A DNA stretch of 64,000 nt from NCBI RefSeq assembly GCF_005877005.1, contig NZ_SSNH01000016.1:1-64000 (forward strand). Direction: 5' to 3'. The translations under genes and the position numbers were made by a program. Position 1 is the stretch's first letter; each line of letters starts with the position of its first letter. Shown piece after piece: positions 1 through 64,000 of the stretch. The stretch is from Sinomonas susongensis (GTDB lineage: Bacteria > Actinomycetota > Actinomycetes > Actinomycetales > Micrococcaceae). The notes beneath the pieces were generated by a model, which worked only from the letters and a program-made list of their open reading frames with translations, made no database searches and was not told the origin of the DNA.

Positions 1-56
1 GTGGAAGCAGGGACTGAAGACCTGCGAAGCCGACCGGTACTAATAGGCCGACAGCC
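1..56 (+). rRNA. 23S rRNA, 3' tip (partial)
   Basis: The first bases contain the conserved 3' end of bacterial 23S rRNA (ACCGGTACTAATAGGCCGA at about 34-52). The rest of the gene lies left of the window. The exact mature end is estimated. It is followed by 5S rRNA about 215 bp on, the usual order in an rrn operon. Confidence 0.9.
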
Positions 57-270
57 TCACACACACACGGAACACTGCCCGCGTCCACTCTACGGTCCCC
101 AGACAACAAACCCCACCCCACCCCCACCCCCCCACGGGGCCGGGGACCGGGCGGGGCCACCGGGGAACACCACAACCGAATACAGCACCGCGCGCCGGCC
201 CCCAGGGCCGGCCCACCGCAACCCGACACGCTTCCCCACCCCCGCCACCCGGGGGCGCGAGGAGAGAAGG

Positions 271-388
271 TTACGGCGGCCATAGCGTGGGGGAAACGCC
301 CGGACCCATCCCGAACCCGGAAGCTAAGCCCCACAGCGCCGATGGTACTGCACCCGCGAGGGTGTGGGAGAGTAGGACACCGCCGGAC
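271..388 (+). rRNA. rrf: 5S rRNA
   Basis: About 118 nt starting TTACGGCGGCCATAGCG and ending in CACCGCCGGAC. It contains the conserved internal CCCGAACCCGGAAGCTAAGCC and GAGAGTAGG segments of actinobacterial 5S rRNA. The 5' and 3' ends pair (GGCGG with CCGCC), which sets the limits to within a few bases. It sits downstream of 23S rRNA and just before a strong hairpin. Confidence 0.95.
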
Positions 389-400
389 AACACCACCCGC

Positions 401-431
401 CGAGGGCCCCACAACGACCGTGGGGCCCTCG
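401..431 (+). terminator. rrn operon terminator hairpin
   Basis: Perfect 12-bp inverted repeat (CGAGGGCCCCAC / GTGGGGCCCTCG) with a 7-nt loop, 13 bp after the 5S rRNA. There is no long T-run, as is usual in high-GC actinobacteria. Confidence 0.9.
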
Positions 432-800
432 ACGCATTTAACAGCATTTCAACGCGAGCACCGCAACGCGAGCACCGCGCCGCCAACACCATCAGCACCG
501 GACCGCCGCACCGCGCACGGCCCCTCGGCCGACAGTGCGCCGCCGCCACACGAAAAAGCCCCGGAGCGACGATGAGGGGGTGCGCGCTCCGGGGCGGTTC
601 TCGATACCTCGCCAAGGCAGGAGTCCAGCGCGAGGTCTGCAGCCCAGCGTAGACAGGAGCCGTGGATTGACCATCGTTTTCGGTCAAGCAGCCGGGAGCC
701 GACTCCTACGCCATGGGTCGAAGGGCCCAGAAATGTCTCCTGAACGCTTCCTCGTGCCGTCCCCTTGCCCAGCTCTTCGTGCCGTGCTCCGATATTGCTC
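432..800. other. Gene-poor stretch after the rrn operon
   Basis: No convincing gene in either strand. The only clear structure is an 11-bp inverted repeat (558-568 with 585-595, GCCCCGGAGCG / CGCTCCGGGGC) preceded by five A residues on the plus strand. It would therefore act best as a terminator for leftward transcription, or as a second rrn terminator. Confidence 0.5.
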
Positions 801-1895
801 ATGGACACCCCTCGATACCTCTTGGCCATCGGCACGAAGAAGGGCCTGTGGCTGGCGACGAGCACCGATCGGCGGACCTGGGAGCTTTCCGAACCGCACT
901 TTCTGATGCAGGAGATCCCTGCCATCGGCATCGACACCCGCGATGGACGTACGCGCCTGCTCGTCGGAGTACGGTCTGAGCATTTCGGGCCCACTGTCGT
1001 CCACTCCGACGATCTGGGCTCGACCTGGACTGAACCGGAGCGCGCGTCAATCGCCTTCGGGGAAGGTGACGACGCCGCCGTCGAACGCATCTGGCAGATT
1101 CTCCCGGACGCCGAGGACCGCCCCGGGGTCGTCTGGGCAGGTGTTCAGCCCATCTCCGTCTGGAAGTCGACGGACGGCGGCGCGACGTTCGAGCTCAACC
1201 GGGCCCTCTGGGAGCATCCCGACAAGGGCGACTGGGGGGCTGGCTATGGTGGCGCTGCCGCGCATTCCATCGTGCCGGACCGGCGGGACCCGCAGCTTGT
1301 CCACGTCGCGATGAGCACGGGTGGGGTCTACCGCAGCAGGAACGGCGGCGACAGCTGGGAGCGGGCAAGCAGGGGGATCTCTGCGTATTTCCTGCCCGAT
1401 CCGGAACCCGAGATGGGGCAGTGCGTCCACAAGATCGCAGCCGACGCGGACGGACGGCTGTACGCGCAGAATCACAGAGGGGTCTTCCGCAGCGACAATC
1501 AGGGCGATCAATGGGTCTCGATCGCGGAGGGTCTCCCGGCGGACTTCGGCTTCGTGATGCTGACGCATCCGCGCAGGGGCGGTACGGCGTGGGTCATTCC
1601 GCTGGTCTCGGACTACGAGCGGATCGCCCCGGAGGGGCATCTCGCCGTACACCGGACCGACGATGCCGGCACGACGTGGCACAAGTACGACGGCGGCCTG
1701 CCGGCGTCCGACTTCAATGCGGTGCTGCGTGACGCCGCTGCGGTCGACGGGGGTGACCCGGTCGGCGTGTACTTCGGGACGCGTGGCGGCTCTGTATATG
1801 CGAGCGGGGACGAGGGAGAGACCTTCGTCGAGGTGGCCTCGCGGTTGCCCGACGTCCTCTGCGTGCGCGCGACCGTGCTGGGAGCGGAGGCCTGA
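801..1895 (+). CDS. Asp-box (BNR/VPS10-like) repeat protein
   Basis: A 364-residue protein with at least six Asp-box motifs of the type S-x-D-x-G-x-T-W spread over its length: SDDLGSTW, STDGGATF, SRNGGDSW, SDNQGDQW, TDDAGTTW and SGDEGETF. These motifs sit on beta-propeller blades, so a 6- to 7-bladed propeller is expected. The sialidase catalytic arginine triad is not evident, so I do not call it a sialidase. No signal peptide is seen, so it is probably cytoplasmic. The ATG at 801 is chosen because it begins the propeller (MDTPRYLLAIGTKKG); a TTG at 765 is the alternative. It is followed after 4 bp by a MoaD/ThiS-like carrier and probably co-transcribed with it. Substrate unknown. Confidence 0.8.
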   Translation: MDTPRYLLAIGTKKGLWLATSTDRRTWELSEPHFLMQEIPAIGIDTRDGRTRLLVGVRSEHFGPTVVHSDDLGSTWTEPERASIAFGEGDDAAVERIWQILPDAEDRPGVVWAGVQPISVWKSTDGGATFELNRALWEHPDKGDWGAGYGGAAAHSIVPDRRDPQLVHVAMSTGGVYRSRNGGDSWERASRGISAYFLPDPEPEMGQCVHKIAADADGRLYAQNHRGVFRSDNQGDQWVSIAEGLPADFGFVMLTHPRRGGTAWVIPLVSDYERIAPEGHLAVHRTDDAGTTWHKYDGGLPASDFNAVLRDAAAVDGGDPVGVYFGTRGGSVYASGDEGETFVEVASRLPDVLCVRATVLGAEA

Positions 1896-1899
1896 AGCA

Positions 1900-2175
1900 G
1901 TGGTGACGCTCTTGCTGCCCACGATCTTGGCAGAGGTGGCAGGCGGCCGCACGGAGTTCGCCCTGGATGGGGTGACCTCCGTGCGGGCCGCCTTCGACAA
2001 TCTGGCCGACCGATACCCCATCCTCGGGCGCAGGCTGCGCGACGAGCGGGGTCAGCTCCGGCGGTACGTCAACGTGTATGTAGACGGTGACGATGTGCGG
2101 CGGCGCCAAGGGCTCGACACCGCCGTCACGGAAGGGCAGGAGATCCTCGTCATCCAGTCGGTCGCTGGAGGCTGA
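1900..2175 (+). CDS. MoaD/ThiS-family ubiquitin-like sulfur carrier
   Basis: About 91 residues ending in the sequence SVAGG. The C-terminal Gly-Gly is the hallmark of sulfur carriers that are adenylated and thiocarboxylated by MoeB/ThiF-type enzymes. The body fits a beta-grasp fold of MoaD size: TSVRAAFDNLADRYP helix, RYVNVYVDGDDVR strand pair, DTAVTEGQEILVIQSVAGG end. The start is GTG at 1900 or 1903, placed 9-12 nt after GGAGCGGAGG. It lies 4 bp behind the propeller gene. Its activating enzyme and pathway (molybdopterin, thiamin, cysteine or other) cannot be told from the window. Confidence 0.85.
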   Translation: MVTLLLPTILAEVAGGRTEFALDGVTSVRAAFDNLADRYPILGRRLRDERGQLRRYVNVYVDGDDVRRRQGLDTAVTEGQEILVIQSVAGG

Positions 2176-2177
2176 GG

Positions 2178-2420
2178 TCAGGCGACCAGATCTCCGCCCT
2201 TGTACGTGACATCCGCCTGCACGTGCCAGAGGGAGAAGTCCTCCTCCTGGATGGCGCGGCGGTAACGGGTGTCCTCGTCCCGGATCCAGACGAGGCCGAT
2301 GCCTGGCGCAGTGTCGTAGACGGTTCCCCGGAGGACAGTGACGCCGCTGCGGGCCTCGATGAGGTCCCCGCGGCGGAGTTCGCTGAGCTTCCGGATGCGG
2401 CGGTGGGTCTCGCTGGTCAT
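2178..2420 (-). CDS. Small conserved-looking protein, function unknown
   Basis: 80 residues starting MTSETHRRIRKLSELRRGDL. The start is fixed by AAGGAGC 5 bp upstream of the ATG at 2420. It is rich in charged residues, with alternating hydrophobic residues typical of a small beta-barrel (RRGDLIEARSGVTVLRGTVYD), and has no membrane segment. Convergent with the sulfur carrier gene with only 2 bp between stops. I do not recognise the family. Confidence 0.65.
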   Translation of the reverse strand: MTSETHRRIRKLSELRRGDLIEARSGVTVLRGTVYDTAPGIGLVWIRDEDTRYRRAIQEEDFSLWHVQADVTYKGGDLVA

Positions 2421-2771
2421 CTGGTGCTCCTTCAAGCGTCAGTGGTGTTCCGACTGCTTCAGTCTCTGTCACGGGCGTTTCCGGCCCGTTTCGACGGCAT
2501 GAGCGGGCAGTAAGGATCCAGTGGCGTCAGCGTTTCCGCAGATCAGCGACGTAATGCCCGTCACTCTCACGTACGTCGCGCGGCAAGCCGTCCTTGGAGG
2601 CAGATTGCCGCTAAACCGGTAGTCACAATGTGAAATTAAGCTGTGAGTGCTCCCAGTACTCTCGAGTAGGGGTACCAAGAGCCAGCCGTGGACGATAGCG
2701 TCTGTCACCGGACCCAGCAACGAGGCTGGGTACAGGAGCAGTTGCCTGGTCGACAGGTGAAGGGGCGTGCT
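2421..2771. other. Intergenic stretch without a recognisable feature
   Basis: About 350 bp between the leftward small gene and the DUF1508 gene. It is somewhat AT-richer around 2600-2640. It must hold the promoters of both flanking genes, but no element is clear enough to place. Confidence 0.4.
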
Positions 2772-2960
2772 GTGGCAGCAAGGTTCGAGGTGCTCAAGGA
2801 CGAGGCGAGGCTCTACCGGGTCCAGCTGAGGTCGGCCGAAGGGGTGGTAGTTGCGGTCGCCCAGGGACTCCAGTCCCTTGATGCCGTCAAGCGTGTGATT
2901 GCCTGCGTGCGGGAGAGCGCCGCAATGGGGCTCGTTGTCGACATGACGAAGCCCATCTGA
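2772..2960 (+). CDS. DUF1508 (YegP-like) small protein
   Basis: 62 residues from a GTG at 2772, preceded by GAAGGGGC at a good distance. The pattern FEVLKDEARLYRVQLRSAEG, then a helix LQSLDAVKRVIACVRESA, matches the YegP/DUF1508 unit. That unit folds as an antiparallel sheet with one helix and often occurs as one or two copies of this length. Cytoplasmic, function unknown. A longer form from ATG 2688 is possible, but its extra 28 residues look non-native. Confidence 0.7.
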   Translation: MAARFEVLKDEARLYRVQLRSAEGVVVAVAQGLQSLDAVKRVIACVRESAAMGLVVDMTKPI

Positions 2961-3050
2961 CGCTGGGGGTCTGGAGTTCTGACGGTGCCGGAACGTAGGC
3001 TCCAGATGTTAGAAGCATCCGGGTTCCCCGCCTGACCAAGGAGATCTGTC

Positions 3051-3512
3051 ATGCCAACGATTCTCAACCCTTACCTCAGCTTCAAGGACAACGCCCGCGA
3101 CGCGATGAACTTCTACCAGTCCGTGCTCGGCGGTGACCTCACCATCTCTACCTTCGAGGACTTGCACGCGGCTCAGGACGAGTCCGAGGGCCAGCTCGTC
3201 ATGCACTCGATGCTGACGACCCCAAGCGGGATCACGCTCATGGCCTCTGATACTCCGGAGCGAATGGAGTACCAGCCGGGCACCAACTTCTCGATCTCGC
3301 TCAGCGGGGACGACGAGGAAGAGCTGCGGGGCTATTGGGACAAGCTCACCGATGGCGCCACCATCACGATGCCGCTCGAGAAGGCCGTATGGGGCGACAC
3401 GTTCGGCATGCTCGTCGACAAGTTCGGGATCCCGTGGCTCGTGAACGTCGCTGGGCAGCCTGAGGACCAGTCGGGCGAGGGATCGGCCGCCGCCGCAACC
3501 CCCCAGGTGTAG
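3051..3512 (+). CDS. PhnB-like VOC (glyoxalase-fold) protein
   Basis: 153 residues with the PhnB/YjdN signature: MPTILNPYLSFKDNARDAMNFY at the start (the family's paired-domain N-terminus), a central MASDTP segment, and WGDTFGMLVDKFGIPWLVN near residues 118-137. VOC-fold proteins are small cytoplasmic metalloenzymes or binding proteins; this branch has no firmly assigned substrate. Strong ribosome site AAGGAGA 8 bp before the ATG. Monocistronic as far as can be seen. The last 20 residues are an Ala/Gly-rich tail. Confidence 0.85.
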   Translation: MPTILNPYLSFKDNARDAMNFYQSVLGGDLTISTFEDLHAAQDESEGQLVMHSMLTTPSGITLMASDTPERMEYQPGTNFSISLSGDDEEELRGYWDKLTDGATITMPLEKAVWGDTFGMLVDKFGIPWLVNVAGQPEDQSGEGSAAAATPQV

Positions 3513-3552
3513 CCCGCCACCTGGTTCGCTGCGGCCGCCCTCGGCGGGGCGC

Positions 3553-4002
3553 TTACGAGGCGGGGCGGTCCTCGCGCTTCTGCTTCGTCAGCGTCTCGTC
3601 GATGATGTTGCGGATCTCCAGCAGCAGTTCCGGCGACAGATCGCTCGTAAGGCTGCGGGCTGCGAAGCTCTTCACCTCGGCCTCCCGCATGGCGCGGAGA
3701 AGATCGAGCTGGGCGGCCACGCGGGCAGGCGTTTCGGCGTCGGCGTTCGTGAGGAACGCCGACGGAACTCCGAAGAAGTCCGCGAGGGCTTCGAGGAGGT
3801 CCGTGTCGGGCGTCATCGGTCCCGTACCAGCGCGCATGTAGTGCCACCGCTGCCGGGAGATGTGAAGGCCGCGGCCCTCGACGGCCTTCTTGATGTCCGG
3901 GAACGTGTACCGGCGGCCCCCCTCGGCCGCGACTACGTCGAGAAGCGTGTTGAGACGCTCAGCCAGAACCTCCTCGGGCTTCTGGGATTCGTGCTCAGGC
4001 AT
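3553..4002 (-). CDS. XRE/EspR-like DNA-binding regulator
   Basis: 149 residues. The N-terminal half resembles mycobacterial EspR and related actinobacterial XRE proteins: LAERLNTLLDVVAAEGGRRYTFPDIKKAVEGRGLHISRQR (written here in pieces: LAERLNTLLDVVA, then YTFPDIKKAVEGRGL, then HISRQRWHYMRAG), followed by DLLEALADFFGVPSAFL. The C-terminal half has amphipathic helices suited to dimerisation. Start ATG 4002 is chosen over 4029 because it follows a purine-rich GGAGGGGG and overlaps the membrane-protein gene by only 8 bp. Last gene of a three-gene leftward operon with an ImmA/IrrE-like protease, which suggests a protease-controlled regulator. A candidate operator lies in front of the operon. Confidence 0.8.
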   Translation of the reverse strand: MPEHESQKPEEVLAERLNTLLDVVAAEGGRRYTFPDIKKAVEGRGLHISRQRWHYMRAGTGPMTPDTDLLEALADFFGVPSAFLTNADAETPARVAAQLDLLRAMREAEVKSFAARSLTSDLSPELLLEIRNIIDETLTKQKREDRPAS

Positions 4003-4981
4003 AGAGGGCCCCCTCCGATTTCTGGACAAGCTTCGTTTCCGACTCGCTCAGCAGGTTCCCGCCAGCGGCGAGATCGCTGTCGAGAATTTCCACGAGAGCG
4101 CGATGAAGCCGCGCGCGTGGGTTGCGGCTGAGTACGCCCTTGAGAGGAACGGATACCGAGTCTATGACGACACTGGCGTGGGCCGTGCGGCGCCACACGG
4201 GGTGGAGCCGCACGAGGTGGTAGCGCTCGTTGAGCTGCCACTGTGCCACGCGCTCGGAAACCGAAGGCAGCATGAGCCCGAAGGAGAGCAGGAGCGCCGC
4301 GATTCCCTCGAGGGCGTGGAACGCGTTCTGCAGCACCGGCTCGTAGTCCAGGCCGACATAGGTCAGGACGATGATCTGCCGCGCGAACTTCGCGGCGAAC
4401 GCGACCACGGTGACGACGCAGCCCAGGGCGACCGCACTGAAGCCCGTGCGGAACATCGCGGAAGCCATCTGTGGGAGATAGCGCAGGCAGACGATCGTCA
4501 CTTCGACGGACACCGCCGCGAGGAATGCGCAGAGAGTCGCCATGAAGACGAAGACGCCGACGTCGCTCTGCGACCCGGCATCGAGCGCCAGGCGACCGAG
4601 CGGCTGGTCCGAGCTAACGGCGCCGGCCATTGACGCGCATGCGAACGCCACGCAGTACACCGTCATGGCCGCCGTCGTCTGCAGGAGGCCGCGGCGCAGG
4701 ACGGGTTCCTGCTCCGCGGGGGCGACGACGGCCTTCACGATTGCGGTGCGGAACAAGCCGAAGGAGAGCATGACAAGGCAGCCGCTCATGAGGCTCGCGA
4801 TGCCCGGGAAGCGGAGGCCCGCATCGATCGCATGGGAGACCGGAACGCCGCTGATGGTCGTCGCCAGAGCGGCGGGCAGCGCGACGAAGAAGACGAGATC
4901 CCCTCGCTGCCGTACACAGGAGGGCAGGCGGGAGAGCACGAGCAGCCACAGAGCCACGGTCGACGCAATCGTGATGCTCAT
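3995..4981 (-). CDS. Polytopic membrane protein, MAB_1171c/DUF6545-like
   Basis: 328 residues from ATG 4981, which overlaps the protease stop by 4 bp (ATGA). Seven or so hydrophobic segments cover roughly residues 1-240, alternating with short charged loops. The C-terminal cytoplasmic part begins with the ERYHLVRLHPVWR stretch that I associate with the MAB_1171c/DUF6545 family, then a helical SRNPRARLHRALVEILDSD region. That family is annotated as a putative transporter, but function is not established, and the context (protease upstream, DNA-binding protein downstream) suggests a signal-sensing or exporting role. A longer form to 5116 would overlap the protease and looks spurious. Confidence 0.75.
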   Translation of the reverse strand: MSITIASTVALWLLVLSRLPSCVRQRGDLVFFVALPAALATTISGVPVSHAIDAGLRFPGIASLMSGCLVMLSFGLFRTAIVKAVVAPAEQEPVLRRGLLQTTAAMTVYCVAFACASMAGAVSSDQPLGRLALDAGSQSDVGVFVFMATLCAFLAAVSVEVTIVCLRYLPQMASAMFRTGFSAVALGCVVTVVAFAAKFARQIIVLTYVGLDYEPVLQNAFHALEGIAALLLSFGLMLPSVSERVAQWQLNERYHLVRLHPVWRRTAHASVVIDSVSVPLKGVLSRNPRARLHRALVEILDSDLAAGGNLLSESETKLVQKSEGALYA

Positions 4982-5463
4982 CCGAAGATCCCTCGGAAGT
5001 TCCGCGGCTCGACGCGACCGGCGCGCCGGGTCCGCGCCAGGGCATCCGCGAAGAGGTCGGCGAGCGACTCCGCGACGATCTCGGGTTCCGTGTGACGCTG
5101 GCAGCGGGCGAGGCACTTGGAGACGAGGTCCGGGCTCAGGTCGGGCAGGAGGGTAGCGAGGTGATCTTCCTCGTCCATGAGCCGCTCGTGGTTGAGCGCC
5201 ATGTGTGCGAATTCGTGGAGGATGATCTGCTCGCGGTGCAGCGGCGACGCCGTCTCGGCGTGCAGGATGAGGTCAGTGGCAGGGAACGACAGCCAGAGCC
5301 CGGAAATCTGGTTGCGCCCGAGTTCGCTGACCTCGCGGATCACGATTTCCTTGCCGCGATCGTCCTCGAGGAGCTGGCGGAGGGCTTCGAGCGTGAGGCG
5401 CTCGGGGACGTCGAGGTCGCGAAACGCCGCGGCCGCTTGGCCGCGAAGCTGTTCCATGTCCAT
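4978..5463 (-). CDS. ImmA/IrrE-family zinc metalloprotease
   Basis: 161 residues from ATG 5463. The catalytic HEFAHMALNHE motif (HExxH) is at about residues 82-92, with downstream E/D residues in EPEIVAESLADLFADAL that may supply the third metal ligand. In characterised systems ImmA/IrrE proteases cut XRE-family repressors. Here an XRE regulator is encoded two genes downstream in the same operon, so that relationship is likely but inferred. The gene is first in the operon; its leader contains a palindromic site (5513-5524). Cytoplasmic, no signal peptide. Confidence 0.85.
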   Translation of the reverse strand: MDMEQLRGQAAAAFRDLDVPERLTLEALRQLLEDDRGKEIVIREVSELGRNQISGLWLSFPATDLILHAETASPLHREQIILHEFAHMALNHERLMDEEDHLATLLPDLSPDLVSKCLARCQRHTEPEIVAESLADLFADALARTRRAGRVEPRNFRGIFG

Positions 5464-5512
5464 GACGCCATCCTCGGTCTCACCTGCGGACTGAGCCCAG
5501 AATATCAGGGCT

Positions 5513-5540
5513 TGGACACGTCCATTTATCACGACTCGTC
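5513..5540. promoter_or_regulatory. Candidate operator/promoter of the ImmA-membrane-XRE operon
   Basis: TGGAC-AC-GTCCA at 5513-5524 is an inverted repeat with 5-bp arms, followed by ATTTATCACGACT and another GTCCA half-site (about 5537-5541). On the minus strand TTGTGA-N16-TGATAA just upstream could be a -35/-10 pair, which would place the palindrome near the transcription start. Related palindromes lie before fliA and before the diguanylate cyclase gene. Confidence 0.55.
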
Positions 5541-5668
5541 CAAAATGTCACAAGAAGCACACACTATATGCACGAAAGTGATGGACACACCCTCGTCCCG
5601 CTCAGTAGAGTCACTCGCGTGACGGCCGCTCGGCCGGTCGATTTCCCCTGTGTCGTCAAGGCTGGCAA

Positions 5669-6472
5669 GTGATCAAACGGTTGTGGCAGTTCCCCGCTGT
5701 CATCAGCGGGACTGCGCTGCTGACATTCTGTGGCGTAACCGCACTCCAAGCCAGCATGAACGGTCCGCTCCACGCCTTCGGCGCGAGCGTTGAGGCAGCC
5801 CGAGCGAGCGCTTCGCCCAGCGCGGGCGCCCTCTCCGTCGCGGCGGGCGCACCCGTCCATGCCTCCTCGGGCGCCGAGGCCAGCGCCGAGCCGACGAGCG
5901 TTGAGGCCGCGGGTGCCCTGGTCACTCCTTCGCCGCAGCCCCAGGCAACGAGCGACGGCGGCTCGTCGTCGCCCAAGGCCGATGGCGGCGCGGGGACAGG
6001 GGGAGCACTGGCCGAGGCCGGCGCCGGCGGAAGCGGCCAGAGTGGCGTGAGCGGTCAAGGGCACGGGAGCGAGAACGCCGGAAGCCAAGATTCCGGCTCT
6101 CAGGACGGCGCTGCCCAGGGAAGCGGCTCGCAGGCTGGCGTGGTGCAGGCTGCTGCGGGTCAAGTCGGCGCTGTGGCCGGTTCCGCCGACGAGGCCCGCG
6201 GAACCCGAGGCCTCGGGTCTTCGAACCAAGCCGGGGCTGCCGCGTCGGCTTCGGACGGTGGTCTTCCTGGGGCCGGCGGCGCTCTCTCAAGTGGTCTCTC
6301 CTCGGCGGCCGCGTCCGCCGGTGCGGCCGCCTCAGCGAGGGAGGAGCAGCTGAGCCAGGACCTCAGCAGATGGCTCGGCCTGACCGCTCATGGCGATGGG
6401 AAGGGCCAAGGCCAGGGCCACGGTTTGGCGGGCAGAGCCTCGCAAGGGCAGGCGGGCTCCGCAGGCGGGTAG
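5669..6472 (+). CDS. Secreted or membrane-anchored Ala/Ser/Gly-rich protein
   Basis: 267 residues from GTG 5669, preceded by CAAGG. The N-terminus MIKRLWQFPAV then about 17 hydrophobic residues is a signal peptide or signal anchor. The rest is low-complexity and disordered, rich in Ala, Ser, Gly and Gln with no cysteines after residue 21. A short predicted helix SAREEQLSQDLSRWLGL occurs near the end. Its stop abuts the fliW stop with no gap (convergent). No family recognised. It lies between the regulatory cassette and fliW, divergent from the cassette. It may be a motility-associated surface protein, but this is position only. Confidence 0.6.
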   Translation: MIKRLWQFPAVISGTALLTFCGVTALQASMNGPLHAFGASVEAARASASPSAGALSVAAGAPVHASSGAEASAEPTSVEAAGALVTPSPQPQATSDGGSSSPKADGGAGTGGALAEAGAGGSGQSGVSGQGHGSENAGSQDSGSQDGAAQGSGSQAGVVQAAAGQVGAVAGSADEARGTRGLGSSNQAGAAASASDGGLPGAGGALSSGLSSAAASAGAAASAREEQLSQDLSRWLGLTAHGDGKGQGQGHGLAGRASQGQAGSAGG

Positions 6473-6838
6473 CTAGCCCAGGGGCATGCGGAGCGGCCAG
6501 CCCTGTCCGTCGAGGATCGCCTGCGCGCTCTGGCCCGTCGCCTCGTTCACGATCACGGGAGCCATGAGGTTCACCGTGGTGCCACCTTCGCCCGGGGTTG
6601 CGACGACCAGCACGCGGGCTTCCTCCGGGGAACCGAGTCCAAGGCTGCGGCATGGTGCGGAGATCTCCGGCTCATAGCCGGGGACGTACACGGCGGCGTC
6701 GAGCAGGAAGAGCCGGATGTCGGGAGCCGCGTCGGGGCGGAGGCTGAAAAGGCCGGCGGCGCCGTCGACCGCTTCGAGCGTGAAGTCGGTGTGCGGGGCG
6801 AGCCCGGGCAGCGGCTCGGCGAAGGTCAGCGTGCTCAC
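6473..6838 (-). CDS. fliW: Flagellar assembly factor FliW
   Basis: 121 residues. The C-terminal half carries the FliW signature: ARVLVVATPGEG, TTVNLMAPVIVNEATGQSAQ and AILDGQGWPLR. FliW binds flagellin and allosterically blocks CsrA, so that free flagellin controls its own translation. csrA is at 60.0 kb in this window. Last gene of the leftward flgN-flgK-flgL-fliW operon; its start overlaps the flgL stop by 4 bp. It is slightly short for the family (usually 130-150), with a compact N-terminus. Confidence 0.88.
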   Translation of the reverse strand: MSTLTFAEPLPGLAPHTDFTLEAVDGAAGLFSLRPDAAPDIRLFLLDAAVYVPGYEPEISAPCRSLGLGSPEEARVLVVATPGEGGTTVNLMAPVIVNEATGQSAQAILDGQGWPLRMPLG

Positions 6839-7719
6839 TTGAGGAAGTCCATGAGGCTCGGCTGGAGCGTCCGCGCGGTGACTGCGAGGGCCGCCTGGTA
6901 ATTCGTCTGCTGGAGCTGCAGGTCCAGGGCGGCCTTGCCGAGGTCCAGGTCCTCTATGCCCGAACGCCTCGTCTCGAGCGCATTCTGCTCTGTCATGTTC
7001 TCCGATCCTGCGCGTTGGAGTTGGGCGAGCCGGGTCCCGACGTCGGCGCGCCCACTGACCACGGCACTCATCGCCGTGTCGAGCGATTGCAGCCGCGGCG
7101 AGGGATCGCTGCCCTTCCGTAGGTCGGAGGATATCGCGTCGATGATGCTGAAGACCGAGTTTGAGCCCGTGCCGAAGATCGCGGCGCCGTTGGCGTCCAC
7201 TTGGACGGTCTGGTCTGGGCCGATCCGGCGTTGGACAGTGTCGCCCGTCATCCCGTTGAAGGAGGGCGGCGTGCCGTCGGTGAAGGCCGCGGCGGCGTCG
7301 GATGTCCCTGCGAAGACGTTGCGGCCGAGGTACTTCGTGTTCGCGGCGGCCAGCAGATCGCCCCGCAGGGAGTCGATCTGCGTGGCGAGTGCGTTCTTCC
7401 CGTCCTGGTTGAGGGAGCCGTTACCGCCCTGGACGGCGAGGTCGCGCGCCTTGCGGAGGTAATCGGTCACGTTGCCCAGCGTCGAGTCGAGCGTCGTGAG
7501 CCACGCCGTCCCGTCGTCGATGTTCCGCTTGTACTGGGCGTTGGCGGCAATCTGGGCGCGGATGCCCAGGGAAGCGGCCGTTCCGACCGGATCGTCGGAA
7601 GGCCGCGTGATCCTCTGACCCGAGCTCGCGGCGTCCTGGGCCGACGAGAGGCGGGCTTGGCTCGCGCCGAGCCGGCGCTCGGCCGCGCTCAGCATGGTCT
7701 GGTCGGTCACGCGGAGCAT
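6835..7719 (-). CDS. flgL: Hook-filament junction protein FlgL (HAP3)
   Basis: 294 residues. N-terminal flagellin-type D0/D1 region (MLRVTDQTMLSAAERRLG, GQRITRPSDDPVGTAASLGIR) and the matching C-terminal coiled coil (LDLGKAALDLQLQQTNYQAAL). FlgL joins FlgK to the filament and is exported by the flagellar type III system. Third gene in its operon, 1 bp after flgK and overlapping fliW. Typical family length. Confidence 0.93.
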   Translation of the reverse strand: MLRVTDQTMLSAAERRLGASQARLSSAQDAASSGQRITRPSDDPVGTAASLGIRAQIAANAQYKRNIDDGTAWLTTLDSTLGNVTDYLRKARDLAVQGGNGSLNQDGKNALATQIDSLRGDLLAAANTKYLGRNVFAGTSDAAAAFTDGTPPSFNGMTGDTVQRRIGPDQTVQVDANGAAIFGTGSNSVFSIIDAISSDLRKGSDPSPRLQSLDTAMSAVVSGRADVGTRLAQLQRAGSENMTEQNALETRRSGIEDLDLGKAALDLQLQQTNYQAALAVTARTLQPSLMDFLK

Positions 7720-7720
7720 C

Positions 7721-9145
7721 TCAGAGTCCTACCGTTCCCATGTGGTTGATGAGGGTGTCGAGGGTCTGGTCGAGCGCCGTCAGGACGCGCGCTGCCGCCT
7801 GATACGCGTGCTGGCCCGCAAGCAGGTTCACGTTCTCCTCGTCGAGGCTGACCGAGGCGCCGGACGTCTGGGCCGTTTTCGCCGTCGTCGCCGCGGTCGC
7901 CGTCATCGTCTCCTGCTGCTGTGCGGTCTGGGACGAGCTGCCGACGCGCGAGACGAAAGCGGCCCACTTGCTGTCGGGGGAGCCTGCCTGAGTGCTGAGC
8001 TGGGCGACTGCATCCGCGTTCGAGCCGTCGTTCGTCCCGGTGCTCAATGCTCCGGAGGCGATTCCGCTCGCGTCGCCGGGCACCACGCTCAGGCCCTGGG
8101 CCGCAGGGAGGGAGGGGTTGATGGCGAAGAAGTCCAGGCCAGTCGCGCCGGACGGCGTCTTGCCCTGGCTGTGCACGCTATTGACCGCCTGCGCGAGGGA
8201 TACCGTGAACTCGTTGTACTGCGCGGCGGCCTCGGCGATGGGTCCGCCGGTCCCGGAGGCATTAGCGGGAGCCAGGACGGAGAGGTCGCCGGCGACCGTC
8301 CCGCCGTCGAGCCCCACCGGGACGCTCGGGCGGTCCGCCCACACGAGGGTCGGGGCACCCGACGACGTGTCAGCCAGGCTCTGAGGACCCGTGAGCTGGA
8401 CGGCGCGTGAGGTGCCCCCTGTGACAAGCGCGTTGCCTCCGAGGAAGACGGCGACCGTTCCGTCGGACTGCTGGCGGACGGATCCGCCGGCGAGCGATGC
8501 AATCGTCTCGGTGAGCTTCGACCGCTGGTCGATGAGCTCGTTCGCGTTGCCGCCCGCGGCCAAGGTCGAGCGGATGCTCGTGTTCAGTTTCGCGACCTGG
8601 GCTGCGGCGTCGTTGAGCGAGGTGACCATGCCCTGCGCCTCCGACTGCGTGGAGGACCACTGGGCGGCAAGCGCCGAGTACCCGCTTGAGAGTTCGGCCG
8701 CGAGCTGCTTGCCGTTCTGGACCACCGTTGCTGCGGCCGAGGCGTCGTTCGGCTGGTTCGCGAGGTCCTGCCAGGACGACCAGAACGACTGCAGCTGCGC
8801 TGAGATCCCGTTCGCCCCGGGCTCCTGGAGGGTCGTCTCGATGGCTTGGTACGCCGTCGAGCGCTGAGCTGCGTAGCCGGCGGACGACGACGTCGACCTC
8901 ACCGAGGCGTCGAGCAGCGCGTTGCCGAGCCGGGCAATCGAGTCTACGGAGACGCCCTGGCCGACCTGAGATACCGCGGCCGAGCCCATTGTCCTGGCGA
9001 GCGGCCCCATGGCGGACTGCTCGAGGCGCTGCCGGGTATAGCCGTCGGTCCCGACGTTGTCGATGTTCTGGCCCGCGACGTCGATGGCCTGCTGCGCGGC
9101 CGAGAGGCCGCGGTAGGCCGCGTTGAGGGCGCCGAATGTGCTCAC
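7721..9145 (-). CDS. flgK: Hook-associated protein FlgK (HAP1)
   Basis: 474 residues. The start MSTFGALNAAYRGLSAAQQAI with the rod/hook motif AGQNIDNVGTDGYTRQR, plus the C-terminal VSLDEENVNLLAGQHAYQAA helix, identify FlgK. It caps the hook and connects to FlgL. Length fits the shorter Gram-positive forms. Sits 13 bp after flgN, its likely export chaperone, and 1 bp before flgL. Confidence 0.94.
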   Translation of the reverse strand: MSTFGALNAAYRGLSAAQQAIDVAGQNIDNVGTDGYTRQRLEQSAMGPLARTMGSAAVSQVGQGVSVDSIARLGNALLDASVRSTSSSAGYAAQRSTAYQAIETTLQEPGANGISAQLQSFWSSWQDLANQPNDASAAATVVQNGKQLAAELSSGYSALAAQWSSTQSEAQGMVTSLNDAAAQVAKLNTSIRSTLAAGGNANELIDQRSKLTETIASLAGGSVRQQSDGTVAVFLGGNALVTGGTSRAVQLTGPQSLADTSSGAPTLVWADRPSVPVGLDGGTVAGDLSVLAPANASGTGGPIAEAAAQYNEFTVSLAQAVNSVHSQGKTPSGATGLDFFAINPSLPAAQGLSVVPGDASGIASGALSTGTNDGSNADAVAQLSTQAGSPDSKWAAFVSRVGSSSQTAQQQETMTATAATTAKTAQTSGASVSLDEENVNLLAGQHAYQAAARVLTALDQTLDTLINHMGTVGL

Positions 9146-9158
9146 AGTCGTCCTTCGG

Positions 9159-9641
9159 TCAGAGGTCTCGGGCGAAGAACCGGGACTCGTTCGTGCCAGC
9201 GGCCCGGCCGTGGTCGTCGTAGGTCTTGGCCATCGACGTGACGTCCGCGAGCGTCTCCTGCGTGGAGCGCGAGGCGGCGCGGAGGAACTGGGCGTTGGCG
9301 TCGCGGAGCTGGCGGATGACGGCGGTCTGTTCCGTCATCGCCTTGAGGTGCGCGGTGAGGATCTCGCCCCACGGCCCCTCCGGCGCGCCAGCCGCGAGCT
9401 CCCGCAGCGTTGCCTCCTCGGGCAGGCCCCATTCCTTGGCTGTGGCGGCGGCAGTCACCGCGCGGGCGAGCCCTGCCGCGGACAGGCGTTCGAGGACCTG
9501 CTCGACCTCGCGGGTCGCGTGGGAGATCCAGCGGGTCTTGCCTGCCGTGAGGAGGAGCTGCTCCTCCTCGAGCTTGAAGGTCAGGAGGTCCAGCAGCTCG
9601 CGCTCATGCCAGAGCTGGGCCGAGAGGTCATGGATCGCCAT
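9159..9641 (-). CDS. flgN: FlgN-family flagellar export chaperone
   Basis: 160 residues, almost all helical, beginning MAIHDLSAQLWHERELLDLL and continuing LTFKLEEEQLLLTAGKTRWI, the pattern of FlgN. FlgN keeps FlgK and FlgL export-competent in the cytoplasm. First gene of the leftward operon and directly upstream of its two clients. A FliA-type promoter lies 70-98 bp upstream on this strand. Confidence 0.82.
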   Translation of the reverse strand: MAIHDLSAQLWHERELLDLLTFKLEEEQLLLTAGKTRWISHATREVEQVLERLSAAGLARAVTAAATAKEWGLPEEATLRELAAGAPEGPWGEILTAHLKAMTEQTAVIRQLRDANAQFLRAASRSTQETLADVTSMAKTYDDHGRAAGTNESRFFARDL

Positions 9642-9710
9642 TCAGTGGCCAACTCCTCATCCGTGGGCCTTGCAGGACGCGTACGCGGCGATCGGCGCCA
9701 CGTTGTAGAC

Positions 9711-9739
9711 CCTTATCGGCGCGGCGGGGGCCTTCGTAA
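9711..9739 (-). promoter_or_regulatory. FliA-type promoter of flgN-flgK-flgL-fliW
   Basis: On the minus strand TTAC (9739-9736), 15 bp, then GCCGATAAGG (9720-9711). The spacing and -10 element match the sigma-28/WhiG consensus (TAAA-N15-GCCGATAA) and the other sites found before fliC, flgB, swrD and fliM. Confidence 0.8.
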
Positions 9740-9787
9740 GCACGCCGCCTCCCGGAGCCGCCTTCCCCGGGCCGGCGACCGATCGGG

Positions 9788-10351
9788 CTATCGCAGAACG
9801 CGGTAGCGGAGGTAGACCACATTTGAGCTCATGGTGCGGGTCTCGACGAGTTCGAGATCCACCCGGAGCTCGTGTCGCGGAAAGTAAGGGATGCCACCGC
9901 CGAGCAGCACCGGGTAGACCCGGGCCCGGTACTCGTCGATGAGACCCAGATCGGCGGCCTCGGCAGCGAGAGCCGCCCCGCCGATCGCGATGTCCCCGTT
10001 CCCCGGCTGCACTCGCAACCGCTCGATCTCCTCAGCCAGGCCGCCCGAGGCAAGCCGGGCGTTGCCCTGGAGCCCCGACAGCGTGGTGGAGAACACCACC
10101 TTGGGGAGCGCCCTCCAGATCGCCGCGAACTCGACCGTCGAGAAGCCGAGCGAGGGATTCTGCTCGGCAGTCTCCCAGTACAGCATCGTCTCGTACAGCT
10201 TCCGTCCCAGCAGGTGGACGCCCGTGCCACGGACTTCGTCGGTCGCGAGGCGGAAGACCTCCTCGTCGGGAGCAGTCCACCCGACGCCTCCATCTGGGCC
10301 GACGATGTAGCCGTCGAGGGAGACCGCCATCGAATAGGTCACCCTCCGCAT
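9788..10351 (-). CDS. Dihydrofolate reductase-family (RibD C-terminal-like) protein
   Basis: 187 residues from ATG 10351, set by AGGAGGAATTCCG before it. Typical RibD_C/YwjB features: MRRVTYSMAVSLDGYIVGPDGGVGW (in parts: MRRVTYSMAVSLDGYI then GPDGGVGW), LLGRKLYETM, KVVFSTTL, GDIAIGGAALAAEA and YRARVYPVLLGGGIPYF. These proteins bind NADPH; substrates in this branch are mostly unknown. Probably in an operon with the VOC gene upstream (39 bp apart). No flagellar role is implied. Confidence 0.85.
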   Translation of the reverse strand: MRRVTYSMAVSLDGYIVGPDGGVGWTAPDEEVFRLATDEVRGTGVHLLGRKLYETMLYWETAEQNPSLGFSTVEFAAIWRALPKVVFSTTLSGLQGNARLASGGLAEEIERLRVQPGNGDIAIGGAALAAEAADLGLIDEYRARVYPVLLGGGIPYFPRHELRVDLELVETRTMSSNVVYLRYRVLR

Positions 10352-10390
10352 CGGAATTCCTCCTCGCCGTACACCCATGAGCACCCCATA

Positions 10391-10831
10391 TCAGCCGAGC
10401 TCCTCCGCCAGCGCAACGATGATCCCCTCCGGGCCGCGGACGTAGCACAGTCGGTAGCTGTCCTGGTACTGCGAGACCTCTGCGACGAGTTCCACGCCGC
10501 GCGCCCGCAGGCCCGCGACGGCCACGTCGAGGTCGTCGACGGCGAACATGACGCTGCGGAGGCCGAGCGTGTTTCCGGGTGGGTTCTGCTGCCCGCCGCC
10601 AACCGCTGCCGGGGTGTGGAACTTCGTCAGTTCGAGCCGGCCGTGGCCGTCCGGGGTGCGCATCATCGCGATGTCGACCCGGACACCGTCGAGGCCGACG
10701 ACGCGGTCGACCCAGGGTCCCTCGACCGGCGCCTCGCCCTCGAGCTCCATACCGAGCTCGACGAAGAACGTGACAGCGGCCTCAAGGTCGTCGACGACGA
10801 CGCCTACATGGTCCATCCGCTGGATTGCCAC
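10391..10831 (-). CDS. VOC-family (glyoxalase/dioxygenase-like) protein
   Basis: 146 residues from GTG 10831, chosen because AAGGGAG lies just upstream. Two beta-alpha-beta-beta-beta units: IQRMDHVGVVVDDLEAAVTFF at the start and LRSVMFAVDDLDVAVAGLRARG in the second half, ending YVRGPEGIIVALAEEL. Conserved His and Glu positions (DHVG, GRLEL, GIIVAL) fit metal ligands of the family. Substrate not predictable. Divergent from fliC. Confidence 0.83.
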   Translation of the reverse strand: MAIQRMDHVGVVVDDLEAAVTFFVELGMELEGEAPVEGPWVDRVVGLDGVRVDIAMMRTPDGHGRLELTKFHTPAAVGGGQQNPPGNTLGLRSVMFAVDDLDVAVAGLRARGVELVAEVSQYQDSYRLCYVRGPEGIIVALAEELG

Positions 10832-10925
10832 AGCGCTCCCTTCTTGCGGCGTAGGGTCCGCTGCCAATTCTCGATCCGACCACCACTTGGTGTTGAGGTC
10901 CCGAGAAGAATTCTTCCTCGGTCAC

Positions 10926-10952
10926 TTACGTGCAACCCGCAGCGGCCGATTG
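10926..10952 (+). promoter_or_regulatory. FliA-type promoter of flagellin
   Basis: TTAC at 10926-10929, 15 bp, GCCGATTG at 10945-10952. Same architecture as the flgN, flgB and swrD promoters, with T instead of A at the seventh -10 position. The start of transcription would be near 10958-10962, giving a leader of about 55-60 nt. Confidence 0.75.
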
Positions 10953-10962
10953 GTGGCAGTGA

Positions 10963-11010
10963 GGGCCCACGGACGGGCCCGGAGCATGAACCACAACTCA
11001 TTCACGGAGG
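10963..11010 (+). promoter_or_regulatory. Candidate CsrA-binding sites in the flagellin leader
   Basis: A 6-bp stem GGGCCC (10963-10968 and 10975-10980) presents the hexaloop ACGGAC, with the GGA core exposed. A second ACGGAGG (11004-11010) is the ribosome site itself, 6 nt before the ATG. A GGA-loop hairpin plus a GGA-containing Shine-Dalgarno is how CsrA represses flagellin translation in Bacillus subtilis hag. Confidence 0.6.
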
Positions 11011-11016
11011 ACTCAG

Positions 11017-11880
11017 ATGGCTCTCAGCGTCAACACCAACCTCATGGCCCAGCAGGCCTACCTCAACCTCAACAAGACCTCGGCTGATATGGCCAGCTCG
11101 ATGGCGAAGCTCTCGAGCGGCCTGCGGATCAACACCGCGGCGGACGACGCCGCCGGCCTCTCGATCTCCCAGGGCCTGCAGTCCCAGGTCGACGGCTCCC
11201 AGATCGCCTCCCGCAACGCGCAGGACGGCATCAACGTCATCCAGACGGCCGACGGCGCCCTCGGCGAGGTCCACTCGATCCTCCAGCGCATGCGCGACCT
11301 CGCGGTCCAGGCGGGCAACGACTCGAACAACCCCGCCTCCCGCACGGCGATCAAGTCCGAAGGCGACGCCCTCGGCCAGGAGCTCAACCGCATCACGAAC
11401 TCCACCAACTTCAACGGCATCAAGCTCCTCGACGGTTCCGCTTCGGGCGCAACGGCCCTCAGCTTCCAGGTCGGCGCCGACGGCTCCGCCAACAGCCAGA
11501 TCAAGGTCGACTTCGGCAACCTGACGACCTCTTTGGCGGCAGGTGCGAACAGCTTCTCCGGTACGACGGGTGCGAGCGGGTTCCTCGTGGACACGGCTGC
11601 GAACGCCGCGACCACGATCACGAACCTCGACACGGCGATCGCGGCGGTCTCCGCCCAGCGGTCGGGCCTCGGCGCTGCGCAGAACCGCCTGGGCCACGCG
11701 GTCAACGTGCTGAACACCTCGGCTCAGAACCTCACCGCGGCGAAGTCGCACATCACCGACACCGACATGGCGTCCGAGATGGTCAACTACACCAAGGACT
11801 CCATCCTGTCGCAGGCTGGCACGGCGATGCTCGCGCAGGCCAACCAGTCCGGCCAGGGCATCCTCAAGCTCCTCGGCTAG
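11017..11880 (+). CDS. fliC: Flagellin
   Basis: 287 residues. The N-terminus MALSVNTNLMAQQAYLNLNK and LSSGLRINTAADDAAGLSIS, and the C-terminus ITDTDMASEMVNYTKDSILSQAG ending KLLG, are the conserved D0/D1 helices. The middle (about residues 135-195) is short, so the filament would have a small or no D2/D3 surface domain. Strong ribosome site ACGGAGG. Monocistronic: own FliA promoter and a hairpin after the stop. Export through the flagellar type III pore, with FliS as chaperone. Confidence 0.97.
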   Translation: MALSVNTNLMAQQAYLNLNKTSADMASSMAKLSSGLRINTAADDAAGLSISQGLQSQVDGSQIASRNAQDGINVIQTADGALGEVHSILQRMRDLAVQAGNDSNNPASRTAIKSEGDALGQELNRITNSTNFNGIKLLDGSASGATALSFQVGADGSANSQIKVDFGNLTTSLAAGANSFSGTTGASGFLVDTAANAATTITNLDTAIAAVSAQRSGLGAAQNRLGHAVNVLNTSAQNLTAAKSHITDTDMASEMVNYTKDSILSQAGTAMLAQANQSGQGILKLLG

Positions 11881-11898
11881 AAAACCGATCAAACGCTG

Positions 11899-11936
11899 AT
11901 GGCGGTCAGGGTGGCCAACCTGCTCCTGACCGCCAT
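11899..11936 (+). terminator. Hairpin after flagellin
   Basis: Perfect 12-bp inverted repeat ATGGCGGTCAGG / CCTGACCGCCAT with a 14-nt loop, 18 bp after the fliC stop. No T-run. It could terminate most flagellin transcripts while letting some read through into fliD. Confidence 0.7.
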
Positions 11937-11967
11937 TGGCGTCTGACTGACGCTAAGGAGTCAGAGC

Positions 11968-13386
11968 ATGACCGGAGTGTCGATCAACGGGCTCGGCAGC
12001 GGGCTCGACATCACGTCGATCATCAATTCCCTCATGCAGGTCGAAGCCCTGCCGCAGCAGCAGCTCCAGCAGACGCAGGCCAACGATCAGAGCATGATCA
12101 GCGCGCTGCAGGCGGTCAACGGGAAGGCCTCGTCGCTCGCCACGCTCGCCGACAAGATGGCGTTCCCTGGGGCGCTCAATCTCTTCACCGCGTCGTCGAG
12201 CAGCACCGCCGTCACGGCGACGGCGGGCACGACGGCGACCGCGGGCACCTTCAGCGTGCAGATCAACCAGACCGCCCAGACCCAGGTCGACGTCACTGCG
12301 CCCATGTCGGGCTGGCCGACGGACTCCACCGGGGCGCCGTCGGCCCTCACTCTGGTCGACTCGACCGGCAAGCAGACCCAGATCACCCCCGCGAGCACCT
12401 CGCTCGACGACGTCGTGAGCGCGGTCAACGCGGCCGGCGGCCCGGCAACGGCCATGAAGGTCGCCGCTGGGACTGATGCAAGCGGCAACCCGCTGTACCG
12501 CCTCCAGCTGACGGCCGCGCAGTCTGGGGCCACGGGTGCATTCAAGGTCTACCAAGGGTCGTCGTCCGCGGTCACCGCCGGCACCGCGACGGACCTCATG
12601 TCCCAGTCAGGTGCCGCCGTCGTCACCGCAGCGCAGGACGCCTCGGCGACCCTCTACGCGGGAACGGCCGCGCAGCAGACCATCACGTCGTCGTCGAACA
12701 CCTTCAAGAACCTCTTCCCGGGGGTCGACGTCACCGCGACGTCTGCGGCGGCCGGCACGACGGCGACCATCACCGTCGCGAGCGACAACGCGGGCATCAC
12801 GAAGCAGGCCAGCGATCTCGTGAGCTCGATCAACGACCTGCTGGGCAACATCGCGGACAACACGAAGGTCACCACGACCATCAACGCCACGAGCGGCTCG
12901 TCAGCCGCCGGGGGCCTGTTCACGGGGGACTCGGCCGTGAGGGGGGTCGCGGACGCCATCACGGACGCCCTCTACATGCCGACGAGCAACGGCCACTCAC
13001 CGTCGGAATTCGGCATCAGCATCCAGCAGGACGGCAGCTTCGTCTTCGACTCGACCAAGCTCCAAGCAGCGCTCACCGCGGATCCGGCGGGCACGCAGTC
13101 GGCACTCCAGGAGATCGCCTCGCGGGTCTCCACTGCAGCGAAGAACGCGTCCGACCCCGTCACAGGGTCGATCACGTCCCTCATCTCAGGCCAGCAGGCC
13201 GACGTTGCCGACCTGGCCAACCAGATCAGCGACTGGGGGACACGCCTCGCGGACCGCAAGGCCACGCTGACCGCCCTCTACAACGCGATGGACACGTCGA
13301 TGGGCACGCTCAAGTCCCAGCAGTCCTGGCTCACGAGCCAGATCGCCGGCCTGCCCACCTACTCGTCCAGCAGCTCCAAAGGTTAG
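11968..13386 (+). CDS. fliD: Filament cap protein FliD (HAP2)
   Basis: 472 residues. FliD_N motif GLGSGLDITSIINSLMQVEALPQQQ at the start (seen as GLGSGLDITSIINSLMQ), long Thr/Ala-rich middle, and FliD_C features QADVADLANQISDWGTRLADRK and LTALYNAMDTSMGTLKSQQSWL at the end. It caps the growing filament and folds incoming flagellin. Start follows AAGGAGTC. Followed after 8 bp by fliS. Length typical. Confidence 0.95.
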   Translation: MTGVSINGLGSGLDITSIINSLMQVEALPQQQLQQTQANDQSMISALQAVNGKASSLATLADKMAFPGALNLFTASSSSTAVTATAGTTATAGTFSVQINQTAQTQVDVTAPMSGWPTDSTGAPSALTLVDSTGKQTQITPASTSLDDVVSAVNAAGGPATAMKVAAGTDASGNPLYRLQLTAAQSGATGAFKVYQGSSSAVTAGTATDLMSQSGAAVVTAAQDASATLYAGTAAQQTITSSSNTFKNLFPGVDVTATSAAAGTTATITVASDNAGITKQASDLVSSINDLLGNIADNTKVTTTINATSGSSAAGGLFTGDSAVRGVADAITDALYMPTSNGHSPSEFGISIQQDGSFVFDSTKLQAALTADPAGTQSALQEIASRVSTAAKNASDPVTGSITSLISGQQADVADLANQISDWGTRLADRKATLTALYNAMDTSMGTLKSQQSWLTSQIAGLPTYSSSSSKG

Positions 13387-13394
13387 GAACTCCC

Positions 13395-13820
13395 ATGACC
13401 CTCCAGCCAGCCCGCGCGCGGCAGCTGTACAACCGTGACGCGATCCTCTCCGCGAGCCCTGTCCGGCTCCTCACGATGATCTACGACCGGCTCATGCTCG
13501 ACCTCCACCGCGCCGAGAAGGCACAGGAGGCCGCGGACTGGCAGGCTGCGAGCGACTCCCTCCTGCACGCGCAGGACATCATCGCGGAGCTCAGCGCGAC
13601 CCTCAAGTCCGGCATCTGGGACGGAGCGGAGAGTCTCCGCAGCCTCTACGACTACGTGCGCCGCGCGCTCGTCAACGCGAACATCAACCGCAATCCCTCG
13701 CTCACCCGCGAGGCCATCGCCCTCGTCGAGCCGCTGCGCCAATCGTGGCACCAGGCAGCGGCCTCGCTTCCTGCCGAACGCCCGGAGGCAACCGCAGCAC
13801 TCGGGGGCTACGTTGGCTGA
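13395..13820 (+). CDS. fliS: Flagellin export chaperone FliS
   Basis: 141 residues, helical. QLYNRDAILSASPVRLLTMIYDRLMLDLHRAEKA (in parts: LYNRDAILSASPVRLLTMIYD, then LDLHRAEKA) matches the FliS helices, followed by SLLHAQDIIAELSATLK and SLYDYVRRALVNANI. FliS binds the flagellin C-terminus in the cytoplasm. Between fliD and a small gene whose start overlaps its end. Confidence 0.93.
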   Translation: MTLQPARARQLYNRDAILSASPVRLLTMIYDRLMLDLHRAEKAQEAADWQAASDSLLHAQDIIAELSATLKSGIWDGAESLRSLYDYVRRALVNANINRNPSLTREAIALVEPLRQSWHQAAASLPAERPEATAALGGYVG

Positions 13821-14109
13821 CTCGTGGGACGAAGTGCTCGGTCGCCTTGAGGCAGACCTGGACGCCGTCGAGCACCAGCTCAAGGACCCCGCCGCGGGCG
13901 CCGTCGAGGCATGGCCGCTCCCCCTCGGGCTCGGGCCGATCCCGGAGCGACTGGTCCGGCGGGCGCTCGCGCTGAGCGACCGCCAGGAGGTCCTCGCCAA
14001 TCTCCTCGAAGAGGCGAAGGCCAAGTCCGCGCGGCACCTCGCCGTCGTCCGCTCGGTCCCGTCCCCCAGGGCCGAGGGAGCCCCGATCTACCTGGATCTC
14101 AAGGGCTGA
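13813..14109 (+). CDS. Small helical protein in the FliT slot
   Basis: 98 residues from a TTG at 13813, overlapping the fliS end by 8 bp. It has two helical stretches, SWDEVLGRLEADLDAVEHQL and ERLVRRALALSDRQEVLANLLEEAKAK (as ALALSDRQEVLANLLEEAKA), separated by a Pro/Gly-rich loop, with an extended end. FliT chaperones often occupy this place after fliS, but I see no clear FliT signature. Translational coupling to fliS argues for a flagellar role. Confidence 0.65.
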   Translation: MADSWDEVLGRLEADLDAVEHQLKDPAAGAVEAWPLPLGLGPIPERLVRRALALSDRQEVLANLLEEAKAKSARHLAVVRSVPSPRAEGAPIYLDLKG

Positions 14110-14128
14110 AGTCCGAACGGACGCCGCA

Positions 14129-15775
14129 TCACGGCACCGGGTCGGGAGAGGACGGCCCGATCGGAAGGATCGGCGCACCGAAGTCGGTGATGGTGTACCG
14201 GCCGCAGTGGACGTTGCTTGATGGGGCGGTGCGGGCTGCCGAGGGCAGGACGAGCGGTGTGGGCTCGGCGTCGGTCACCACGAACGAGACCTTCGTGCTC
14301 GAGTAGTCCGTGCGGTTGGTGAGCCATGCGTACTCACCGAACTGGCTGTCCACCTGCACCAGCTGACTGGGTTCGGGGAGAAGGGCCTTGGCGGCACGGA
14401 CCGCCCAGAACCTCCCCGCCCCGGTCTCGTGGCTCGCGCTGACCCAGGCTTTTACGCAAGTGAGATCCGGGTCGACGGCGGCTGCAGACCTGCCGAGCGC
14501 TCCGGCTGCCGCCGTCGATACGGCGAGGCAGGCGACGACGAGGCCCGCGAGTAGCCCCTTGACGGCCTTGTCGGGAAGCCGGCGGAACAGTGCGCCGCCC
14601 TGGGTGAAGAGTCTCGGGGCCAGCACCAGGGTGCACACGGGAGCGAAGTACAGGGGCTGGAGGTAGCGGACCCAGAATTGGCCGAGGAGGATCATTCCGC
14701 CCATGACTGCCAACGGAGCGAGCCAGGCCAACCCGCTGAGGACGGCGGTCCCGGCGTCTCGGGTGGCGAGGGAACCGCGGAACACGATCACCGAGATGAG
14801 GATCAGTGCGATGACAGCTGTCAGAGACACGGCGCCCTCGATCGTCGAGGCTCTTTCTGCCAGCATGTGCGGGTAGAAGATGGCCGCCACGCTGGCCTTC
14901 CCGGGGTTGACGTAGGAAGGACCGTCCCTGAGGATGAGGGACCCGAACGGAATCCTCGCCAGGAGGCCGAGGCAGCTGCCGAGGGCCAGGAGAGCAGCCG
15001 CAAGTGCAGAGCGTCGCCAGCGGATGACACGCTTCCACGCGACCAAGGCGAGCACGACGCCGAGCGGCAGTACCTCCCAAGCAAGGAACAGTGGGTTCGT
15101 GAGGCTCGAGAGCGCAGCTACCCCCACGAGGACGAGTTCCAGCCAGCGCCAGCGGCTCAGACCTCGGGCCTTCAGGAGCCGCACCGTGAGCGCCGTCGTG
15201 GCGATCGACGCGAGCACGGTCATGCTGTAGTACGTCGTGGTCGCGAGGAGCGAGGCGAGTTGGAAGTCGTTGTAGCCCGAGGAGCTCTCCAAGAGCGCAA
15301 AGCCCGTCATCGTGCCGAAGGCGACGAGTGCGCCGACGACGCGGTGCGCTCGCGGCCGCTCGCGCTGCACGACTCCGCTCAGGAATCTGAGCACTCCGTA
15401 GAACAGCAGGAGATTGACGACGGCGTTCAGGGCGAAGGTGCCCTTGAAGCCGAGGCCCAGCACCGAAAGAGCGAAATACAGGCCCATCTCGGGGATGAAG
15501 AGCACGGCGGAGAGGGCCCAGTCCTGCGGCTGCCCTGACAGGACGGACCCGCGAACGAGCGCGGGCAGCACCGAGTCGCCGTCGTAGTACAGCAGCCAGG
15601 AACGGTCCGTGGCGTCGATGTGCCACACGGTCACCAGGGCGAAGGCCACCGCGACGAGCAGCCCGATGGACTCGGCCAGCCACCACCGCCGGATGCGCCC
15701 CACGGGACGGGAGGTCGCGTCAGCAGTCGGCAGGAGCCGGGGCGCCGCGTCAGCCTGCACCACAGAATCGATCAC
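14129..15775 (-). CDS. Polytopic membrane protein, glycosyltransferase (PMT/GT-C)-like
   Basis: 548 residues from GTG 15775. About 11-12 hydrophobic segments. The first extracytoplasmic loop contains YYDGDSVLP and a conserved-looking acidic pair, as in GT-C family lipid-linked sugar transferases. After the last membrane helix (about residue 405) comes a soluble extracytoplasmic domain with two cysteines (DLTCVKAW and NVHCGRYT). Function is inferred from topology only; a nucleotide- or lipid-sugar substrate cannot be named. The start is uncertain. It is divergent from the flgB operon and convergent with the fliS pair. It could modify the filament or wall, but that is guesswork from position. 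Confidence 0.6.
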   Translation of the reverse strand: MIDSVVQADAAPRLLPTADATSRPVGRIRRWWLAESIGLLVAVAFALVTVWHIDATDRSWLLYYDGDSVLPALVRGSVLSGQPQDWALSAVLFIPEMGLYFALSVLGLGFKGTFALNAVVNLLLFYGVLRFLSGVVQRERPRAHRVVGALVAFGTMTGFALLESSSGYNDFQLASLLATTTYYSMTVLASIATTALTVRLLKARGLSRWRWLELVLVGVAALSSLTNPLFLAWEVLPLGVVLALVAWKRVIRWRRSALAAALLALGSCLGLLARIPFGSLILRDGPSYVNPGKASVAAIFYPHMLAERASTIEGAVSLTAVIALILISVIVFRGSLATRDAGTAVLSGLAWLAPLAVMGGMILLGQFWVRYLQPLYFAPVCTLVLAPRLFTQGGALFRRLPDKAVKGLLAGLVVACLAVSTAAAGALGRSAAAVDPDLTCVKAWVSASHETGAGRFWAVRAAKALLPEPSQLVQVDSQFGEYAWLTNRTDYSSTKVSFVVTDAEPTPLVLPSAARTAPSSNVHCGRYTITDFGAPILPIGPSSPDPVP

Positions 15776-15889
15776 CCTACCATCGTTCCAAGACACGCAG
15801 CGCCGCACATTGCTTCTCAGCAGATCCTTGGGCCTTCCTTGCGAAAGCCTGCGCTTATGGGAAAGCCGCGCCGACAGGGAAAGCCGTGC

Positions 15890-15917
15890 TAACGCCTCGC
15901 TGCACGCTGCCGATAGG
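15890..15917 (+). promoter_or_regulatory. FliA-type promoter of the flgB operon
   Basis: TAAC at 15890-15893, 15 bp, GCCGATAGG at 15909-15917, 76 bp before the flgB start. Matches the other four sites. It would drive flgBC-fliE to flgE, a run of 13 genes with no gap longer than about 43 bp. Confidence 0.8.
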
Positions 15918-15992
15918 CAACAGCGAGCACGGACTGCTCGTTGTGACCCGGCCACGGATCGGCCTCACCATCCCCTACCCAGGCAGGACAGT

Positions 15993-16334
15993 GTGCTCGA
16001 TTCCGTGACCTCTGCCGCGCTCACAAGCGCGCTCAACGGACTCTCGCTGCGTCAGCAGGCCATCGCGGACAACATCGCGAACGTCAACACGCCCGGCTAC
16101 CACGCGAAGCGCGTCCAGTTCGAGAACGCCCTCGCCGCGTCCGTCGCGGCCGGGAACGGCAACGTGCAGGCGACGACGTCGATCTCCGAGGAGCCGACGC
16201 AGCTCAACGGGAACAACGTGAACCTCGACAGCGAGACGCTCTCGAACGTCGACACCGTGCTCCGCTACCAGTTCGCGTCCCAGGCACTCAACAGCGAGTT
16301 CACGGAACTCCGCACGGCGATGAAGACGGCATAG
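15993..16334 (+). CDS. flgB: Flagellar basal-body rod protein FlgB
   Basis: 113 residues from GTG 15993. The rod motif LRQQAIADNIANVNTPGYHAK near residues 18-39 and the C-terminal helix YQFASQALNSEFTELRTAM identify FlgB. It forms the proximal rod with FlgC and FliE. A ribosome site AGGCAGGAC precedes the start. First gene of the long rightward flagellar operon. Confidence 0.93.
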   Translation: MLDSVTSAALTSALNGLSLRQQAIADNIANVNTPGYHAKRVQFENALAASVAAGNGNVQATTSISEEPTQLNGNNVNLDSETLSNVDTVLRYQFASQALNSEFTELRTAMKTA

Positions 16335-16345
16335 GGAAGCTGGCT

Positions 16346-16741
16346 ATGACCTTCGACACGATCGGAATCGCGGGCACGGCCCTCACCGTGAACCGGAAAT
16401 GGCTCGACGCCGTCTCCGACAACCTCGCGAACATCAACACCGCGGCCCCGACAAGCGGGCCCGCCTTCCAGGCCCGCTACATCGAGGCACAGGCCGGTCC
16501 CGGGAACACCGGCGTCTACGTCACGGGCACGCCCGAGGGCAGTGCGACAGGGCGCCTCGTCTACCAGCCGGACAATCCGATCGCGGACAAGAACGGGTAC
16601 GTGCGCTACCCCGACATCGACCTCAGTGAGCAGATGGGCTCGCTCATCATGGCCCAGAGGGGCTATCAGGCGAACACCGAGGTCGTGAACCGGGCGAAGG
16701 ACATCTACGAGGCCGCGCTGCAGATCGGAAAGTCGTCATGA
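16346..16741 (+). CDS. flgC: Flagellar basal-body rod protein FlgC
   Basis: 131 residues. VNRKWLDAVSDNLANINTAA is the N-terminal rod motif, and the end MAQRGYQANTEVVNRAKDIYEAAL is the FlgC/FlgG-type C-terminal helix. Eleven bp after flgB; its stop overlaps the fliE start by 4 bp. Confidence 0.94.
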   Translation: MTFDTIGIAGTALTVNRKWLDAVSDNLANINTAAPTSGPAFQARYIEAQAGPGNTGVYVTGTPEGSATGRLVYQPDNPIADKNGYVRYPDIDLSEQMGSLIMAQRGYQANTEVVNRAKDIYEAALQIGKSS

Positions 16742-17034
16742 TCATTCCCCCTGTCCAGGCCGTCACGGGCACTGGCTACGTCACCCCCGTCTCCCAGCCC
16801 GCCACTACGGGTGGCTCGGGCTTCGCAGCGAGCCTCGCCGGAGCCGTCGACAATCTCCAGCAGCTCCAGTCGACGTCGAACCAGCTCGCCGTCAAGGCCG
16901 TCACGGGCAGCCTTGACGACATCCACAGCGCGACCATTGCCGCGGCGCGTGCCCAGGTCACGCTCGAGCTCGCGTCCACGATCCGCAACCAGGGTGTCGA
17001 CGCGTTCAACGAGATCATGAGGATGCAGGCCTGA
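16738..17034 (+). CDS. fliE: Hook-basal body protein FliE
   Basis: 98 residues. SGFAASLAGAVDNLQQLQSTSNQLAVKAVTGSL and the helix AARAQVTLELASTIRNQGVDAFNEIMRMQ are characteristic of FliE (shown in part: VTLELASTIRNQGVDAF), which anchors the rod to the MS ring. ATGA overlap with flgC and TGATG overlap with fliF show tight coupling. Confidence 0.93.
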   Translation: MIIPPVQAVTGTGYVTPVSQPATTGGSGFAASLAGAVDNLQQLQSTSNQLAVKAVTGSLDDIHSATIAAARAQVTLELASTIRNQGVDAFNEIMRMQA

Positions 17035-18665
17035 TGCCCCCGTTCGTCGCCCTCGCCTTCCGCCGCTTCTCCGATACCGTGAAGGGCTTCACGGTCGGGC
17101 AGCGCACCATCGCGATCATCGGACTCGCGGTGCTCGCCCTCGGCGCGTTCGCGCTCGCCTCGTGGCTCACGAAGCCCAGCTACACCCCGCTCTTCACGGG
17201 CCTGCAGAGCTCGGACGCGAGCGCCGTCGTCCAGCAGCTCGGCAAGGACAACGTCCCCTACCAGCTCACCGACGGGGGCTCGACGATCCTCGTGCCGCAG
17301 GACAAGGTGTACGACGAGCGGCTCAAGGCGGCATCGGCGGGGCTCCCGTCTGCCCCGGCAACCGGCTACTCGCTGCTCGACAAGATGGGCGTGACCTCGT
17401 CGCAGTTCCAGCAGGACGTGACCTACAAGCGTGCGATCGAGGGCGAGCTGGCGACGACGATCTCCCACCTCGACGGCGTCAAGTCGGCAAGCGTCCAGCT
17501 CGGCATCCCGGACAAGACGGTGTTCACCTCCCAGCAGACCGACCCGACCGCCTCGGTGTTCGTCCAGACGCAGCCGGGCGTGACTCTCACGAGCGACAAG
17601 GTGGACGCGATCGTCCACCTCACGTCCGCGTCGATGCCGGGCATGAAGGCAACCGACGTCTCAGTGGTGGATGCGCAGGGCAACGTGCTCTCCGCCGTCG
17701 GGACCGGGACCACGGGCACCAGCACGAAGCTCGCCTCCGGCTACCAGCAGCAGACCCAAGCCGCCGTGCAGGCCGTCCTCGACCGGGTCCTCGGACCCGG
17801 GAACGCGACCGTCGCCGTCATCCCCGACGTCGACCAGCAGTCCGCACAGCAGACGTCCGAGACGTTCTCGAGCGCCAACAACACCGCGCCGCTGAGCCAG
17901 TCGACGACCACCGAGAAGTACACGGGCACCGGAGCGTCGGGAGTCTCAGGGGTACTCGGGCCGGACAACATCGCCGTTCCGTCGGGGACGAGCACCTCGG
18001 CCGCCGGCGCGGGGGGCAACGGCACGTACGACTCGAGCACCGACACCAAGGACAACGCGGTCGACAAGGTCACGGAGAACCGGACGATTCCGGCCGGCGC
18101 GCTCAAGAAGCAGTCGGTGTCCGTCGCGATCAACCAGGCGGCGGCACAGGGCCTCAACCTCCAGAACATCAACTCGCTCGTCTCTGCGGCCGCCGGGATC
18201 GACGCGAAGCGCGGCGACGTCCTCTCCGTGCAGGTCGTGCCCTTCAGCACCGCGGCGGCAGACCAGGCCAAGGCCGCGCTCGCCCAGCAGCAGGCGGATG
18301 ACGCTGCCAAGGCGCAGCAGGCCATGTGGACCAACATCATGTGGGCCGGAATCGCGCTCCTCGCGCTCATCGCCGTCGCGCTGTTCGTGTGGATGCGAGC
18401 ACGGCGCCGCGCGGTGCGGGAGCCGCTCGACCTCGGCGGGAGCATCATGTTCGACGAGCTGCCCGAGCCCGCGGTCATCGAGGCCCCGGCCACCGTCGCG
18501 CTCCCGGCGGTCCCCGAGCCGCTCCCCGCGCTGCCCGATCCCGGCGCCGAAGTGCTCGACGCCGAGCGCCGGCGGGCGCAGGTGGACCGGCTCGGAGCAA
18601 CTGAGCCGCAGAAGACTGCGGAATTCCTGCGGGGCCTCATGGACGAGACGAGGGCAGGAGTATGA
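17034..18665 (+). CDS. fliF: MS-ring protein FliF
   Basis: 543 residues. An N-terminal membrane helix (about residues 25-47) is followed by the ring-building motifs YTPLFTGLQSSDASAVVQQL, YSLLDKMGVTSSQFQQDVTYKRA and EGELATTISHLDGVKSASVQL. A second membrane helix lies at about 430-450. The C-terminal cytoplasmic tail ends QKTAEFLRGLMDETRAG, the FliG-binding site. Typical length. It overlaps fliG by 4 bp. Confidence 0.96.
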   Translation: MPPFVALAFRRFSDTVKGFTVGQRTIAIIGLAVLALGAFALASWLTKPSYTPLFTGLQSSDASAVVQQLGKDNVPYQLTDGGSTILVPQDKVYDERLKAASAGLPSAPATGYSLLDKMGVTSSQFQQDVTYKRAIEGELATTISHLDGVKSASVQLGIPDKTVFTSQQTDPTASVFVQTQPGVTLTSDKVDAIVHLTSASMPGMKATDVSVVDAQGNVLSAVGTGTTGTSTKLASGYQQQTQAAVQAVLDRVLGPGNATVAVIPDVDQQSAQQTSETFSSANNTAPLSQSTTTEKYTGTGASGVSGVLGPDNIAVPSGTSTSAAGAGGNGTYDSSTDTKDNAVDKVTENRTIPAGALKKQSVSVAINQAAAQGLNLQNINSLVSAAAGIDAKRGDVLSVQVVPFSTAAADQAKAALAQQQADDAAKAQQAMWTNIMWAGIALLALIAVALFVWMRARRRAVREPLDLGGSIMFDELPEPAVIEAPATVALPAVPEPLPALPDPGAEVLDAERRRAQVDRLGATEPQKTAEFLRGLMDETRAGV

Positions 18666-19687
18666 CGCCGGCGCTCACCTCCGCGCTCACTGGCACTCAG
18701 AAGGTCGCAATCGTGCTCATGCAGATGAGCCCCGAGAACGCCTCGAGGGTCATGACGCACTTCAGCGAGTCGGAGGCCGAGGAGGTCGCCGCGGAGATCG
18801 TGCGGCTCAGCCGCGTCGAAGCGGCCGTTTCGGAACAGGTCATCGCCGAGTTCCACGAGATCGCGGTGTCCGGGCGACGCACGACGCGCGGCGGCCGGGA
18901 TCTCGCCGTCGGCCTCCTCGAGTCCTCGTTCGGGCCTGACCGCGCCGCCGGGGTCATGGACCGCCTCGCCTCGACGATGGCCGGAAAGTCCTTCGAATTC
19001 CTCGACACCGTCGACGCGTCCCAGCTCATGACCCTGCTCGACGGCGAGCTCCCCGAGACCATTGCCCTCGTGCTCGCGCACCTGCGCCCGGCGAAGGCCT
19101 CCGAGGTAATGGCGGGCCTCGGCGAATCCCAGGCGATCGACGTCGCGCAAGCGCTCGCGACCATGGGTTCCGCGACCCCCGAGGCCGTGACGATCATCGC
19201 CGAGAGCCTCAAAGCGCGCACGAGCGCCGCCGTTCCGTCGGGGCGCAGGCAGGCAGAGGTCATCGGCGGGATCCAGCCGCTCGTGGACATCATCAACCGC
19301 TCCGACATCACGACGGAGCGCACCGTCCTGGACGGACTGCAGGAACGGGATCCCGAGCTCGCCGAAGAGGTCCGCTCGAAGATGCTCACCTTCGCGGACA
19401 TCGTGAAGCTCGAGCGCCGCGACATCCAGCAGATCCTGCGCGGCATCGACGCCGGGGTGCTCGCCCGCGCCATGAAGGGCGCCGCGGCCCCGGTGCTCGA
19501 GGCCATCAACAGCAACGTCTCGGACCGCAACCGGGAGATCCTGCAGTCCGAGATCGCCGCCGTCGGGCCCGTACGGGCATCCGAGGTCCAGGAGGCGCGC
19601 GCCTCGATCGTCCGCACGATCCGCGAGCTCGAAGCGTCGGGCGACATCACCGTGCGCCGCGGCGAGGAGGACGACCTTGTCTATTGA
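18662..19687 (+). CDS. fliG: Motor switch protein FliG
   Basis: 341 residues. FliG_N QKVAIVLMQMSPENASRVM, middle domain with LAHLRPAKASEVMAGL (the EHPQ-region equivalent), and a torque domain with FADIVKLERRDIQQILRGID near residues 240-260. The charged residues that contact MotA in other species are present in that last segment. It overlaps fliF and, by 11 bp, fliH. Confidence 0.96.
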   Translation: MTPALTSALTGTQKVAIVLMQMSPENASRVMTHFSESEAEEVAAEIVRLSRVEAAVSEQVIAEFHEIAVSGRRTTRGGRDLAVGLLESSFGPDRAAGVMDRLASTMAGKSFEFLDTVDASQLMTLLDGELPETIALVLAHLRPAKASEVMAGLGESQAIDVAQALATMGSATPEAVTIIAESLKARTSAAVPSGRRQAEVIGGIQPLVDIINRSDITTERTVLDGLQERDPELAEEVRSKMLTFADIVKLERRDIQQILRGIDAGVLARAMKGAAAPVLEAINSNVSDRNREILQSEIAAVGPVRASEVQEARASIVRTIRELEASGDITVRRGEEDDLVY

Positions 19688-20387
19688 GGCGCGGACCACT
19701 GAGGCGCGGACCACTGAGGCGCGGACCACTGAAGCGTGGACCACTGAGGCGCGGACCACTGAAGCGCGGACCACTGAGGCGCGGACCACTGAGGCGCCCG
19801 CCGAGCCCTTGGCCCCACGGCGCGTCGTGTTCCCGTCACTCCAGAACCCGGGCGACGCCGAGGGTTTCACGCGAGGCCACGCCGCGGGCTACGCGGCCGG
19901 ACTGAGGAAGGCCGAGGCCGAGGTGCGGACGCGCCGCGCGGAGTGCGAGGCCGAGCGCGCGGCTGCCCTCGAGGAAGGCCGGCACCGCATCGAGAGGGGA
20001 GTCGCCGTCCTGGAAGCGGCCGCCCGTGCCCTGCACCAGCGCACGGCCCCGGTCCTCGCCGAGGCCGAGACGGAGCTCGCGGCCGCGGCCCTCGCGATCG
20101 CCGGGGCAGTCCTCGGGCGCGAGCTCTCGGACGCCGAGGTCGGCGCCAAGGCTGCCCTCGCCAGGGCGTTCTCCGGCCCGGATTCCGCGCCCGTCGTCGC
20201 CGTCCGCCTCCACCCCTCCGACCTTGCGCTCGTTGCGGGAGCCGCGCCGGCTGGCGTCGACCTCGTCGCCGATCCGGGACTCGAACCGGGCGACGCCGTC
20301 GCGGACTATCCGGACGGCGAGCTCGACGCGCGCATCTCCACCGCGCTCGCCCGCGCTGCCGCCGCGCTCGCCGGCGAGGAGGCATGA
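19677..20387 (+). CDS. fliH: Flagellar export regulator FliH, with N-terminal pentapeptide repeats
   Basis: 236 residues from TTG 19677. After MSI come seven near-identical EARTT units (residues 4-38, one EAWTT), then a helical FliH body: GYAAGLRKAEAEVRTRRAE, ALAIAGAVLGRELSD and VVAVRLHPSDLAL. FliH binds the ATPase FliI and docks it at the C-ring. The repeats are encoded by seven 15-bp DNA units. Homologues usually begin with a short flexible segment that contacts FliN, so the array replaces or lengthens that tether. Start uncertain, but the overlap with fliG (11 bp) keeps the repeats in frame. Confidence 0.85.
   Translation: MSIEARTTEARTTEARTTEAWTTEARTTEARTTEARTTEAPAEPLAPRRVVFPSLQNPGDAEGFTRGHAAGYAAGLRKAEAEVRTRRAECEAERAAALEEGRHRIERGVAVLEAAARALHQRTAPVLAEAETELAAAALAIAGAVLGRELSDAEVGAKAALARAFSGPDSAPVVAVRLHPSDLALVAGAAPAGVDLVADPGLEPGDAVADYPDGELDARISTALARAAAALAGEEA
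19686..19790 (+). repeat. Seven 15-bp tandem repeats in fliH
   Basis: Seven adjacent copies of GAGGCGCGGACCACT. Copy 4 reads GAAGCGTGGACCACT and copy 6 starts GAA; the others are identical. The unit is a multiple of three, so copy-number change would keep the frame and alter only linker length. Confidence 0.95.
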
Positions 20388-21691
20388 TGGACGTCGCGGC
20401 GGCGGTCGAGGCGGCGGCACCCGAACGCGTCGGCGTCGTGACCTCCGTGCTCGGGCTCGCGCTCGAGGTGGCCGGGCTCGCGTGCGCCGTCGGCGACACC
20501 GTGGCGGTGACGACCGACGACGGCGGCACGAGCGAGGCCGAAGTCGTCGCCACGGCGCGGGGGACCCTGCGCTGCATGCCGCTCGGGCGCATCGCCGGGG
20601 TCCGCCCAGGCCAGTCCGTCCGCTCGCGCCGCGGCGGCAGTACGGTTCCCACTGGCCCGCAGCTCTTCGGCCGCGTCCTCGACGGCCTCGGCCGGCCGAT
20701 CGACGGGCGGGGACCCCTCGGCGGCAACCGTGTTCCCCTCGAGCACGCAGCCCCCTCGGCCATGCAGCGCGCCCGCATCGACACCCCGCTCCAGACCGGC
20801 GTCCGCGTCCTCGACACGCTCACCACGGTGGGGCGGGGGCAGCGCCTCGGCCTCTTCGCCGGCTCGGGTGTCGGCAAGTCTTCGCTCCTGTCGATGGTTG
20901 CACGCGGCACCGAGGCCGAAGTATCCGTCATCGCCCTCGTGGGGGAGCGTGGCCGAGAGGTCCGCGAGTTCCTCGACGACGACCTCGGGCCGCAAGGTCT
21001 CGCCCGTTCGATCGTCGTCGTCGCGACCTCGGACGAACCCGCGCTCGTGCGGCTCCGCGCCGCGTTCACGGCCACCCGGATCGCCGAGTCGTTCCGCGAA
21101 CAGGGTGCCCACGTCCTGCTCATGATGGACTCGCTGACGCGCGTCGCGATGGCCCAGAGAGAGATCGGCCTTTCGGCCGGGGAGCCCCCGGCGACCCGCG
21201 GCTACCCGCCGTCGACCTTCGCCCTCCTCGCGCGCCTCCTCGAACGCGCTGGGACTGGGGAAACCGGTTCCGTGACGGGCATCTACACGGTGCTCGTCGA
21301 CGGCGACGATCACAACGAGCCCGTCGCCGACGCCGCCCGTTCGATCCTCGACGGCCACGTTGTCCTGGACCGTCGGCTTGCTGTGAGCGGGCACTACCCG
21401 CCCATCGACGTCCTCGGTTCGGTGTCCCGGGTCGCGTCGAAGGTGAACCCAGCCGAGCGCACCGCGCTCGCGGCCGAGCTGCGACGCGTCCTCGCGGCTC
21501 GAAAAGCGGCCCAGGACCTCATCGACGTCGGTGCCTACCAGCGGGGAAGCAACCCGCTCGTCGACGCCGCACTCGCCCATGAGCAGGAGATCGAGGGGTT
21601 CCTGCGGCAGGACCTCGACGATCAGACCCCGGGTCCGGAGGCGTGGGCGCACCTCGCTGGGCTCGCCGCGACCCTCGGAGGTCCACGATGA
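20387..21691 (+). CDS. fliI: Flagellar export ATPase FliI
   Basis: 434 residues. Walker A GLFAGSGVGKSSLLSM near residue 160, Walker B LLMMDSLTRVA, and the FliI/F1-beta type motifs ALVGERGREVREFL and LSAGEPPATRGYPPSTFA. It hydrolyses ATP to prepare substrates for the FlhA/FlhB gate. The ATG at 20387 is preferred over 20384 for spacing from GAGGAGG. It overlaps the fliH stop by one base and fliJ by 4 bp. Confidence 0.96.
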   Translation: MDVAAAVEAAAPERVGVVTSVLGLALEVAGLACAVGDTVAVTTDDGGTSEAEVVATARGTLRCMPLGRIAGVRPGQSVRSRRGGSTVPTGPQLFGRVLDGLGRPIDGRGPLGGNRVPLEHAAPSAMQRARIDTPLQTGVRVLDTLTTVGRGQRLGLFAGSGVGKSSLLSMVARGTEAEVSVIALVGERGREVREFLDDDLGPQGLARSIVVVATSDEPALVRLRAAFTATRIAESFREQGAHVLLMMDSLTRVAMAQREIGLSAGEPPATRGYPPSTFALLARLLERAGTGETGSVTGIYTVLVDGDDHNEPVADAARSILDGHVVLDRRLAVSGHYPPIDVLGSVSRVASKVNPAERTALAAELRRVLAARKAAQDLIDVGAYQRGSNPLVDAALAHEQEIEGFLRQDLDDQTPGPEAWAHLAGLAATLGGPR

Positions 21692-22143
21692 ACCGTCAGT
21701 TTCCCCTCGCCGGGCTCCTGCGGCTGCGCCGGCTCGAGCAGGACCAGGCCGCGGCCAGGTTCGGCGCCGTCAATGCGCAGCTCCGAGCCGTCGGCGCGCA
21801 GCAGGCCTCGGCCCGGGCAGACGCCGAGGAGATCCCGTCCGACGTCGACAGCTCGGCAGCGCTCCTCGCAGTTGCCGCGGCCCGCGCCGCCTCGGCGAGC
21901 CTCCTCGCGGAGCTGGACGCTCTCGCGGCCGCTGCCGAGGCCGAGCGCGGCAAGGCGCAGCACGACCTCACCTCCGCGCGGGCCCGGACCGTGGGGCTCG
22001 AGAAGCTCGAGGCGCGGCACGATGCGCTCGTGGACGCGGCCGAACTCGCCGCCGAGCAGGGCGTCCTCGACGACCTCGGTTCGTCCGCGCGGCTTCGCCA
22101 GGCCCCGGCCGCCGCGGCGGGGCGAGGAGGGTCGACGACGTGA
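21688..22143 (+). CDS. fliJ: FliJ-like coiled-coil export protein
   Basis: 151 residues, mostly helical and Ala/Glu/Arg-rich. The start FPLAGLLRLRRLEQDQAAAR is the FliJ pattern, and position right after fliI supports it. FliJ is the central stalk of the FliI hexamer. ATGA overlap with fliI; the stop overlaps the next gene by 4 bp. Sequence similarity within FliJ is always low, so the call rests on synteny and coiled-coil content. Confidence 0.8.
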   Translation: MNRQFPLAGLLRLRRLEQDQAAARFGAVNAQLRAVGAQQASARADAEEIPSDVDSSAALLAVAAARAASASLLAELDALAAAAEAERGKAQHDLTSARARTVGLEKLEARHDALVDAAELAAEQGVLDDLGSSARLRQAPAAAAGRGGSTT

Positions 22144-23276
22144 GCATGGACGCCGCCCTCGGCCGCGTGCAGGAGATCCAGACGACCCTCGTCCAGCTCG
22201 TCCACCCGAGGCTCGCCGCCTCGGCGGCCTCGCCGACGTCTTCCGCTTCCACGGCGGGCGCCTCCGGCTCGACTTCGGCTGCCCTCGCATCATTCGGGCA
22301 GGCGCTCGCCGGGGCGCTCGGCTCGACGCCGACGACGGCGCCGCCCTCGGCTGGCACGCTCCTCGCAACGAGCGGGGTCACCACTGGCGACCAGATCGCT
22401 GCCGACGCGCAGAAGTACGTCGGCGTCCCCTACCTGTGGGGCGGAACAGACCCGTCGAAGGGCCTCGACTGTTCGGGCTTCGTCCAGCGCGTGTACCAGG
22501 ACCTCGGGATCTCGCTTCCGCGCGTCGTGCACGACCAGATGCAGGCAGGGACGCCGGTGTCCTCGCTCGCGGACGCCAAGCCCGGCGATCTGCTGATCAG
22601 CTTCGGCGGAGAGCACGTGGCGATCTACCTCGGGAACGGCAAGGCGATCGATGCGCCCGTGCCCGGGCAGACGATCCAGGTCCGCGACGCGTGGGAGAAG
22701 TACGGGAACCTGACCGCGATACGGCGCGTCGTGCCGGACGGCACGATGGCCGACTCTACGGTGGCTCCGGCTGTATCCGCGGGCGGATCGATCTCCACGG
22801 CCAGCGCCTCAGGCGGGACGGGCGTGGCGGGACTCGACGCATCCCAACAGCAGTACGCCCAGGCCATTGTGAACCGGGTGGCCGAGCGCGGGCTTCCGAC
22901 CCAGGCCGCGGTGGACGCGATCTCGACCGCGCTCCAGGAATCATCCCTGCGCATGTACTGGAACCCGAAGGTCGCGGGGTCGAAGGCCCTCGCCCCCGAC
23001 CAGTCGGCCGAGGGAACCGATGGATACTCGGTGGGCCTCTTCCAGCAGCAGGTCAACGGGAACGCGTTCTCGTGGGGCACCGTCTCCGATGCGATGGACC
23101 CGGTCGCGTCCACGGACGCGTTCCTCAACCGGCTCACGGCCAACCCGGGCTGGCAGAGCATGCCCGTCACCGCGGCAGACCAGGCAGTCCAAGGCTCCGC
23201 CTACCCCGACGCGTACGCGAAATGGGAGGCGGAGGCCCGCCACATCGTCTCTGCACTCTCACCGATGGGAGCTTGA
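22140..23276 (+). CDS. NlpC/P60 endopeptidase fused to a lysozyme-like domain
   Basis: 378 residues from GTG 22140 (GAGGAGGG 10 nt upstream). A flexible Ala/Ser/Thr-rich N-terminus (to about residue 75) leads to an NlpC/P60 domain: YVGVPYLWGGTDPSKGLDCSGFVQ with the catalytic Cys (seen as LDCSGFVQ), and GGEHVAIYLGN with the catalytic His. A second domain (about residues 235-375) contains AIVNRVAERGLPTQAAVDAI, ALQESSLR, SVGLFQQQ and ADQAVQGSAYPDAYAKWEAEA, a pattern seen in actinobacterial wall-lytic proteins. No classical signal peptide, so export by the flagellar system is plausible. Its place in the operon suggests a FlgJ-like role in opening the wall for the rod. Confidence 0.85.
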   Translation: MSMDAALGRVQEIQTTLVQLVHPRLAASAASPTSSASTAGASGSTSAALASFGQALAGALGSTPTTAPPSAGTLLATSGVTTGDQIAADAQKYVGVPYLWGGTDPSKGLDCSGFVQRVYQDLGISLPRVVHDQMQAGTPVSSLADAKPGDLLISFGGEHVAIYLGNGKAIDAPVPGQTIQVRDAWEKYGNLTAIRRVVPDGTMADSTVAPAVSAGGSISTASASGGTGVAGLDASQQQYAQAIVNRVAERGLPTQAAVDAISTALQESSLRMYWNPKVAGSKALAPDQSAEGTDGYSVGLFQQQVNGNAFSWGTVSDAMDPVASTDAFLNRLTANPGWQSMPVTAADQAVQGSAYPDAYAKWEAEARHIVSALSPMGA

Positions 23277-24496
23277 TGACAGCCCTCCTCTTGCCGCTTC
23301 CCACTGCGCAGCCCGCCCCCGGGAAGGCCATCGCAGCCGCCACAGGGAACGCCTCTGACCCGACGGGCCTCAAGGCCGCCGCGCCCGAACTGTTCGCGGC
23401 CGCGCTTGCGGCCGCGTCGCCGGGAGCCAACGTGTCGGTGCCGGCCGCGCCTGCCACGGCGCTGGCTGCAGGGGCCGACCCCAAGGCCCGCGCAAAGGCT
23501 GACGCAGAACGCGGCACCGAAACCGATCCGAAGGGCGACGCCAGCTCCACCGCGACGCTCAACCCGCTTGCAGTCGGCGTCGTACCGGCGCTTGTCGTCC
23601 CGTTCGCCGGGCGGGGGGAGGCCTCGGCCGACCAAGATCCGCCGGGTGACGTTGCGTCCGAAGGGCGCCCGATGACGGTGGCAGGCGCTGCGAGCCCCGC
23701 AGCTGCGGCGCCCGACGGCCGTCCGGCGAATGTACCAGCCGCCGCCAGTCCGTCGGCTGGCCCGCTCGTGGCGGGTTCACCGGCCGCGCCCTCCCACGCG
23801 AGTGCTCCGACCGCGCTGGCAGCGCCCACGCCGTCCACCGCTGGGATTCCAACACCGGGGCCAGCTCGCCCAGGGCGGAGTCCTGCGCCTTCCGCGGCTC
23901 CTTCGGGGCCAGCGGATTCCGTCGTCCCGGGCGCGCGTGCCCCGAAAACGGCCGATCCCGCGCTCGCAGTCGTGCCGTCGTCGTCCGCCGTCACGCCGGT
24001 GCCGTACCCGGCGAGGGCTGCAGCCCCGGACGCCCCCACCCCCAGCTCTCGGCAGCCCTTCTCCGCGCAGCTTGCGAAACCGGTGTTCACGCTCGCCGCG
24101 GCCGGGCCGGGGGAACACGTCCTGACGGTCAAGGTCACCCCGGAAGACCTGGGCCCGGTCACGGTGCAGGCGCACATTGCAGCGGACGGCGTCAAGGTCG
24201 AGCTCTTCGCGCCCACCGACGCCGGCCGAGCCGCCGTGCAGGCCGCCCTGCCCGAGCTGCGGCGCGACCTTGCAGCCTCGGGGCTCGGGGCGAGCCTCGA
24301 CCTCTCGGCGCGCAGCGCGCCGCAGGACGGCGGGGGAGCCGGTGGCAGGAACAGCCCCGAGGGGGGCGGCAGCGGTGAGGCCCCCGGGCGCGGAAAGCGG
24401 ACTCCGCCCACCGCCGGCCTCGACGCCGCACGCCCGATCTCACGGGCATCGCCCGGCCTTCCCGGCACCAACGCCCGCCTCGACATCCTCGCCTAG
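23276..24496 (+). CDS. fliK: Hook-length control protein FliK
   Basis: 406 residues. A long Pro/Ala-rich disordered region (about 1-270) is followed by the Flg_hook/FliK_C domain HVLTVKVTPEDLGPVTVQAH and VELFAPTDAGRAAVQAALPELRRDLAASGL (shown in part: GRAAVQAALPELRRDLA). FliK measures the hook and switches export specificity through FlhB. TGATG overlap with the hydrolase gene; 12 bp before flgD. Confidence 0.9.
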   Translation: MTALLLPLPTAQPAPGKAIAAATGNASDPTGLKAAAPELFAAALAAASPGANVSVPAAPATALAAGADPKARAKADAERGTETDPKGDASSTATLNPLAVGVVPALVVPFAGRGEASADQDPPGDVASEGRPMTVAGAASPAAAAPDGRPANVPAAASPSAGPLVAGSPAAPSHASAPTALAAPTPSTAGIPTPGPARPGRSPAPSAAPSGPADSVVPGARAPKTADPALAVVPSSSAVTPVPYPARAAAPDAPTPSSRQPFSAQLAKPVFTLAAAGPGEHVLTVKVTPEDLGPVTVQAHIAADGVKVELFAPTDAGRAAVQAALPELRRDLAASGLGASLDLSARSAPQDGGGAGGRNSPEGGGSGEAPGRGKRTPPTAGLDAARPISRASPGLPGTNARLDILA

Positions 24497-24508
24497 AGAA
24501 AGCAGACC

Positions 24509-24955
24509 ATGACCATCAGCCCCGTCAGCAGCCCCGTCGGCACCGTGGACGCAAGCACCGCCGTCGGCGGCACGGCCTTGACTTCGTCCGCCCCCACGCG
24601 CGCACCGCAGAAGACTCTCGATTCGAGTGTCTTCATGGACCTCCTCGTCACGCAGCTCAAGAACCAGGACCCCAGCTCGCCCATGGACACCAACGCGATG
24701 ATCCAGCAGACGAGCCAGCTCTCCATGGTCGAGCAGCTCACGCAGCTCGCGACGGACAGCGGCCAAGGCCTCAGCGTCCAGCAGCGCGCTGCCGCGGCCG
24801 ACCTGATCGGGAAGGCCGTCACGTACCTCGCCGCGGACGGGACGACCGGCAGCGGCACTGCAAGTTCCGTCTCCTACAGCGGCTCGGCTCCTACCGTCAC
24901 CGTCGGCGGCGCATCCGTCCCGCTCGGCTCGATCACCGGCGTCACCGGCGCCTAG
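24509..24955 (+). CDS. flgD: Hook scaffolding protein FlgD
   Basis: 148 residues. The N-terminal motif SSVFMDLLVTQLKNQDPSSPM and QTSQLSMVEQLTQLA define FlgD (seen as FMDLLVTQLKNQDP). This form is short: it keeps the conserved N-terminal half and only a brief C-terminal beta segment, as in several Gram-positives. AAAGCAG precedes the start. Followed by flgE. Confidence 0.94.
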   Translation: MTISPVSSPVGTVDASTAVGGTALTSSAPTRAPQKTLDSSVFMDLLVTQLKNQDPSSPMDTNAMIQQTSQLSMVEQLTQLATDSGQGLSVQQRAAAADLIGKAVTYLAADGTTGSGTASSVSYSGSAPTVTVGGASVPLGSITGVTGA

Positions 24956-24997
24956 CGCCCGAACGCACGAAACCAAGAACAAGAAAGGGAAGCCACC

Positions 24998-26173
24998 ATG
25001 CTCCGCTCCCTCTACTCCGGCATCTCGGGCCTCCGCGCCCACCAGACCATGCTCGACGTCACGGGTAACAACATCGCGAACGTGAACACGGTCGGCTTCA
25101 AGGGCTCGTCCACCGAGTTCGAGGACACGCTCTCGCAGTTGACCCAGGGCGCCTCGGGGCCGCAGGGCCAGACTGGCGGCACCAACCCCGCCCAGGTGGG
25201 CCTCGGCGTCAAGGTCGCGGCGATCACCACCAACTTCAACCAGGGCTCGGCGGAATCGACGGGCAAGGCCACCGACATGATGATCTCGGGTGACGGCTTC
25301 TTCGTCACGAGCAGAGGCGGGCAGCAGCTCTACACCCGTGCGGGCTCCTTCGACTTCGACGCTTCGGGGCGGCTCGTGACGCCCGACGGCGCGCTCCTCC
25401 AAGGCTGGACGGCGAACGCCGCCGGAGTCGTCAACACCGGGTCGGCAATCGGGAACATCACCCTTTCGCCGACGACGACGATCCCCGCCGTCGCGACGAC
25501 CCAGGCGACCGTGGACGGGAACCTGCCGTCCGACGCCGGGACCGGAACGTCGCTCGAACGCGACCTCCAGGTCTTCGACGGCAATGGGGTGGCGCGCAAC
25601 CTCGCGCTGACGTTCACCCGTTCGGCGACGGGCTGGGACGTTGCCGCCGCGGACGCCGACGGGACCACAGGGACCGGTTCGCTCGGCTTCACGAACGGGA
25701 AGCTCACCTCGGGCGGCTCCGTGAACGTCGGCGGGATCACGGTCGATCTGGGCAAAGTCACCGGGTACGCAGGGATGACGACAGTCGCGGCGAGCGGGCA
25801 GAACGGTGCGGCCGCCGGAACCCTCGAATCGTTCAGCCTCGGCAACGACGGCTCGCTCGTCGGGGCCTTCAGCAACGGGCTGAAGCAGGTCGTGGGCCGT
25901 GTAGCCCTCGCGAAGTTCACCAACCCGGCTGGCCTCGAGAAGTCCGGCGACTCCTCCTACACGACCACGGCGAACTCAGGGAGCCCGCAGATCGGTCAGG
26001 CTGGGGACCCGGGGTTCGGCACTCTGGCGGGCGGCGCTCTGGAGATGTCGAACGTGGATCTTTCGCAGGAATTCACGAACCTGATCGTCGCGCAGCGAGG
26101 CTTCCAGGCGAACGCGCGCGTCATCACGACGAGCGATCAGGTGCTGCAGAGCCTGATCGACATCAAGCAGTAG
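24998..26173 (+). CDS. flgE: Flagellar hook protein FlgE
   Basis: 391 residues. MLRSLYSGISGLRAHQTMLD and VTGNNIANVNTVGFKGS at the N-terminus, DMMISGDGFFVT near residue 90, and the C-terminal LSQEFTNLIVAQRGFQANARV helix. Length fits FlgE rather than FlgG, and no other flgE/F/G-like gene is in the window. Ribosome site AAGGGAAG. Last gene of this flagellar operon; unrelated genes follow. Confidence 0.94.
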   Translation: MLRSLYSGISGLRAHQTMLDVTGNNIANVNTVGFKGSSTEFEDTLSQLTQGASGPQGQTGGTNPAQVGLGVKVAAITTNFNQGSAESTGKATDMMISGDGFFVTSRGGQQLYTRAGSFDFDASGRLVTPDGALLQGWTANAAGVVNTGSAIGNITLSPTTTIPAVATTQATVDGNLPSDAGTGTSLERDLQVFDGNGVARNLALTFTRSATGWDVAAADADGTTGTGSLGFTNGKLTSGGSVNVGGITVDLGKVTGYAGMTTVAASGQNGAAAGTLESFSLGNDGSLVGAFSNGLKQVVGRVALAKFTNPAGLEKSGDSSYTTTANSGSPQIGQAGDPGFGTLAGGALEMSNVDLSQEFTNLIVAQRGFQANARVITTSDQVLQSLIDIKQ

Positions 26174-26395
26174 ATCAATCAGGTTCGGCTCATGAATGCC
26201 TGCCACGCCGCCACCCCCTCCCATGGTTCCCGCCATGCCGACCATAACGGATCATCCAGCGGGGTGTTCGACTGATGCAGTCTGTCTCTCCGCCGGTCGG
26301 GTAGCCTTCCGAATTATGGGGGCGTGGGGATTGGGCCCGGTTGCTCGTAGGCTGCTTCTTGTGCGAGAGCGCTCATCTCGACTGCGAGGGGATCT

Positions 26396-27019
26396 ATGAA
26401 GGGCTGGGGTAAGGTCGTCGCCTTCGCGTTCCTCTTCTTGGTCTACGCGGGGTTCGCGCTCTATCGGCTCGTTCGCGACATCATGCAGCATGGTCTGACC
26501 GGAGCGAACATCTCCGGAGTTGCCGTGTTCGTCTTCCTCCCACTTCTTATCTGGGCGCTGGCTGTCGGCACCAAGCGCTTCAACAGGTCCCACATGGCCC
26601 GGACTCGAGCAGCGTTTCCCGGGTTGCTGGTCCTGCCCGCCGGCTGGGCATCGTTCATGGTGCCCCCGCTGCGCTCGTGGCCGAACAAGCCCGTCGAGCC
26701 TAGGGGCTACCTCGCCTTTCTCCTAGTGGCCCATGAACAGCATCTGGCTGTTCACCGCCAGCGGTTCCGCAAGGGGTACGTCCTTGCCGGACAGTTGCCG
26801 TGGGGCAGCGTTCGTTCGGTGGGGGACGTCCCTTCTAAGGGGGCGGCGGACAAGCCTGGAACGAAGGTGCTCGCCCTCGACTTGGACTCCCAGGGAACCG
26901 ATCTTCCCGATCGCCTCGAACTGTACCTCTGCGCCGACGACGCCTCGATTCTGGCCGGCGCCGAATTCGACGAAGCGAAACGCCAACTCGAGAGGGTACG
27001 GTCGGCGGCCCTCAGATGA
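26396..27019 (+). CDS. Membrane protein of unknown function
   Basis: 207 residues. Two membrane helices near the N-terminus (about residues 8-26 and 38-56: VVAFAFLFLVYAGFALYRLV and GVAVFVFLPLLIWALAV), then a soluble domain that looks like a PH-type strand-rich fold ending in a helix FDEAKRQLERVRSA. No recognised motif. The first gene after flgE, 222 bp on, so it marks the left edge of non-flagellar DNA. Confidence 0.6.
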   Translation: MKGWGKVVAFAFLFLVYAGFALYRLVRDIMQHGLTGANISGVAVFVFLPLLIWALAVGTKRFNRSHMARTRAAFPGLLVLPAGWASFMVPPLRSWPNKPVEPRGYLAFLLVAHEQHLAVHRQRFRKGYVLAGQLPWGSVRSVGDVPSKGAADKPGTKVLALDLDSQGTDLPDRLELYLCADDASILAGAEFDEAKRQLERVRSAALR

Positions 27020-27106
27020 GGCCCACTCGGATCGAAAACGACAGCTGACCGGTGGAGGATCCACCTCTGTGCAGCGGAAGGCGGCCGCGGCATGGAGGCG
27101 CATTAG

Positions 27107-27409
27107 TTACGAGTGATCGCAATGTACGGCTCCGCCAGGACAGGGTCTTTCCAACTGTGTGGTCCCACGCAGTTTAGTCGGGTAGGTCTCAACGGCGTCT
27201 TCAAATGGCAACATGAGGAGCACTAGCCGGCCTTGCCCGTCGGCGAGCAGGCACTCCAACGCCAAAGACGCCTGCTCGCGCTTGGCTTCGAGACTCAAGC
27301 TGGCGTCCCTGGCTTGGAGAGGCCAGATGAATTCGTAGAGTCCAACGGCTGAGGTGCGCAAGAGGTCTCGGATGTCGTCCACAAGAGCGTGAACCAAGTT
27401 CGTTGCCAT
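27107..27409 (-). CDS. Small hypothetical protein
   Basis: 100 residues. AAGG lies 5 bp before the ATG at 27409. It begins with a helix MATNLVHALVDDIRDLLRTSAVGLYEF (in part: ALVDDIRDLLRTSAV), then strands with ALECLLADGQGRLVLLMLPF, which looks like a folded protein. The tail contains three closely spaced Cys/His-like residues. Family not recognised; convergent with the membrane protein gene. Confidence 0.5.
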   Translation of the reverse strand: MATNLVHALVDDIRDLLRTSAVGLYEFIWPLQARDASLSLEAKREQASLALECLLADGQGRLVLLMLPFEDAVETYPTKLRGTTQLERPCPGGAVHCDHS

Positions 27410-27717
27410 AGCCTTGCTCCGCGTTCCTCCGCCTTCGCCGGGTCGGGGAACACCCTACCCGTTCTGAATGGCCAGTGAGGCGCAGCCGATGTACTGCGGC
27501 CTGGGCCGAGGATAGCCGACACAGAAAGCTGGAGACGGCTTCACGAGGCGAATGGGTTGTTGCAGCAAAGGATCGACCGACGGTCCAGCCGGACCCGGCA
27601 GCGCACACCCCTCCTGTTCGCCACCTCGGCCGGGCTCGGCTCAAACGGCTGAGGCGTGGGCAGAAGCTCGTCGTGCGGTCATAGAAGGCCGCTGGCAACA
27701 ACTCTTTGGAGGCAACG
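27410..27717. other. Intergenic stretch upstream of the recombinase
   Basis: About 300 bp, coding not evident. This is where resolution sites of a resolvase would be expected, but I see no clear set of inverted 10-12 bp repeats. Confidence 0.35.
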
Positions 27718-28314
27718 ATGAATGACATCAAGGTCGGCTATGCGCGGGTCTCGACCGCCGAGCAGGACCTGACCGCCCAGCGCGACGCCCTCGTGCGGCT
27801 CGGCGTCGAAGAGGAACGGATCTTCGTGGACCACGGTCTCACGGGCACAAACCGAGCCCGGCCAGGGCTGCGGGAGGCGCTGGCATCGGTCAGGGCTGGT
27901 GACACCTTCGTGGTCACTAAGCTCGACCGGCTCGCCCGATCACTGCGGGACGCGAGGGACATCGCGGACGAGCTCACAGCCAAAGGTGTCGTGCTCAGTC
28001 TGGGCGGCAGTCTCTACGACCCGAGCGACCCGGTCGGGAAGCTGCTGTTCAACGTCCTGGGCATGGTTGCCGAGTTCGAAACAGACCTGATCCGGATGCG
28101 CACCAGGGAGGGCATGGCCGTGGCACGTGCGAAGGGCAAGCTGAAGGGCAAGCAGCCCAAACTCAGCCGCACCCAGCGGGCGCACCTGTACGAGCTTGTG
28201 GACAGTCACCGCTTCACCCAGGCCGAACTCGCCGAACTCTTCAGCGTCTCCCGCACGACGATCTACCGTGAAGAACACCGCCGCACCAAACCCATGCCCA
28301 AGATCCGGCCGTGA
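27718..28314 (+). CDS. Serine recombinase (resolvase/invertase family)
   Basis: 198 residues from ATG 27718 with TTGGAGGCAACG before it. The catalytic domain has YARVSTAEQDLTAQRDAL (nucleophile Ser at about residue 12), LTGTNRARPGL, VTKLDRLARSLRD with the conserved arginines, and MVAEFETDLIRMRTREGM, the E-helix region. A C-terminal helix-turn-helix follows: FTQAELAELFSVSRTTIYRE. Complete and apparently functional. No transposase partner or cargo boundary is visible, so it could belong to a Tn3-like or plasmid-derived remnant. It starts the accessory block that includes the Septu-like pair. Confidence 0.9.
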   Translation: MNDIKVGYARVSTAEQDLTAQRDALVRLGVEEERIFVDHGLTGTNRARPGLREALASVRAGDTFVVTKLDRLARSLRDARDIADELTAKGVVLSLGGSLYDPSDPVGKLLFNVLGMVAEFETDLIRMRTREGMAVARAKGKLKGKQPKLSRTQRAHLYELVDSHRFTQAELAELFSVSRTTIYREEHRRTKPMPKIRP

Positions 28315-28425
28315 TCCCAAGGCCCATGGGCGGATCCATTTCCGGACGCTCCGGTTTAGGTGCGAAGCGTTCGCTAACGGGCACAGGCTCTCGGAGGTTG
28401 CGACAGCGGGTTCGCGAGCCGGGGC

Positions 28426-28941
28426 CTAGATGTAGAGCGTGCGTGTGCGCTCGGTGCCATCGCTGTCTTCCCATCCCAGCTCGATTGCAGTCACGCTCGG
28501 ACTCACCAAGGACTTGTCGATCGTGAACGGGATTGATTCGTTGGGCGCGAGTTGAACCGGCAAGGTGCCGTGGAAGCTCGCCGCTCCATCGCCGCCAGGT
28601 GTGACGTCCTTAAGTTGGGTCAGCTTTGCTGAGGCGCCGGTGTGCGTTGAATCATTGCGAAGCCTGTATTGGCTGCGAGCCTCGTGCCAGGCGGTCCAAC
28701 TCACGGGGCTCTGGGTGTCCGCCGGGGTCGCCGTTCCCGTTCCGTCGAAGGGTTCCTTTTGAGAACCTTGCCCTGTCCCAGCGGTGATCCCCGCGTTCGC
28801 TGCACCCTTTAGGGTCTCCACCCCTCCCTGTGTCTTGAGGGATTTGATGAGCGCGACGGCACTCACTGCTGCTGCGATCAGGCTGCCTACGCCTCCGATC
28901 CACGCCGGGACCACGGCTCCCCAAATATCAGGATCACTCAT
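28426..28941 (-). CDS. Single-pass membrane protein of unknown function
   Basis: 171 residues from ATG 28941 (a TTG at 28986 is possible). MSDPDIWGAVVPAWIGGVGSL leads into one membrane helix (about 10-33), then a soluble domain with alternating strands (FHGTLPVQLAPNESIPFTID, ELGWEDSDGTERTRTLYI). The N-out membrane anchor plus C-terminal beta domain resembles small proteins near phage-defence genes, but I recognise no family. AT-richer than the flagellar genes. Confidence 0.55.
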   Translation of the reverse strand: MSDPDIWGAVVPAWIGGVGSLIAAAVSAVALIKSLKTQGGVETLKGAANAGITAGTGQGSQKEPFDGTGTATPADTQSPVSWTAWHEARSQYRLRNDSTHTGASAKLTQLKDVTPGGDGAASFHGTLPVQLAPNESIPFTIDKSLVSPSVTAIELGWEDSDGTERTRTLYI

Positions 28942-29292
28942 GGTGAGAGCGTAGTGCTCTTCATGAGACAGCAAATCGATACGCAAGCGACGTGCAGACC
29001 GTGGTCGAGCCCCTGACTCTGGAGGGATGGCTCATCAGGCGCCGCAGAGCTTGTTATCGAGGACGCAGCGGGTCGGGACGTAGCGATCGAACCGGGAGAG
29101 TCGGCGACAAGGAAGTCCCTCTCTTCGCCCAAGACGGGGTGACCGTCGTCGGAACTTTCACGGTCAAGGGGTGCAGCGTGCAGGGGCCGATCCCTGCGAA
29201 AAAGTAAGAAGGCCGTCGACACACCAGCGATTCAGTCGCCAATATCCCTCAACAATGTCCGATGAACGATCGGCTTGCGAACGCCGAGGAAT

Positions 29293-29385
29293 CTACCGCT
29301 TGCGCCGAGCGATCAGGAACACTACGACCAGGACAACGAACAGTGCTCTGAAGACCGCGACTAAGGCTCCGGCACTGATTCCCAT
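29293..29385 (-). CDS. 30-residue membrane peptide
   Basis: ATG at 29385 preceded by a near-perfect ribosome site AAGGAGG with 4 nt spacing. The product starts MGISAGALVAVFRALF, continues as one hydrophobic helix of about 20 residues, and ends ARRKR-stop. The positive end after the helix favours N-out/C-in insertion. Peptides of this shape occur as toxins, holin-like elements or membrane-protein modulators. Too short for family assignment; expression unproven. The ribosome site is partly in a hairpin (29394-29411). It lies 200 bp downstream of the Septu-like pair on the same strand. Confidence 0.5.
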   Translation of the reverse strand: MGISAGALVAVFRALFVVLVVVFLIARRKR

Positions 29386-29393
29386 CTGTCCTC

Positions 29394-29411
29394 CTTGCGA
29401 ATTCTCGCAAG
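29394..29411 (-). promoter_or_regulatory. Hairpin overlapping the ribosome site of the 30-residue gene
   Basis: Inverted repeat with 7-bp arms CTTGCGA / TCGCAAG and a 4-nt loop. On the minus strand its 3' arm (TCGCAAG) runs directly into GAGG, so the AAG of the Shine-Dalgarno is paired. It could lower translation or act as an operator. Confidence 0.45.
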
Positions 29412-29581
29412 ATGACAGTATCGGCGATCATCGTTCGAACCTCCAGCCCCGCTGGGGGATCCTCTACCGGCGGCTGGGCCCGAGGAGCGTCCAGACTAAG
29501 GTTTGCGGCCACCAATGCCACCGGCATTTGAGCGAGTTGTTGACTTTCGTCAGGCGCGAAGCCGAAGTCATAAGGGTTAAG

Positions 29582-30232
29582 TCAGCTTGCGAGGTGGTCA
29601 GAACCCTCTGCAGTGTCGGTGGGAACTGAGAGCTGGATGTGGTTGGCGATCTCTTGCAGGGTAGAACCGTCAGCCAGGAGACTTCGCACTTGGTCCTCGT
29701 AACGACTGTCTGAGAGCGGAAACCGTAGGCCGATTACTCGCTCATTGAAGCGGTTGAGCCTGCATGCTTCGATCGTCCACTTCCCCTTAACTGTGAACGA
29801 AGCGTACGTGAGATCGTCACGCAGGATGTGATCCGACCACTCGTCAAAGTGCGGATGAACGACAAGAAACGCATCCGACGATGATGGATATGTGGCGGCC
29901 GAAGGATCTACGAGAGTTTCTTTGTCGCGCTTACTTCCGTTACATTCCTTGCAGGCGACTCCGAGGTTCACCTGCGTGAACATAAATTCCGGGCGCCGTT
30001 TCTTCGACACGACGTGTTCGACATCCCAATCGAGCCCATGAGTTGACGGGTCTGGTAAACGGCAGTAGCAACAAAGATGCTGTTGCTCCTTGATATAGTG
30101 CGCCTTGATCTCCAGGCGGACGGGATTCACCTCCTCATCACTCCAATACGTTGAGACCTTGTCAGGCTCAGCGTCGTACCGCGCCACGAGTGCAGCAGAC
30201 GATTCGCAGTACACGACTGGGTTCAAGACCAC
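29582..30232 (-). CDS. ptuB: HNH endonuclease, PtuB-like (Septu)
   Basis: 216 residues from GTG 30232, overlapping the ATPase gene by 10 bp. HNH core at about residues 53-100: HLCCYCRLPDP, then DWDVEHVVSKK with the catalytic His, then NLGVACKECNGSKRD. The four cysteines form the zinc knuckles. The C-terminal third has helices (ACRLNRFNERVIGLR). In Septu defence an AAA/ABC-type ATPase (PtuA) pairs with such an HNH nuclease (PtuB), which cleaves nucleic acid on phage infection. The symbol is by system architecture, not close homology. It could instead be another HNH/ATPase pair. Confidence 0.75.
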   Translation of the reverse strand: MVLNPVVYCESSAALVARYDAEPDKVSTYWSDEEVNPVRLEIKAHYIKEQQHLCCYCRLPDPSTHGLDWDVEHVVSKKRRPEFMFTQVNLGVACKECNGSKRDKETLVDPSAATYPSSSDAFLVVHPHFDEWSDHILRDDLTYASFTVKGKWTIEACRLNRFNERVIGLRFPLSDSRYEDQVRSLLADGSTLQEIANHIQLSVPTDTAEGSDHLAS

Positions 30233-31713
30233 GGCATGCTCTTCTGGGCGAGTTGGCGTCGCATGCGGACAAGGCTGTCGATGACTTTGCCAGTCGGGTC
30301 GTCCACAGGCAGTTCGGGTCGGGCTTCTTGCAGTGCGGCCATTTCTTCGTCGTACTTGGCCAGGGCGAGTTCGCCGTCCTCGGCACCCCGCAAGGCGGTT
30401 ACTAGGAGATCTCTGAGGTGCAGACTATTTTTCGTTACGACCCCAAAGGTGCTGAACAGCACTTCATCGACCGATCGACCGGACGATGGTTCACTCGTAC
30501 CTGCGGCCGGCTTTTCAAGATCGACAATATTTGTCAGCTCATGACCCGCGCCAGCCACGAGTGTTGGAGAGTGCGTGGCAATCATGAAATGGCAGCCTCG
30601 AAAAGCTGAAAATGCTTCCGTCAGTCGACCGAGGTACTCAGACTGCCATTGTGGATGGAGGCTGATCTCAGGCTCGTCGATGAGTATCAGGCTGCCATCC
30701 TCGATCGATGAAGCGAGGCCGAGTAGCGTTACGACCAAGGACAGTTCGCCGGAGCTGGCGTCGGTGATCTCAACGCGGCGACCCGAAGTCTCTTGCCGCA
30801 GAGTCACCTCCACCATCTGGATGATTCCTGCGCGCGTGAGCTGCCTCGCCATTCGCAACTGGTCTTCGACCCCAGAGTTCTGCCTCCTGTAGTCGGCCAC
30901 CAATCGCACCTTGCGACCGTCGCTAAACCCTCGCAATAAATCAATAGATGCCGCGAGTTCCCCCGCAGCCCGATCGTCCTCAAAGAAATATTTAGGGATC
31001 GCGGCTCGGACGGCACCAATCCCTCGACTTTTTGCATCCTCAAGATAGCGCCCGACTGCACGTGTCGAATCGGTCCCAGCTTCCCTCGCGAGGTCCTTTC
31101 CGCGATAAGTCCAGGCGTAGGTGACCTCCACGGTCGGGCTGTAGCCGAGATATCGGAAGACATCTGCGACTCGTTGGCGACGGTATAGCTCCTCGTCGCT
31201 GGCGTCGAACAGTTGCTCTAGTGCCCTGAAGACGCCTGCGCGGGCGGATACACGCCCTCGCCCATCCTTCAATCCCAGGTATCGATAGCTCGACTCGGTT
31301 ACGTTGGCATCAAGCAATCGCGCCTCTCGAGGCAAGTGGAACTTGTCGAATGCGCTTGCAGTCGCGGCGACCACGGCGCCCGGGCGAGGCAACTCCTCCG
31401 CCGCCGCAGGCCTACCATCGATGAACGCCGCGACCTTCGTGCCTGACGCTCGGAAGGCGCACTCCCGCTCACCGAGTAGATACTCCAGTGCGATCGGCTG
31501 CCTATTGCGAATATGTCTGCCGTCTAGCGCATCGAAAGCCCCTGCGATTGCTGAAAGAAGCCGTGACTTCCCAGATCCGTTCCGACCCGTGACGAGCGTT
31601 GTCCAAGAGCCTTTGCCTGCCGGCGGTGCGACGTCGACATCGACCTCGACGTCTACGGCCTCTTGATCCCACAACTCGGCGCGGAGGAGTCGAAAAGGTC
31701 GCGTTGAGGTCAT
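30223..31713 (-). CDS. ptuA: AAA/ABC-type ATPase, PtuA-like (Septu)
   Basis: 496 residues. Walker A LVTGRNGSGKSRLLSAIAG near residue 40. Signature-like SSGELSLVVTLLGLASSI, and Walker B LILIDEPEISLHPQWQSEYL near residue 335, followed by the switch His in HFMIATHSPTLVAG. This is the SMC/RecF-type fold of PtuA and OLD-like proteins. No TOPRIM nuclease domain follows, so it needs the partner HNH enzyme, which is encoded immediately downstream with a 10-bp overlap. Start ATG with AGGGAG upstream. AT-richer than neighbours, in line with horizontal transfer. Confidence 0.8.
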   Translation of the reverse strand: MTSTRPFRLLRAELWDQEAVDVEVDVDVAPPAGKGSWTTLVTGRNGSGKSRLLSAIAGAFDALDGRHIRNRQPIALEYLLGERECAFRASGTKVAAFIDGRPAAAEELPRPGAVVAATASAFDKFHLPREARLLDANVTESSYRYLGLKDGRGRVSARAGVFRALEQLFDASDEELYRRQRVADVFRYLGYSPTVEVTYAWTYRGKDLAREAGTDSTRAVGRYLEDAKSRGIGAVRAAIPKYFFEDDRAAGELAASIDLLRGFSDGRKVRLVADYRRQNSGVEDQLRMARQLTRAGIIQMVEVTLRQETSGRRVEITDASSGELSLVVTLLGLASSIEDGSLILIDEPEISLHPQWQSEYLGRLTEAFSAFRGCHFMIATHSPTLVAGAGHELTNIVDLEKPAAGTSEPSSGRSVDEVLFSTFGVVTKNSLHLRDLLVTALRGAEDGELALAKYDEEMAALQEARPELPVDDPTGKVIDSLVRMRRQLAQKSMPWS

Positions 31714-32163
31714 TGAAGCTACTCCCTGGCGTGAAAATTTCGTCTAGAAACTAACCATATGTGGTCCGTGAGCTCGGCTCGCGCGTGACTTCCTGCCCTT
31801 CGAGGCTGTCGCTGCCGTGACGGAATGGGATTCCGGGCTCCACAGGGGGACCCATTGCGTATGCCCGTAAGCCGGCCGGACAACGTGCCACTCAGCACCG
31901 TCCGGCCTCGTCCGAGGGCTCGGGATAGCCCGAGGTGCGTTTACCCAGCACGATGGAATGCCCCTTGAACGTACGACAACGGCAACATCAGAGTCACAGA
32001 CAAGGCGTCCCCGTGGTCCTGGCCTCGTTGAGGTTGACCGAGCCATGCGCCGCGCCCAGGCAACAACACAGTTCAGGTCACTGAAGATCTGACATCCTGC
32101 GGTAAGAGCGCGTCCCAGGCAGCCGGGATTTCAGGCCGCCCTCCTCGTCGACGCCTCTCATTC

Positions 32164-32255
32164 CCCAGACCCCTGCCGGCGCAGTCGCCGGCTGGCGTAC
32201 CGTCGTGCACGGGCTGGGGATCCGCGACCCCCGCCCCGGCCGCTTGGGGTCTGGG
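32164..32255. other. Nested inverted repeats, possible three-way-junction RNA
   Basis: An outer perfect 10-bp pair CCCAGACCCC (32164-32173) / GGGGTCTGGG (32246-32255) encloses two hairpins. One is GCCGGCG-CAGT-CGCCGGC (32175-32192). The other is GGGCTGGGG (32211-32219) with CCCCCGCCC (32228-32236), one mismatch. The fold works on either strand. It could be a structured RNA, a terminator complex or a mobile-element remnant. Confidence 0.4.
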
Positions 32256-32320
32256 ACTGACCGCGCTCCTTAGCGCCTGGTGCTCGGGCCCTGCCGTCAC
32301 TGGTCTCTGGCGTGCGTCAT

Positions 32321-32370
32321 CATGATCATGTCGCTATGATCATGATCATCTCGCGATAAACATGATCATG
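32321..32370. promoter_or_regulatory. Cluster of CATGATCATG palindromes (operator)
   Basis: CATGATCATG at 32321-32330 and 32361-32370, and the 14-bp palindrome ATGATCATGATCAT at 32336-32349. Centres are 17 and 23 bp apart. It lies 72-121 bp before the AlbA_2 gene, whose winged-helix end could bind here. Confidence 0.6.
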
Positions 32371-32441
32371 GGTGGGAGACCAGCACGAGGACAGGCACCT
32401 GACCGCCCTCCAGCCCTCCCGGATGAATCACAGGAGCGGCA

Positions 32442-34217
32442 TTGGACGTCGAAGAACTGCGCGAGGTGGCTTTCACCCTCAGGCGAGTGGGCAGCGATCT
32501 CGAAGACGTCGAGGCCAAGAGAGCCGACGGCGGCCTGCCCAAGAGCGTCAGGGAGACCCTTTCGGCGTTCGCCAACACTCACGGCGGCCTTCTGCTGCTC
32601 GGCCTGGACGAGCAGTCCGGCTTCACAGTGGTCGACATTGCCGATCCTGGGAAAATGGCCGCCGACCTGGCTTCCGCCTGCGCCGAGATGGAGCCTCCCC
32701 TCCGGGCGGACATCAAGGTTGCCGAACTCGAAGGCAAGCCGATCATCGTGGCGGAGATCCCGGAAGCCGACCGTCGCTCCAAACCATGCTACATCCGTTC
32801 CGTCGGCATGAACCGCGGCAGCTATATCCGCGTCAACGACGCGGATCAGAAGATGACCAGCTACGAGATCCAGCTCATGCTCGCCAATCAGGGCCAGCCC
32901 CGCGACGACGTAGCCCCAGCAGACGGTTCGAACATCGAGGACCTGAGGCCGGAAGGGGTGAGCGTCTACGTGAACCGTCTGCGCACTCTGCGTCCCAACG
33001 TGTTCGGAAGCCTGGAATCCAAGGAGGTCCTTCGGCTCTCCAACGTTCTGGTGGAAGCGAACGGGAAGCTAGTTCCAAGCCTCGCCGGGCTCCTGGCCCT
33101 CGGGCGGTTCCCGCAGCAGCGGTATCCCCAGCTCATGCTCACCTTCGTCAGCTACCCGACAGTCGAGGGGCCGGAACCCGAAGGCACCCGGTTCCTTGAC
33201 AACGTCTCGATCGAGGGACCCATCCCTGAAATGGTCACGGAGGCCCTCAAGGTAATCCGCCGCAACATGAGCCGCAGGGCGGTCGTTTCCGGCGCCGGGA
33301 GGCGAGACCTCTGGGACTACCCCGAGCCCGCGCTCCGGGAAGCAATAGTCAACGCACTCGTCCACAGGGACCTCTCTCCTGAGAGCCATGGCACTCAGGT
33401 GCAGGTGGAGATGTACCCGGACCGTCTGGAGATCCGCAACCCGGGGGGCCTCTTCGGTCCCGTGCATGTCAACGCTCTCGGGACCGACCCGCTGTCCTCC
33501 TCCCGCAACGCCGCTCTCCTCCGAATGCTCGAAGATGTCCAGATCCCCGGCGAGGACAGGACCGTCTGCGAAAACCGAGGATCTGGGATCCGGACGATGA
33601 TCAGCGCCCTGCGCGCCGCCGGGATGTCCACCCCGATCTTCCGCGACAACGTCTCCTCCTTCTCCGTGACCTTCCCCAACCACAGCCTTTTGAACTCGGA
33701 CCTCGTGGAGTGGATCGCCTCCCTGAACGAGCCCGGTCTGACGGAGTCGCAGATCCTTGCCCTGGCCCACCTGCGAGATGGCGACGCACTGGACAACGGG
33801 CATTATCGGGAGATCGCGGCCGTCGACTCTCGTGTTGCCACCCAGGAACTGCAGGACCTCGTAGCACGCGAGTTGACCGAGCAAGACGGCAAGGGCCGCG
33901 GGGCGACTTACCGTCTGGCGCCCCGGCTCCATGACGCCAACGTCGCGCTCCCCAAAGGTGAGCGCCTACCGCCCGCGGACCGCCGCGACGAGATCCTCGC
34001 CGCATTCCAACCGGATGAGACACTGTCCCGGGCCGCTCTGGTGGAGCGAACAGGACTAGGCGACCAAGTGGTCCGACGCTGGCTGCGCATTCTGAGGGAC
34101 GAGGGCTACGTGGAATTCACTGGAGCAGCCAGCCCCCAGAGCAAGAATGTGCAATACCGCAGGACGATACAGACATACGGGAACCAGCAACAGGCCACTC
34201 TCGATTTCGACGTCTAG
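32442..34217 (+). CDS. AlbA_2 (Schlafen-like) ATP-binding regulator with winged helix
   Basis: 591 residues from TTG 32442, with AGGAG 6 nt before it. Order: AlbA_2 domain (about 10-140; DLEDVEAKRADGGLP, VRETLSAFANTHGGLLLLGL, PCYIRSVGMNRGSYIRV). Then a GHKL-type ATPase segment (about 290-400; LREAIVNALVHRDLS, VEMYPDRLEIRNPGGL, CENRGSGIRTM). Then one or two winged-helix regions at the end (about 420-570; LSRAALVERTGLGDQVVRRW). This architecture was once called RecG-like and is common in mobile regions. It is presumed to be a transcription regulator or defence-related protein. Palindromic repeats before the gene suggest self-control. Confidence 0.8.
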   Translation: MDVEELREVAFTLRRVGSDLEDVEAKRADGGLPKSVRETLSAFANTHGGLLLLGLDEQSGFTVVDIADPGKMAADLASACAEMEPPLRADIKVAELEGKPIIVAEIPEADRRSKPCYIRSVGMNRGSYIRVNDADQKMTSYEIQLMLANQGQPRDDVAPADGSNIEDLRPEGVSVYVNRLRTLRPNVFGSLESKEVLRLSNVLVEANGKLVPSLAGLLALGRFPQQRYPQLMLTFVSYPTVEGPEPEGTRFLDNVSIEGPIPEMVTEALKVIRRNMSRRAVVSGAGRRDLWDYPEPALREAIVNALVHRDLSPESHGTQVQVEMYPDRLEIRNPGGLFGPVHVNALGTDPLSSSRNAALLRMLEDVQIPGEDRTVCENRGSGIRTMISALRAAGMSTPIFRDNVSSFSVTFPNHSLLNSDLVEWIASLNEPGLTESQILALAHLRDGDALDNGHYREIAAVDSRVATQELQDLVARELTEQDGKGRGATYRLAPRLHDANVALPKGERLPPADRRDEILAAFQPDETLSRAALVERTGLGDQVVRRWLRILRDEGYVEFTGAASPQSKNVQYRRTIQTYGNQQQATLDFDV

Positions 34218-34881
34218 TCTAGCCAGAAGGGTCAGCGGCAAGAGCGGAACACGCTGGAATTCCCTAAGCCCCGGGGCTCGAGCGAGAGGAACTACTCCAC
34301 TTGGGGCAGCGCGGCCACACACGGCGTCAACACTACGAACTTCGCGTGGAGCCTCTCGCCTCACACCGGGCTCTGCTCCTTCGCGACCGCCAGGAGCGCA
34401 GTACAACGGCGCAACCAGGCTCTCATCGCCCTCGCCCCGCTAGCTGGTCCTTCGCGAAGCCCCATTCCGGTGGCGCCGCAACGAACACGGCGTGAAGTGC
34501 CCCTGTCGTGTTCGCTCAGGTCCCGCAGCGTCAGAGACCGCACAGCACCAGAGTAGACACGGGTCGCGATGGGAGCGAGAAAGGACTTTCCGGGTGTTCA
34601 GGCGAGAAGTTCGCGGATAACTGGTCCCGATCGGCGATGAACGCCCGCGTCTGCCCAACCACTCAACCGACCGTCGCCCTAGAAGGCCCGCAAAATCTAG
34701 GCGGCCCCCACCCCTCGGCGGGATGCACCCGACTTCGAACTCGCACCCTCTTCCCAGAGGAGACAGTCTCGCCGACTATGACGAATTGAATTGATTCATT
34801 CCGAGGAGACGGCTGTTTCTTATGAAACAAGAGGAGACACCCCACCTTCGCTCCAGAAGCAGTAATCCCGACCCGGGCGCG
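34218..34881. other. Gene-poor stretch right of the AlbA_2 gene
   Basis: About 660 bp with no convincing gene. A small hairpin GTTTC-TTAT-GAAAC lies at 34815-34828. A TTCGAA-containing segment near 34727-34760 resembles part of a tRNA T-loop, but its stem does not pair, so it is not called. It could be a remnant of an integration site. Confidence 0.4.
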
Positions 34882-34913
34882 GACGACGGCGGAAGGCAGC
34901 TTCCGCCGTCGTC
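34882..34913 (-). terminator. Strong hairpin downstream of the YciI-like gene
   Basis: Perfect 14-bp stem GACGACGGCGGAAG / CTTCCGCCGTCGTC with loop GCAG, 26 bp past the stop of the leftward YciI-like gene. Confidence 0.75.
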
Positions 34914-34938
34914 GACTGCTTCTGCCCCGGGCGCGCGA

Positions 34939-35241
34939 TCACAGCTCGAGGCATTCGTTGATCTGGATCGTCCCGCCGAGGGCGATGTAGGGGTGGTCGG
35001 AGAGCAGGCTCCGAGCCTCGGCCAGGGAGGGTGCGTCGATGATCGTGTAGCCGTCGATCTCCACGGCGTCCACGGGCTGGCTCGAGGCTATCTGGCCGCC
35101 GAGGAGAACCGGGGCCCCGAAATCGACGAGGGCTTCGCCGAGCGATCTCTCAGCCCACTTCCGGAGCGTATTCCGAGTTGCGGTGATGACGTCGGTCTGC
35201 GGGTAGGGCATGCCATGGTAGGTGATGAGGAAGCGCGACAT
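34939..35241 (-). CDS. YciI-like small protein
   Basis: 100 residues. MSRFLITYHGMPYPQTDVIT at the start, a helix TLRKWAERSLGEALVDFGAP, then VEIDGYTIIDAPSLAEARSLLSDHPYI (in part: GYTIIDAPSLAEARSLLSDH) fit the YCII/DGPF ferredoxin-like fold. The His-Asp pair of enzymatic YciI is only partly present. Such proteins often accompany ECF or other sigma factors; here a SigB-type sigma gene starts the same leftward run. AGGA precedes the start. Confidence 0.75.
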   Translation of the reverse strand: MSRFLITYHGMPYPQTDVITATRNTLRKWAERSLGEALVDFGAPVLLGGQIASSQPVDAVEIDGYTIIDAPSLAEARSLLSDHPYIALGGTIQINECLEL

Positions 35242-35305
35242 TGCTGTCCTTCCGGCCGCTGGTGTGGCTAACCGTACGCCTCCCCAGCAGCCGTGCGAAG
35301 GCCCC

Positions 35306-36046
35306 TCAGGCAGCCACCTTCCGGCGCATGCGGTCGAGGAGGCGCTTGAGGAGCCGTGAGACCTGCATCTGGCTTACGCCAAGGATCTCGGCGATTTCGC
35401 TCTGGCTCATCTCCTCGACGAAGCGCAGGTGGAGCAGGCGGCGCTCTTCTTCGGTGACGCCCTCGAGGGCGGCGGCGAGGAGCTGGTGGGACTCGACTTC
35501 CTCGAAGCCGGGTTCGACGACGGAGAGTGCCCGCGCGGCCGGATCGGGCCGCGAATCCTCGGCGCTCGGCGGTTCGATCGAAACGCCGACCATGGCGGCG
35601 TCGGCGAGCTGGGCTTCGGCGATCTTCTCCTCCGGGACGCCGGCCACCTCAGCGAGCTCGGCAGCGCTCGGTTCGCGTCCCAGCTCCTGGATGAGCTGCC
35701 GCCTCGCTGCATTGACGTCGAGACGAAGCTCCTGGACCGAGCGCGGGGGCCGGACGGCCCACGAGTGGTCACGGATGTAGCGCTTGATGGTTCCCGTAAT
35801 CGTGGGCACCGCGTAGGGGACGAAGCCCTGCCCAGCGCCCTCACGGTAGCGGCGGATGGCCACCATGAGGCCCAGCCGCGCGACCTGGCGCAGGTCCTCC
35901 GGATCGTGTCCGGGGTACCGGTGCCGGTTCGCCAGCGCGTCCGCCACGCCTAGGTACTTGAGGGCCAAGTCTTCCTCGCCGCGCTCGTCCGCTGTGGACT
36001 GCAGCTCGACGGGTTCGTCTGCTGCTAGATCATAGAGATCAGTCAT
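35306..36046 (-). CDS. SigB/SigF-type RNA polymerase sigma factor
   Basis: 246 residues from ATG 36046 (AAGGGCA upstream). Region 2 RYPGHDPEDLRQVARLGLMVAIRRYREG (in part: DPEDLRQVARLGLMVAIRRY) with FVPYAVPTITGTIKRYIRD. Region 3 PPRSVQELRLDVNAARRQL with LGREPSAAELAEVAGV. Region 4 QSEIAEILGVSQMQVSRLLK near the C-terminus. It belongs to the SigB/SigF/SigG branch used for general stress or developmental control in actinobacteria. No anti-sigma partner is adjacent. Its promoter region, shared with a divergent tetR gene, has three operator-like palindromes, so it is probably repressed by that TetR protein. Confidence 0.88.
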   Translation of the reverse strand: MTDLYDLAADEPVELQSTADERGEEDLALKYLGVADALANRHRYPGHDPEDLRQVARLGLMVAIRRYREGAGQGFVPYAVPTITGTIKRYIRDHSWAVRPPRSVQELRLDVNAARRQLIQELGREPSAAELAEVAGVPEEKIAEAQLADAAMVGVSIEPPSAEDSRPDPAARALSVVEPGFEEVESHQLLAAALEGVTEEERRLLHLRFVEEMSQSEIAEILGVSQMQVSRLLKRLLDRMRRKVAA

Positions 36047-36078
36047 CGCCGTGCCCTTCTCGTGCCTATCCGTCCATG

Positions 36079-36192
36079 AGACAGACAAGTCTGTCTTGTT
36101 CTCGATTATTACAAGTGAACAGACCGGTCTGTCCACATCGGAGGATTACAAATTGGTAACGGAGGATCTGAGAAAGACAGAAAGGGCTGTCT
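36079..36192. promoter_or_regulatory. Three TetR-type operators between the sigma and tetR genes
   Basis: O1: 36079-36096, AGACAGAC-AA-GTCTGTCT, perfect 8-bp arms. O2: 36119-36132, ACAGACCGGTCTGT, perfect. O3: 36175-36192, AGACAG-N6-CTGTCT, in the same register with two mismatches. O3 is close to the tetR start at 36214; O1 is close to the sigma start at 36046. A fourth copy lies at 40341-40354. Confidence 0.75.
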
Positions 36193-36213
36193 GCACGCGT
36201 TAAGATCAACTTC

Positions 36214-36942
36214 GTGGAAGCCCGAGTTGAGACTCGCGCGACCGTGAGTCTCCGGCCCGGTGCGCGCGACAAGATTCTGGATACGTCGTATGAGCTGTTC
36301 GCTCATCGCGGCATCCGAGACGTTGGAGTGGACGAGATCATCTCGCGGTCAGGTGTGGCCAAGGCCACTTTCTACCGCCATTTCCCGTCCAAGGACGCCC
36401 TTGTCCTCGCCTATCTGGACCGCTGGTTCACCGCGCGGAGTGCCGCGATCGAAGCAGCGACCAAGGGGATTGAGAGCACCGACGAGGCCGTGCTGGCCGT
36501 CTTCGGAGTCCTCAACGACTGGTTCAGGCACGGGACGGCGGAGGCCAGTGCCTTCCTGCACGTCATGATTGAGATGGGTCCGGACCACCCGCTGGGCCAG
36601 GCGAGCATCGAGTACCTCACGCGCACGCGGGAGCAGCTCGCGGACCTCGCGGCAGCCGCCGGCCTCTCGGACCCCGAGGGGTTCGCCTGGTCGTGCCACA
36701 TCCTCATCAAGGGTGCGATGGTGGCCGACTCCGAAGGCGACACGCAGGCCGCCGCACGTGCCCTCACGATGGCACGGCTCCTCATCGAGGAGCACCACGA
36801 GAAGAAGCCCTCTCCGGCCCCACGCCATTTCACGGCGTGGAAGGATCCGGACGAGATCAACGAGAACCTCGCATCGACCCACCCGAGGAAGCAGCAGCGG
36901 ACGGTTACTCCGCAGCGAGTTCGCCGAGCCGGGACACGGTAG
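36214..36942 (+). CDS. TetR-family repressor, divergent from the sigma gene
   Basis: 242 residues from GTG 36214. Helix-turn-helix: ARDKILDTSYELFAHRGIRD, VDEIISRSGVAKATFYRHFPSKDAL (in part: GVAKATFYRHFPSKDAL), at about residues 17-65. The ligand domain follows, and a basic tail of about 40 residues ends the protein (HPRKQQRTVTPQRVRRAGTR). The next gene on the other strand overlaps its last 38 bp. The palindromes in its own promoter region are its likely targets. The inducer is unknown. Confidence 0.87.
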   Translation: MEARVETRATVSLRPGARDKILDTSYELFAHRGIRDVGVDEIISRSGVAKATFYRHFPSKDALVLAYLDRWFTARSAAIEAATKGIESTDEAVLAVFGVLNDWFRHGTAEASAFLHVMIEMGPDHPLGQASIEYLTRTREQLADLAAAAGLSDPEGFAWSCHILIKGAMVADSEGDTQAAARALTMARLLIEEHHEKKPSPAPRHFTAWKDPDEINENLASTHPRKQQRTVTPQRVRRAGTR

Positions 36943-37501
36943 CCCGTAGGTCTGCCGCGCTCGCCCTGGCCTTTCCGGGCCTGTTGGTGTAGCCGCTGTC
37001 CGCGTGCAGGAACAGCGCTGCGAAAACGAGCGCTACGGCGAGGTGGGCCCGGACGGGCTCTGAGGTCCGCTTCTCTGCAAGTTGGATGACCTGCTTGCGT
37101 AGACCTGACGTCCACTGATGGAGGGCGGCAAGCAGGTCCGGCTCGAGCCGGATGAGCTCCCGCACGCGGGGGAGATTGTCATGTCCGCTCGAGACGCTTG
37201 CGATGAGCTCGCACAGGTCGTCCAGCAAGGGCCCCCGGCCCTCGAGGAAACGGCGTTCGTCATCCTCGGCAATGGCGGTCGCGGGCAGGCCGAGCGCGGC
37301 GGCGGCCTTCGAGGGGAAGTAGTTGAAGAACGTCCGCTCGGAGATCGTGGCACTCGCGCAGATGTCGGCGATCGTGACGTGCGCGAGTCCGCGTTGCGTC
37401 ACGAGATCGAAGGCTGCGTCATGGATGGCGTGCCACGTCCTCTGCTTCTTGCGCTCGCGGAGCGAGCACTGCTTGTCGTCGAGGGACGGGTTCGTTGTCA
37501 C
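36905..37501 (-). CDS. TetR-family regulator of the efflux pump
   Basis: 198 residues. HTH: RKKQRTWHAIHDAAFDLVTQ and ITISERTFFNYFPSKAAAALG-type sequence (ATISERTFFNYFPSKAAAA) near residues 17-70, with the rest helical. It lies downstream of the DHA2 pump gene on the same strand, separated by a hairpin. A 9-bp-arm palindrome before the pump gene is its probable operator. It overlaps the divergent-side tetR 3' end by 38 bp. Confidence 0.86.
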   Translation of the reverse strand: MTTNPSLDDKQCSLRERKKQRTWHAIHDAAFDLVTQRGLAHVTIADICASATISERTFFNYFPSKAAAALGLPATAIAEDDERRFLEGRGPLLDDLCELIASVSSGHDNLPRVRELIRLEPDLLAALHQWTSGLRKQVIQLAEKRTSEPVRAHLAVALVFAALFLHADSGYTNRPGKARASAADLRATVSRLGELAAE

Positions 37502-37527
37502 GGGAATTCCTGAGAAGTGCGACGGGT

Positions 37528-37560
37528 GCCGGGGCCCCGCGCTGAGCGCGGGACCCCGGC
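37528..37560 (-). terminator. Hairpin between the efflux pump and its tetR
   Basis: A 15-bp stem, GCCGGGGCCCCGCGC (37528-37542) with GCGCGGGACCCCGGC (37546-37560), one mismatch and a 3-nt loop. It begins 7 bp past the pump stop, so it can end or attenuate transcription into tetR. Confidence 0.75.
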
Positions 37561-37566
37561 GAGAGA

Positions 37567-39699
37567 CTACGGACGGTGGACGCGGATGGTTCCGGTTGCT
37601 GGCGCAGCCTGCGCGCCCGTCTCGGCCGCGGCAGCGCCGACGTACACCTCGAGATCCTCGGCCGACTGCTGCTTGTCGGCCTGCTCCTGAAGGGCAGAGC
37701 GCTGGCGCAGCGGCGGGACCTTGAAGAACCAGCTGAGGACGAACGCGAGCAGGATCACTCCGAGTCCGACCCAGTAGATGCTCACAGCCGATGAGTTGAA
37801 GCCCACCATGAACGGCCGCGTCAGGCGAGCGTCAGCCCCCTTGAGGAAGGACGTGTCCGACGTGGTCGACGAGTTGGAGGACTGCGACTGCTTCGCGTTC
37901 TGGAGCTGGCTGATCATCGTCGGCACCACCTTGTCGACGACCGCGGTGCGCTGGGCCTGGTTCGAGAAGTCCACCGCCAGGTGGCCGTCGACGACGGAGA
38001 CGCCCGCCTTCTGAGCTGCCATAGTCAGCGCCTGCTGCTCCGCGGCCGGCTTGGCCGCGGCGACCTGCTGGTCGATGATCGACGGCGCTGCGGCGGCAGG
38101 AACGACGCCGGCGGACACCTGCTGCTGCACAGCCGCGGTCACCTTCTGGGTGACGGCCTGGTCAGCCGCCTGCTTGGCCGCGGCGGTGCCCTGGTCGAGC
38201 CCGGACTGCATCTGGGTCTTGATGGGCGTCACGATCGGGTTCCAGAGCTGCTGCATCACTCCGGCGTTCGAGGGGTCGCTCGCGACGGACGGCGTGAGGG
38301 CCGCATCGAGGGCATTCGTCAGATCAGCCTTGTTCGACATCGCGGTCGTGATGTTGTTGGGCATGAGGGCGAACAGGACCGAGAGCAGGACGGCCGTTCC
38401 GAGGGTGCCGCCGATCTGGCGGAAGAACGTTGCCGAGCTCGTGGCGACGCCCATGTCCTGCGGCGGCACCGAGTTCTGGGACGCGAGCGTGAGCGACTGC
38501 ATGAGCTGGCCGAGGCCGAGGCCGATGAGGAACATCGCGATCATGAGGAACCACAGCGGCTTGTCGATCGACATGAACGTCAGCACGAGGTAGCCGCCCG
38601 CGGTGACGAGCGTGCCCGTGATCGGGAAGATGCGGTACCTTCCCGTCCGCGAGACGATCTGGCCGGAGATGATCGACGCGATCATGAGGCCGCCGACCAT
38701 GGGAAGCGTGGCGAAGCCGGATTCCGTAGGAGTCAGGCCGGTCACGAGCTGAAGGTACAGCGGCAGCGTCAGCATGGCGCCGAACATCGCGAAGCCGACG
38801 AGGAAGCCGAGGACGGTCGCCATCGAGAACGTGCCCGAGTGGAACAGGCGGAGCGGAATGATGGCATTGGTCCCCATGGCCCGCTCGACGAAGATGAACG
38901 AGACGAGGCCGACGAAACCGATGACGTAGCACGTGATCGAGGCGGCGGAGGTCCAGCCCCAGCCGCGGCCCTGCTCCGCGACGAGGAGCAGCGGGACGAG
39001 CGTCGCGATGACGGCGGTGGCGCCCCACCAGTCGATGCGTGCCGTGGACCGGTCGTGGAACTTCGGCAGATGCAGGAATGCGAGCACCATGCCGAGCGCG
39101 ATGAGGCCGATCGGCACGTTCACTAGGAAGACCCAGCGCCAGCCGGAGATGAAGAGGATCTGGCTCGCGCCGGAGAAGAGGCCGCCGATGAGCGGGCCGA
39201 CCACGGAGGAAACGGCGAAGACGGCCAGGAAGTAGCCCTGGTACTTGGCGCGTTCGCGCGGGGCGAGGATGTCGCCCATGATTGCGAGCGGAAGCGACAT
39301 GAGGGCGCCCGCGCCGATGCCCTGGAACGCGCGGAAGGCCGCGAGCATGATCATCGAGGTCGAGAAGGACGACATCATCGAGCCGAGGATGAAGACGGCG
39401 AGGCCGAAGATGTAGAGCGGGCGCCGCCCGAACAGGTCGGAGAGCTTGCCGTAGATCGGCGTGGCGATGGTCGACGTGATGAGGTAGGCCGTCGTCACCC
39501 ACGCCTGCTGGTCGAGGCCGTGCAGATCGTCTCCGATGGTGCGGATCGCGGTGCCGACAATCGTCTGGTCCAGCGAGGAGAGGAACATCCCGGCCATCAG
39601 GCCGTAGATGACGAGGAGGATCTGACGGTGCGTCATCACCGGGTTGGGGTGAGCGGCGCTACCGGTGCTTGAGCCGGGGCTGGCTGCTGCATTGGACAT
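37567..39699 (-). CDS. DHA2-family drug:H+ antiporter (EmrB/QacA type)
   Basis: 710 residues from ATG 39699 (TTG 39708 also possible). Fourteen membrane helices. Motif A in GKLSDLFGRRPLYIFGLAVF, LDQTIVGTAIRTIGDDL in helix 1, motif C-like GIGAGALMSLPLAIMGDI. It exports toxic compounds using the proton gradient. Unusual: about 150 residues between helices 13 and 14 (SNKADLTNALDAALTPSVA to STTSDTSFLKGADARL) form a large, Gln/Ala-rich extracytoplasmic helical loop. The cytoplasmic tail is Ala-rich. The palindrome upstream and the tetR gene downstream suggest induced expression. Confidence 0.9.
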   Translation of the reverse strand: MSNAAASPGSSTGSAAHPNPVMTHRQILLVIYGLMAGMFLSSLDQTIVGTAIRTIGDDLHGLDQQAWVTTAYLITSTIATPIYGKLSDLFGRRPLYIFGLAVFILGSMMSSFSTSMIMLAAFRAFQGIGAGALMSLPLAIMGDILAPRERAKYQGYFLAVFAVSSVVGPLIGGLFSGASQILFISGWRWVFLVNVPIGLIALGMVLAFLHLPKFHDRSTARIDWWGATAVIATLVPLLLVAEQGRGWGWTSAASITCYVIGFVGLVSFIFVERAMGTNAIIPLRLFHSGTFSMATVLGFLVGFAMFGAMLTLPLYLQLVTGLTPTESGFATLPMVGGLMIASIISGQIVSRTGRYRIFPITGTLVTAGGYLVLTFMSIDKPLWFLMIAMFLIGLGLGQLMQSLTLASQNSVPPQDMGVATSSATFFRQIGGTLGTAVLLSVLFALMPNNITTAMSNKADLTNALDAALTPSVASDPSNAGVMQQLWNPIVTPIKTQMQSGLDQGTAAAKQAADQAVTQKVTAAVQQQVSAGVVPAAAAPSIIDQQVAAAKPAAEQQALTMAAQKAGVSVVDGHLAVDFSNQAQRTAVVDKVVPTMISQLQNAKQSQSSNSSTTSDTSFLKGADARLTRPFMVGFNSSAVSIYWVGLGVILLAFVLSWFFKVPPLRQRSALQEQADKQQSAEDLEVYVGAAAAETGAQAAPATGTIRVHRP

Positions 39700-39755
39700 G
39701 GAGGGCAATCCGAATCTCTCAAAGGGGACTAAGCGAGGCGTCGCGAATGCGCCTC

Positions 39756-39778
39756 AAACTTGCAGACCCTGCAAGTTT
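39756..39778. promoter_or_regulatory. TetR-type operator of the efflux pump
   Basis: AAACTTGCA-GACCC-TGCAAGTTT: perfect 9-bp arms with a 5-bp spacer, 57-79 bp upstream of the pump start. Size and place suit a TetR dimer, most simply the one encoded at 36905-37501. Confidence 0.7.
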
Positions 39779-39983
39779 ACACACTCTGCAACGAAGACTC
39801 CACTCGGGCCTTGGACCTGCACCCACTACCCGCGCTCGCCGCTCCCACGCATCTCTCTCCCCGGGCCGCCTTCTCGCGGCTCGCCGTCGCATGGCGACTG
39901 CTTCTGCCGGCGATCCAGGGGGGCTGCTTGATTCGCTTGGAGAACGGTGGGTAAACATTCGGGGAAGAAGGAGGTACTCGGAC

Positions 39984-40232
39984 GTGCCAGAGTTTCACTT
40001 GACAGTTCTGCGCTCTGCAGGCTCCGCGCCTGGGAAGTCACCGGCTCCGGAAATCAGCTTCATGGCGAGGGATCTCTCCTCGGCCAGAACGCTCGCGGAG
40101 TGCATTATCAGGCAAGACCGCTTCAAGGGGCCGCATGGCGACGAGGCAATGCTCGTGGGGCCAGCCACGGCGCCGCCCTCGCGCTGGACGCGAAGTTCGG
40201 GTTGGGCCGACGCCCTCGAACCGGCCAACTGA
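39984..40232 (+). CDS. Small hypothetical protein
   Basis: 82 residues from GTG 39984 with AGAAGGAGGT upstream (11 nt spacing). VPEFHLTVLRSAGSAPGKSP is followed by PEISFMARDLSSARTLAECIIRQ, a strand-helix pattern resembling small actinobacterial response proteins. I recognise no family. The C-terminal 25 residues are less convincing. It lies 176 bp before the sigma-like mini-gene. Confidence 0.5.
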   Translation: MPEFHLTVLRSAGSAPGKSPAPEISFMARDLSSARTLAECIIRQDRFKGPHGDEAMLVGPATAPPSRWTRSSGWADALEPAN

Positions 40233-40340
40233 CAGGCAGGGGATTCGCCGGTCCCCCATTCGTGAACCGGCAGAACGGACCCAGCGGGCGCGGCTCGCCG
40301 GGTCCGTTCCGCTTTCCTCCGAGGTGGACGCAGGATCTGG

Positions 40341-40354
40341 ACAGAACGGTCTGT
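40341..40354. promoter_or_regulatory. Fourth ACAGAC-type TetR operator
   Basis: ACAGAA-CG-GTCTGT: one mismatch to the perfect palindrome O2 at 36119-36132, with the same 14-bp register. It is 55 bp before the ATG of the sigma-region-3-like mini-gene. Confidence 0.65.
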
Positions 40355-40408
40355 CTACCCCTAGCGTTGCGAGTGCGAGGCTCCAGCCCCCGCCGAGAGG
40401 AGCCAGCC

Positions 40409-40720
40409 ATGGACGAGAGCGGATACTGCCCCGAGGCCCTCGGAGGCGACCCGCCGGTCGGCGCGTCGCCCGAGACGGTCGTCTACGCGGCCGCAGCCGG
40501 GCGGTTCGCCGTCGAACGCTATCGCGACCGCGCGTGGGCAACCTGCCCGCCGCGGAGCTTGGACGAGATCCGGATGCAGGCGCTCGGCCTCCGCGAGGCT
40601 CTCGTGCAGATGCTGGGCCGCGAGCCATCGATCGAAGAAGTCGCCGAGGCCCTCCGGCTGGAGGGGGAGGCGGCCCAGGTGGAAGCGGCCAGCCAGGTCC
40701 CTTCGGCGTCCACGGTCTGA
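40409..40720 (+). CDS. Mini-protein resembling sigma factor region 3
   Basis: 103 residues from ATG 40409, with GAGAGGAG 6 nt upstream. The part PPRSLDEIRMQALGLREALVQM, followed by LGREPSIEEVAEALRLEGEA, closely parallels region 3 of the sigma factor at 35306-36046 (PPRSVQELRLDVNAARRQL then LGREPSAAELAEVAGVPEE). Regions 2 and 4 are absent. It could be a remnant of a sigma gene. An own ribosome site and an operator shared with the sigma gene argue instead for a kept regulator, for example one that competes for core polymerase or an anti-sigma factor. Confidence 0.65.
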   Translation: MDESGYCPEALGGDPPVGASPETVVYAAAAGRFAVERYRDRAWATCPPRSLDEIRMQALGLREALVQMLGREPSIEEVAEALRLEGEAAQVEAASQVPSASTV

Positions 40721-40740
40721 CCTTCCGAGGCGACTGACGC

Positions 40741-41310
40741 TCAGCGGCTCCGGTCGGCGATGACGGCCTTCGCGTCGCGCATGGACTGGCGGAGGATCTC
40801 CACCAGGCTCTGCCCACGGCCGCGGACCCAGAGCGTGAAGGCGACCTTGAAGATGGCGACGCCTTGCTCAGCCGCGAGGCTCGCGGCCGGTTCACGCACC
40901 CCGCGCTCGCGCAGCGCCTCGGCCACCGCCGCGGCGAAGGCTGCGAGCTTGATGAGCTCGCGCTCCCTCAGCTCCGCCTTCGAGGAGACGACGGCGTCCC
41001 GCAGCCGGACCCGTTCGGGGTCCTCCTCGAGCATCGCGCCCACCGCCTCGAGCGCCGTTCCGACTGCGCTCATGGGAGTGGCCGACGGCGGTGCCCCCGC
41101 GACTGCCTTCTTCAGCAGTTCCTGAGCGTGCTCGGTGCCGTAGAAGAGGACCTCGCGCTTGTCCTGGAAATGACGGAAGAAGGTCCGCTCGCTCAGCCCC
41201 GCCTTTCCCGCGATCTGCGCGACGGTCGTCTCGTCGAAGCCCTGCTCGACGTAGAGCGCGAGAGCCGCCTGCGCAAGGCGTCCTCTCGCGTTCGGCTCCC
41301 ATCGACCCAT
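40741..41310 (-). CDS. TetR-family repressor of the divergent SDR gene
   Basis: 189 residues. The HTH is LAQAALALYVEQGFDETTVAQI then AGLSERTFFRHFQDKREVLF, residues 11-52 (in part: AGKAGLSERTFFRHFQDKRE). The end is a helical ligand domain, AVAEALRERGVREP and GVAIFKVAFTLWVRGRG. It is divergent from an NAD-dependent epimerase-like gene, with two operator-like palindromes between them. Confidence 0.88.
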   Translation of the reverse strand: MGRWEPNARGRLAQAALALYVEQGFDETTVAQIAGKAGLSERTFFRHFQDKREVLFYGTEHAQELLKKAVAGAPPSATPMSAVGTALEAVGAMLEEDPERVRLRDAVVSSKAELRERELIKLAAFAAAVAEALRERGVREPAASLAAEQGVAIFKVAFTLWVRGRGQSLVEILRQSMRDAKAVIADRSR

Positions 41311-41325
41311 GTACTAGATCATAGG

Positions 41326-41376
41326 TGATGACAGCGCCTGACATCCGCCCTACACTGATGGCAGCAACTGACATCA
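41326..41376. promoter_or_regulatory. Two tandem TetR-type operators
   Basis: 41326-41346 TGATGACAG-CGC-CTGACATCC and 41356-41376 TGATGGCAG-CAA-CTGACATCA. Both have the form TGATGnCAG-N3-CTGnCATCA and their centres are 30 bp apart, in the divergent promoter region. Confidence 0.7.
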
Positions 41377-41396
41377 GATCGAATGGGAGGGACGTC

Positions 41397-42278
41397 ATGC
41401 GCGTTTTCGTCACAGGAGCGTCGGGGTGGATCGGCTCGAACGTGGTGCCCGAGCTTGTCGGCGCCGGACACGAGGTGGTCGGCCTTGCGAGGTCGGAGGA
41501 GTCGGCCGCCACCATTGAACGACTGGGCGGGCAAGCCCTTCGCGGCGAGCTGTCCGACCTCGGGGCCCTCCGCGCGGGCGCCGAGGCCTCCGACGGCGTC
41601 ATACACCTCGCGTTCATCCATGACTTCTCTGACTTCGCTGCTGCGGTACAGGCCGACGCAAACGCGATCGAGGCGCTCGGAGCCGCGCTCGAAGGCTCCG
41701 GCCGGCCGCTCGTCATTGCCTCCGGAACCCCTGTGGTCCCAGGTCGGGCTGCCACCGAACGCGACACTAATGCCGCAGACTCACCCGCAGCGGGCCGGGA
41801 GAACAACGCCCGGGCGCTCCTGGGGATGTCGGAGCGAGGCGTGCGGCCCGTCGTCGTGCGGCTTCCCCGGACGGTTCACGGGGCAGGCGACGCGCACGGT
41901 TTCGTGGCCCGCCTCGTCGCGATCGCCCGTGAGCGGGGGGTCGCGGGCTACGTCGGAGACGGGTCCAACCGCTGGCCGGCCGTCCACGTGCTCGACGCGG
42001 CCCACCTGTTCCGACTCGCCGTGGAACAGGCTCCAGCGGGGTCGGTCCTCCACGCCGTGGGGGACGAGGGCGTGGCGATCCGTGACATCGCCGCCGAGAT
42101 CGGACGCCGTCTGGAGCTTCCGACGGCGTCCGTCCCCGCCGAGCAGTTCGGCTTCCTGGGCCGGATCCTAGCCCAGGACCAGCCCGCCTCGAACGCGCTC
42201 ACCCGAAACGTGCTCCCGTGGGAGCCGGTCCAGCCCGGACTGCTCGAAGACCTCGCCAAGGGCCACTATTTCGCGTGA
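41397..42278 (+). CDS. NAD(P)-dependent epimerase/dehydratase-type SDR
   Basis: 293 residues from ATG 41397 (GGGAGGGAC upstream). Rossmann motif MRVFVTGASGWIGSNVVPEL, then GVIHLAFIHDF, VIASGTPVV and a C-terminal lobe AVHVLDAAHLFRLAVEQAPAG. The YxxxK catalytic pair of classic SDRs is not clear, as in the extended/atypical SDR branch. Substrate unknown. Controlled by the divergent TetR in all likelihood. Convergent with the transketolase gene, 25 bp apart. Confidence 0.85.
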   Translation: MRVFVTGASGWIGSNVVPELVGAGHEVVGLARSEESAATIERLGGQALRGELSDLGALRAGAEASDGVIHLAFIHDFSDFAAAVQADANAIEALGAALEGSGRPLVIASGTPVVPGRAATERDTNAADSPAAGRENNARALLGMSERGVRPVVVRLPRTVHGAGDAHGFVARLVAIARERGVAGYVGDGSNRWPAVHVLDAAHLFRLAVEQAPAGSVLHAVGDEGVAIRDIAAEIGRRLELPTASVPAEQFGFLGRILAQDQPASNALTRNVLPWEPVQPGLLEDLAKGHYFA

Positions 42279-42303
42279 GCCCGTGCAGGCGAGGGCCCGG
42301 ACA

Positions 42304-44190
42304 TCAGCTGCGGCCCACGAGCCTCCGTGCAGCTTCGGCGATCGCATCTGCATCGATCCGGGCCCAGGCCATGAGCTCCTCGCCGGTGCCGGAGCCAGGC
42401 ATGCCCCGCACGGCAAGGTGCTCGACCTCGAGGCTCGTGCGACGGCGGGAGAGGAGACCCTCGACGACGGCGGAGCCGAGGCCGCCCTCGGGATGATGGT
42501 CCTCCACGATGACGAATCGACCCCCGGTCGCGTCGCAGGCGGCCTGCAGGGCGCCCTCGTCGATCGGCTTCAGCGAGTAGCAGTCGATGACCCTGGCGTG
42601 GATGCCGTCCTTCTCCAGCGCCTCCGCGGCCTTGAGGCACTCGTGCAGCGTGACGCCAGCACCGACCAGGGTGACGTCGTCGCCCTCCTTGAGCGTCTTC
42701 GAGCCGCCGACGGCGAAGTCCTCGTCCGCCCCGTAGAGCACCGGGTAGGCACCGCGCGTCGTCCGAAGGTAGCTGATGCCGCTCGTCTCGGCCATGCGCT
42801 CCACCAGCGCCGCCGTGCTGGTCGCGTCGCTCGGGTACAGGACGGTCGAGCCGTGCACGGAGCGCATCATGGAGAGGTCCTCGAGCGCCATCTGGGAGGG
42901 GCCGTCCGCGCCGATCTCGATCCCGGCGTGGGAGCCGACGAGCCTCAGGTCCGCCTTCGAGATCGCCCCCATGCGGATGAAGTCGTAGGCGCGGGTGAGG
43001 AACGCAGCAAAGGTCGAGGCGAACGCCGTGTAGCCGCGCACGCTGATGCCCGTCGCGGCGGCGATGAGCTGCTGCTCGGCGATGTACATCTCGAAGTAGC
43101 GGTCGGGGATCTCGTGGGCGAACTGGTTGGCGTACGTCGAGTTGCTCACCTCGGCATCGAGCGCGACGACAGCCGGGTTTGCGGCCCCCAGTGCGGCGAG
43201 GGCCTGGCCATAGGCCTTGCGCGTCGCAACCTTCTCGCCGACGTCGAACTGCGGCAGCTCTGCCTTCCCTGCCTGCCCGCGGGCGGACGCCACGCCGCCT
43301 TCCCCGCCGCTGCCCTCGGGAACGGGACCCCGCACCCGTACGTCCCGTTCGCCCCCGAGCTCCTTGATGGCCCTCTCGGCCATGTCCTCGGGGAACGGTT
43401 TGCCATGCCAGTCGGGGCTGTCCTCGACTTCGGAGAAGCCCTTGCCCTTGACCGTCTTCGCGATGATGACGGTGGGCTGCTCGCCCGAGGTGTCCTCCGC
43501 CGTCGTGAGCGCCTCGTCGATCGCGGCGAGGTCATGCCCGTCGATCACGAGGACGCGCGCCCCGAACGACTCGGCGCGGCGCGCGTAGGCGGCGGTGTCC
43601 CAGCCGAGGTCGGTTTCCCCGCGCTGGCCGAGGCGATTCACGTCGACGATCGCGACGAGGTTCGAGAGTTTGTAGTGCGAGGCCTTGTCGAGGGCCTCCC
43701 AGATCGAGCCCTCCGCGAATTCGCTGTCGCCGCACAGCACCCACACCCGGTACGGGAGCTTGTCGAGGTACTTGCCGGCGAGGGCAATGCCGACCCCGTC
43801 GGGCAGGCCCTGCCCGAGCGAGCCTGTGGCGACGTCGACCCACGGCAGGATGGGGGTCGGATGGCCTTCGAGCCGCTCGCCGAAGCGGCGGTAGCCGTTG
43901 AGCAGCTCGTCCTCCGAGACGACGCCGACTGCCCGGAAGACCGAGTACACGAGCGGCGAGGCATGGCCCTTCGAGAAGACCAGATGATCGTTCCGGGCGT
44001 CGTCAGGATTGTCCCAGTCGTACCTGAGGTGCCGGCTGACGAGCACGGCCAGCAGGTCCGCGGCGGACATGGACGACGTCGGGTGGCCGGACCCAGCGCT
44101 CGTGCTGGAACGCACGGAGTCGACGCGCAATTGTGCGGCTACTTCGGCGACGGTCTCGAGGTCGGGCTTCGTGAGTGTCTCTGTCATCAT
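42304..44190 (-). CDS. tkt: Transketolase (short form)
   Basis: 628 residues. The thiamin diphosphate site is intact: SSTSAGSGHPTSSMSAADLL, KGHASPLVYSVFRAVG, GSLGQGLPDGVGIALAGK and VLCGDSEFAEGSIWEALDKA with the GDS and N metal ligands. The pyrimidine domain follows (YFEMYIAEQQLIAAATGISV, THRGAYP-like TTRGAYP, HAGIEIGADGPSQMALEDL). Then the C-terminal domain. It transfers two-carbon units in the pentose phosphate pathway. Start ATG 44190 after AAAGG. This about 620-residue form is distinct from the usual 700-residue tkt, so it is probably a second copy. No pathway neighbours are adjacent. Confidence 0.9.
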   Translation of the reverse strand: MMTETLTKPDLETVAEVAAQLRVDSVRSSTSAGSGHPTSSMSAADLLAVLVSRHLRYDWDNPDDARNDHLVFSKGHASPLVYSVFRAVGVVSEDELLNGYRRFGERLEGHPTPILPWVDVATGSLGQGLPDGVGIALAGKYLDKLPYRVWVLCGDSEFAEGSIWEALDKASHYKLSNLVAIVDVNRLGQRGETDLGWDTAAYARRAESFGARVLVIDGHDLAAIDEALTTAEDTSGEQPTVIIAKTVKGKGFSEVEDSPDWHGKPFPEDMAERAIKELGGERDVRVRGPVPEGSGGEGGVASARGQAGKAELPQFDVGEKVATRKAYGQALAALGAANPAVVALDAEVSNSTYANQFAHEIPDRYFEMYIAEQQLIAAATGISVRGYTAFASTFAAFLTRAYDFIRMGAISKADLRLVGSHAGIEIGADGPSQMALEDLSMMRSVHGSTVLYPSDATSTAALVERMAETSGISYLRTTRGAYPVLYGADEDFAVGGSKTLKEGDDVTLVGAGVTLHECLKAAEALEKDGIHARVIDCYSLKPIDEGALQAACDATGGRFVIVEDHHPEGGLGSAVVEGLLSRRRTSLEVEHLAVRGMPGSGTGEELMAWARIDADAIAEAARRLVGRS

Positions 44191-44264
44191 GCGACCTTTG
44201 CGTTCTCGACGATACCGGTAGGACCATTACCCTCCAGGCCGCCGCGGCAAGCAAGGGCCGCCGA

Positions 44265-45557
44265 TCAGACGAGCAGGTCGGGGGGCAGCCCCGAGACGAG
44301 GAGCTGGGTCATGGCCTCGCCCGGGATAGGGCGGCTGAAGTAGTAGCCCTGGCCCGATGTGGCCCCGAGGCGCCTCAGGATCTGGGCCTGCTCCGCCGTC
44401 TCGATTCCTTCGATGACGGTCGTCAGGCCGCACGCCGCGACGAGGTTGACGACGGCGTTGAGGAACCTCCGCTGCCCCACGTCCTCGACGAGATCCCCGA
44501 GGAGCGAGCGGTCGATCTTCGCGCGGGTGACGGGAAGGCGACGCAGGTAGCTGATCGAGGAGTAACCGGTCCCGAAGTCGTCGATGTCGAGCCCCACGCC
44601 GAGCCTTCGGAGTCCGTGGAGCGAGTAGGCGTCGACGTCGTCGCCCGCGACGAACGAAGCCTCGGTGAGCTCGAGGGTCAGGTTCTTCGGCTGGACCCCC
44701 GCGTCGTCGAGTGCGTGCCGGACCTGCTCGATGAACTCGAAATGCTGCAGTTCGGCGGGCGTGATGTTGACGCTCACCGTGAAGTCGTCGGGCAGGTCGA
44801 GGCTTTCCTGCCAGACCTTGAGCTGTGCAAGCGCCCTTCGCAGGACATGCCGGTCGAGCTCCCCGGCGACGCCGAGGCTTTCGGCGAGGGGGATGAACTC
44901 GTCTGGGCGGACGGGGCCAAGAGCCGGGTGGGTCCACCGGGAGAGGACTTCGACGCCTTCGATGCGGCCCGAATGCAGGTCGACGATCGGCTGGTAGACA
45001 ACGCCGATCCTGCCCTCGCGGATCGCGTCGGCGAGGTCGGTGACGATCGTCCGGTGGATCTGGAGCGCGTGGAGCATGAAGGGCTCGAAGACCTTGATGA
45101 GCCCACGGCCCTCGGCCTTCGCCGCGTCGAGCGCGACGCCCGCCTCACGGATGATCTCGTTGGCAGGCTGCCCGGCTTCGGCCCCCCGCACCCCGATGCT
45201 CACGCTCAGGATGGGGCCGGAGCGGCCGGCGTCGATGCCGCGCACCCCGCGCTGGATGGCTCCGGCGAGCCGCCGCGCTTCGGCGACCGTCGCGTTCTCG
45301 AGGAGGACGGCGAACTCGTCGCGGTCGAGTTGGGCGGCCAGACCGCGCTGGCCTACAGCCTCGGAAAGTGTGCGGAGGACCTCGGCGACGATCCGGTCCC
45401 CTTCGCCGAGGCCGAGGTTGTAGGTGACCCAGTTGAATGAGTCGAGGCTCACCAGCAGCATGGCCGGAGGTTCGCGCCCGGGCCCGATCGCGTCCACGGC
45501 GGAGGCGAGAGCATGCAGCACCTCGCGCGATCGGTCCTGCCAGACGAGCGGAGGCAT
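44265..45557 (-). CDS. c-di-GMP phosphodiesterase with degenerate GGDEF domain
   Basis: 430 residues from ATG 45557 (GGAGAAG upstream). The GGDEF part (about 20-165) has LDRDEFAVLLENA where GGDEF should be, so no cyclase activity is expected. The EAL domain (about 175-425) has IEGVEVLSRWTHP (EVL in place of EAL, accepted in active enzymes). It also has VSVNITPAEL, LELTEASFV, DIDDFGTGYSSISYLRRLPV, KIDRSLL, VIEGIETAEQ and GQGYYFSRP. Metal- and substrate-binding residues of the EAL fold look complete, so it should hydrolyse c-di-GMP. It follows the GGDEF gene and the broken EAL segment on the same strand. Confidence 0.88.
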   Translation of the reverse strand: MPPLVWQDRSREVLHALASAVDAIGPGREPPAMLLVSLDSFNWVTYNLGLGEGDRIVAEVLRTLSEAVGQRGLAAQLDRDEFAVLLENATVAEARRLAGAIQRGVRGIDAGRSGPILSVSIGVRGAEAGQPANEIIREAGVALDAAKAEGRGLIKVFEPFMLHALQIHRTIVTDLADAIREGRIGVVYQPIVDLHSGRIEGVEVLSRWTHPALGPVRPDEFIPLAESLGVAGELDRHVLRRALAQLKVWQESLDLPDDFTVSVNITPAELQHFEFIEQVRHALDDAGVQPKNLTLELTEASFVAGDDVDAYSLHGLRRLGVGLDIDDFGTGYSSISYLRRLPVTRAKIDRSLLGDLVEDVGQRRFLNAVVNLVAACGLTTVIEGIETAEQAQILRRLGATSGQGYYFSRPIPGEAMTQLLVSGLPPDLLV

Positions 45558-45641
45558 GGCGCTCTTCTCTCCGTTCACTTGCTGAGTCGACGGTCGACGC
45601 TGTCGGGGACACGCGACAGGCCGCACAAATCCGGCAACCCG

Positions 45642-46195
45642 CTATGACACGTTAGGTGCGTCCTCGCCAGCGATGCAAACGCTGGCGGTGTCGAGAGGGG
45701 TCTGGGGCCCGTCCGTGGGGGTGAGCGGCGTGAAGGAAACGTTGAGCGAGTCCGTGATGAGGGTGCCCTGGGCCCTGTCGCAGCCGAGCTCCCGGAGCAC
45801 CTCGAGCTGGCCCGGGCGTTCGATCCCGGGCGCGCACACGGCCATTCCGAGGGCGTGGCCCATGTTGACGACGCCGCCCAGGATGACGGCGTCCGTCGGA
45901 TCGACGTCGATCCGGGCCGTGAGCGACGAGGCCGCGTTGAGCACGCTGAAGGGCAGGCTGCGGAGGAGCGTCATCGTGGCGTGCTCGCTCCCGTAGCAGT
46001 CGAGGGCGATCGCGACGCCCGCACTGCGCAGTTCCCTGAGCTGCGCAGCGGCATGCTCCGGGTCCACGAGTGCGACACGTCCGCCGAAGCAGAGCTGGAG
46101 GGACGTTCCGGGAAGGCCATGGCGTTCGAGGGCCTCGAGGACGTCTTTCGCGAGGCTTCCGGTTGAGAGCCACGCGGGGGAGACGTTGACCGCGA
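45642..46195 (-). pseudogene. Out-of-frame remnant of an EAL domain
   Basis: Reading from 46195 leftward in the frame that begins LIAVNVSPAWLSTGS gives an EAL-like C-terminal half: LAKDVLEALERHGLPGTSLQL, ALVDPEHAAAQLRELRSAGVAI and ALDCYGSEHATMTLLRSLPF. The preceding frame (gene at 46196-47335) stops just after SWDAPELGARA, the position of the EAL signature. Between these points a normal EAL domain has about 45 more residues. So an internal deletion has removed that part and shifted the frame. The remnant also lacks the DDFGTG signature (LDCYGSEH). No start of its own is seen. It cannot be a working phosphodiesterase. Confidence 0.7.
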
Positions 46196-47335
46196 TCAGG
46201 CTCGGGCGCCGAGCTCGGGGGCGTCCCAGCTGAGCTGGGCCTGGAGGCTCGAGCAGGAGCCGCTGGCCAAGTCGAGCACCGGTTCGAAGGAGACGTCGAA
46301 CGCGTCGGCCTCGATCGCCTCGGCGAGGCGCCGTCGGATCTGCGCGAGCCGCGCGAAGGGGTCGCTCTCGTGGCGATTGAGGCGCTGGACGCGCTGCTTG
46401 CCCTGCTGCTTCCCGGCGAGCATGGCTCCGTCCGCGTGCCGCAGGAGTGCGTTGAGTGGGCCGAGCTCGTCGTCGTCGTCGATCTCCTTCGCCATCGCCA
46501 AGCCGATGGTGGCCGAGAGCTGGAGGGACTGGTCGCCGAAGGGCATCGGCTCGAGGATCGCGTCGAGGACCCTCTGGCCGACCTTCTGTGCGTCGGCTTC
46601 GGAGATGTCGCTCAGGAGGGCGATGAACTCGTCGCCGCCGAGCCGGACCGCGACGTCACTCGTTCGCAGCGAGGCCTTCAGCCGTTCGCTGAACTGGACC
46701 AGGATGTCGTTGCCCGCGTCGTGGCCGTGGGTGTCGTTGACGGTCTTGAAGTTGTCGAGGTCGACGTAGAGGATGGCCGTTCGCTCGGGATCGGACATCT
46801 GCAGGAGCGAGGGCCCCTGCTCCGAGAGCCAGCGCCGGTTCGGCAGACCCGTGAGCGCATCGTGCCAGGCGGCGTAGCGGAGCGTCGCTGAGAGCTCTTC
46901 GAAGACGCGGGATACGGCGACGGCGCGCGGGCCGTCCTGGTCCACGAGCAGGAAGTCGTCGTATCGGACGGCCTCGGGGCGCGCGAGGGCGAGGTCGGCT
47001 GCGGCATCGAGGCCGATGTCGGCCTGCACGACGAGCTGGGACTCCGGCAGGAGCTTCTCCACGGTGCTCCGCGCGTTCAGTGCCCGGCCGTAGCCTAGGC
47101 GCCCCGAGAGCTGGTAGTCGACTTGGCTCCGCGCGAGCAGCGCCCAAGTTCCCTCGGAGCGCGAGACGGCTACCGCGCGGAGGCCCCGGTCGTGGCGGAA
47201 CAGCTCGTCCACGAACTGGACGGGGGCATCGGCCGGAACGACCGGGATCGGTACGCCGAGCTCCCCGATGCAATCGACGGGAGGACGCTTCTCGAGCGTA
47301 GCTCGCCAGCTCGGAACGCTGGGATCAGCGCCCAC
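46196..47335 (-). CDS. Diguanylate cyclase with CBS-like sensor and truncated EAL tail
   Basis: 379 residues from GTG 47335 (AGGAG 9 nt upstream). The N-terminal part (about 20-140) looks like two CBS units: VQFVDELFRHDRGLRAVAVS and DFLLVDQDGPRAVAVS. GGDEF domain about 155-310: RYAAWHDALTGLPNRRWL, AILYVDLDNFKTVNDTHGHDAG (in part: YVDLDNFKTVNDTHGHDAG) and intact RLGGDEFIALL, so c-di-GMP synthesis is expected. The last 50 residues are the beginning of an EAL domain that ends prematurely. The long upstream extension of this frame overlaps the glycosyltransferase and is not real. Confidence 0.8.
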   Translation of the reverse strand: MGADPSVPSWRATLEKRPPVDCIGELGVPIPVVPADAPVQFVDELFRHDRGLRAVAVSRSEGTWALLARSQVDYQLSGRLGYGRALNARSTVEKLLPESQLVVQADIGLDAAADLALARPEAVRYDDFLLVDQDGPRAVAVSRVFEELSATLRYAAWHDALTGLPNRRWLSEQGPSLLQMSDPERTAILYVDLDNFKTVNDTHGHDAGNDILVQFSERLKASLRTSDVAVRLGGDEFIALLSDISEADAQKVGQRVLDAILEPMPFGDQSLQLSATIGLAMAKEIDDDDELGPLNALLRHADGAMLAGKQQGKQRVQRLNRHESDPFARLAQIRRRLAEAIEADAFDVSFEPVLDLASGSCSSLQAQLSWDAPELGARA

Positions 47336-47366
47336 GTATCGTCTCTCCTGCCACTGGGCGGATAAT

Positions 47367-47378
47367 TGGACATGTACA
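47367..47378. promoter_or_regulatory. TGGACATGTACA site between cyclase and glycosyltransferase genes
   Basis: One mismatch from the perfect palindrome TGGACATGTCCA before fliA. It lies 32 bp before the cyclase GTG and 27 bp before the glycosyltransferase ATG, so a bound protein could affect both. Confidence 0.5.
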
Positions 47379-47404
47379 TCTTCAATGCTACGCGCTGGTA
47401 GATT

Positions 47405-48874
47405 ATGGTGGTGCGCACTCCATGGTTCCAGCGCGTCGTCGGCCTTCTCATCCTGGCCGCCGTGGCTCTCGCCGCCGCCCTCCTCTGGTGGGGGGTCGCC
47501 GCGAGCGAGCCACCCACCCTCTGGGCGCCCGTTCAGCTCACCCTCGCGGGAGCCTGGACCATACTGTACGACGCCCACGCGCCGGACACCCGCGTCGTCG
47601 TCGCCGCGATCGCCGTCGCCGTCCTCCTCGGCGCCGCCGTGGCCTTCACGGAGCGCCTCATAGCGAACCGCACCCGGCGCACTCCCGCCCACGTCAGGAC
47701 GCGCCCGATCGCGCCCAAGACCATCATGGCTGCGACCCGCGGGGTCTTCGCAGGCCACATGACGTTCACGGTCCTCATCCCGGCGCACAACGAAGAGGCG
47801 TCGCTGCCGGCGACCCTGGCATCGCTGCTCGCCCAGAACCGGCCGCCTGAACGCATCATCGTCGTCGCCGACAACTGCACCGACGGAACGGTCGACGTCG
47901 CGAGGAGCGCGGGCGTGGAGGTCTTCGAGACTTCCGGCAACACTGCGAAGAAGGGTGGGGCCCTGAACCAGGCTCTCCGCGAGGTGCTTCCCACCCAGGG
48001 CGACAACGACGTCGTCATGATCATGGACGCCGACACCACGCTCGACGACGGCTTCCTCGCCGAGGCATCGCGTCACTTCACCGACGATCGTGCGCTCATG
48101 GCGGTCGGCGGCCTCTTCTATGGGGAGCCCGGCCACGGCCTCATCGGCCAGTTCCAGCGCAACGAGTACGCGCGGTACAGCAGGGAGATCCAGCGGCGGC
48201 GCGGGCGCGTCTTCGTGCTGACCGGCACGGCGTCCGTCTTCCGTCCCGCCGCGCTGCGCGCCGTGGCCGAGAGCCGGGGCGTCCAGCTTCCCGGCCGCAA
48301 CGGCGACGTCTACGACACCGCCGCCCTCACGGAGGACAACGAGCTCACGCTCGCTATCAAATCCCTCGGCGGCCTCACGGTCTCGCCGTCGCAGTGCACC
48401 GTCTCGACCGAGCTCATGCCCACGTGGCGCATGCTCTGGGCGCAGCGGCTCCGGTGGCAGCGCGGCGCACTCGAGAACCTCGGCGCGTACGGCGTCACGC
48501 CCCAGACACTCCGGTACTGGGCCCAGCAGGTCGGGATCGGCTACAGCGTGATCGCGCTCGGTGCGTACCTCGTGCTGTTCGCGCTCATGATCCTCGCCGT
48601 GGACTCCTGGGTATGGTTCCCGTTCTGGATCGGACTCGGATCGCTGTTCATCGTCGAGCGCGTCGTGACCGTCTGGAAGGGCGGCTGGGCCGCTCGCCTG
48701 CTCGCGGCGACGATCCTGCCCGAACTTCTCTTCGACATGTTCCTCAACATCGTCTACGTCAAGGGCATCCTGGACATCACCCGCGGGCGGCAGGCCACGT
48801 GGAAGCACCTCGCCAAGGGGACCGGCTCGGCCGCCCGCGCGACGGCGACAGACGAGAAGGCGAAGATCGCATGA
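47405..48874 (+). CDS. Processive family 2 glycosyltransferase (polysaccharide synthase)
   Basis: 489 residues. Two N-terminal membrane helices, then a GT2 domain: TFVLIPAHNEEASLP-like TVLIPAHNEEASLPATLASL, VVADNCTDGTVDVA, MIMDADTTLDDGF (D,DxD) and LTEDNELTLAI. The processive-synthase motif is RMLWAQRLRWQRGALENLG (QxxRW), at about residue 345. At least three membrane helices close the protein. It likely makes and exports a beta-linked exopolysaccharide. No PilZ domain is seen. It is divergent from the diguanylate cyclase. Short leader with no good ribosome site, possibly leaderless. ATGA overlap with the next gene. Confidence 0.88.
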   Translation: MVVRTPWFQRVVGLLILAAVALAAALLWWGVAASEPPTLWAPVQLTLAGAWTILYDAHAPDTRVVVAAIAVAVLLGAAVAFTERLIANRTRRTPAHVRTRPIAPKTIMAATRGVFAGHMTFTVLIPAHNEEASLPATLASLLAQNRPPERIIVVADNCTDGTVDVARSAGVEVFETSGNTAKKGGALNQALREVLPTQGDNDVVMIMDADTTLDDGFLAEASRHFTDDRALMAVGGLFYGEPGHGLIGQFQRNEYARYSREIQRRRGRVFVLTGTASVFRPAALRAVAESRGVQLPGRNGDVYDTAALTEDNELTLAIKSLGGLTVSPSQCTVSTELMPTWRMLWAQRLRWQRGALENLGAYGVTPQTLRYWAQQVGIGYSVIALGAYLVLFALMILAVDSWVWFPFWIGLGSLFIVERVVTVWKGGWAARLLAATILPELLFDMFLNIVYVKGILDITRGRQATWKHLAKGTGSAARATATDEKAKIA

Positions 48875-49113
48875 TCACTGCTCCCGTGCAGCTGCCCCTC
48901 GCCCAGGGCGTGACAGCACCGCTCGGTGTCCTCCTTCCGCAGTCGATCCTCGAGACGAACACGTTCAACGTCCTCATGACGTTCGTGGCGATCAACACGC
49001 TCCTGTATGTTGCGCTCTCGATCCTCAAGGTGCTGCCGCGCGTGCGGATCCCGTTCCGCCGCCGCTACCGGCGCTCGGAGACCCGCAGCATCTACCCCGA
49101 CGGGCCGCTCTGA
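48871..49113 (+). CDS. Small single-pass membrane protein, partner of the synthase
   Basis: 80 residues from ATG 48871, overlapping the glycosyltransferase stop by 4 bp. One hydrophobic helix NVLMTFVAINTLLYVALSIL (about residues 34-53), then a basic stretch RVRIPFRRRYRRSETR. Translational coupling suggests a subunit or regulator of the polysaccharide synthase. Family unknown. Confidence 0.65.
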   Translation: MITAPVQLPLAQGVTAPLGVLLPQSILETNTFNVLMTFVAINTLLYVALSILKVLPRVRIPFRRRYRRSETRSIYPDGPL

Positions 49114-49151
49114 CGGTTCGCGTGTGCGCCGGCCGGGCTCCCTTGAAGCTC

Positions 49152-49179
49152 TTACCGGGGGGCCGTCCCGGCCGATAGG
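49152..49179 (+). promoter_or_regulatory. FliA-type promoter of swrD-motA-motB
   Basis: TTAC at 49152-49155, 15 bp, GCCGATAGG at 49171-49179, 49 bp before the swrD start. Identical in layout to the flagellin and flgN promoters. Confidence 0.78.
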
Positions 49180-49227
49180 GGATGGGGAAAGCGCTACTGC
49201 ACCACCCGCCCCACCAGAAACGGCCAC

Positions 49228-49518
49228 ATGATCGTCGTCACCCGCCTCAACGGGTCCCGCTTCGCGGTCAACCCCGACCTCCTCGAGCGTGTCCAGGAGA
49301 ATCCCGACACCACGCTCGTGATGGTCGGCGGGACGACCTACGTGGTCCAGGAGAGCTTGGCCGAGGTCATCGACCTCGTCGCGAGGTACCGCGCGACCAT
49401 TCTCGCGACGGCCCGCGGCCTGCCCGCCGTCGAAGGCCAGCACCTGAGCCTCGTGCCCCCTCCTGACGGCGCGACGGGCCCCTCGACCGCCACACCCCTG
49501 CGGCCTGGACAGCACTAG
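49228..49518 (+). CDS. swrD: Flagellar protein FlbD/SwrD
   Basis: 96 residues. MIVVTRLNGSRFAVNPDLLE followed by ENPDTTLVMVGGTTYVVQES and VIDLVARYRATILATARG is the FlbD/SwrD pattern. SwrD increases motor power in Bacillus subtilis and sits next to motility genes widely in Gram-positives. Longer at the C-terminus than usual by about 25 disordered residues. 9 bp before motA. Confidence 0.88.
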   Translation: MIVVTRLNGSRFAVNPDLLERVQENPDTTLVMVGGTTYVVQESLAEVIDLVARYRATILATARGLPAVEGQHLSLVPPPDGATGPSTATPLRPGQH

Positions 49519-49527
49519 GAAGGCCCC

Positions 49528-50328
49528 ATGGATCCCTCAATCATCATCGGCCTGGTCTTGGCCTTCGGCTCCGTGGTCGCGATCGTGACCATGGAGGGGG
49601 CGAGCGTCTCGGCGCTCCTTCTGCCGCCGCCCATGATCCTCGTGTTCGGCGCAACGCTCGCCGTCGGCCTCGCAGGGAACACGCTCAAGGACACGCTGCA
49701 GGCGTTCAAGGCCATGCCCAAAGCGCTCCTCGGCAAGGCTCCCAAACCACAGGAGAGCATCGACCGGATCATCGGGCTTGCGGAGAAGGCCCGTGCGGAG
49801 GGACTCCTCTCGCTCGAAGCCGAGGCGACAGATGCCACCGACCCGTTCCTCGCACGGGCACTCCAGAACGTCGCGGACGGCACCGACGGCGAGGAGCTCC
49901 GCGTCATGATGGAGGACGAGATCGGCACGCGCTCGCGGGCCGACCACGCGAACGCCCGGTTCTTCGCGGCCCTCGGCGGCTACGCCCCGACGATCGGCAT
50001 CATCGGCACCGTCGTCTCGCTCACCCACGTCCTCGAGAACCTCTCGGACCCGACGAGCCTCGGCCCGATGATCGCGAGTGCGTTCGTGGCGACACTCTGG
50101 GGCCTGCTCTCGGCCAACTTCATCTGGCTGCCCTTCTCCTCCCGCATCACGCGGCTCTCGGAACTCGAGATCGAGCGGATGACGCTCATCATGGAGGGCG
50201 TTCTCGCGGTGCAGGAAGGCGCCCAGCCGATGCTGCTCGCCGACCGCCTCCGGGCGATGGTCCCCGACCACCATTTCAAGGGCAAGGGGAAGGCGGACGC
50301 GAAGGAGAACGTGAGGGCCGCGGCGTGA
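49528..50328 (+). CDS. motA: Flagellar stator protein MotA
   Basis: 266 residues, four membrane helices. Motifs MDPSIIIGLVLAFGSVVAIV at the start, FARALQNVADGT-type cytoplasmic loop (LARALQNVADGTDGEEL), GGYAPTIGIIGTVVSLTHVL and LWGLLSANFIWLPFSSRI. The loop with charged residues interacts with FliG. With MotB it forms the ion channel that powers rotation. 10 bp before motB. Confidence 0.95.
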   Translation: MDPSIIIGLVLAFGSVVAIVTMEGASVSALLLPPPMILVFGATLAVGLAGNTLKDTLQAFKAMPKALLGKAPKPQESIDRIIGLAEKARAEGLLSLEAEATDATDPFLARALQNVADGTDGEELRVMMEDEIGTRSRADHANARFFAALGGYAPTIGIIGTVVSLTHVLENLSDPTSLGPMIASAFVATLWGLLSANFIWLPFSSRITRLSELEIERMTLIMEGVLAVQEGAQPMLLADRLRAMVPDHHFKGKGKADAKENVRAAA

Positions 50329-50338
50329 GGGGGACAGC

Positions 50339-51139
50339 ATGAGTCCCCGACGCCGTCGTCCGCTCAGGAAGCCTGCCGAATTCCACGCAGACGAGCGCTG
50401 GGCCGTCTCCTACATGGACATGATCACGGTCCTCTTCTGCCTTTTCGTCGTGCTGTTCGCGATGTCCACGGTCGACCAGAACAAGTTCGAGAAACTGCGG
50501 AACTCGCTCGCGACGGGCTTCGGGACGACCATCACGCAGAAGATCGACACCGCAACGGGCACTGTCGTGCCGCCGGACCAGGCGAACAAGGATGCCCAGG
50601 GCTTCACGAACCTCGACCTCGCGTTGAAGGAGGTCGATCGGCTGAGCGCGCTCGAGAAGCAGATGAACGACCGGCTGACCGCTCGGGGACTCGCGCAGGA
50701 CGTGCAGTTCCAGATCGACCAGCGGGGCCTCACCGTCAAGCTCGTGGGATCGGAGACCTTCTTCCAGCCCGACAGTTCAGAGCTCACCCAGCGCGCCCAC
50801 CAAGTGCTCGACGCCTTGACACCGGTCATGGTCCCGACGAACCTCGACGTCTCGATCGAAGGCCATGCCGCGAATGCCATCACGGCCTACCCCTCGGTGT
50901 GGGAGCTCTCAGCCGAGCGGGCCACGAAGGTCCTGCGCTACATGGTCGAGCAGGACGGATTGCCTGGGCCCCGGGTCGGTGCGACCGGATTCGGCTCGTC
51001 CCGTCCCGTGAATGCCGACAGGACCGAGGCCGAGCACGAGCAGAACCGACGCGTGGACATCGTGGTCCTCTCCGATCAGCCGGAGACCGTGCGGGCGCTC
51101 ATTCCCGAGGCGCTCGAGGCGCGGGCGGCTCAGAAGTAG
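50339..51139 (+). CDS. motB: Flagellar stator protein MotB
   Basis: 266 residues. One membrane helix with the ion-binding Asp in WAVSYMDMITVLFCLFVVLF (about residues 22-42). Then a plug-like segment and the OmpA-like peptidoglycan-binding domain, TFFQPDSSELTQRAHQVL and SIEGHAANAIT, with VGATGFGSSRPV. The VSYMDMITVLFCLF context resembles proton-type MotB rather than sodium PomB. A strong hairpin follows the stop. Confidence 0.95.
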   Translation: MSPRRRRPLRKPAEFHADERWAVSYMDMITVLFCLFVVLFAMSTVDQNKFEKLRNSLATGFGTTITQKIDTATGTVVPPDQANKDAQGFTNLDLALKEVDRLSALEKQMNDRLTARGLAQDVQFQIDQRGLTVKLVGSETFFQPDSSELTQRAHQVLDALTPVMVPTNLDVSIEGHAANAITAYPSVWELSAERATKVLRYMVEQDGLPGPRVGATGFGSSRPVNADRTEAEHEQNRRVDIVVLSDQPETVRALIPEALEARAAQK

Positions 51140-51167
51140 GCCCGACGGCGGGGCGTCGCCCCCTGAC

Positions 51168-51212
51168 GGAAGGAACCCCCGGTGCCGCCGAAGCGGGCCG
51201 GGGGTTCCTTCC
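51168..51212 (+). terminator. Terminator after motB
   Basis: Perfect 15-bp stem GGAAGGAACCCCCGG / CCGGGGGTTCCTTCC with a 15-nt loop, 28 bp past the motB stop and 16 bp past the stop of the convergent DUF805 gene, so probably bidirectional. Confidence 0.85.
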
Positions 51213-51227
51213 GATCAGTTCTCGGTA

Positions 51228-51725
51228 TCAGGCGCCGTAGGCCGAACCGGTGGGACGGTCGAAGCGCTGCCCCTGCGGGTTCGGGCCGAGAAGCGTCATG
51301 ATGAGGACGATGATGCCTCCGACGAAGGGGACGAGCCCGAGGAGGATCATCCAACCGCTCAGGTTGACATCGTGAAGCCGACGGACGGTCAGCGCGAGGG
51401 TGGGGACGATGATGGCCAGGCTCCACACTCCGATGAGGATGAAGCCGATCACGGCGAGGGGGCCGGGGGCGGTGCTCGTGACGCCGTTGGCGTCCGTGGT
51501 GGTCACCATGCCCGTCCAGATCGGGATCTCAAGAACAAGCGTGATGATGACGCTGGCCAGCACCCACCACCAGTACTCGCTCCGGCTGGCGCGGCCCGAG
51601 AAGGTCGCGTACTTCTTGAAGAAGCGCTTGACGGCCTCCATGAACGGGGCCCCGTAGTAGGGGGCCGCGAGCGGCGGAGCGGTCGTGGTGGTTGATGCAG
51701 ATGTGGGGTACTGCGGCGCGGTCAT
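51228..51725 (-). CDS. DUF805 membrane protein
   Basis: 165 residues. A Pro/Thr-rich N-terminus, then FFKKYATFSGRASRSEYWWWVL, the family signature (seen as YATFSGRASRSEYWWW). Three to four membrane helices follow, with ALTVRRLHDVNLSGWM between them and GPNPQGQRFD at the end. Function unknown. It is inserted on the opposite strand between motB and fliM, where fliL is found in many flagellar clusters. Confidence 0.88.
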   Translation of the reverse strand: MTAPQYPTSASTTTTAPPLAAPYYGAPFMEAVKRFFKKYATFSGRASRSEYWWWVLASVIITLVLEIPIWTGMVTTTDANGVTSTAPGPLAVIGFILIGVWSLAIIVPTLALTVRRLHDVNLSGWMILLGLVPFVGGIIVLIMTLLGPNPQGQRFDRPTGSAYGA

Positions 51726-51771
51726 GGTTCCCCTAGGGTCGGGTTGCGGACGCGCTCATCATATGGGCGGG

Positions 51772-51783
51772 TTTACATGTAAA
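51772..51783. promoter_or_regulatory. Palindrome TTTACATGTAAA
   Basis: Perfect 12-bp palindrome in the AT-rich promoter region of the leftward DUF805 gene, 47 bp before its ATG. It shares only the ACATGT core with the sites before fliA, so I do not count it among them. Possible operator of DUF805 or of fliM. Confidence 0.35.
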
Positions 51784-51874
51784 ACATGACGTCTGAATGA
51801 ATTTTTGTTTATGACGCGAACCACCGAATTCGGGCCGGTCGCCGCGGCGGTCAGGGGACGGCGAAGCCCTTGCT

Positions 51875-51900
51875 TAACGCGTGCCCGCCCCTGCCGATAG
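51875..51900 (+). promoter_or_regulatory. FliA-type promoter of the fliM operon
   Basis: TTAAC ending at 51878, 14 bp, GCCGATAG at 51893-51900. The expected transcription start falls at about 51906-51910, on or next to the fliM GTG at 51909, so the mRNA may have no leader. Confidence 0.7.
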
Positions 51901-51908
51901 TCGCCCCC

Positions 51909-52826
51909 GTGACGGTGCAGGACCGCGAAGCGATCGCCTCGAGACTCGTTGAGGCCTACGACTTCCGGCGTCCCACGACCCTTGCACGCGAGCACAGCCG
52001 CATCCTCGAGGCGGGCTTCGAGAGCTTCTCCCGCCAATGGGGCACGCAGCTGACGGCGAAGGTCCGCGCCAAGTCGACGGTCACCGCGGAATCGGTCGTC
52101 ATGCAGACCTACGACGAATACGTTGCATCGCTGCCCGCGACGACGTCGATGGTCCTCTGCGCTGTCGAGGACGCTCCCGCCAAGGCGGTCCTCCAGTTTC
52201 CGACCCCGGCCGCGCTCGGGTGGGTCGCGCGGATGCTCGGCGGCCACAGCGACAGGAGCGGCGTCGAGCGCAAATTCACGCCGCTCGAATATGCGCTCAT
52301 CAAGAGCCTGGTCGACGAAGCCCTCGAGGTCCTGGCCTACTCGCTGAGCGGGCTGCTTCCCGTGCCCCCGCGGGTCGAGGCCATCCAGTACAACTCGCAG
52401 TTCGCCCAGGCTGCTGCGACCACGGACCTCATGATCGTCGTGGCCTTCACGGTGCACGTCGGCGACTCGGCGGCCGCCGTCACGCTCGCGATCCCCGCGG
52501 ACGCGCTCCTCCCGCAGCTCGGCGCCGTCAATCCCATGGCGAGCATCGCGAACGCCCGCGAGCTCGTCGGCGGCCAGATCGCCGAAGTGCCGATCGAGGT
52601 CGCGGTCCGGCTCGAGCCCGCAGCCGTCACCCCGGCGCAGGTCCTCAACCTCGCGGTCGGGGACACGCTCGCCCTTCCACACCCCGAGCACCACCCCTTC
52701 CATGTCGCGGTCGGCGGAAAGGTCCTCGCCCAGGCGATGGTCGTGCGGAAAGGGTCGCGCGTCGCCGCCCGGATCGTCCCCTCGCCCCAGAACGCGCCCC
52801 TATCCGCTGAGGAGAAGCACCTTTGA
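51909..52826 (+). CDS. fliM: Motor switch protein FliM, without the usual CheY-binding N-terminus
   Basis: 305 residues from GTG 51909 (or GTG 51915). Middle domain RRPTTLAREHSRILEAGFES and QYNSQFAQAAATTDLMIVV, MARML-type loop GWVARMLGGH, and a C-terminal SpoA domain with VPIEVAVRLEPA and LALPHPEHHPFHVAVGGKVL (as LNLAVGDTLALP). The family's N-terminal LSQDEIDALL peptide, which binds phospho-CheY, is absent: the protein begins VTVQDREAIASRLVEA. Its promoter puts the transcript start close to the start codon. fliN begins inside its stop. Confidence 0.9.
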   Translation: MTVQDREAIASRLVEAYDFRRPTTLAREHSRILEAGFESFSRQWGTQLTAKVRAKSTVTAESVVMQTYDEYVASLPATTSMVLCAVEDAPAKAVLQFPTPAALGWVARMLGGHSDRSGVERKFTPLEYALIKSLVDEALEVLAYSLSGLLPVPPRVEAIQYNSQFAQAAATTDLMIVVAFTVHVGDSAAAVTLAIPADALLPQLGAVNPMASIANARELVGGQIAEVPIEVAVRLEPAAVTPAQVLNLAVGDTLALPHPEHHPFHVAVGGKVLAQAMVVRKGSRVAARIVPSPQNAPLSAEEKHL

Positions 52827-53512
52827 GCAACCTGGCCCTCCACGCCGCAGCCGCAGACCGTCTCGCCGCGTCCCTCCCAGTGCCGGGTCTCGCGGTCACG
52901 GGAGCCGTCGCGCCGGCCGTCGCGGCTCCGCACGCGGCGCTCGCGGTCTCGGCGTCGTTCGTAGGCGCGCTCACCGCTGACTTCGCGCTGGCCCTGGCCA
53001 GCACTGACTTCGTCGCCGAGGCCGGCGGCGGCCCGGAGGCGCAGACGACGGCGGTGCTGCGGCCTGCCTTCGAGCGCGCCGCCGAGGCACTCGAGGGAGG
53101 AGTCCTCTCCGAGCTCCTCGAGGGGGATGCCACGGCGCTCTTCGTGGACCCCGCCACGGCGGTGTACGAGATCTCGGACGGGCTGGCCCCCTTCGGGTGG
53201 TTCGCTGTGCGCGTGCACGAAGGGGTCGCGGCGCCGTCCGATCAGAGCGATTCCTCCTTCGTGGCGCGACTGGGGCGAATCCACGACGTCGAGATGGCCC
53301 TCACGGTGGAGATCGGCCGAACGCGGATGAGCATCCGCGATGCGCTCGCGATGGAGCCCGGCCGGGTCATCGAGCTGGACCGATCCGCCGGAGCGCCGGT
53401 CGACGTGCTGCTCAACGGGCGGAAGATCGCCCTCGGCGAGGTCGTCGTCGTCGACCAGGACTATGGCGTGCGGATCACGCGCATCCTCGATGTCGCCGAG
53501 GCTCCCCGCTGA
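52823..53512 (+). CDS. fliN: Motor switch protein FliN (FliY-like, long)
   Basis: 229 residues from TTG 52823 (GGAGAAG upstream), overlapping fliM by 4 bp. The last 85 residues are a SpoA domain: IHDVEMALTVEIGRTRMSI, ALAMEPGRVIELDRSAGAPVDV (in part: EPGRVIELDRSAGAPVDVLL) and GEVVVVDQDYGVRITRI. About 140 residues precede it, Ala-rich with a folded part GWFAVRVHEGV, as in FliY. It completes the C-ring. Confidence 0.9.
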   Translation: MSNLALHAAAADRLAASLPVPGLAVTGAVAPAVAAPHAALAVSASFVGALTADFALALASTDFVAEAGGGPEAQTTAVLRPAFERAAEALEGGVLSELLEGDATALFVDPATAVYEISDGLAPFGWFAVRVHEGVAAPSDQSDSSFVARLGRIHDVEMALTVEIGRTRMSIRDALAMEPGRVIELDRSAGAPVDVLLNGRKIALGEVVVVDQDYGVRITRILDVAEAPR

Positions 53513-54004
53513 ATGGACTCGCTCATCCTGGGGCTCCGGGTCCTCGTCTCGCTTGCCGCCGTGCTCGGTCTCATGTGGCTCCTGCACCGGCGGCTGCGGC
53601 GCGGGTCGGCCCCCGGCAGGGCCAAGGCGCTGACCGTGGTCTCGCGCCAGACGGTCGGGCCGAAGGCCTCGGTCGTGCTCGTCGACACAGACGGCCGCCG
53701 GTTCCTGCTCGGCGTCACGGAGCACGGGATCAGCGTCCTGCACAGCGGGGACGCGCCCGCGGCCGAACCCCTCGTCATCTCGGGGCGCGGGGAGCCGCTC
53801 GCCCCCCTCGGCATCACGGAGCCAGGGGAACCGCTCACGCGCCGCTCTGCACGCCAGGCCGCAGGGGGCGCTGCCTTCGACCGCGAGCTGCGGCGGCAGC
53901 TCGGGGCAGGGAGCGCTCCGGCGCAGCCGCTCGCGGGCTCGGTCCTCGATCCGGCGACGTGGCGGGCAGCGCTCGGCGTGCTCCGGGCCGGTCGCAGGCC
54001 ATGA
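53513..54004 (+). CDS. fliO: Flagellar biosynthesis protein FliO
   Basis: 163 residues. One N-terminal membrane helix (ILGLRVLVSLAAVLGLMWLL) then KALTVVSRQTVGPKASVVLVDTDGRRFLLGVTEHGISVL, which is the FliO pattern (in part: GRRFLLGVTEHGISVL). FliO helps assemble FliP. The C-terminus is longer than usual and disordered. No gap after fliN; it overlaps fliP by 4 bp. Confidence 0.87.
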   Translation: MDSLILGLRVLVSLAAVLGLMWLLHRRLRRGSAPGRAKALTVVSRQTVGPKASVVLVDTDGRRFLLGVTEHGISVLHSGDAPAAEPLVISGRGEPLAPLGITEPGEPLTRRSARQAAGGAAFDRELRRQLGAGSAPAQPLAGSVLDPATWRAALGVLRAGRRP

Positions 54005-54879
54005 CGCACAGCGGCATCGCGCGCAGGGCCAGCCGGATCGCCGTCGTCGTCCTCCTCGCCGCGGTGACGGTCTACGCCGTGCTGCTCCTCGCGTCCTCAG
54101 CCGGGCACGCGGCCGTCCTCCACACACCGCTCGGGCCCACCGACCCCGTGGGACCCACCGCGCCCACCGCACCGGCAACGCCGTCCCCGGCCCCCACGTC
54201 AACGGGGAGCGGGACCCTCAACCTGCAGATCAACGCGCCGGACAACGCGCCCTCGTCGGCGGTCGTGACCCTCATCGGCATCACGCTGCTCTCTGTCGCC
54301 CCCGCGCTCCTGCTCATGATGACCTCGTTCACGAAGATCTTCGTGGTGCTCTCCATGACCCGGAACGCCCTCGGGCTGCAGTCCGTCCCGCCGAACCAGG
54401 TGATCGCGGGCCTCGCCCTCTTCCTCTCGCTGTTCATCATGTGGCCGGTCGTGAGCGACATCAACACGCATGCCGTGCAGCCCTACCTCAACGGCCACCT
54501 CGACTTCGGCGGCGCGTTCAACGCCGCGACCGGGCCGCTCTCGAAGTTCATGGCCGCCCACACGCGGCAGGAGGACATCGCCCTCATGACCCGCGCGGCC
54601 GGCCTCGCCAACCCCGCTTCGCCGGACGCGACACCGCTCCAGACGCTCATCCCGGCGTTCATGATCTCTGAGCTCCGGGCCGCCTTCATCATCGGGTTCG
54701 TCATCTTCGTCCCGTTCCTCATCATCGACCTCGTCGTCTCCGCCGCGCTCATGTCGATGGGCATGATGATGCTCCCGCCCGTCATGATCTCCCTCCCGTT
54801 CAAGATCCTGCTGTTCGTCCTCGTGGACGGCTGGGACCTCATCATCACGTCGCTCATCAAGAGCTACCAGGGAGGCTGA
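54001..54879 (+). CDS. fliP: Flagellar export gate protein FliP
   Basis: 292 residues from ATG 54001. A signal peptide-like N-terminus (IAVVVLLAAVTVYAVLLLA) and a Pro/Thr-rich linker are followed by the FliP core: LMMTSFTKIFVVLSMTRNALG, PPNQVIAGLALFLSLFIM, LIPAFMISELRAAFIIGFVI and MMMLPPVMISLPFKILLFVL. Five FliP subunits form the export pore with FliQ and FliR. ATGA overlap with fliO. Confidence 0.96.
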   Translation: MTHSGIARRASRIAVVVLLAAVTVYAVLLLASSAGHAAVLHTPLGPTDPVGPTAPTAPATPSPAPTSTGSGTLNLQINAPDNAPSSAVVTLIGITLLSVAPALLLMMTSFTKIFVVLSMTRNALGLQSVPPNQVIAGLALFLSLFIMWPVVSDINTHAVQPYLNGHLDFGGAFNAATGPLSKFMAAHTRQEDIALMTRAAGLANPASPDATPLQTLIPAFMISELRAAFIIGFVIFVPFLIIDLVVSAALMSMGMMMLPPVMISLPFKILLFVLVDGWDLIITSLIKSYQGG

Positions 54880-54881
54880 GC

Positions 54882-55157
54882 GTGAACACGGCCGCCGTCC
54901 TCGACATCTGCATGCAGGCGCTCATTGCCGCCGCGAAGCTGTCCGCGCCCGTGCTCGTGACGAGTCTCGTGGTGGGACTCGCGATCTCGCTCGTCCAGTC
55001 GATCACCCAGCTCCAGGAGGCCACCCTCTCCTTCGTGCCCAAGGCGGTCGCCGTGGCGATCGCGCTCGTCGTGTGCGGGAACTGGATGATCTCCGAGATG
55101 GTCGGCTTCACGAACGACCTCTTCGCCCGCATCCCGTCGCTCCTCCATTCGCCGTGA
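54882..55157 (+). CDS. fliQ: Flagellar export gate protein FliQ
   Basis: 91 residues from GTG 54882. Two membrane helices: APVLVTSLVVGLAISLVQSI with the conserved QSITQLQEATLSFVPK loop, then VAVAIALVVCGNWMISEMV. Typical FliQ length and motif. 2 bp after fliP. Confidence 0.95.
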   Translation: MNTAAVLDICMQALIAAAKLSAPVLVTSLVVGLAISLVQSITQLQEATLSFVPKAVAVAIALVVCGNWMISEMVGFTNDLFARIPSLLHSP

Positions 55158-55173
55158 CGAGGGCGCCGAAGCC

Positions 55174-55932
55174 ATGAACCTCCCCGTCGACCAGGCCTGG
55201 ATCGAGGCGGTCATCCTCGCCGCAGTGCGCATGACCGCATTCCTCTTCGTCGCACCGCCGTTCTCGCACAACGCGTTCCCCGCCCAGATCAAGGGGATGC
55301 TCGGCGTCGGCCTCGGGCTCGCCGTGGCCACCCGCCCGCAGTCGGGCTACAGCCCGCGCGACACGGCGGGCTTCGTCACCGGCCTCGTGCTCGAGCTCGT
55401 GACGGGTCTGGCCCTCGGCTTCCTCGTCTACCTTGTCTTCGCAGCGATCCAGTCGGCGGGTTCGCTCATCGACCTCGGCAGCGGCTTCCAGATGGCCCAG
55501 GGGTACGATCCGCAGAGCCTCGTCAACGGCGCCCAGTTCACGAGGCTCCTCCAGATGGCCGCGCTCGCACTCCTGTTCTCCTCGGACGGCTACCAGCTCG
55601 TCCTCGGCGGCCTCACCGGCTCCTTCTCCGCGCTTCCGCTCGCCGGTGGCCTGGACCTCTCCCACCCCGGGCAGGCGATGGCGGCCGCAGCCACCGGCAT
55701 GTTCGTCTCGGCCCTCCAGATTGCGGGGCCGCTCATGGTGGTCCTGTTCCTCGCGGACCTCGGGCTAGGCCTGCTCACCCGCGTCGCCCCCGCACTCAAC
55801 GCGTTCCAGATGGGGTTCCCACTCAAGGTCCTCATCACCCTGAGCCTCGCGGGAGTCCTGTTCCTCGGGCTTCCGAGCGTCGTCTCTGCGCTGGTGCAGC
55901 AGGCTGTCAGCACGGTCCTGGGGGTGGGGTGA
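55174..55932 (+). CDS. fliR: Flagellar export gate protein FliR
   Basis: 252 residues, about six membrane helices. Motifs RMTAFLFVAPPFSHNAFPAQIK near the start, GFLVYLVFAAIQSAGSLIDLGSGF, and NAFQMGFPLKVLITLSLAG at the end. FliR completes the FliP5-Q4-R1 pore. 16 bp after fliQ and overlapping flhB by one base. Confidence 0.95.
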   Translation: MNLPVDQAWIEAVILAAVRMTAFLFVAPPFSHNAFPAQIKGMLGVGLGLAVATRPQSGYSPRDTAGFVTGLVLELVTGLALGFLVYLVFAAIQSAGSLIDLGSGFQMAQGYDPQSLVNGAQFTRLLQMAALALLFSSDGYQLVLGGLTGSFSALPLAGGLDLSHPGQAMAAAATGMFVSALQIAGPLMVVLFLADLGLGLLTRVAPALNAFQMGFPLKVLITLSLAGVLFLGLPSVVSALVQQAVSTVLGVG

Positions 55933-57047
55933 TGGCCGATGCGCAGGAACGCACCGAGAAGGCCACCGACAAGCGACTCCGCGAGGTCCGGTCGAAGGGA
56001 CAGCTCGCGAGGTCGCAGGACCTCACGGCTTGGCTCGCAGTCGGCGCCGGCGCGATCATGATCCCGTCCACCATCGCGGAGGCGTCGAAGGGTGGAACGT
56101 CACAGCTCTTCACGGTCACTTCGGTCATCTCGAACCCAGACCCCGCGAAGGCCGTGCAGGCGCTCTCGGACGGACTGGGCTCGATCGCCGCGACGCTGGG
56201 ACCCCTCGCCGCGGTGGTCTTCCTCGCCGTGCTCGCCGGCTCCGCGGCCCAGGGCGGCGTGCACCCGAAGCGCCTCACGCCCTCGTTCGAGCACTTCAAC
56301 CTCGTGGCGGGACTCACGCGCATGTTCGGGAGGCAGGCGCTGTGGGGCGGGGTCAAGGCCCTCGCGAAGACCGCCGTCGTCGGGCTTGTGCTCTGGAGCG
56401 TCGTGCAAGGGCTGATCCCCGTGCTCATGTCGGCGGGCGGGCTGCCCATCTCAGGCGTCCTGGCCGCAGCGAACGACGGCGCGGCCTCGCTCATCCGCTT
56501 CGCCGTCGCGGCCGGGCTTGTGCTCGCCGCCGCGGACGTGCTCGTCGTCATGCGCCGGAACCGCACCAAGACGCGGATGACGAAACGCGAGGTCAAGGAC
56601 GAGAACAAGAACAGCGAAGGCGATCCGCTCATCCGCTCCCAGCGCCGTTCCCGCCAGCTCGCGATGTCCCGCAACCGCATGATCGTCGCGGTCGCAGGGG
56701 CCGACGTCGTCCTCGTCAACCCCACGCACGTCGCGGTCGCGCTCAAGTACGAACCGGGGAAGTCCGCGCCGCGCATCGTCGCGAAGGGCGCTGGCAACGT
56801 CGCTGCGCGGATCCGCGAGGAGGCCGAGAAGGAGCGCGTCCCGATGGTGCAGGACATCCCGCTCGCCCGGGCCCTGCACGCCGCATGCGATCTCGGCCAG
56901 GAGATCCCGGTCGAGTTCTACACCGCCGTGGCGGGGGTCCTCGCGTTCGTCATGTCGCTCAAGGCCCGCGGGGGATCCCTCGGAGGCCTCCACCGGATCC
57001 CGAATCGGGCCGCCCTACCAGCCAGTGTGAAAGGAATGCACGCGTGA
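55932..57047 (+). CDS. flhB: Flagellar export switch protein FlhB
   Basis: 371 residues from ATG 55932. ERTEKATDKRLREVRSKGQLARSQDL (in part: ERTEKATDKRLREVRSKGQ) at the start, four membrane helices, then the cytoplasmic domain with the self-cleaving NPTHVAVALKYEPG motif at about residue 260. Cleavage at Asn-Pro lets FliK switch export from hook to filament proteins. It overlaps flhA by 4 bp. Confidence 0.96.
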   Translation: MADAQERTEKATDKRLREVRSKGQLARSQDLTAWLAVGAGAIMIPSTIAEASKGGTSQLFTVTSVISNPDPAKAVQALSDGLGSIAATLGPLAAVVFLAVLAGSAAQGGVHPKRLTPSFEHFNLVAGLTRMFGRQALWGGVKALAKTAVVGLVLWSVVQGLIPVLMSAGGLPISGVLAAANDGAASLIRFAVAAGLVLAAADVLVVMRRNRTKTRMTKREVKDENKNSEGDPLIRSQRRSRQLAMSRNRMIVAVAGADVVLVNPTHVAVALKYEPGKSAPRIVAKGAGNVAARIREEAEKERVPMVQDIPLARALHAACDLGQEIPVEFYTAVAGVLAFVMSLKARGGSLGGLHRIPNRAALPASVKGMHA

Positions 57048-59098
57048 ACCGAAACCTTGCCCGGCTCGCCGTCCCGGTCGGCATCGTCGGCATTGTCCTG
57101 CTGCTCGTGGTGCCCGTCCCGGCGCCGCTGCTCGATGTGCTGATCGTGTGCAACGTACTGCTCGCACTCGTGATCCTCCTGACCAGCATGTTCGTGAAGA
57201 AGCCGCTCGACTTCTCGGTCTTCCCGTCGCTCCTCCTCGTCGCGACGCTGTTCCGGCTCGGCCTCAACGTCGCCTCCACGCGGCTCGTGCTCGGGCAGGG
57301 TTTCGCAGGCCAGGTGATCGAGGCCTTCGGCAAGGTCACGGTCGGCGGGTCCCTGATCATCGGCGCGGTCGTGTTCGTGATCCTCGTCGTCATCCAATTC
57401 GTCGTCGTGACGAAGGGCGCCGAGCGGGTGGCGGAGGTCGGGGCACGCTTCACGCTCGACGCCATGCCCGGCAAGCAGATGGCGATCGACGCGGATCTCA
57501 ATGCCGGCCTCATCACCGACGCCGTTGCGCGGCAGCGCCGAGCCGAGGTCTCCGCGGAAGCGGACTTCTACGGCGCCATGGACGGTGCCTCCAAATTCGT
57601 CAAGGGCGACGCGATCGCCGGCATCGTCATCATCATCGTCAACATGGTGGGCGGCCTCGGGGTCGGGATGCTGCAGCGCGGGCTCTCCATCACGGACGCG
57701 CTCAACACGTACAGCCTCCTCACCATGGGCGACGGCCTCGTCTCCCAGATCCCTGCGCTCCTCATGGCCGTCTCGACGGGCATGATCGTTACGCGATCGA
57801 ACGCAGAGGCGGATCTCGGACAGGCCGCCTCGACGCAGCTCTCGCAGTCCCGGACGGCCCTCCTCATCGCGGGCCTCGCCGCCGTGGTCATGGCGCTCAT
57901 GCCCGGCATGCCTCCGCTCCCGTTCCTCGGCGTGGGGGCGGGGCTCATCATCGCCTCCCGCCGGATACGGCCCTCGCAGGAGGGCGCGGCCGATGGTGCC
58001 TCCGATGCCGCCGGGGCCGCGGGTTCCGACGCCGAGCAGGACCCGACCCGACGGCTCATGGAGGAGATGCGGGTGCAGCCGCTCGAGATCCTGCTGTCCC
58101 CCGACCTCGTCGACCTCGTCGGGGGGTCGGCGGACGACCTCCTCGCGCGCGTCAAGTCGCTTCGCCACAAGGTCGCAATGGACCTCGGCATCGTGATCCC
58201 ACCGGTGCGGACGCGCGACTCCGTCGAACTCCCACCGTCGACCTACGCGATCCGGATCGCGGGCGTCGAGGCGGGCCGTGGGACCGCGCCGTCGGGCAAG
58301 CTCCTCGCCCTCGGCGATTTCCTCGACGCCCTCCCGGGGCCGGACGTCGTCGAACCGGTCTTCGGACTCGCTGGCAAATGGATCCCCGCAGAGATGCGGC
58401 ACAGCGCCGAGCTGACGGGCGCGACGGTGATCGACCGCGTGAGCGTGCTCATCACGCACCTGTCCTCGATCGTGATGGCCAACGCGGCACGCCTGCTCTC
58501 GCGTGAGGACGTCAGGGTCCTCACCGAGGGCGTCAAGGCCGTGAGCCCGGCCGCCGTCGAGGAGCTCACGCCCGGGCTGCTCTCCCTCGCCGAGATCCAC
58601 CGCGTGCTCCAAGGCCTCCTCGCCGAGCAGGTGCCGATCAACGACCTCACACGGATCTATGAGGCCCTCACCCTCCGTGCCAAGGCGTCCACCGATCCCG
58701 AGGGGCTCATCGAGTCCGCACGACTCGCGATCGGGCCGGCTCTCGTGCGGCGGCTCGTGGATGCGGATCGGCTCACGGTCATCACGATCGAACCGGTGCT
58801 CGAGCAGAGCCTCGTGCAGGACCTGCGGCCGGCCGAGGGCGGGACGCAGCTCGTCATGGAGCAGGCGAAGCTCGATGCGATCACGGCCTCCCTCAGCTCC
58901 GCGGTCGCCGCGGCGGAGTCGGCGGGGAAGAGCCCGGCCCTCGTGTGCGCCCCCATGCTGCGCCCCGCCCTGCGCAAGCTGATCCCCCTGCCGCCCTCGG
59001 GGGTTCCCGTGCTCTCGTACGCCGAGGTGACCTCCACGCCGGTCAACATCGAGACGATCGGAGTGGTTCGCCTTGGCGCCGCAACAGTTTCTGCTTAG
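57044..59098 (+). CDS. flhA: Flagellar export gate protein FlhA
   Basis: 684 residues from GTG 57044 (AAGGA upstream). Eight membrane helices in the first half, with the FHIPEP-family hallmark LLVATLFRLGLNVASTRLVL and LDAMPGKQMAIDADLNAGLI, GDAIAGIVIIIVNMVGG. A linker rich in Gly/Ala/Asp (about 325-345) leads to the cytoplasmic domain ending VPVLSYAEVTSTPVNIETIG. It is the docking site of export chaperones. It overlaps the flhF-like gene by 26 bp. Confidence 0.96.
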   Translation: MNRNLARLAVPVGIVGIVLLLVVPVPAPLLDVLIVCNVLLALVILLTSMFVKKPLDFSVFPSLLLVATLFRLGLNVASTRLVLGQGFAGQVIEAFGKVTVGGSLIIGAVVFVILVVIQFVVVTKGAERVAEVGARFTLDAMPGKQMAIDADLNAGLITDAVARQRRAEVSAEADFYGAMDGASKFVKGDAIAGIVIIIVNMVGGLGVGMLQRGLSITDALNTYSLLTMGDGLVSQIPALLMAVSTGMIVTRSNAEADLGQAASTQLSQSRTALLIAGLAAVVMALMPGMPPLPFLGVGAGLIIASRRIRPSQEGAADGASDAAGAAGSDAEQDPTRRLMEEMRVQPLEILLSPDLVDLVGGSADDLLARVKSLRHKVAMDLGIVIPPVRTRDSVELPPSTYAIRIAGVEAGRGTAPSGKLLALGDFLDALPGPDVVEPVFGLAGKWIPAEMRHSAELTGATVIDRVSVLITHLSSIVMANAARLLSREDVRVLTEGVKAVSPAAVEELTPGLLSLAEIHRVLQGLLAEQVPINDLTRIYEALTLRAKASTDPEGLIESARLAIGPALVRRLVDADRLTVITIEPVLEQSLVQDLRPAEGGTQLVMEQAKLDAITASLSSAVAAAESAGKSPALVCAPMLRPALRKLIPLPPSGVPVLSYAEVTSTPVNIETIGVVRLGAATVSA

Positions 59099-59993
59099 GG
59101 GCCCGAGCCTCGAGGACATCACCCGGCAGGCCGCGGAGCTCTACGGATCCGACGCCCGGATCGTGAGCGCCGACAGGGTGCTGGATTCTGGCCTCGGGGG
59201 ATTGCTAGGCCGGCGCCACATCGAGGCGACGGTGGTGCTCCCGGACCCCGTCGTGCGGCTCCTGCCCGCGGTGGAACCCGACATTCCGCACGCCCTGGGT
59301 GCCAGGGCAGGCATCGCGGCCCTCCTCGACGACGCCGACACCGCCGAGGACCGGCTGCGCACGAGCGCGTTCCCCGCCGCAGCTTCCCCTGCACCCGCCG
59401 TCTCGACCGAAGCCGAAGACTTCGACGCCCTCCTCGAGCGGTTGCGCGGCGAAATGGAGGCACCCGCGGAACGCGTGCCGGTGCTGCTCGGTGGCGCGGG
59501 GGACCTGGTGCTCGTCATCGGACCCGGGGAGACCCCGTTCTCGGTGGTGCGATCGATGGCCGCTCGCGAGCCTGGGGCGTATTCGCCCGTGAGCGCGGGG
59601 GAGACGCCCGCGGGGGAGCCGCCCGCGGGGGAGCGGCTCGAGGAGGATTGGCCTCATCTCGAGGACGTCCGGGACGCGACGGCGGCCCGCGCCCAAGGCG
59701 TCGAGTCCTCCACGGCAGTGCTCGCGGCCCTCCGTCTGCGGGCATTCGACCGGCTCGGGTCCCAGCTCGGGCGCGCCGCGGCGCTCAGGCCGGACCAGGT
59801 GTGGCTCGCCGTGGACGCCCGGCACAAGCCGGACGAGACGGCAGAATGGGTGGAGGCAGCGAGGTCGCGCTTCTCGGTGACCGCGCTCGCCGTCGTCGGC
59901 GCACTCGAAACCCTTTCGCCGCAGACCGTCAACAGTCTCGGAATCCCCGTAGGCTGGGTGGACAGTTCGCCCGCACCACGGACGGTGCTCTGA
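59073..59993 (+). CDS. Degenerate FlhF-like protein without a GTPase P-loop
   Basis: 306 residues from TTG 59073. The N-terminal B-like region LEDITRQAAELYGSDARIVSADRVL-type (in part: DITRQAAELYGSDARIVS) and GLLGRRHIEATVVLPD match FlhF. The NG domain is eroded: where FlhF has GxxGxGKTT this protein has VLVIGPGETPFSVV, lacking Lys-Thr. The DTAGR and TKxD motifs are absent too, though QVWLAVDARHKPDE and LGIPVGWVDSS keep the fold's outline. So GTP binding is unlikely. A PAGE/PPAGE repeat lies at about 170-190. FlhF normally sets the flagellar site. It sits between flhA and csrA. Confidence 0.7.
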   Translation: MAPQQFLLRGPSLEDITRQAAELYGSDARIVSADRVLDSGLGGLLGRRHIEATVVLPDPVVRLLPAVEPDIPHALGARAGIAALLDDADTAEDRLRTSAFPAAASPAPAVSTEAEDFDALLERLRGEMEAPAERVPVLLGGAGDLVLVIGPGETPFSVVRSMAAREPGAYSPVSAGETPAGEPPAGERLEEDWPHLEDVRDATAARAQGVESSTAVLAALRLRAFDRLGSQLGRAAALRPDQVWLAVDARHKPDETAEWVEAARSRFSVTALAVVGALETLSPQTVNSLGIPVGWVDSSPAPRTVL

Positions 59994-60014
59994 AGGTTCC
60001 ACGGAAGGAAGGCC

Positions 60015-60251
60015 ATGCTCGTACTCACCCGGAAGCCCGGCGAGAAGATCATGATCGGCGACGAGATCGTCATCACGTTCCTCGAGAGCCGTGGAAGCGA
60101 AGGCATCCGCATCGGCATCGATGCGCCGAGGCACCTCGCCATCAAGCGCGAGGAGATCTTCGAAGCGGTGGCTGACGCGAACCGGGAGGCCGCCCACGCG
60201 CCGTCGGACGCCGAGGCGATCCTCAAGGGGCTCCTCGGCGGGGAGGGGTAG
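60015..60251 (+). CDS. csrA: Translational regulator CsrA
   Basis: 78 residues. MLVLTRKPGEKIMIGDEIVI at the start, GIRIGIDAPRHLAIKREEIFE at about 32-52, with the RNA-binding Leu/Thr/Arg of strand 1 and Arg of KREE. CsrA binds GGA motifs in mRNA leaders and blocks ribosomes. With fliW in the window and a GGA hairpin in the fliC leader, flagellin mRNA is the probable main target. AAGGAAGG precedes the start. The tail is about 15 residues longer than in E. coli. Confidence 0.95.
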   Translation: MLVLTRKPGEKIMIGDEIVITFLESRGSEGIRIGIDAPRHLAIKREEIFEAVADANREAAHAPSDAEAILKGLLGGEG

Positions 60252-60261
60252 GGTCAGCAAT

Positions 60262-60990
60262 GTGGAACTCGCACCGCAGCTTCACCGCATCGGCAACGAC
60301 ACCATCGCCGCACACCTCGTCCTTGCCGACGACGGGATAACCCTCGTCGACACGGGCCTGCCCGGCCACTACCGCGATCTGGTGCGGGAGCTGAAGGCGC
60401 TCGGCCGCCCGCTCTCCGACATCAAGGGCGTCGTGCTCACCCACGGCGACAGCGACCACATCGGCTTCGCCGAGCGCCTGCGCAGCGAGCTGGGGATCCC
60501 GGTCTACATCGGCGCCGAGGATGTCGAGCGGGCGAAGGGCGCCAAGCCGCCGCCCACGCCGAAGGACCCGCGGAGGATCGCGCCCGTCATCCGCTTCTTC
60601 GCGTATGCGATCGCCAAGGGGGGATTCCGCACGCGGCCGCTGCAGGAGGTCACGCCGGTGCACGACGGCGACGTGCTGCCCTTGCCCGGATCGCCCAGGA
60701 TCATCGCGATGCCCGGCCACTCGCCGGGAAGCGTCGCGGTCCACATGCCAGCGGTGCGCGCGGTGTTCGTGGGCGACGAGCTCACGACTCGCCACGTGCT
60801 GACTGGCACCGAGGGCCCGCAGCCGGCGCCGTTCACCGATGACCAGGCGCGCTCGTCAGAGTCGATCGACAGGCTCGCGGGCCTGGACGTCGACTGGGTC
60901 ATCCCCGGGCATGGCGCGCCCTGGCGCGGCAGCACCTCGTTGCTCATCACCGCCTACCGGCTGGCAGAGCGCCGCCCGGCTGGGGGCTGA
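60262..60990 (+). CDS. Metallo-beta-lactamase-fold hydrolase
   Basis: 242 residues from GTG 60262. Metal site residues in VVLTHGDSDHIGF (HGDSDH, first His spaced as in this subgroup), IIAMPGHSPGSVAVH and VGDELTTRHV, with WVIPGHGAP at the end. Several His/Asp ligands of the fold are thus in place. General hydrolase of unknown substrate. Only 10 bp after csrA, so possibly co-transcribed, but no flagellar link is known. Confidence 0.82.
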   Translation: MELAPQLHRIGNDTIAAHLVLADDGITLVDTGLPGHYRDLVRELKALGRPLSDIKGVVLTHGDSDHIGFAERLRSELGIPVYIGAEDVERAKGAKPPPTPKDPRRIAPVIRFFAYAIAKGGFRTRPLQEVTPVHDGDVLPLPGSPRIIAMPGHSPGSVAVHMPAVRAVFVGDELTTRHVLTGTEGPQPAPFTDDQARSSESIDRLAGLDVDWVIPGHGAPWRGSTSLLITAYRLAERRPAGG

Positions 60991-61058
60991 GGAGCCTCCG
61001 GGCCGAGAAGGCTGCGGACGGATCCTGGGGGCCGACGAGCCGCAAGATCCTCGGTCTG

Positions 61059-61481
61059 CTACTTCTTCCGGCTCTCGGCGGTCTTCCGGTCGTTGGCCTT
61101 CTGCAGTGCGTCGACCAATTCGTCCTTCGACATGGTCGAGCGGTGGGGGACGTCGAGCTTCTGGGCGAGCTCGTAGAGGTGCTTCTTCGACGCGTTCGCG
61201 TCGACGCCTCCGGCCGTGGGACGAGAGGTGTCCTTCCCGCCCTCAGCCTGCCTGTCGGAGGGGCCCTTGCCCTCCTTGGGCTCCCAATGGTCGCCGACCT
61301 TCTCGTGCGTGTGCTTGAGGGCCGAATAAGCGACCTGGTGGGCGCGCCGCTCGTCGTTGTAGGTCTCCTCGGCCGAGTCGTGGGCCTTGGCGAAGGTCTC
61401 CTGCGCCTTCCGGTCCGATCGCTGGAGTGTGGACGGCAGTTCGTCCTTCTTGGCGTGACCGCTCTTGTCTGCCTTGGGCAT
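61059..61481 (-). CDS. ChaB-like protein with Rho N-terminal-type (SAP-like) end
   Basis: 140 residues from ATG 61481 (GGAGGAAGC upstream). N-terminal part ELPSTLQRSDRKAQETFAKAHDSAEETY and HQVAYSALKHTHEKVGDHW (in part: DELPSTLQRSDRKAQETF) is the ChaB domain. The end SKKHLYELAQKLDVPHRSTMSKDELVDALQKAN (in part: HLYELAQKLDVPHRSTMSK) is a Rho_N-like helical motif. Lys-rich and probably nucleic-acid binding. Such proteins are common in actinobacteria and have no settled function. Confidence 0.85.
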   Translation of the reverse strand: MPKADKSGHAKKDELPSTLQRSDRKAQETFAKAHDSAEETYNDERRAHQVAYSALKHTHEKVGDHWEPKEGKGPSDRQAEGGKDTSRPTAGGVDANASKKHLYELAQKLDVPHRSTMSKDELVDALQKANDRKTAESRKK

Positions 61482-61642
61482 GCTTCCTCCGATCAGGGAA
61501 CCTGTTCCGGGCGTGCCATTCCACGCTATGCCTGCAGCGTGTCCGGCACAACTGCCCGTGTTTGCTCCAAGTTGTCGCGGAGTTTCCGTTCTGGACACCT
61601 CTCTTGACTCTATTTGTCACGACTGCGACACGCCCAAACAAA

Positions 61643-61688
61643 AAGACATGTCCAAATACCAGTTTTACGTGCACAATGGACATGTCCA
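61643..61688. promoter_or_regulatory. Two TGGACATGTCCA-type sites before fliA
   Basis: AAGACATGTCCA at 61643-61654 and the perfect 12-bp palindrome TGGACATGTCCA at 61677-61688, with centres 34 bp apart (about three helical turns). TTTGTCACGACT (61613-61624) just upstream also recurs, with one change, beside the site before the ImmA operon. The start of fliA is 76 bp further on. Confidence 0.65.
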
Positions 61689-61763
61689 ATGAGGTCCCAT
61701 GGCTGGGGGAGCCGGGTCTCGCGCTTGGGCTCCGTGGAAGACAAACGTCTCGCAGGGGTGTAG

Positions 61764-62570
61764 GTGAAGATCGAAGAACGCAATCGCTTGGTGCTGGAGC
61801 ATCTCCCGCTCGTGGGCTACCTGGTCTCCGACCTGTGTGCGCGAGCGACCCACCTCTCGCGTGAGGACATGGCCTCCGCCGGGGCGCTCGGTCTCGTGCT
61901 CGCGGCCGAATCGTTCGACTCGAGCATGGGCGTTCCCTTCGGGGCCTTCGCCCGGCGTCGGATCACGGGCGCGCTCATGGACGAGCTCCGGTCCCTCGAC
62001 TGGGCCGGGAGGGGGGCCCGCAAGCGCATGAAGGCAGTGAGTGCTGTCACCGAGACGCTCACAGCCAGCCTCGGCCGGAAGCCGACGAACGACGAGATCG
62101 CTGCGGCCCTCGGGGTGACCCGCGAAGCCGTCGACGAAGCCGCTGCCGATGCCGCCCGCACCGTGAACGCCCTCGACGAGAGCGTCGCGGACACGCTCGT
62201 AGCGGATGCGGTGGCACCCGAGGAGGCGACGCTCGCCGGGGAGCGGACACGCTACCTCCGCGCAGCCGTCGAGGCGCTGCCCGAACGGCTTCGCCTCGTG
62301 GTGACCGCGATCTACCTCGAAGGCAGCTCCGTCAAGGAGGTCGCCGAGAGGTTCGGCATCAGCTCGTCTGCCGTGTCACAGCAGCGAAGCGAAGCCATCC
62401 GTCTCCTGCGCGAAGGCCTCGACGTGCACTATCCGGACAGGCCCGACGTCGCGCCCGCCGTCGAATCCCGCGCCATGTCCCCGCGCCGCGCGGCCTACCT
62501 CGAAAGCTTCGCCGAGGCGGTCCGCAGCGTTGGACCCGAACGTCAGCTGGCCTCGCCGGCCGCGTCGTAG
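61764..62570 (+). CDS. fliA: Flagellar sigma factor (FliA/WhiG/SigD family)
   Basis: 268 residues from GTG 61764 (AGGGG upstream). Region 2 includes RNRLVLEHLPLVGYLVSDL, MASAGALGLVLAAESFDSS and FGAFARRRITGALMDELRSLDW, the FliA/WhiG hallmark (in part: RRITGALMDELRSLDW). Region 3 LGRKPTNDEIAAALGVTREAV. Region 4 YLEGSSVKEVAERFGISSSAVSQQRSEAIR (in part: EVAERFGISSSAVSQQR). It should read the five GCCGATA-type promoters of this window. No FlgM anti-sigma gene is visible. Its own promoter region has palindromic sites shared with other regulators rather than a FliA promoter. Confidence 0.93.
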   Translation: MKIEERNRLVLEHLPLVGYLVSDLCARATHLSREDMASAGALGLVLAAESFDSSMGVPFGAFARRRITGALMDELRSLDWAGRGARKRMKAVSAVTETLTASLGRKPTNDEIAAALGVTREAVDEAAADAARTVNALDESVADTLVADAVAPEEATLAGERTRYLRAAVEALPERLRLVVTAIYLEGSSVKEVAERFGISSSAVSQQRSEAIRLLREGLDVHYPDRPDVAPAVESRAMSPRRAAYLESFAEAVRSVGPERQLASPAAS

Positions 62571-62695
62571 CGTCGCCAGCCGGCCGCCAGCGGTCGTCCG
62601 GGCTTGCCGAACGGGGCTTCTGCCGCCGATCACCCCGCGTGCCGGTGCACCGCAATACACTGCACCCTAAGACTCAGCGTTGAGGGAGGCCCAAG

Positions 62696-63913
62696 GTGGA
62701 CGTCGGCGTCGCACGCGAACGCATTCCGGGGGAGAAGCGCGTCGCGGTGACCCCGGACTCGGCACGGCAGCTCGTGGGGCTCGGGCTCGGCGTCCAGGTC
62801 GAAGGGGGAGCGGGCACGGCCGCCGGCTACCCCGACGGCGCCTATGCCGCAGCGGGCGCCCGCATCGTCCAGTCCCTCGACGCCGCGACGGTCGACGTCC
62901 TCGCGCACGTCCGCCCGCTCGGGCCGGAAACCGCAGCCCGCCTCAAGCCGGGGACGATCACCGTGGGCCTTGCCTCGCCGTCGACCGAGCTCCCCACGGT
63001 CCGGGCGCTCGCCGACGGTCGGATCACCTCCTTCGCGCTCGAACTCGTGCCGCGGATCTCACGCGCGCAGTCGATGGACGCGCTCACGTCGCAGGCGCTC
63101 GTGACGGGGTACCGCTGCGTGCTCGAAGCGGCGATCCGGCTCCCGCGCTTCTTCCCGCTGTACATGACGGCCGCAGGGACGGTCCCGCCGGCCCGCGTCC
63201 TCGTCCTCGGTGCGGGCGTCGCAGGGCTTCAGGCCATCGGTACGGCAAAGCGCCTCGGCGCCCGCGTCTCGGCGAACGACATCCGCCCCGCTTCGGCCGA
63301 CGAGGTCGCCTCCATGGGCGGCACCTTCATCCGGCTTGACCTCGACTCTCCCGAGGCAACGGCGGGGGCTGGCGGCTACGCCAGAGAGCTCACCGCAGAC
63401 CGCGGCGCGCTCCAGCGGCAGCTGCTGGCGCCCCACGTGGCCGAAGCCGACGTGCTCATCACCACTGCCGCAGTCCCTGGCCGGGCTGCGCCGCTCCTCG
63501 TGAGCCGGGACATGGTGGCCGCCATGCGGCCGGGATCGGTGGTCGTCGACATGGCGGCGGAGTCGGGAGGCAACGTCGAGGGATCGGTTGCGGGCGAGAA
63601 CGTCGTCGTGCCGACCGCCGACGGCGCAGGCGAGGTCACGGTTGTCGGCCTCAAGGACGCCGCCTCCGCGATGGCGTCCGATGCCTCGCGCCTCTACGCC
63701 AAGAACGTCGCCAACTTCATTGCGCTCCTCACCTCGGACGGCGAGGTCGCCCCGGACTTCGACGATGAGGTCGTGGCCGGCGCCTGCCTCACGTACGACG
63801 GCGGCGTGCTGCACGAGCCCACGGCGCAGGCCCTCGCAGTGCTCGCCTCGGCGACGGAGCCCTGGGGCGAGGCCTCTGACCAGGGCGAGCAGATCGAGGG
63901 AGGGGCAGGCTGA
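62696..63913 (+). CDS. pntAA: NAD(P) transhydrogenase, alpha subunit part 1
   Basis: 405 residues from GTG 62696 (GGGAGG upstream). N-terminal alanine dehydrogenase/PNT motif VGVARERIPGEKRVAVTPDS and, after residue 160, the NAD-binding PARVLVLGAGVAGLQAIGTAKRLGARVSAND (in part: VLVLGAGVAGLQAIGTAKRL). GSVVVDMAAESGGN follows. It couples hydride transfer between NADH and NADP to proton flow as part of a three-gene membrane enzyme. It overlaps the next gene by one base. Confidence 0.94.
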   Translation: MDVGVARERIPGEKRVAVTPDSARQLVGLGLGVQVEGGAGTAAGYPDGAYAAAGARIVQSLDAATVDVLAHVRPLGPETAARLKPGTITVGLASPSTELPTVRALADGRITSFALELVPRISRAQSMDALTSQALVTGYRCVLEAAIRLPRFFPLYMTAAGTVPPARVLVLGAGVAGLQAIGTAKRLGARVSANDIRPASADEVASMGGTFIRLDLDSPEATAGAGGYARELTADRGALQRQLLAPHVAEADVLITTAAVPGRAAPLLVSRDMVAAMRPGSVVVDMAAESGGNVEGSVAGENVVVPTADGAGEVTVVGLKDAASAMASDASRLYAKNVANFIALLTSDGEVAPDFDDEVVAGACLTYDGGVLHEPTAQALAVLASATEPWGEASDQGEQIEGGAG

Positions 63914-64000
63914 TGGGCGGAGTTGAGCTTCTGACGATCACCGTTCTGGCGGTGTTCGTGGGCTTCGAGGTGGTCTCGAAGGTCTCGAGCATCCTGCACA
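63913..64000 (+). CDS. pntAB: NAD(P) transhydrogenase, alpha subunit part 2 (partial)
   Basis: ATG at 63913, overlapping the pntAA stop. The first 29 residues read MGGVELLTITVLAVFVGFEV then VSKVSSILH, matching the membrane-spanning 4-helix subunit that follows pntAA in split operons. The remainder is beyond the window edge. Confidence 0.8.
   Translation, partial: MGGVELLTITVLAVFVGFEVVSKVSSILH

What the first reader, a model, noticed from the sequence alone, without database searches (positions are those of the whole stretch)
61643..61688. A shared palindrome (TGGACATGTCCA) ties an ImmA/membrane/XRE cassette to fliA and to c-di-GMP/polysaccharide genes
Seen: the perfect 12-bp palindrome at 61677-61688 and a second copy at 61643-61654 before fliA; TGGAC-AC-GTCCA at 5513-5524 before the ImmA operon; TGGACATGTACA at 47367-47378 between the diguanylate cyclase and the glycosyltransferase. 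TTTGTCACGACT (61613-61624) and TTTATCACGACT (5525-5536) add a second shared element between two of the sites. All lie in intergenic DNA. Inference: one dimeric regulator, most simply the XRE protein at 3553-4002, controls its own operon, the flagellar sigma factor and the sessile-state genes. I know of no described regulon of this kind.
Basis: partly seen in the sequence, partly recalled or inferred. Interest (0 to 1): 0.8.

Follow-up and report, generated by a model that had tools for sequence, protein, structure and literature searches.

The report
EspR-like switch linked to flagellar sigma
In the soil bacterium Sinomonas, a small DNA-binding protein made together with a protease and a membrane protein appears to use one shared DNA tag to control itself, the sigma factor for flagella and some cell-surface genes; this rests on genome comparison and has not been shown in the laboratory.

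Summary
The palindrome is real and not a chance match. The window lies in Sinomonas. The full site is ATTGGACATGTMCAAT. Two copies (three in G007) stand before fliA in 9 of 9 Sinomonas genomes with this sigma factor, in otherwise poorly conserved DNA. One copy stands before the ImmA/membrane/XRE operon in 6 of those 9, and before the glycosyltransferase in 4 of 7 genomes that keep it. The shared TTTRTCACGACT element is not conserved and should be dropped.

The site goes with the XRE gene: half-site matches have the other palindrome arm at 65 of 99 places in XRE-bearing genomes and 1 of 22 in genomes without that orthologue. Related XRE/ImmA cassettes in three other genera carry two other CATG-centred palindromes, nearly confined to the cassette in the 16-17 genomes searched. 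The XRE protein is EspR-like.

Best reading: a membrane-coupled ImmA/EspR-like switch that has taken over flagellar and surface control. DNA binding, proteolysis and the sign of regulation are inferred. Ten paper searches found no description. It is a new variant of a known kind.

The parts
61675..61690 (.). operator 2 before fliA, AATGGACATGTCCAAT
   Evidence: matrix score 29.2; place conserved in 9 of 9 genomes with this fliA
61641..61656 (.). operator 1 before fliA, AAAAGACATGTCCAAA, 34 bp upstream of operator 2
   Evidence: score 21.2; place conserved in 9 of 9 genomes; spacing of the pair 30-34 bp in 8 genomes, three sites 21 and 14 bp apart in G007
61613..61633 (.). separate conserved element TGTC-N8-GACACGC upstream of operator 1, probably the site of another factor
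   Evidence: alignment of 9 genomes; one base longer in G001; in G005, G008 and G013 it is TGACACGGYGTGTCACGC
61764..62570 (+). fliA-type sigma factor gene (FliA/WhiG family)
   Evidence: TIGR02479 E 3e-44, below its curated cut-off; sigma-70 regions 2, 3 and 4
5511..5526 (.). operator before the ImmA operon, CTTGGACACGTCCATT
   Evidence: score 19.6; equivalent site in 6 of 9 genomes, absent in G005, G008 and G013
5499..5504 (-). probable -10 box TATTCT of the ImmA operon, preceded by TGA
   Evidence: sequence and alignment; inference
4978..5463 (-). ImmA-like metalloprotease with HEFAH
   Evidence: HEXXH here and in all 18 relatives read; Peptidase_M78 below cut-off
3995..4981 (-). multi-pass membrane protein, MAB_1171c / DUF6545 type
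   Evidence: NF042915 E 1e-21, below cut-off; DUF6545 E 0.0017, below cut-off
3553..4002 (-). EspR-like XRE regulator, proposed reader of the palindrome
   Evidence: EspR is the best PDB sequence match, E 1e-5, and the best fold match; residues 49-62 of the HTH region invariant in 10 genus orthologues
47365..47380 (.). operator before the glycosyltransferase, ATTGGACATGTACATC
   Evidence: score 27.1; equivalent site in G001, G006 and G007, absent in G005, G008 and G013
47405..48874 (+). family 2 glycosyltransferase
   Evidence: PF00535 E 2.4e-25
46196..47335 (-). GGDEF protein; start by homology near 47050; reading frame appears interrupted near 46208 compared with a relative
   Evidence: PF00990; comparison with the G006 protein

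Best explanation
The palindrome is the operator of the EspR-like XRE protein at 3553-4002. The protein binds, probably as a dimer, at ATTGGACATGTMCAAT: at its own ImmA-membrane-XRE operon, at a pair of operators before fliA, at the glycosyltransferase next to the GGDEF gene, and, in other Sinomonas species, at cell-wall hydrolase and small membrane-protein genes. It is more likely a repressor than an activator, but the sign is open. A signal at the membrane protein is proposed to free or activate the ImmA-like protease, which removes the XRE protein and so changes fliA and surface-gene expression together. Shown by comparison: the sites, their conservation, their link to the XRE gene, and cassette-specific palindromes in relatives. 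Inferred: DNA binding, dimerisation, sign, proteolysis, the signal. The stated confidence is for the XRE protein reading the palindrome and acting on fliA and, in most species, its own operon; the protease and membrane steps are less certain.
For: fliA sites in 9 of 9 genomes with this fliA. XRE orthologues of 69-100% identity in 10 of 15 Sinomonas genomes, including all 9 with fliA. Exact half-site counts 7-20 per genome in the 9 genomes with both genes, 4 in G004 (XRE, no fliA match), 2-6 in the 5 genomes with neither; reversed-pattern control 2-7. Other arm of the palindrome, not part of the search pattern, at 65 of 99 XRE+ places and 1 of 22 XRE- places, Fisher p 7e-8. G004 keeps two palindromic intergenic places, so the site goes with XRE and not only with flagella. 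Related cassettes: G015 and G028 (XRE about 47% identical) each have four TTGAGCATGCTCAA-type copies before their XRE gene, a pattern found in 2 of 16 genomes searched, those two; G020 (about 42%) has TGAAACATGTTTCA exactly twice, once before its ImmA gene and once just past the 3' end of its XRE gene, with no exact copy in the other 16 genomes searched; the G006 paralogue (about 46%) has two sites scoring about 14 before its gene. EspR sequence and fold match. HEXXH in the ImmA protein.
Against: G005, G008 and G013 lack the site at the ImmA operon and the glycosyltransferase, and G004 lacks it at its XRE gene, so self-regulation through this site is not universal. Total half-site counts in G006 (7 against 5 in the reversed control) and G009 (7 against 7) are not clearly above control. 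By matrix score of 20 or more the contrast is weaker: 68 of 99 against 5 of 22, p 1.6e-4, all five in predicted genes. The genomes are related, so these counts are not independent events; G011, counted as XRE-, has a 37% EspR-like gene of another subfamily. No clear CATG palindrome was found at the cassettes of G018 and G031, and the near-palindrome finder reported none at the G006 paralogue. No -10 box could be recognised at fliA. An apparent fixed operator-to-box distance fell to 2 flank families at each spacing when similar flanks were merged. The known EspR motif, TTTGC[TC][GA] (PMC3315491, passages), does not resemble this palindrome. Intergenic calls rest on a home-made gene finder.
Confidence: 0.7

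Rival explanations
1. A sub-reading of the best explanation, not exclusive with it: the XRE protein reads the palindrome but acts as an activator of fliA and the surface genes, with ImmA switching motility off by destroying it.
For: In GT2-type promoters the site centre lies 26 bp before a TANNNT box, near -38, with no recognisable -35. EspR is described as acting positively on espACD (PMC3315491, passages).
Against: The fixed spacing is not robust once similar flanks are merged. At the ImmA promoter the site lies just upstream of the -10 box, in the -35/-10 spacer, in five of the six genomes that have it, which suits a repressor.
Confidence: 0.3
2. Another regulator, encoded elsewhere and shared by the same species, reads the palindrome; the XRE gene is one of its targets or a neighbour.
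For: Four XRE+ genomes have no site at their own cassette (G005, G008, G013 and G004). The XRE gene and fliA lie 32-78 kb apart on one contig in five genomes, so any regulator in the flagellar region would show a similar distribution.
Against: G004 has XRE and palindromes but no fliA match. Related cassettes in three other genera carry two other palindromes at the cassette itself, which a common outside regulator does not explain.
Confidence: 0.17
3. The shared palindromes are chance resemblance in a GC-rich genome.
For: The looser pattern with two mismatches gives 25 matches against 14.1 expected. One of the two perfect 12-letter copies in this genome lies inside a predicted gene.
Against: 0 of 200 shuffles gave a high-scoring site against 4 observed; 9 of 9 conservation at fliA.
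Confidence: 0.02

Closest known systems
ImmR/ImmA of ICEBs1 and DdrO/IrrE (PprI) of Deinococcus (features recalled; IrrE cleaving DdrO seen only as a reference title)
   Same: XRE-type regulator encoded with an HEXXH protease of the ImmA/IrrE type; palindromic operator at its own promoter
   Different: Here a membrane protein gene sits between them, the regulator is EspR-like, and the proposed targets are a flagellar sigma factor and surface genes instead of mobile-element or DNA-damage genes; cleavage is untested
EspR of Mycobacterium tuberculosis
   Same: Best sequence and fold match; its sites lie mostly near genes of cell-wall function (PMC3315491, passages)
   Different: EspR is described as a nucleoid-associated protein with hundreds of sites and a TTTGC[TC][GA] core (PMC3315491, passages); here there are few sites, a 14-16 bp CATG-centred palindrome, and an ImmA partner
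SinR/SlrR of Bacillus subtilis
   Same: SinR as master regulator of the choice between motility and biofilm (PMC6123443, start of abstract in a search listing); SinR appears among weak fold matches
   Different: No ImmA protease cassette is recalled there; no orthology claimed; its operator was not compared
[quoted passage not shown] the names RsiG and WhiG are recalled)
   Same: Control of a FliA/WhiG-family sigma factor in actinobacteria (recalled)
   Different: That switch acts on the sigma protein through c-di-GMP; this one is proposed to act on fliA transcription

Membership tests
ImmR/ImmA-type regulator-protease pair | HEXXH metalloprotease encoded in the same operon as an XRE regulator | tested here: met
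   HEFAH at residue 83; reading frames overlap at 4978-4981 and 3995-4002; HEXXH in all 18 relatives read; in G004 the XRE gene is turned around
ImmR/ImmA-type regulator-protease pair | palindromic operator at the cassette's own promoter | tested here: met
   here and in 6 of 9 genus genomes with fliA (this one included), plus cassettes of G015, G028 and G020; not met in G005, G008, G013 and G004
ImmR/ImmA-type regulator-protease pair | protease cleaves the regulator | not testable with these tools
   needs a protein assay
EspR-like XRE regulators | sequence similarity through the N-terminal HTH and following helices | tested here: met
   phmmer E 1e-5 over residues 12-117
EspR-like XRE regulators | EspR fold | tested here: inconclusive
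   EspR chains are the best Foldseek matches, but best E is 4e-3, rmsd over the full length is about 8-10, and residues 111-140 have pLDDT about 60
EspR nucleoid-associated protein proper | TTTGC[TC][GA] core motif | tested here: not met
   the sites here read ATTGGACATGTMCAAT; EspR motif from PMC3315491, passages
FliA sigma factor | sigma-70 regions 2, 3 and 4 and FliA/WhiG family match in a flagellar cluster | tested here: met
   Pfam regions; TIGR02479 E 3e-44 but under its cut-off; flagellar genes in the same window

The most novel reading that the evidence does not exclude
A membrane-coupled protease/EspR-like repressor cassette, of a kind that in the few related genomes examined seems to regulate mainly itself, was captured at the edge of the Sinomonas flagellar cluster and became a lifestyle switch that couples fliA, surface polysaccharide and cell-wall remodelling to regulated destruction of the repressor. 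Its relatives form a set of cassettes, each lineage with its own private CATG-centred palindrome.
Probability: 0.4. Interest if true: 0.72.

Novelty: new variant of a known kind. Interest (0 to 1): 0.55.

Why it matters
How flagellar genes are switched on in actinobacteria looks little described in the papers I found. This gives a concrete regulator, operator and target list that can be tested directly, and suggests that a protease-repressor pair, known elsewhere (from memory) for mobile elements and DNA damage, can be re-used for motility. The palindromes and regulators of related cassettes also offer a natural set for learning how this protein family reads DNA.

Tried and rejected
Second shared element TTTRTCACGACT: rejected, not conserved. 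Fixed spacing between operator and -10 box as proof of mode: over 80 sites the two spacings had 9 and 7 boxes against a mean of 0.88, but after merging similar flanks (25 families, probably merged too far) each had 2 families, with uncorrected shuffle fractions 0.018 and 0.01; not used as evidence. Tad pilus as a conserved target: of 26 TadE matches in 15 genomes, 25 loci were read and only those of G013 and G008 have a site scoring over 20, with one weak site (15.9) in G005; treated as species-specific. fliA of other genera: no site scoring 9 or more upstream in the six loci read, G028, G030, G020, G031, G047 and G041, out of 15 genera other than Sinomonas with a match. Finding a -10 box for fliA by eye: failed. 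Paper searches gave no description of this regulon; several listings were mostly unrelated papers.

Papers: PMC12565409 seen as outline, a term search and part 1 of its results; PMC3315491 and PMC10746217 as passages; PMC8325347, PMC6123443 and all others only in search listings. Supplementary files were not opened (no look-ups allowed). Features of ImmR/ImmA, DdrO/IrrE and SinR/SlrR beyond these listings are recalled.

Full report
What is there. The window belongs to a genome of the genus Sinomonas (family Micrococcaceae, from memory): the 7 named loci that the XRE alignment found in GTDB genomes are all Sinomonas. The ImmA-like gene (4978-5463), a multi-pass membrane protein gene (3995-4981) and an XRE gene (3553-4002), all on the minus strand, overlap end to start and so look like one operon. 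They sit at one edge of the flagellar region: flgN, flgK and a flagellin-like gene at 6.8-9.6 kb, flagellin at 11 kb, fliF at 17 kb, fliP at 54 kb. The FliA/WhiG-type sigma gene is at 61764-62570. The XRE protein matches EspR best by sequence (E 1e-5, residues 12-117) and by predicted fold (best Foldseek E 4e-3, poorly superposed over the full length).

The observation. The perfect palindrome at 61677, the one-mismatch forms at 5513 and 47367, and the places named are right. The copy at 61643 has two mismatches. A matrix built from the 19 fliA sites of 9 genomes has consensus ATTGGACATGTCCAAT. The window has four sites at 19.5 or more, and 200 shuffles gave none; two of the four helped to build the matrix. 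In the rest of the genome the 12-letter core alone is a poor guide: the other perfect copy lies in a predicted gene. The 16-letter site does better: of the 19 own-genome places read (15 more came without a locus), the 5 scoring 19.6 or more are all outside predicted genes, and 12 of the other 14 are inside.

Footprinting. Of 15 Sinomonas genomes held, 9 have this sigma gene. All 9 carry palindromes before it: two, 30-34 bp apart, in 8 genomes, and three in G007. The DNA around them aligns poorly (45 of 314 columns invariant over the 250 bp aligned, many of them in the sites) and the upstream gene differs among genomes. Upstream of the sites is another conserved element, TGTC-N8-GACACGC, possibly the site of a different factor. 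The ImmA operon has the palindrome in 6 of these 9 genomes; G005, G008 and G013 lack it. The glycosyltransferase has orthologues in 7 of 15 genomes, with the palindrome before it in 4 (G000, G001, G006, G007) and not in G005, G008, G013.

Link to the XRE gene. Orthologues of 69-100% identity occur in 10 of 15 genomes, namely all 9 with fliA plus G004. G011, without such an orthologue, has a 37% EspR-like gene of another subfamily. A chance draw would put all 9 fliA genomes among the 10 with probability 0.002, but relatedness makes this figure too strong. The half-site pattern DACATGTMYAA gave 136 matches in the 15 genomes, against 73 for the reversed pattern; 121 places remain after merging double hits on one palindrome, and none was dropped. 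Raw counts exceed the control clearly in 7 of the 9 genomes with both genes, but not in G006 (7 against 5) or G009 (7 against 7). In XRE+ genomes 82 of 99 places are outside predicted genes; in the 5 XRE- genomes 5 of 22 (Fisher p 1e-7). The gene caller is home-made, and a few 'intergenic' places lie in long gaps that are probably uncalled genes. A test that does not depend on gene calls asks for the other arm of the palindrome, which was not part of the pattern: 65 of 99 against 1 of 22 (p 7e-8); by matrix score of 20 or more it is 68 of 99 against 5 of 22 (p 1.6e-4). G004, with the XRE gene but no fliA match, still has two palindromic intergenic places. Residues 49-62 of the HTH region are invariant across the 10 orthologues.

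Related cassettes. EspR-like XRE genes with ImmA-like genes in other genera have other CATG-centred palindromes. G015 and G028 (about 47% identical) each have four TTGAGCATGCTCAA-type copies before their XRE gene; the pattern TTGWGCATGCDCAA occurs in 2 of 16 genomes searched, those two, and outside the cassette only once, in a predicted gene of G015. G020 (about 42%) has TGAAACATGTTTCA exactly twice, once before its ImmA gene and once just past the end of its XRE gene; of the other 16 genomes searched none has an exact copy and two have a one-mismatch copy. The second XRE gene of G006 (about 46%) has two sites scoring about 14 before it and, by eye, a third. Against: the near-palindrome finder reported none at that G006 gene; G018 and G031 showed no CATG-centred palindrome; and the region between the XRE and ImmA genes of G004 lacks the Sinomonas site.

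Other candidate targets. They include LGFP and/or SLT and LysM/SLT cell-wall proteins (Pfam on the G005, G007 and G013 genes; G008 by similarity), TM2 membrane proteins (G000, G001, G005), DUF4190-type proteins (G001 by Pfam, below cut-off for that gene; G007 and G010 by similarity), an unknown small gene with two sites (G000, where the gene call is weak, and G005, G008, G013), and a Tad pilus operon only in G008 and G013. These are assignments by nearness, and many sites have no clear target.

How it probably works. Inference: an XRE dimer on the palindrome represses its own operon, where the site lies just upstream of a TG-extended TATNCT box in five of the six genomes that have it (about ten bases further upstream in G001), and acts on fliA through two operators. 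The ImmA protein keeps HEXXH here and in all 18 relatives read, and by analogy with ImmR/ImmA and DdrO/IrrE (recalled) would remove the XRE protein on a signal, perhaps through the membrane protein. The sign at fliA is open: at some promoters the site lies near -38, which an activator could use, but the spacing signal did not survive merging of similar flanks.

Novelty. A regulator-protease pair with its own operator is known. An EspR-like regulator with a private CATG-centred palindrome, a membrane partner, and fliA as target are not described in the papers I found. PMC12565409 catalogues palindromes at XRE genes by computation and tested ten; its main text, searched for CATG, Sinomonas, Arthrobacter, motility and DUF6545, has none of these. 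Its supplementary motif tables were not opened, so the palindrome itself may already be listed there.

Noticed in passing
window 61613-61633: Element TGTC-N8-GACACGC, conserved before fliA in the 9 genomes aligned (one base longer in G001) and a near-perfect inverted repeat (TGACACGGYGTGTCACGC) in G005, G008 and G013; probably the site of a second regulator of fliA.
   Followed up: partly
window 45645-47050: The GGDEF(-EAL) gene beside the glycosyltransferase matches a 497-residue relative from G006 in two pieces with a break near 46208, so it looks interrupted in this genome; described only.
   Followed up: partly
L065 and L066 (G015, G028): Four TTGAGCATGCTCAA-type palindromes stand before an EspR-like XRE/ImmA pair in each; elsewhere in those genomes the pattern was found once, in a predicted gene of G015.
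   Followed up: yes
L071 (G020:C10:56572 and 59739): Two perfect TGAAACATGTTTCA copies flank the XRE/ImmA cassette, the only exact copies in the 17 genomes searched.
   Followed up: yes
L068, L069, L072: Another EspR-like/ImmA subfamily has ACTGTATCAGT / CTGATACAGTG-like repeats before its ImmA gene (seen by eye).
   Followed up: no
L114:12106-12729 (G013) and L103:6328-6558 (G000): Unknown small protein family with two palindromes before it; in G005, G008 and G013 it lies right beside fliA. No Pfam match.
   Followed up: partly
L063 (G004): Here the XRE gene is turned around and stands divergent from the ImmA and membrane genes, in a genome without a fliA match.
   Followed up: partly
L009 (G000:C5:76063): A further intergenic site in this genome, TGGACAGGTCCA in a 16-letter context scoring 22.3; its target gene was not identified.
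   Followed up: no
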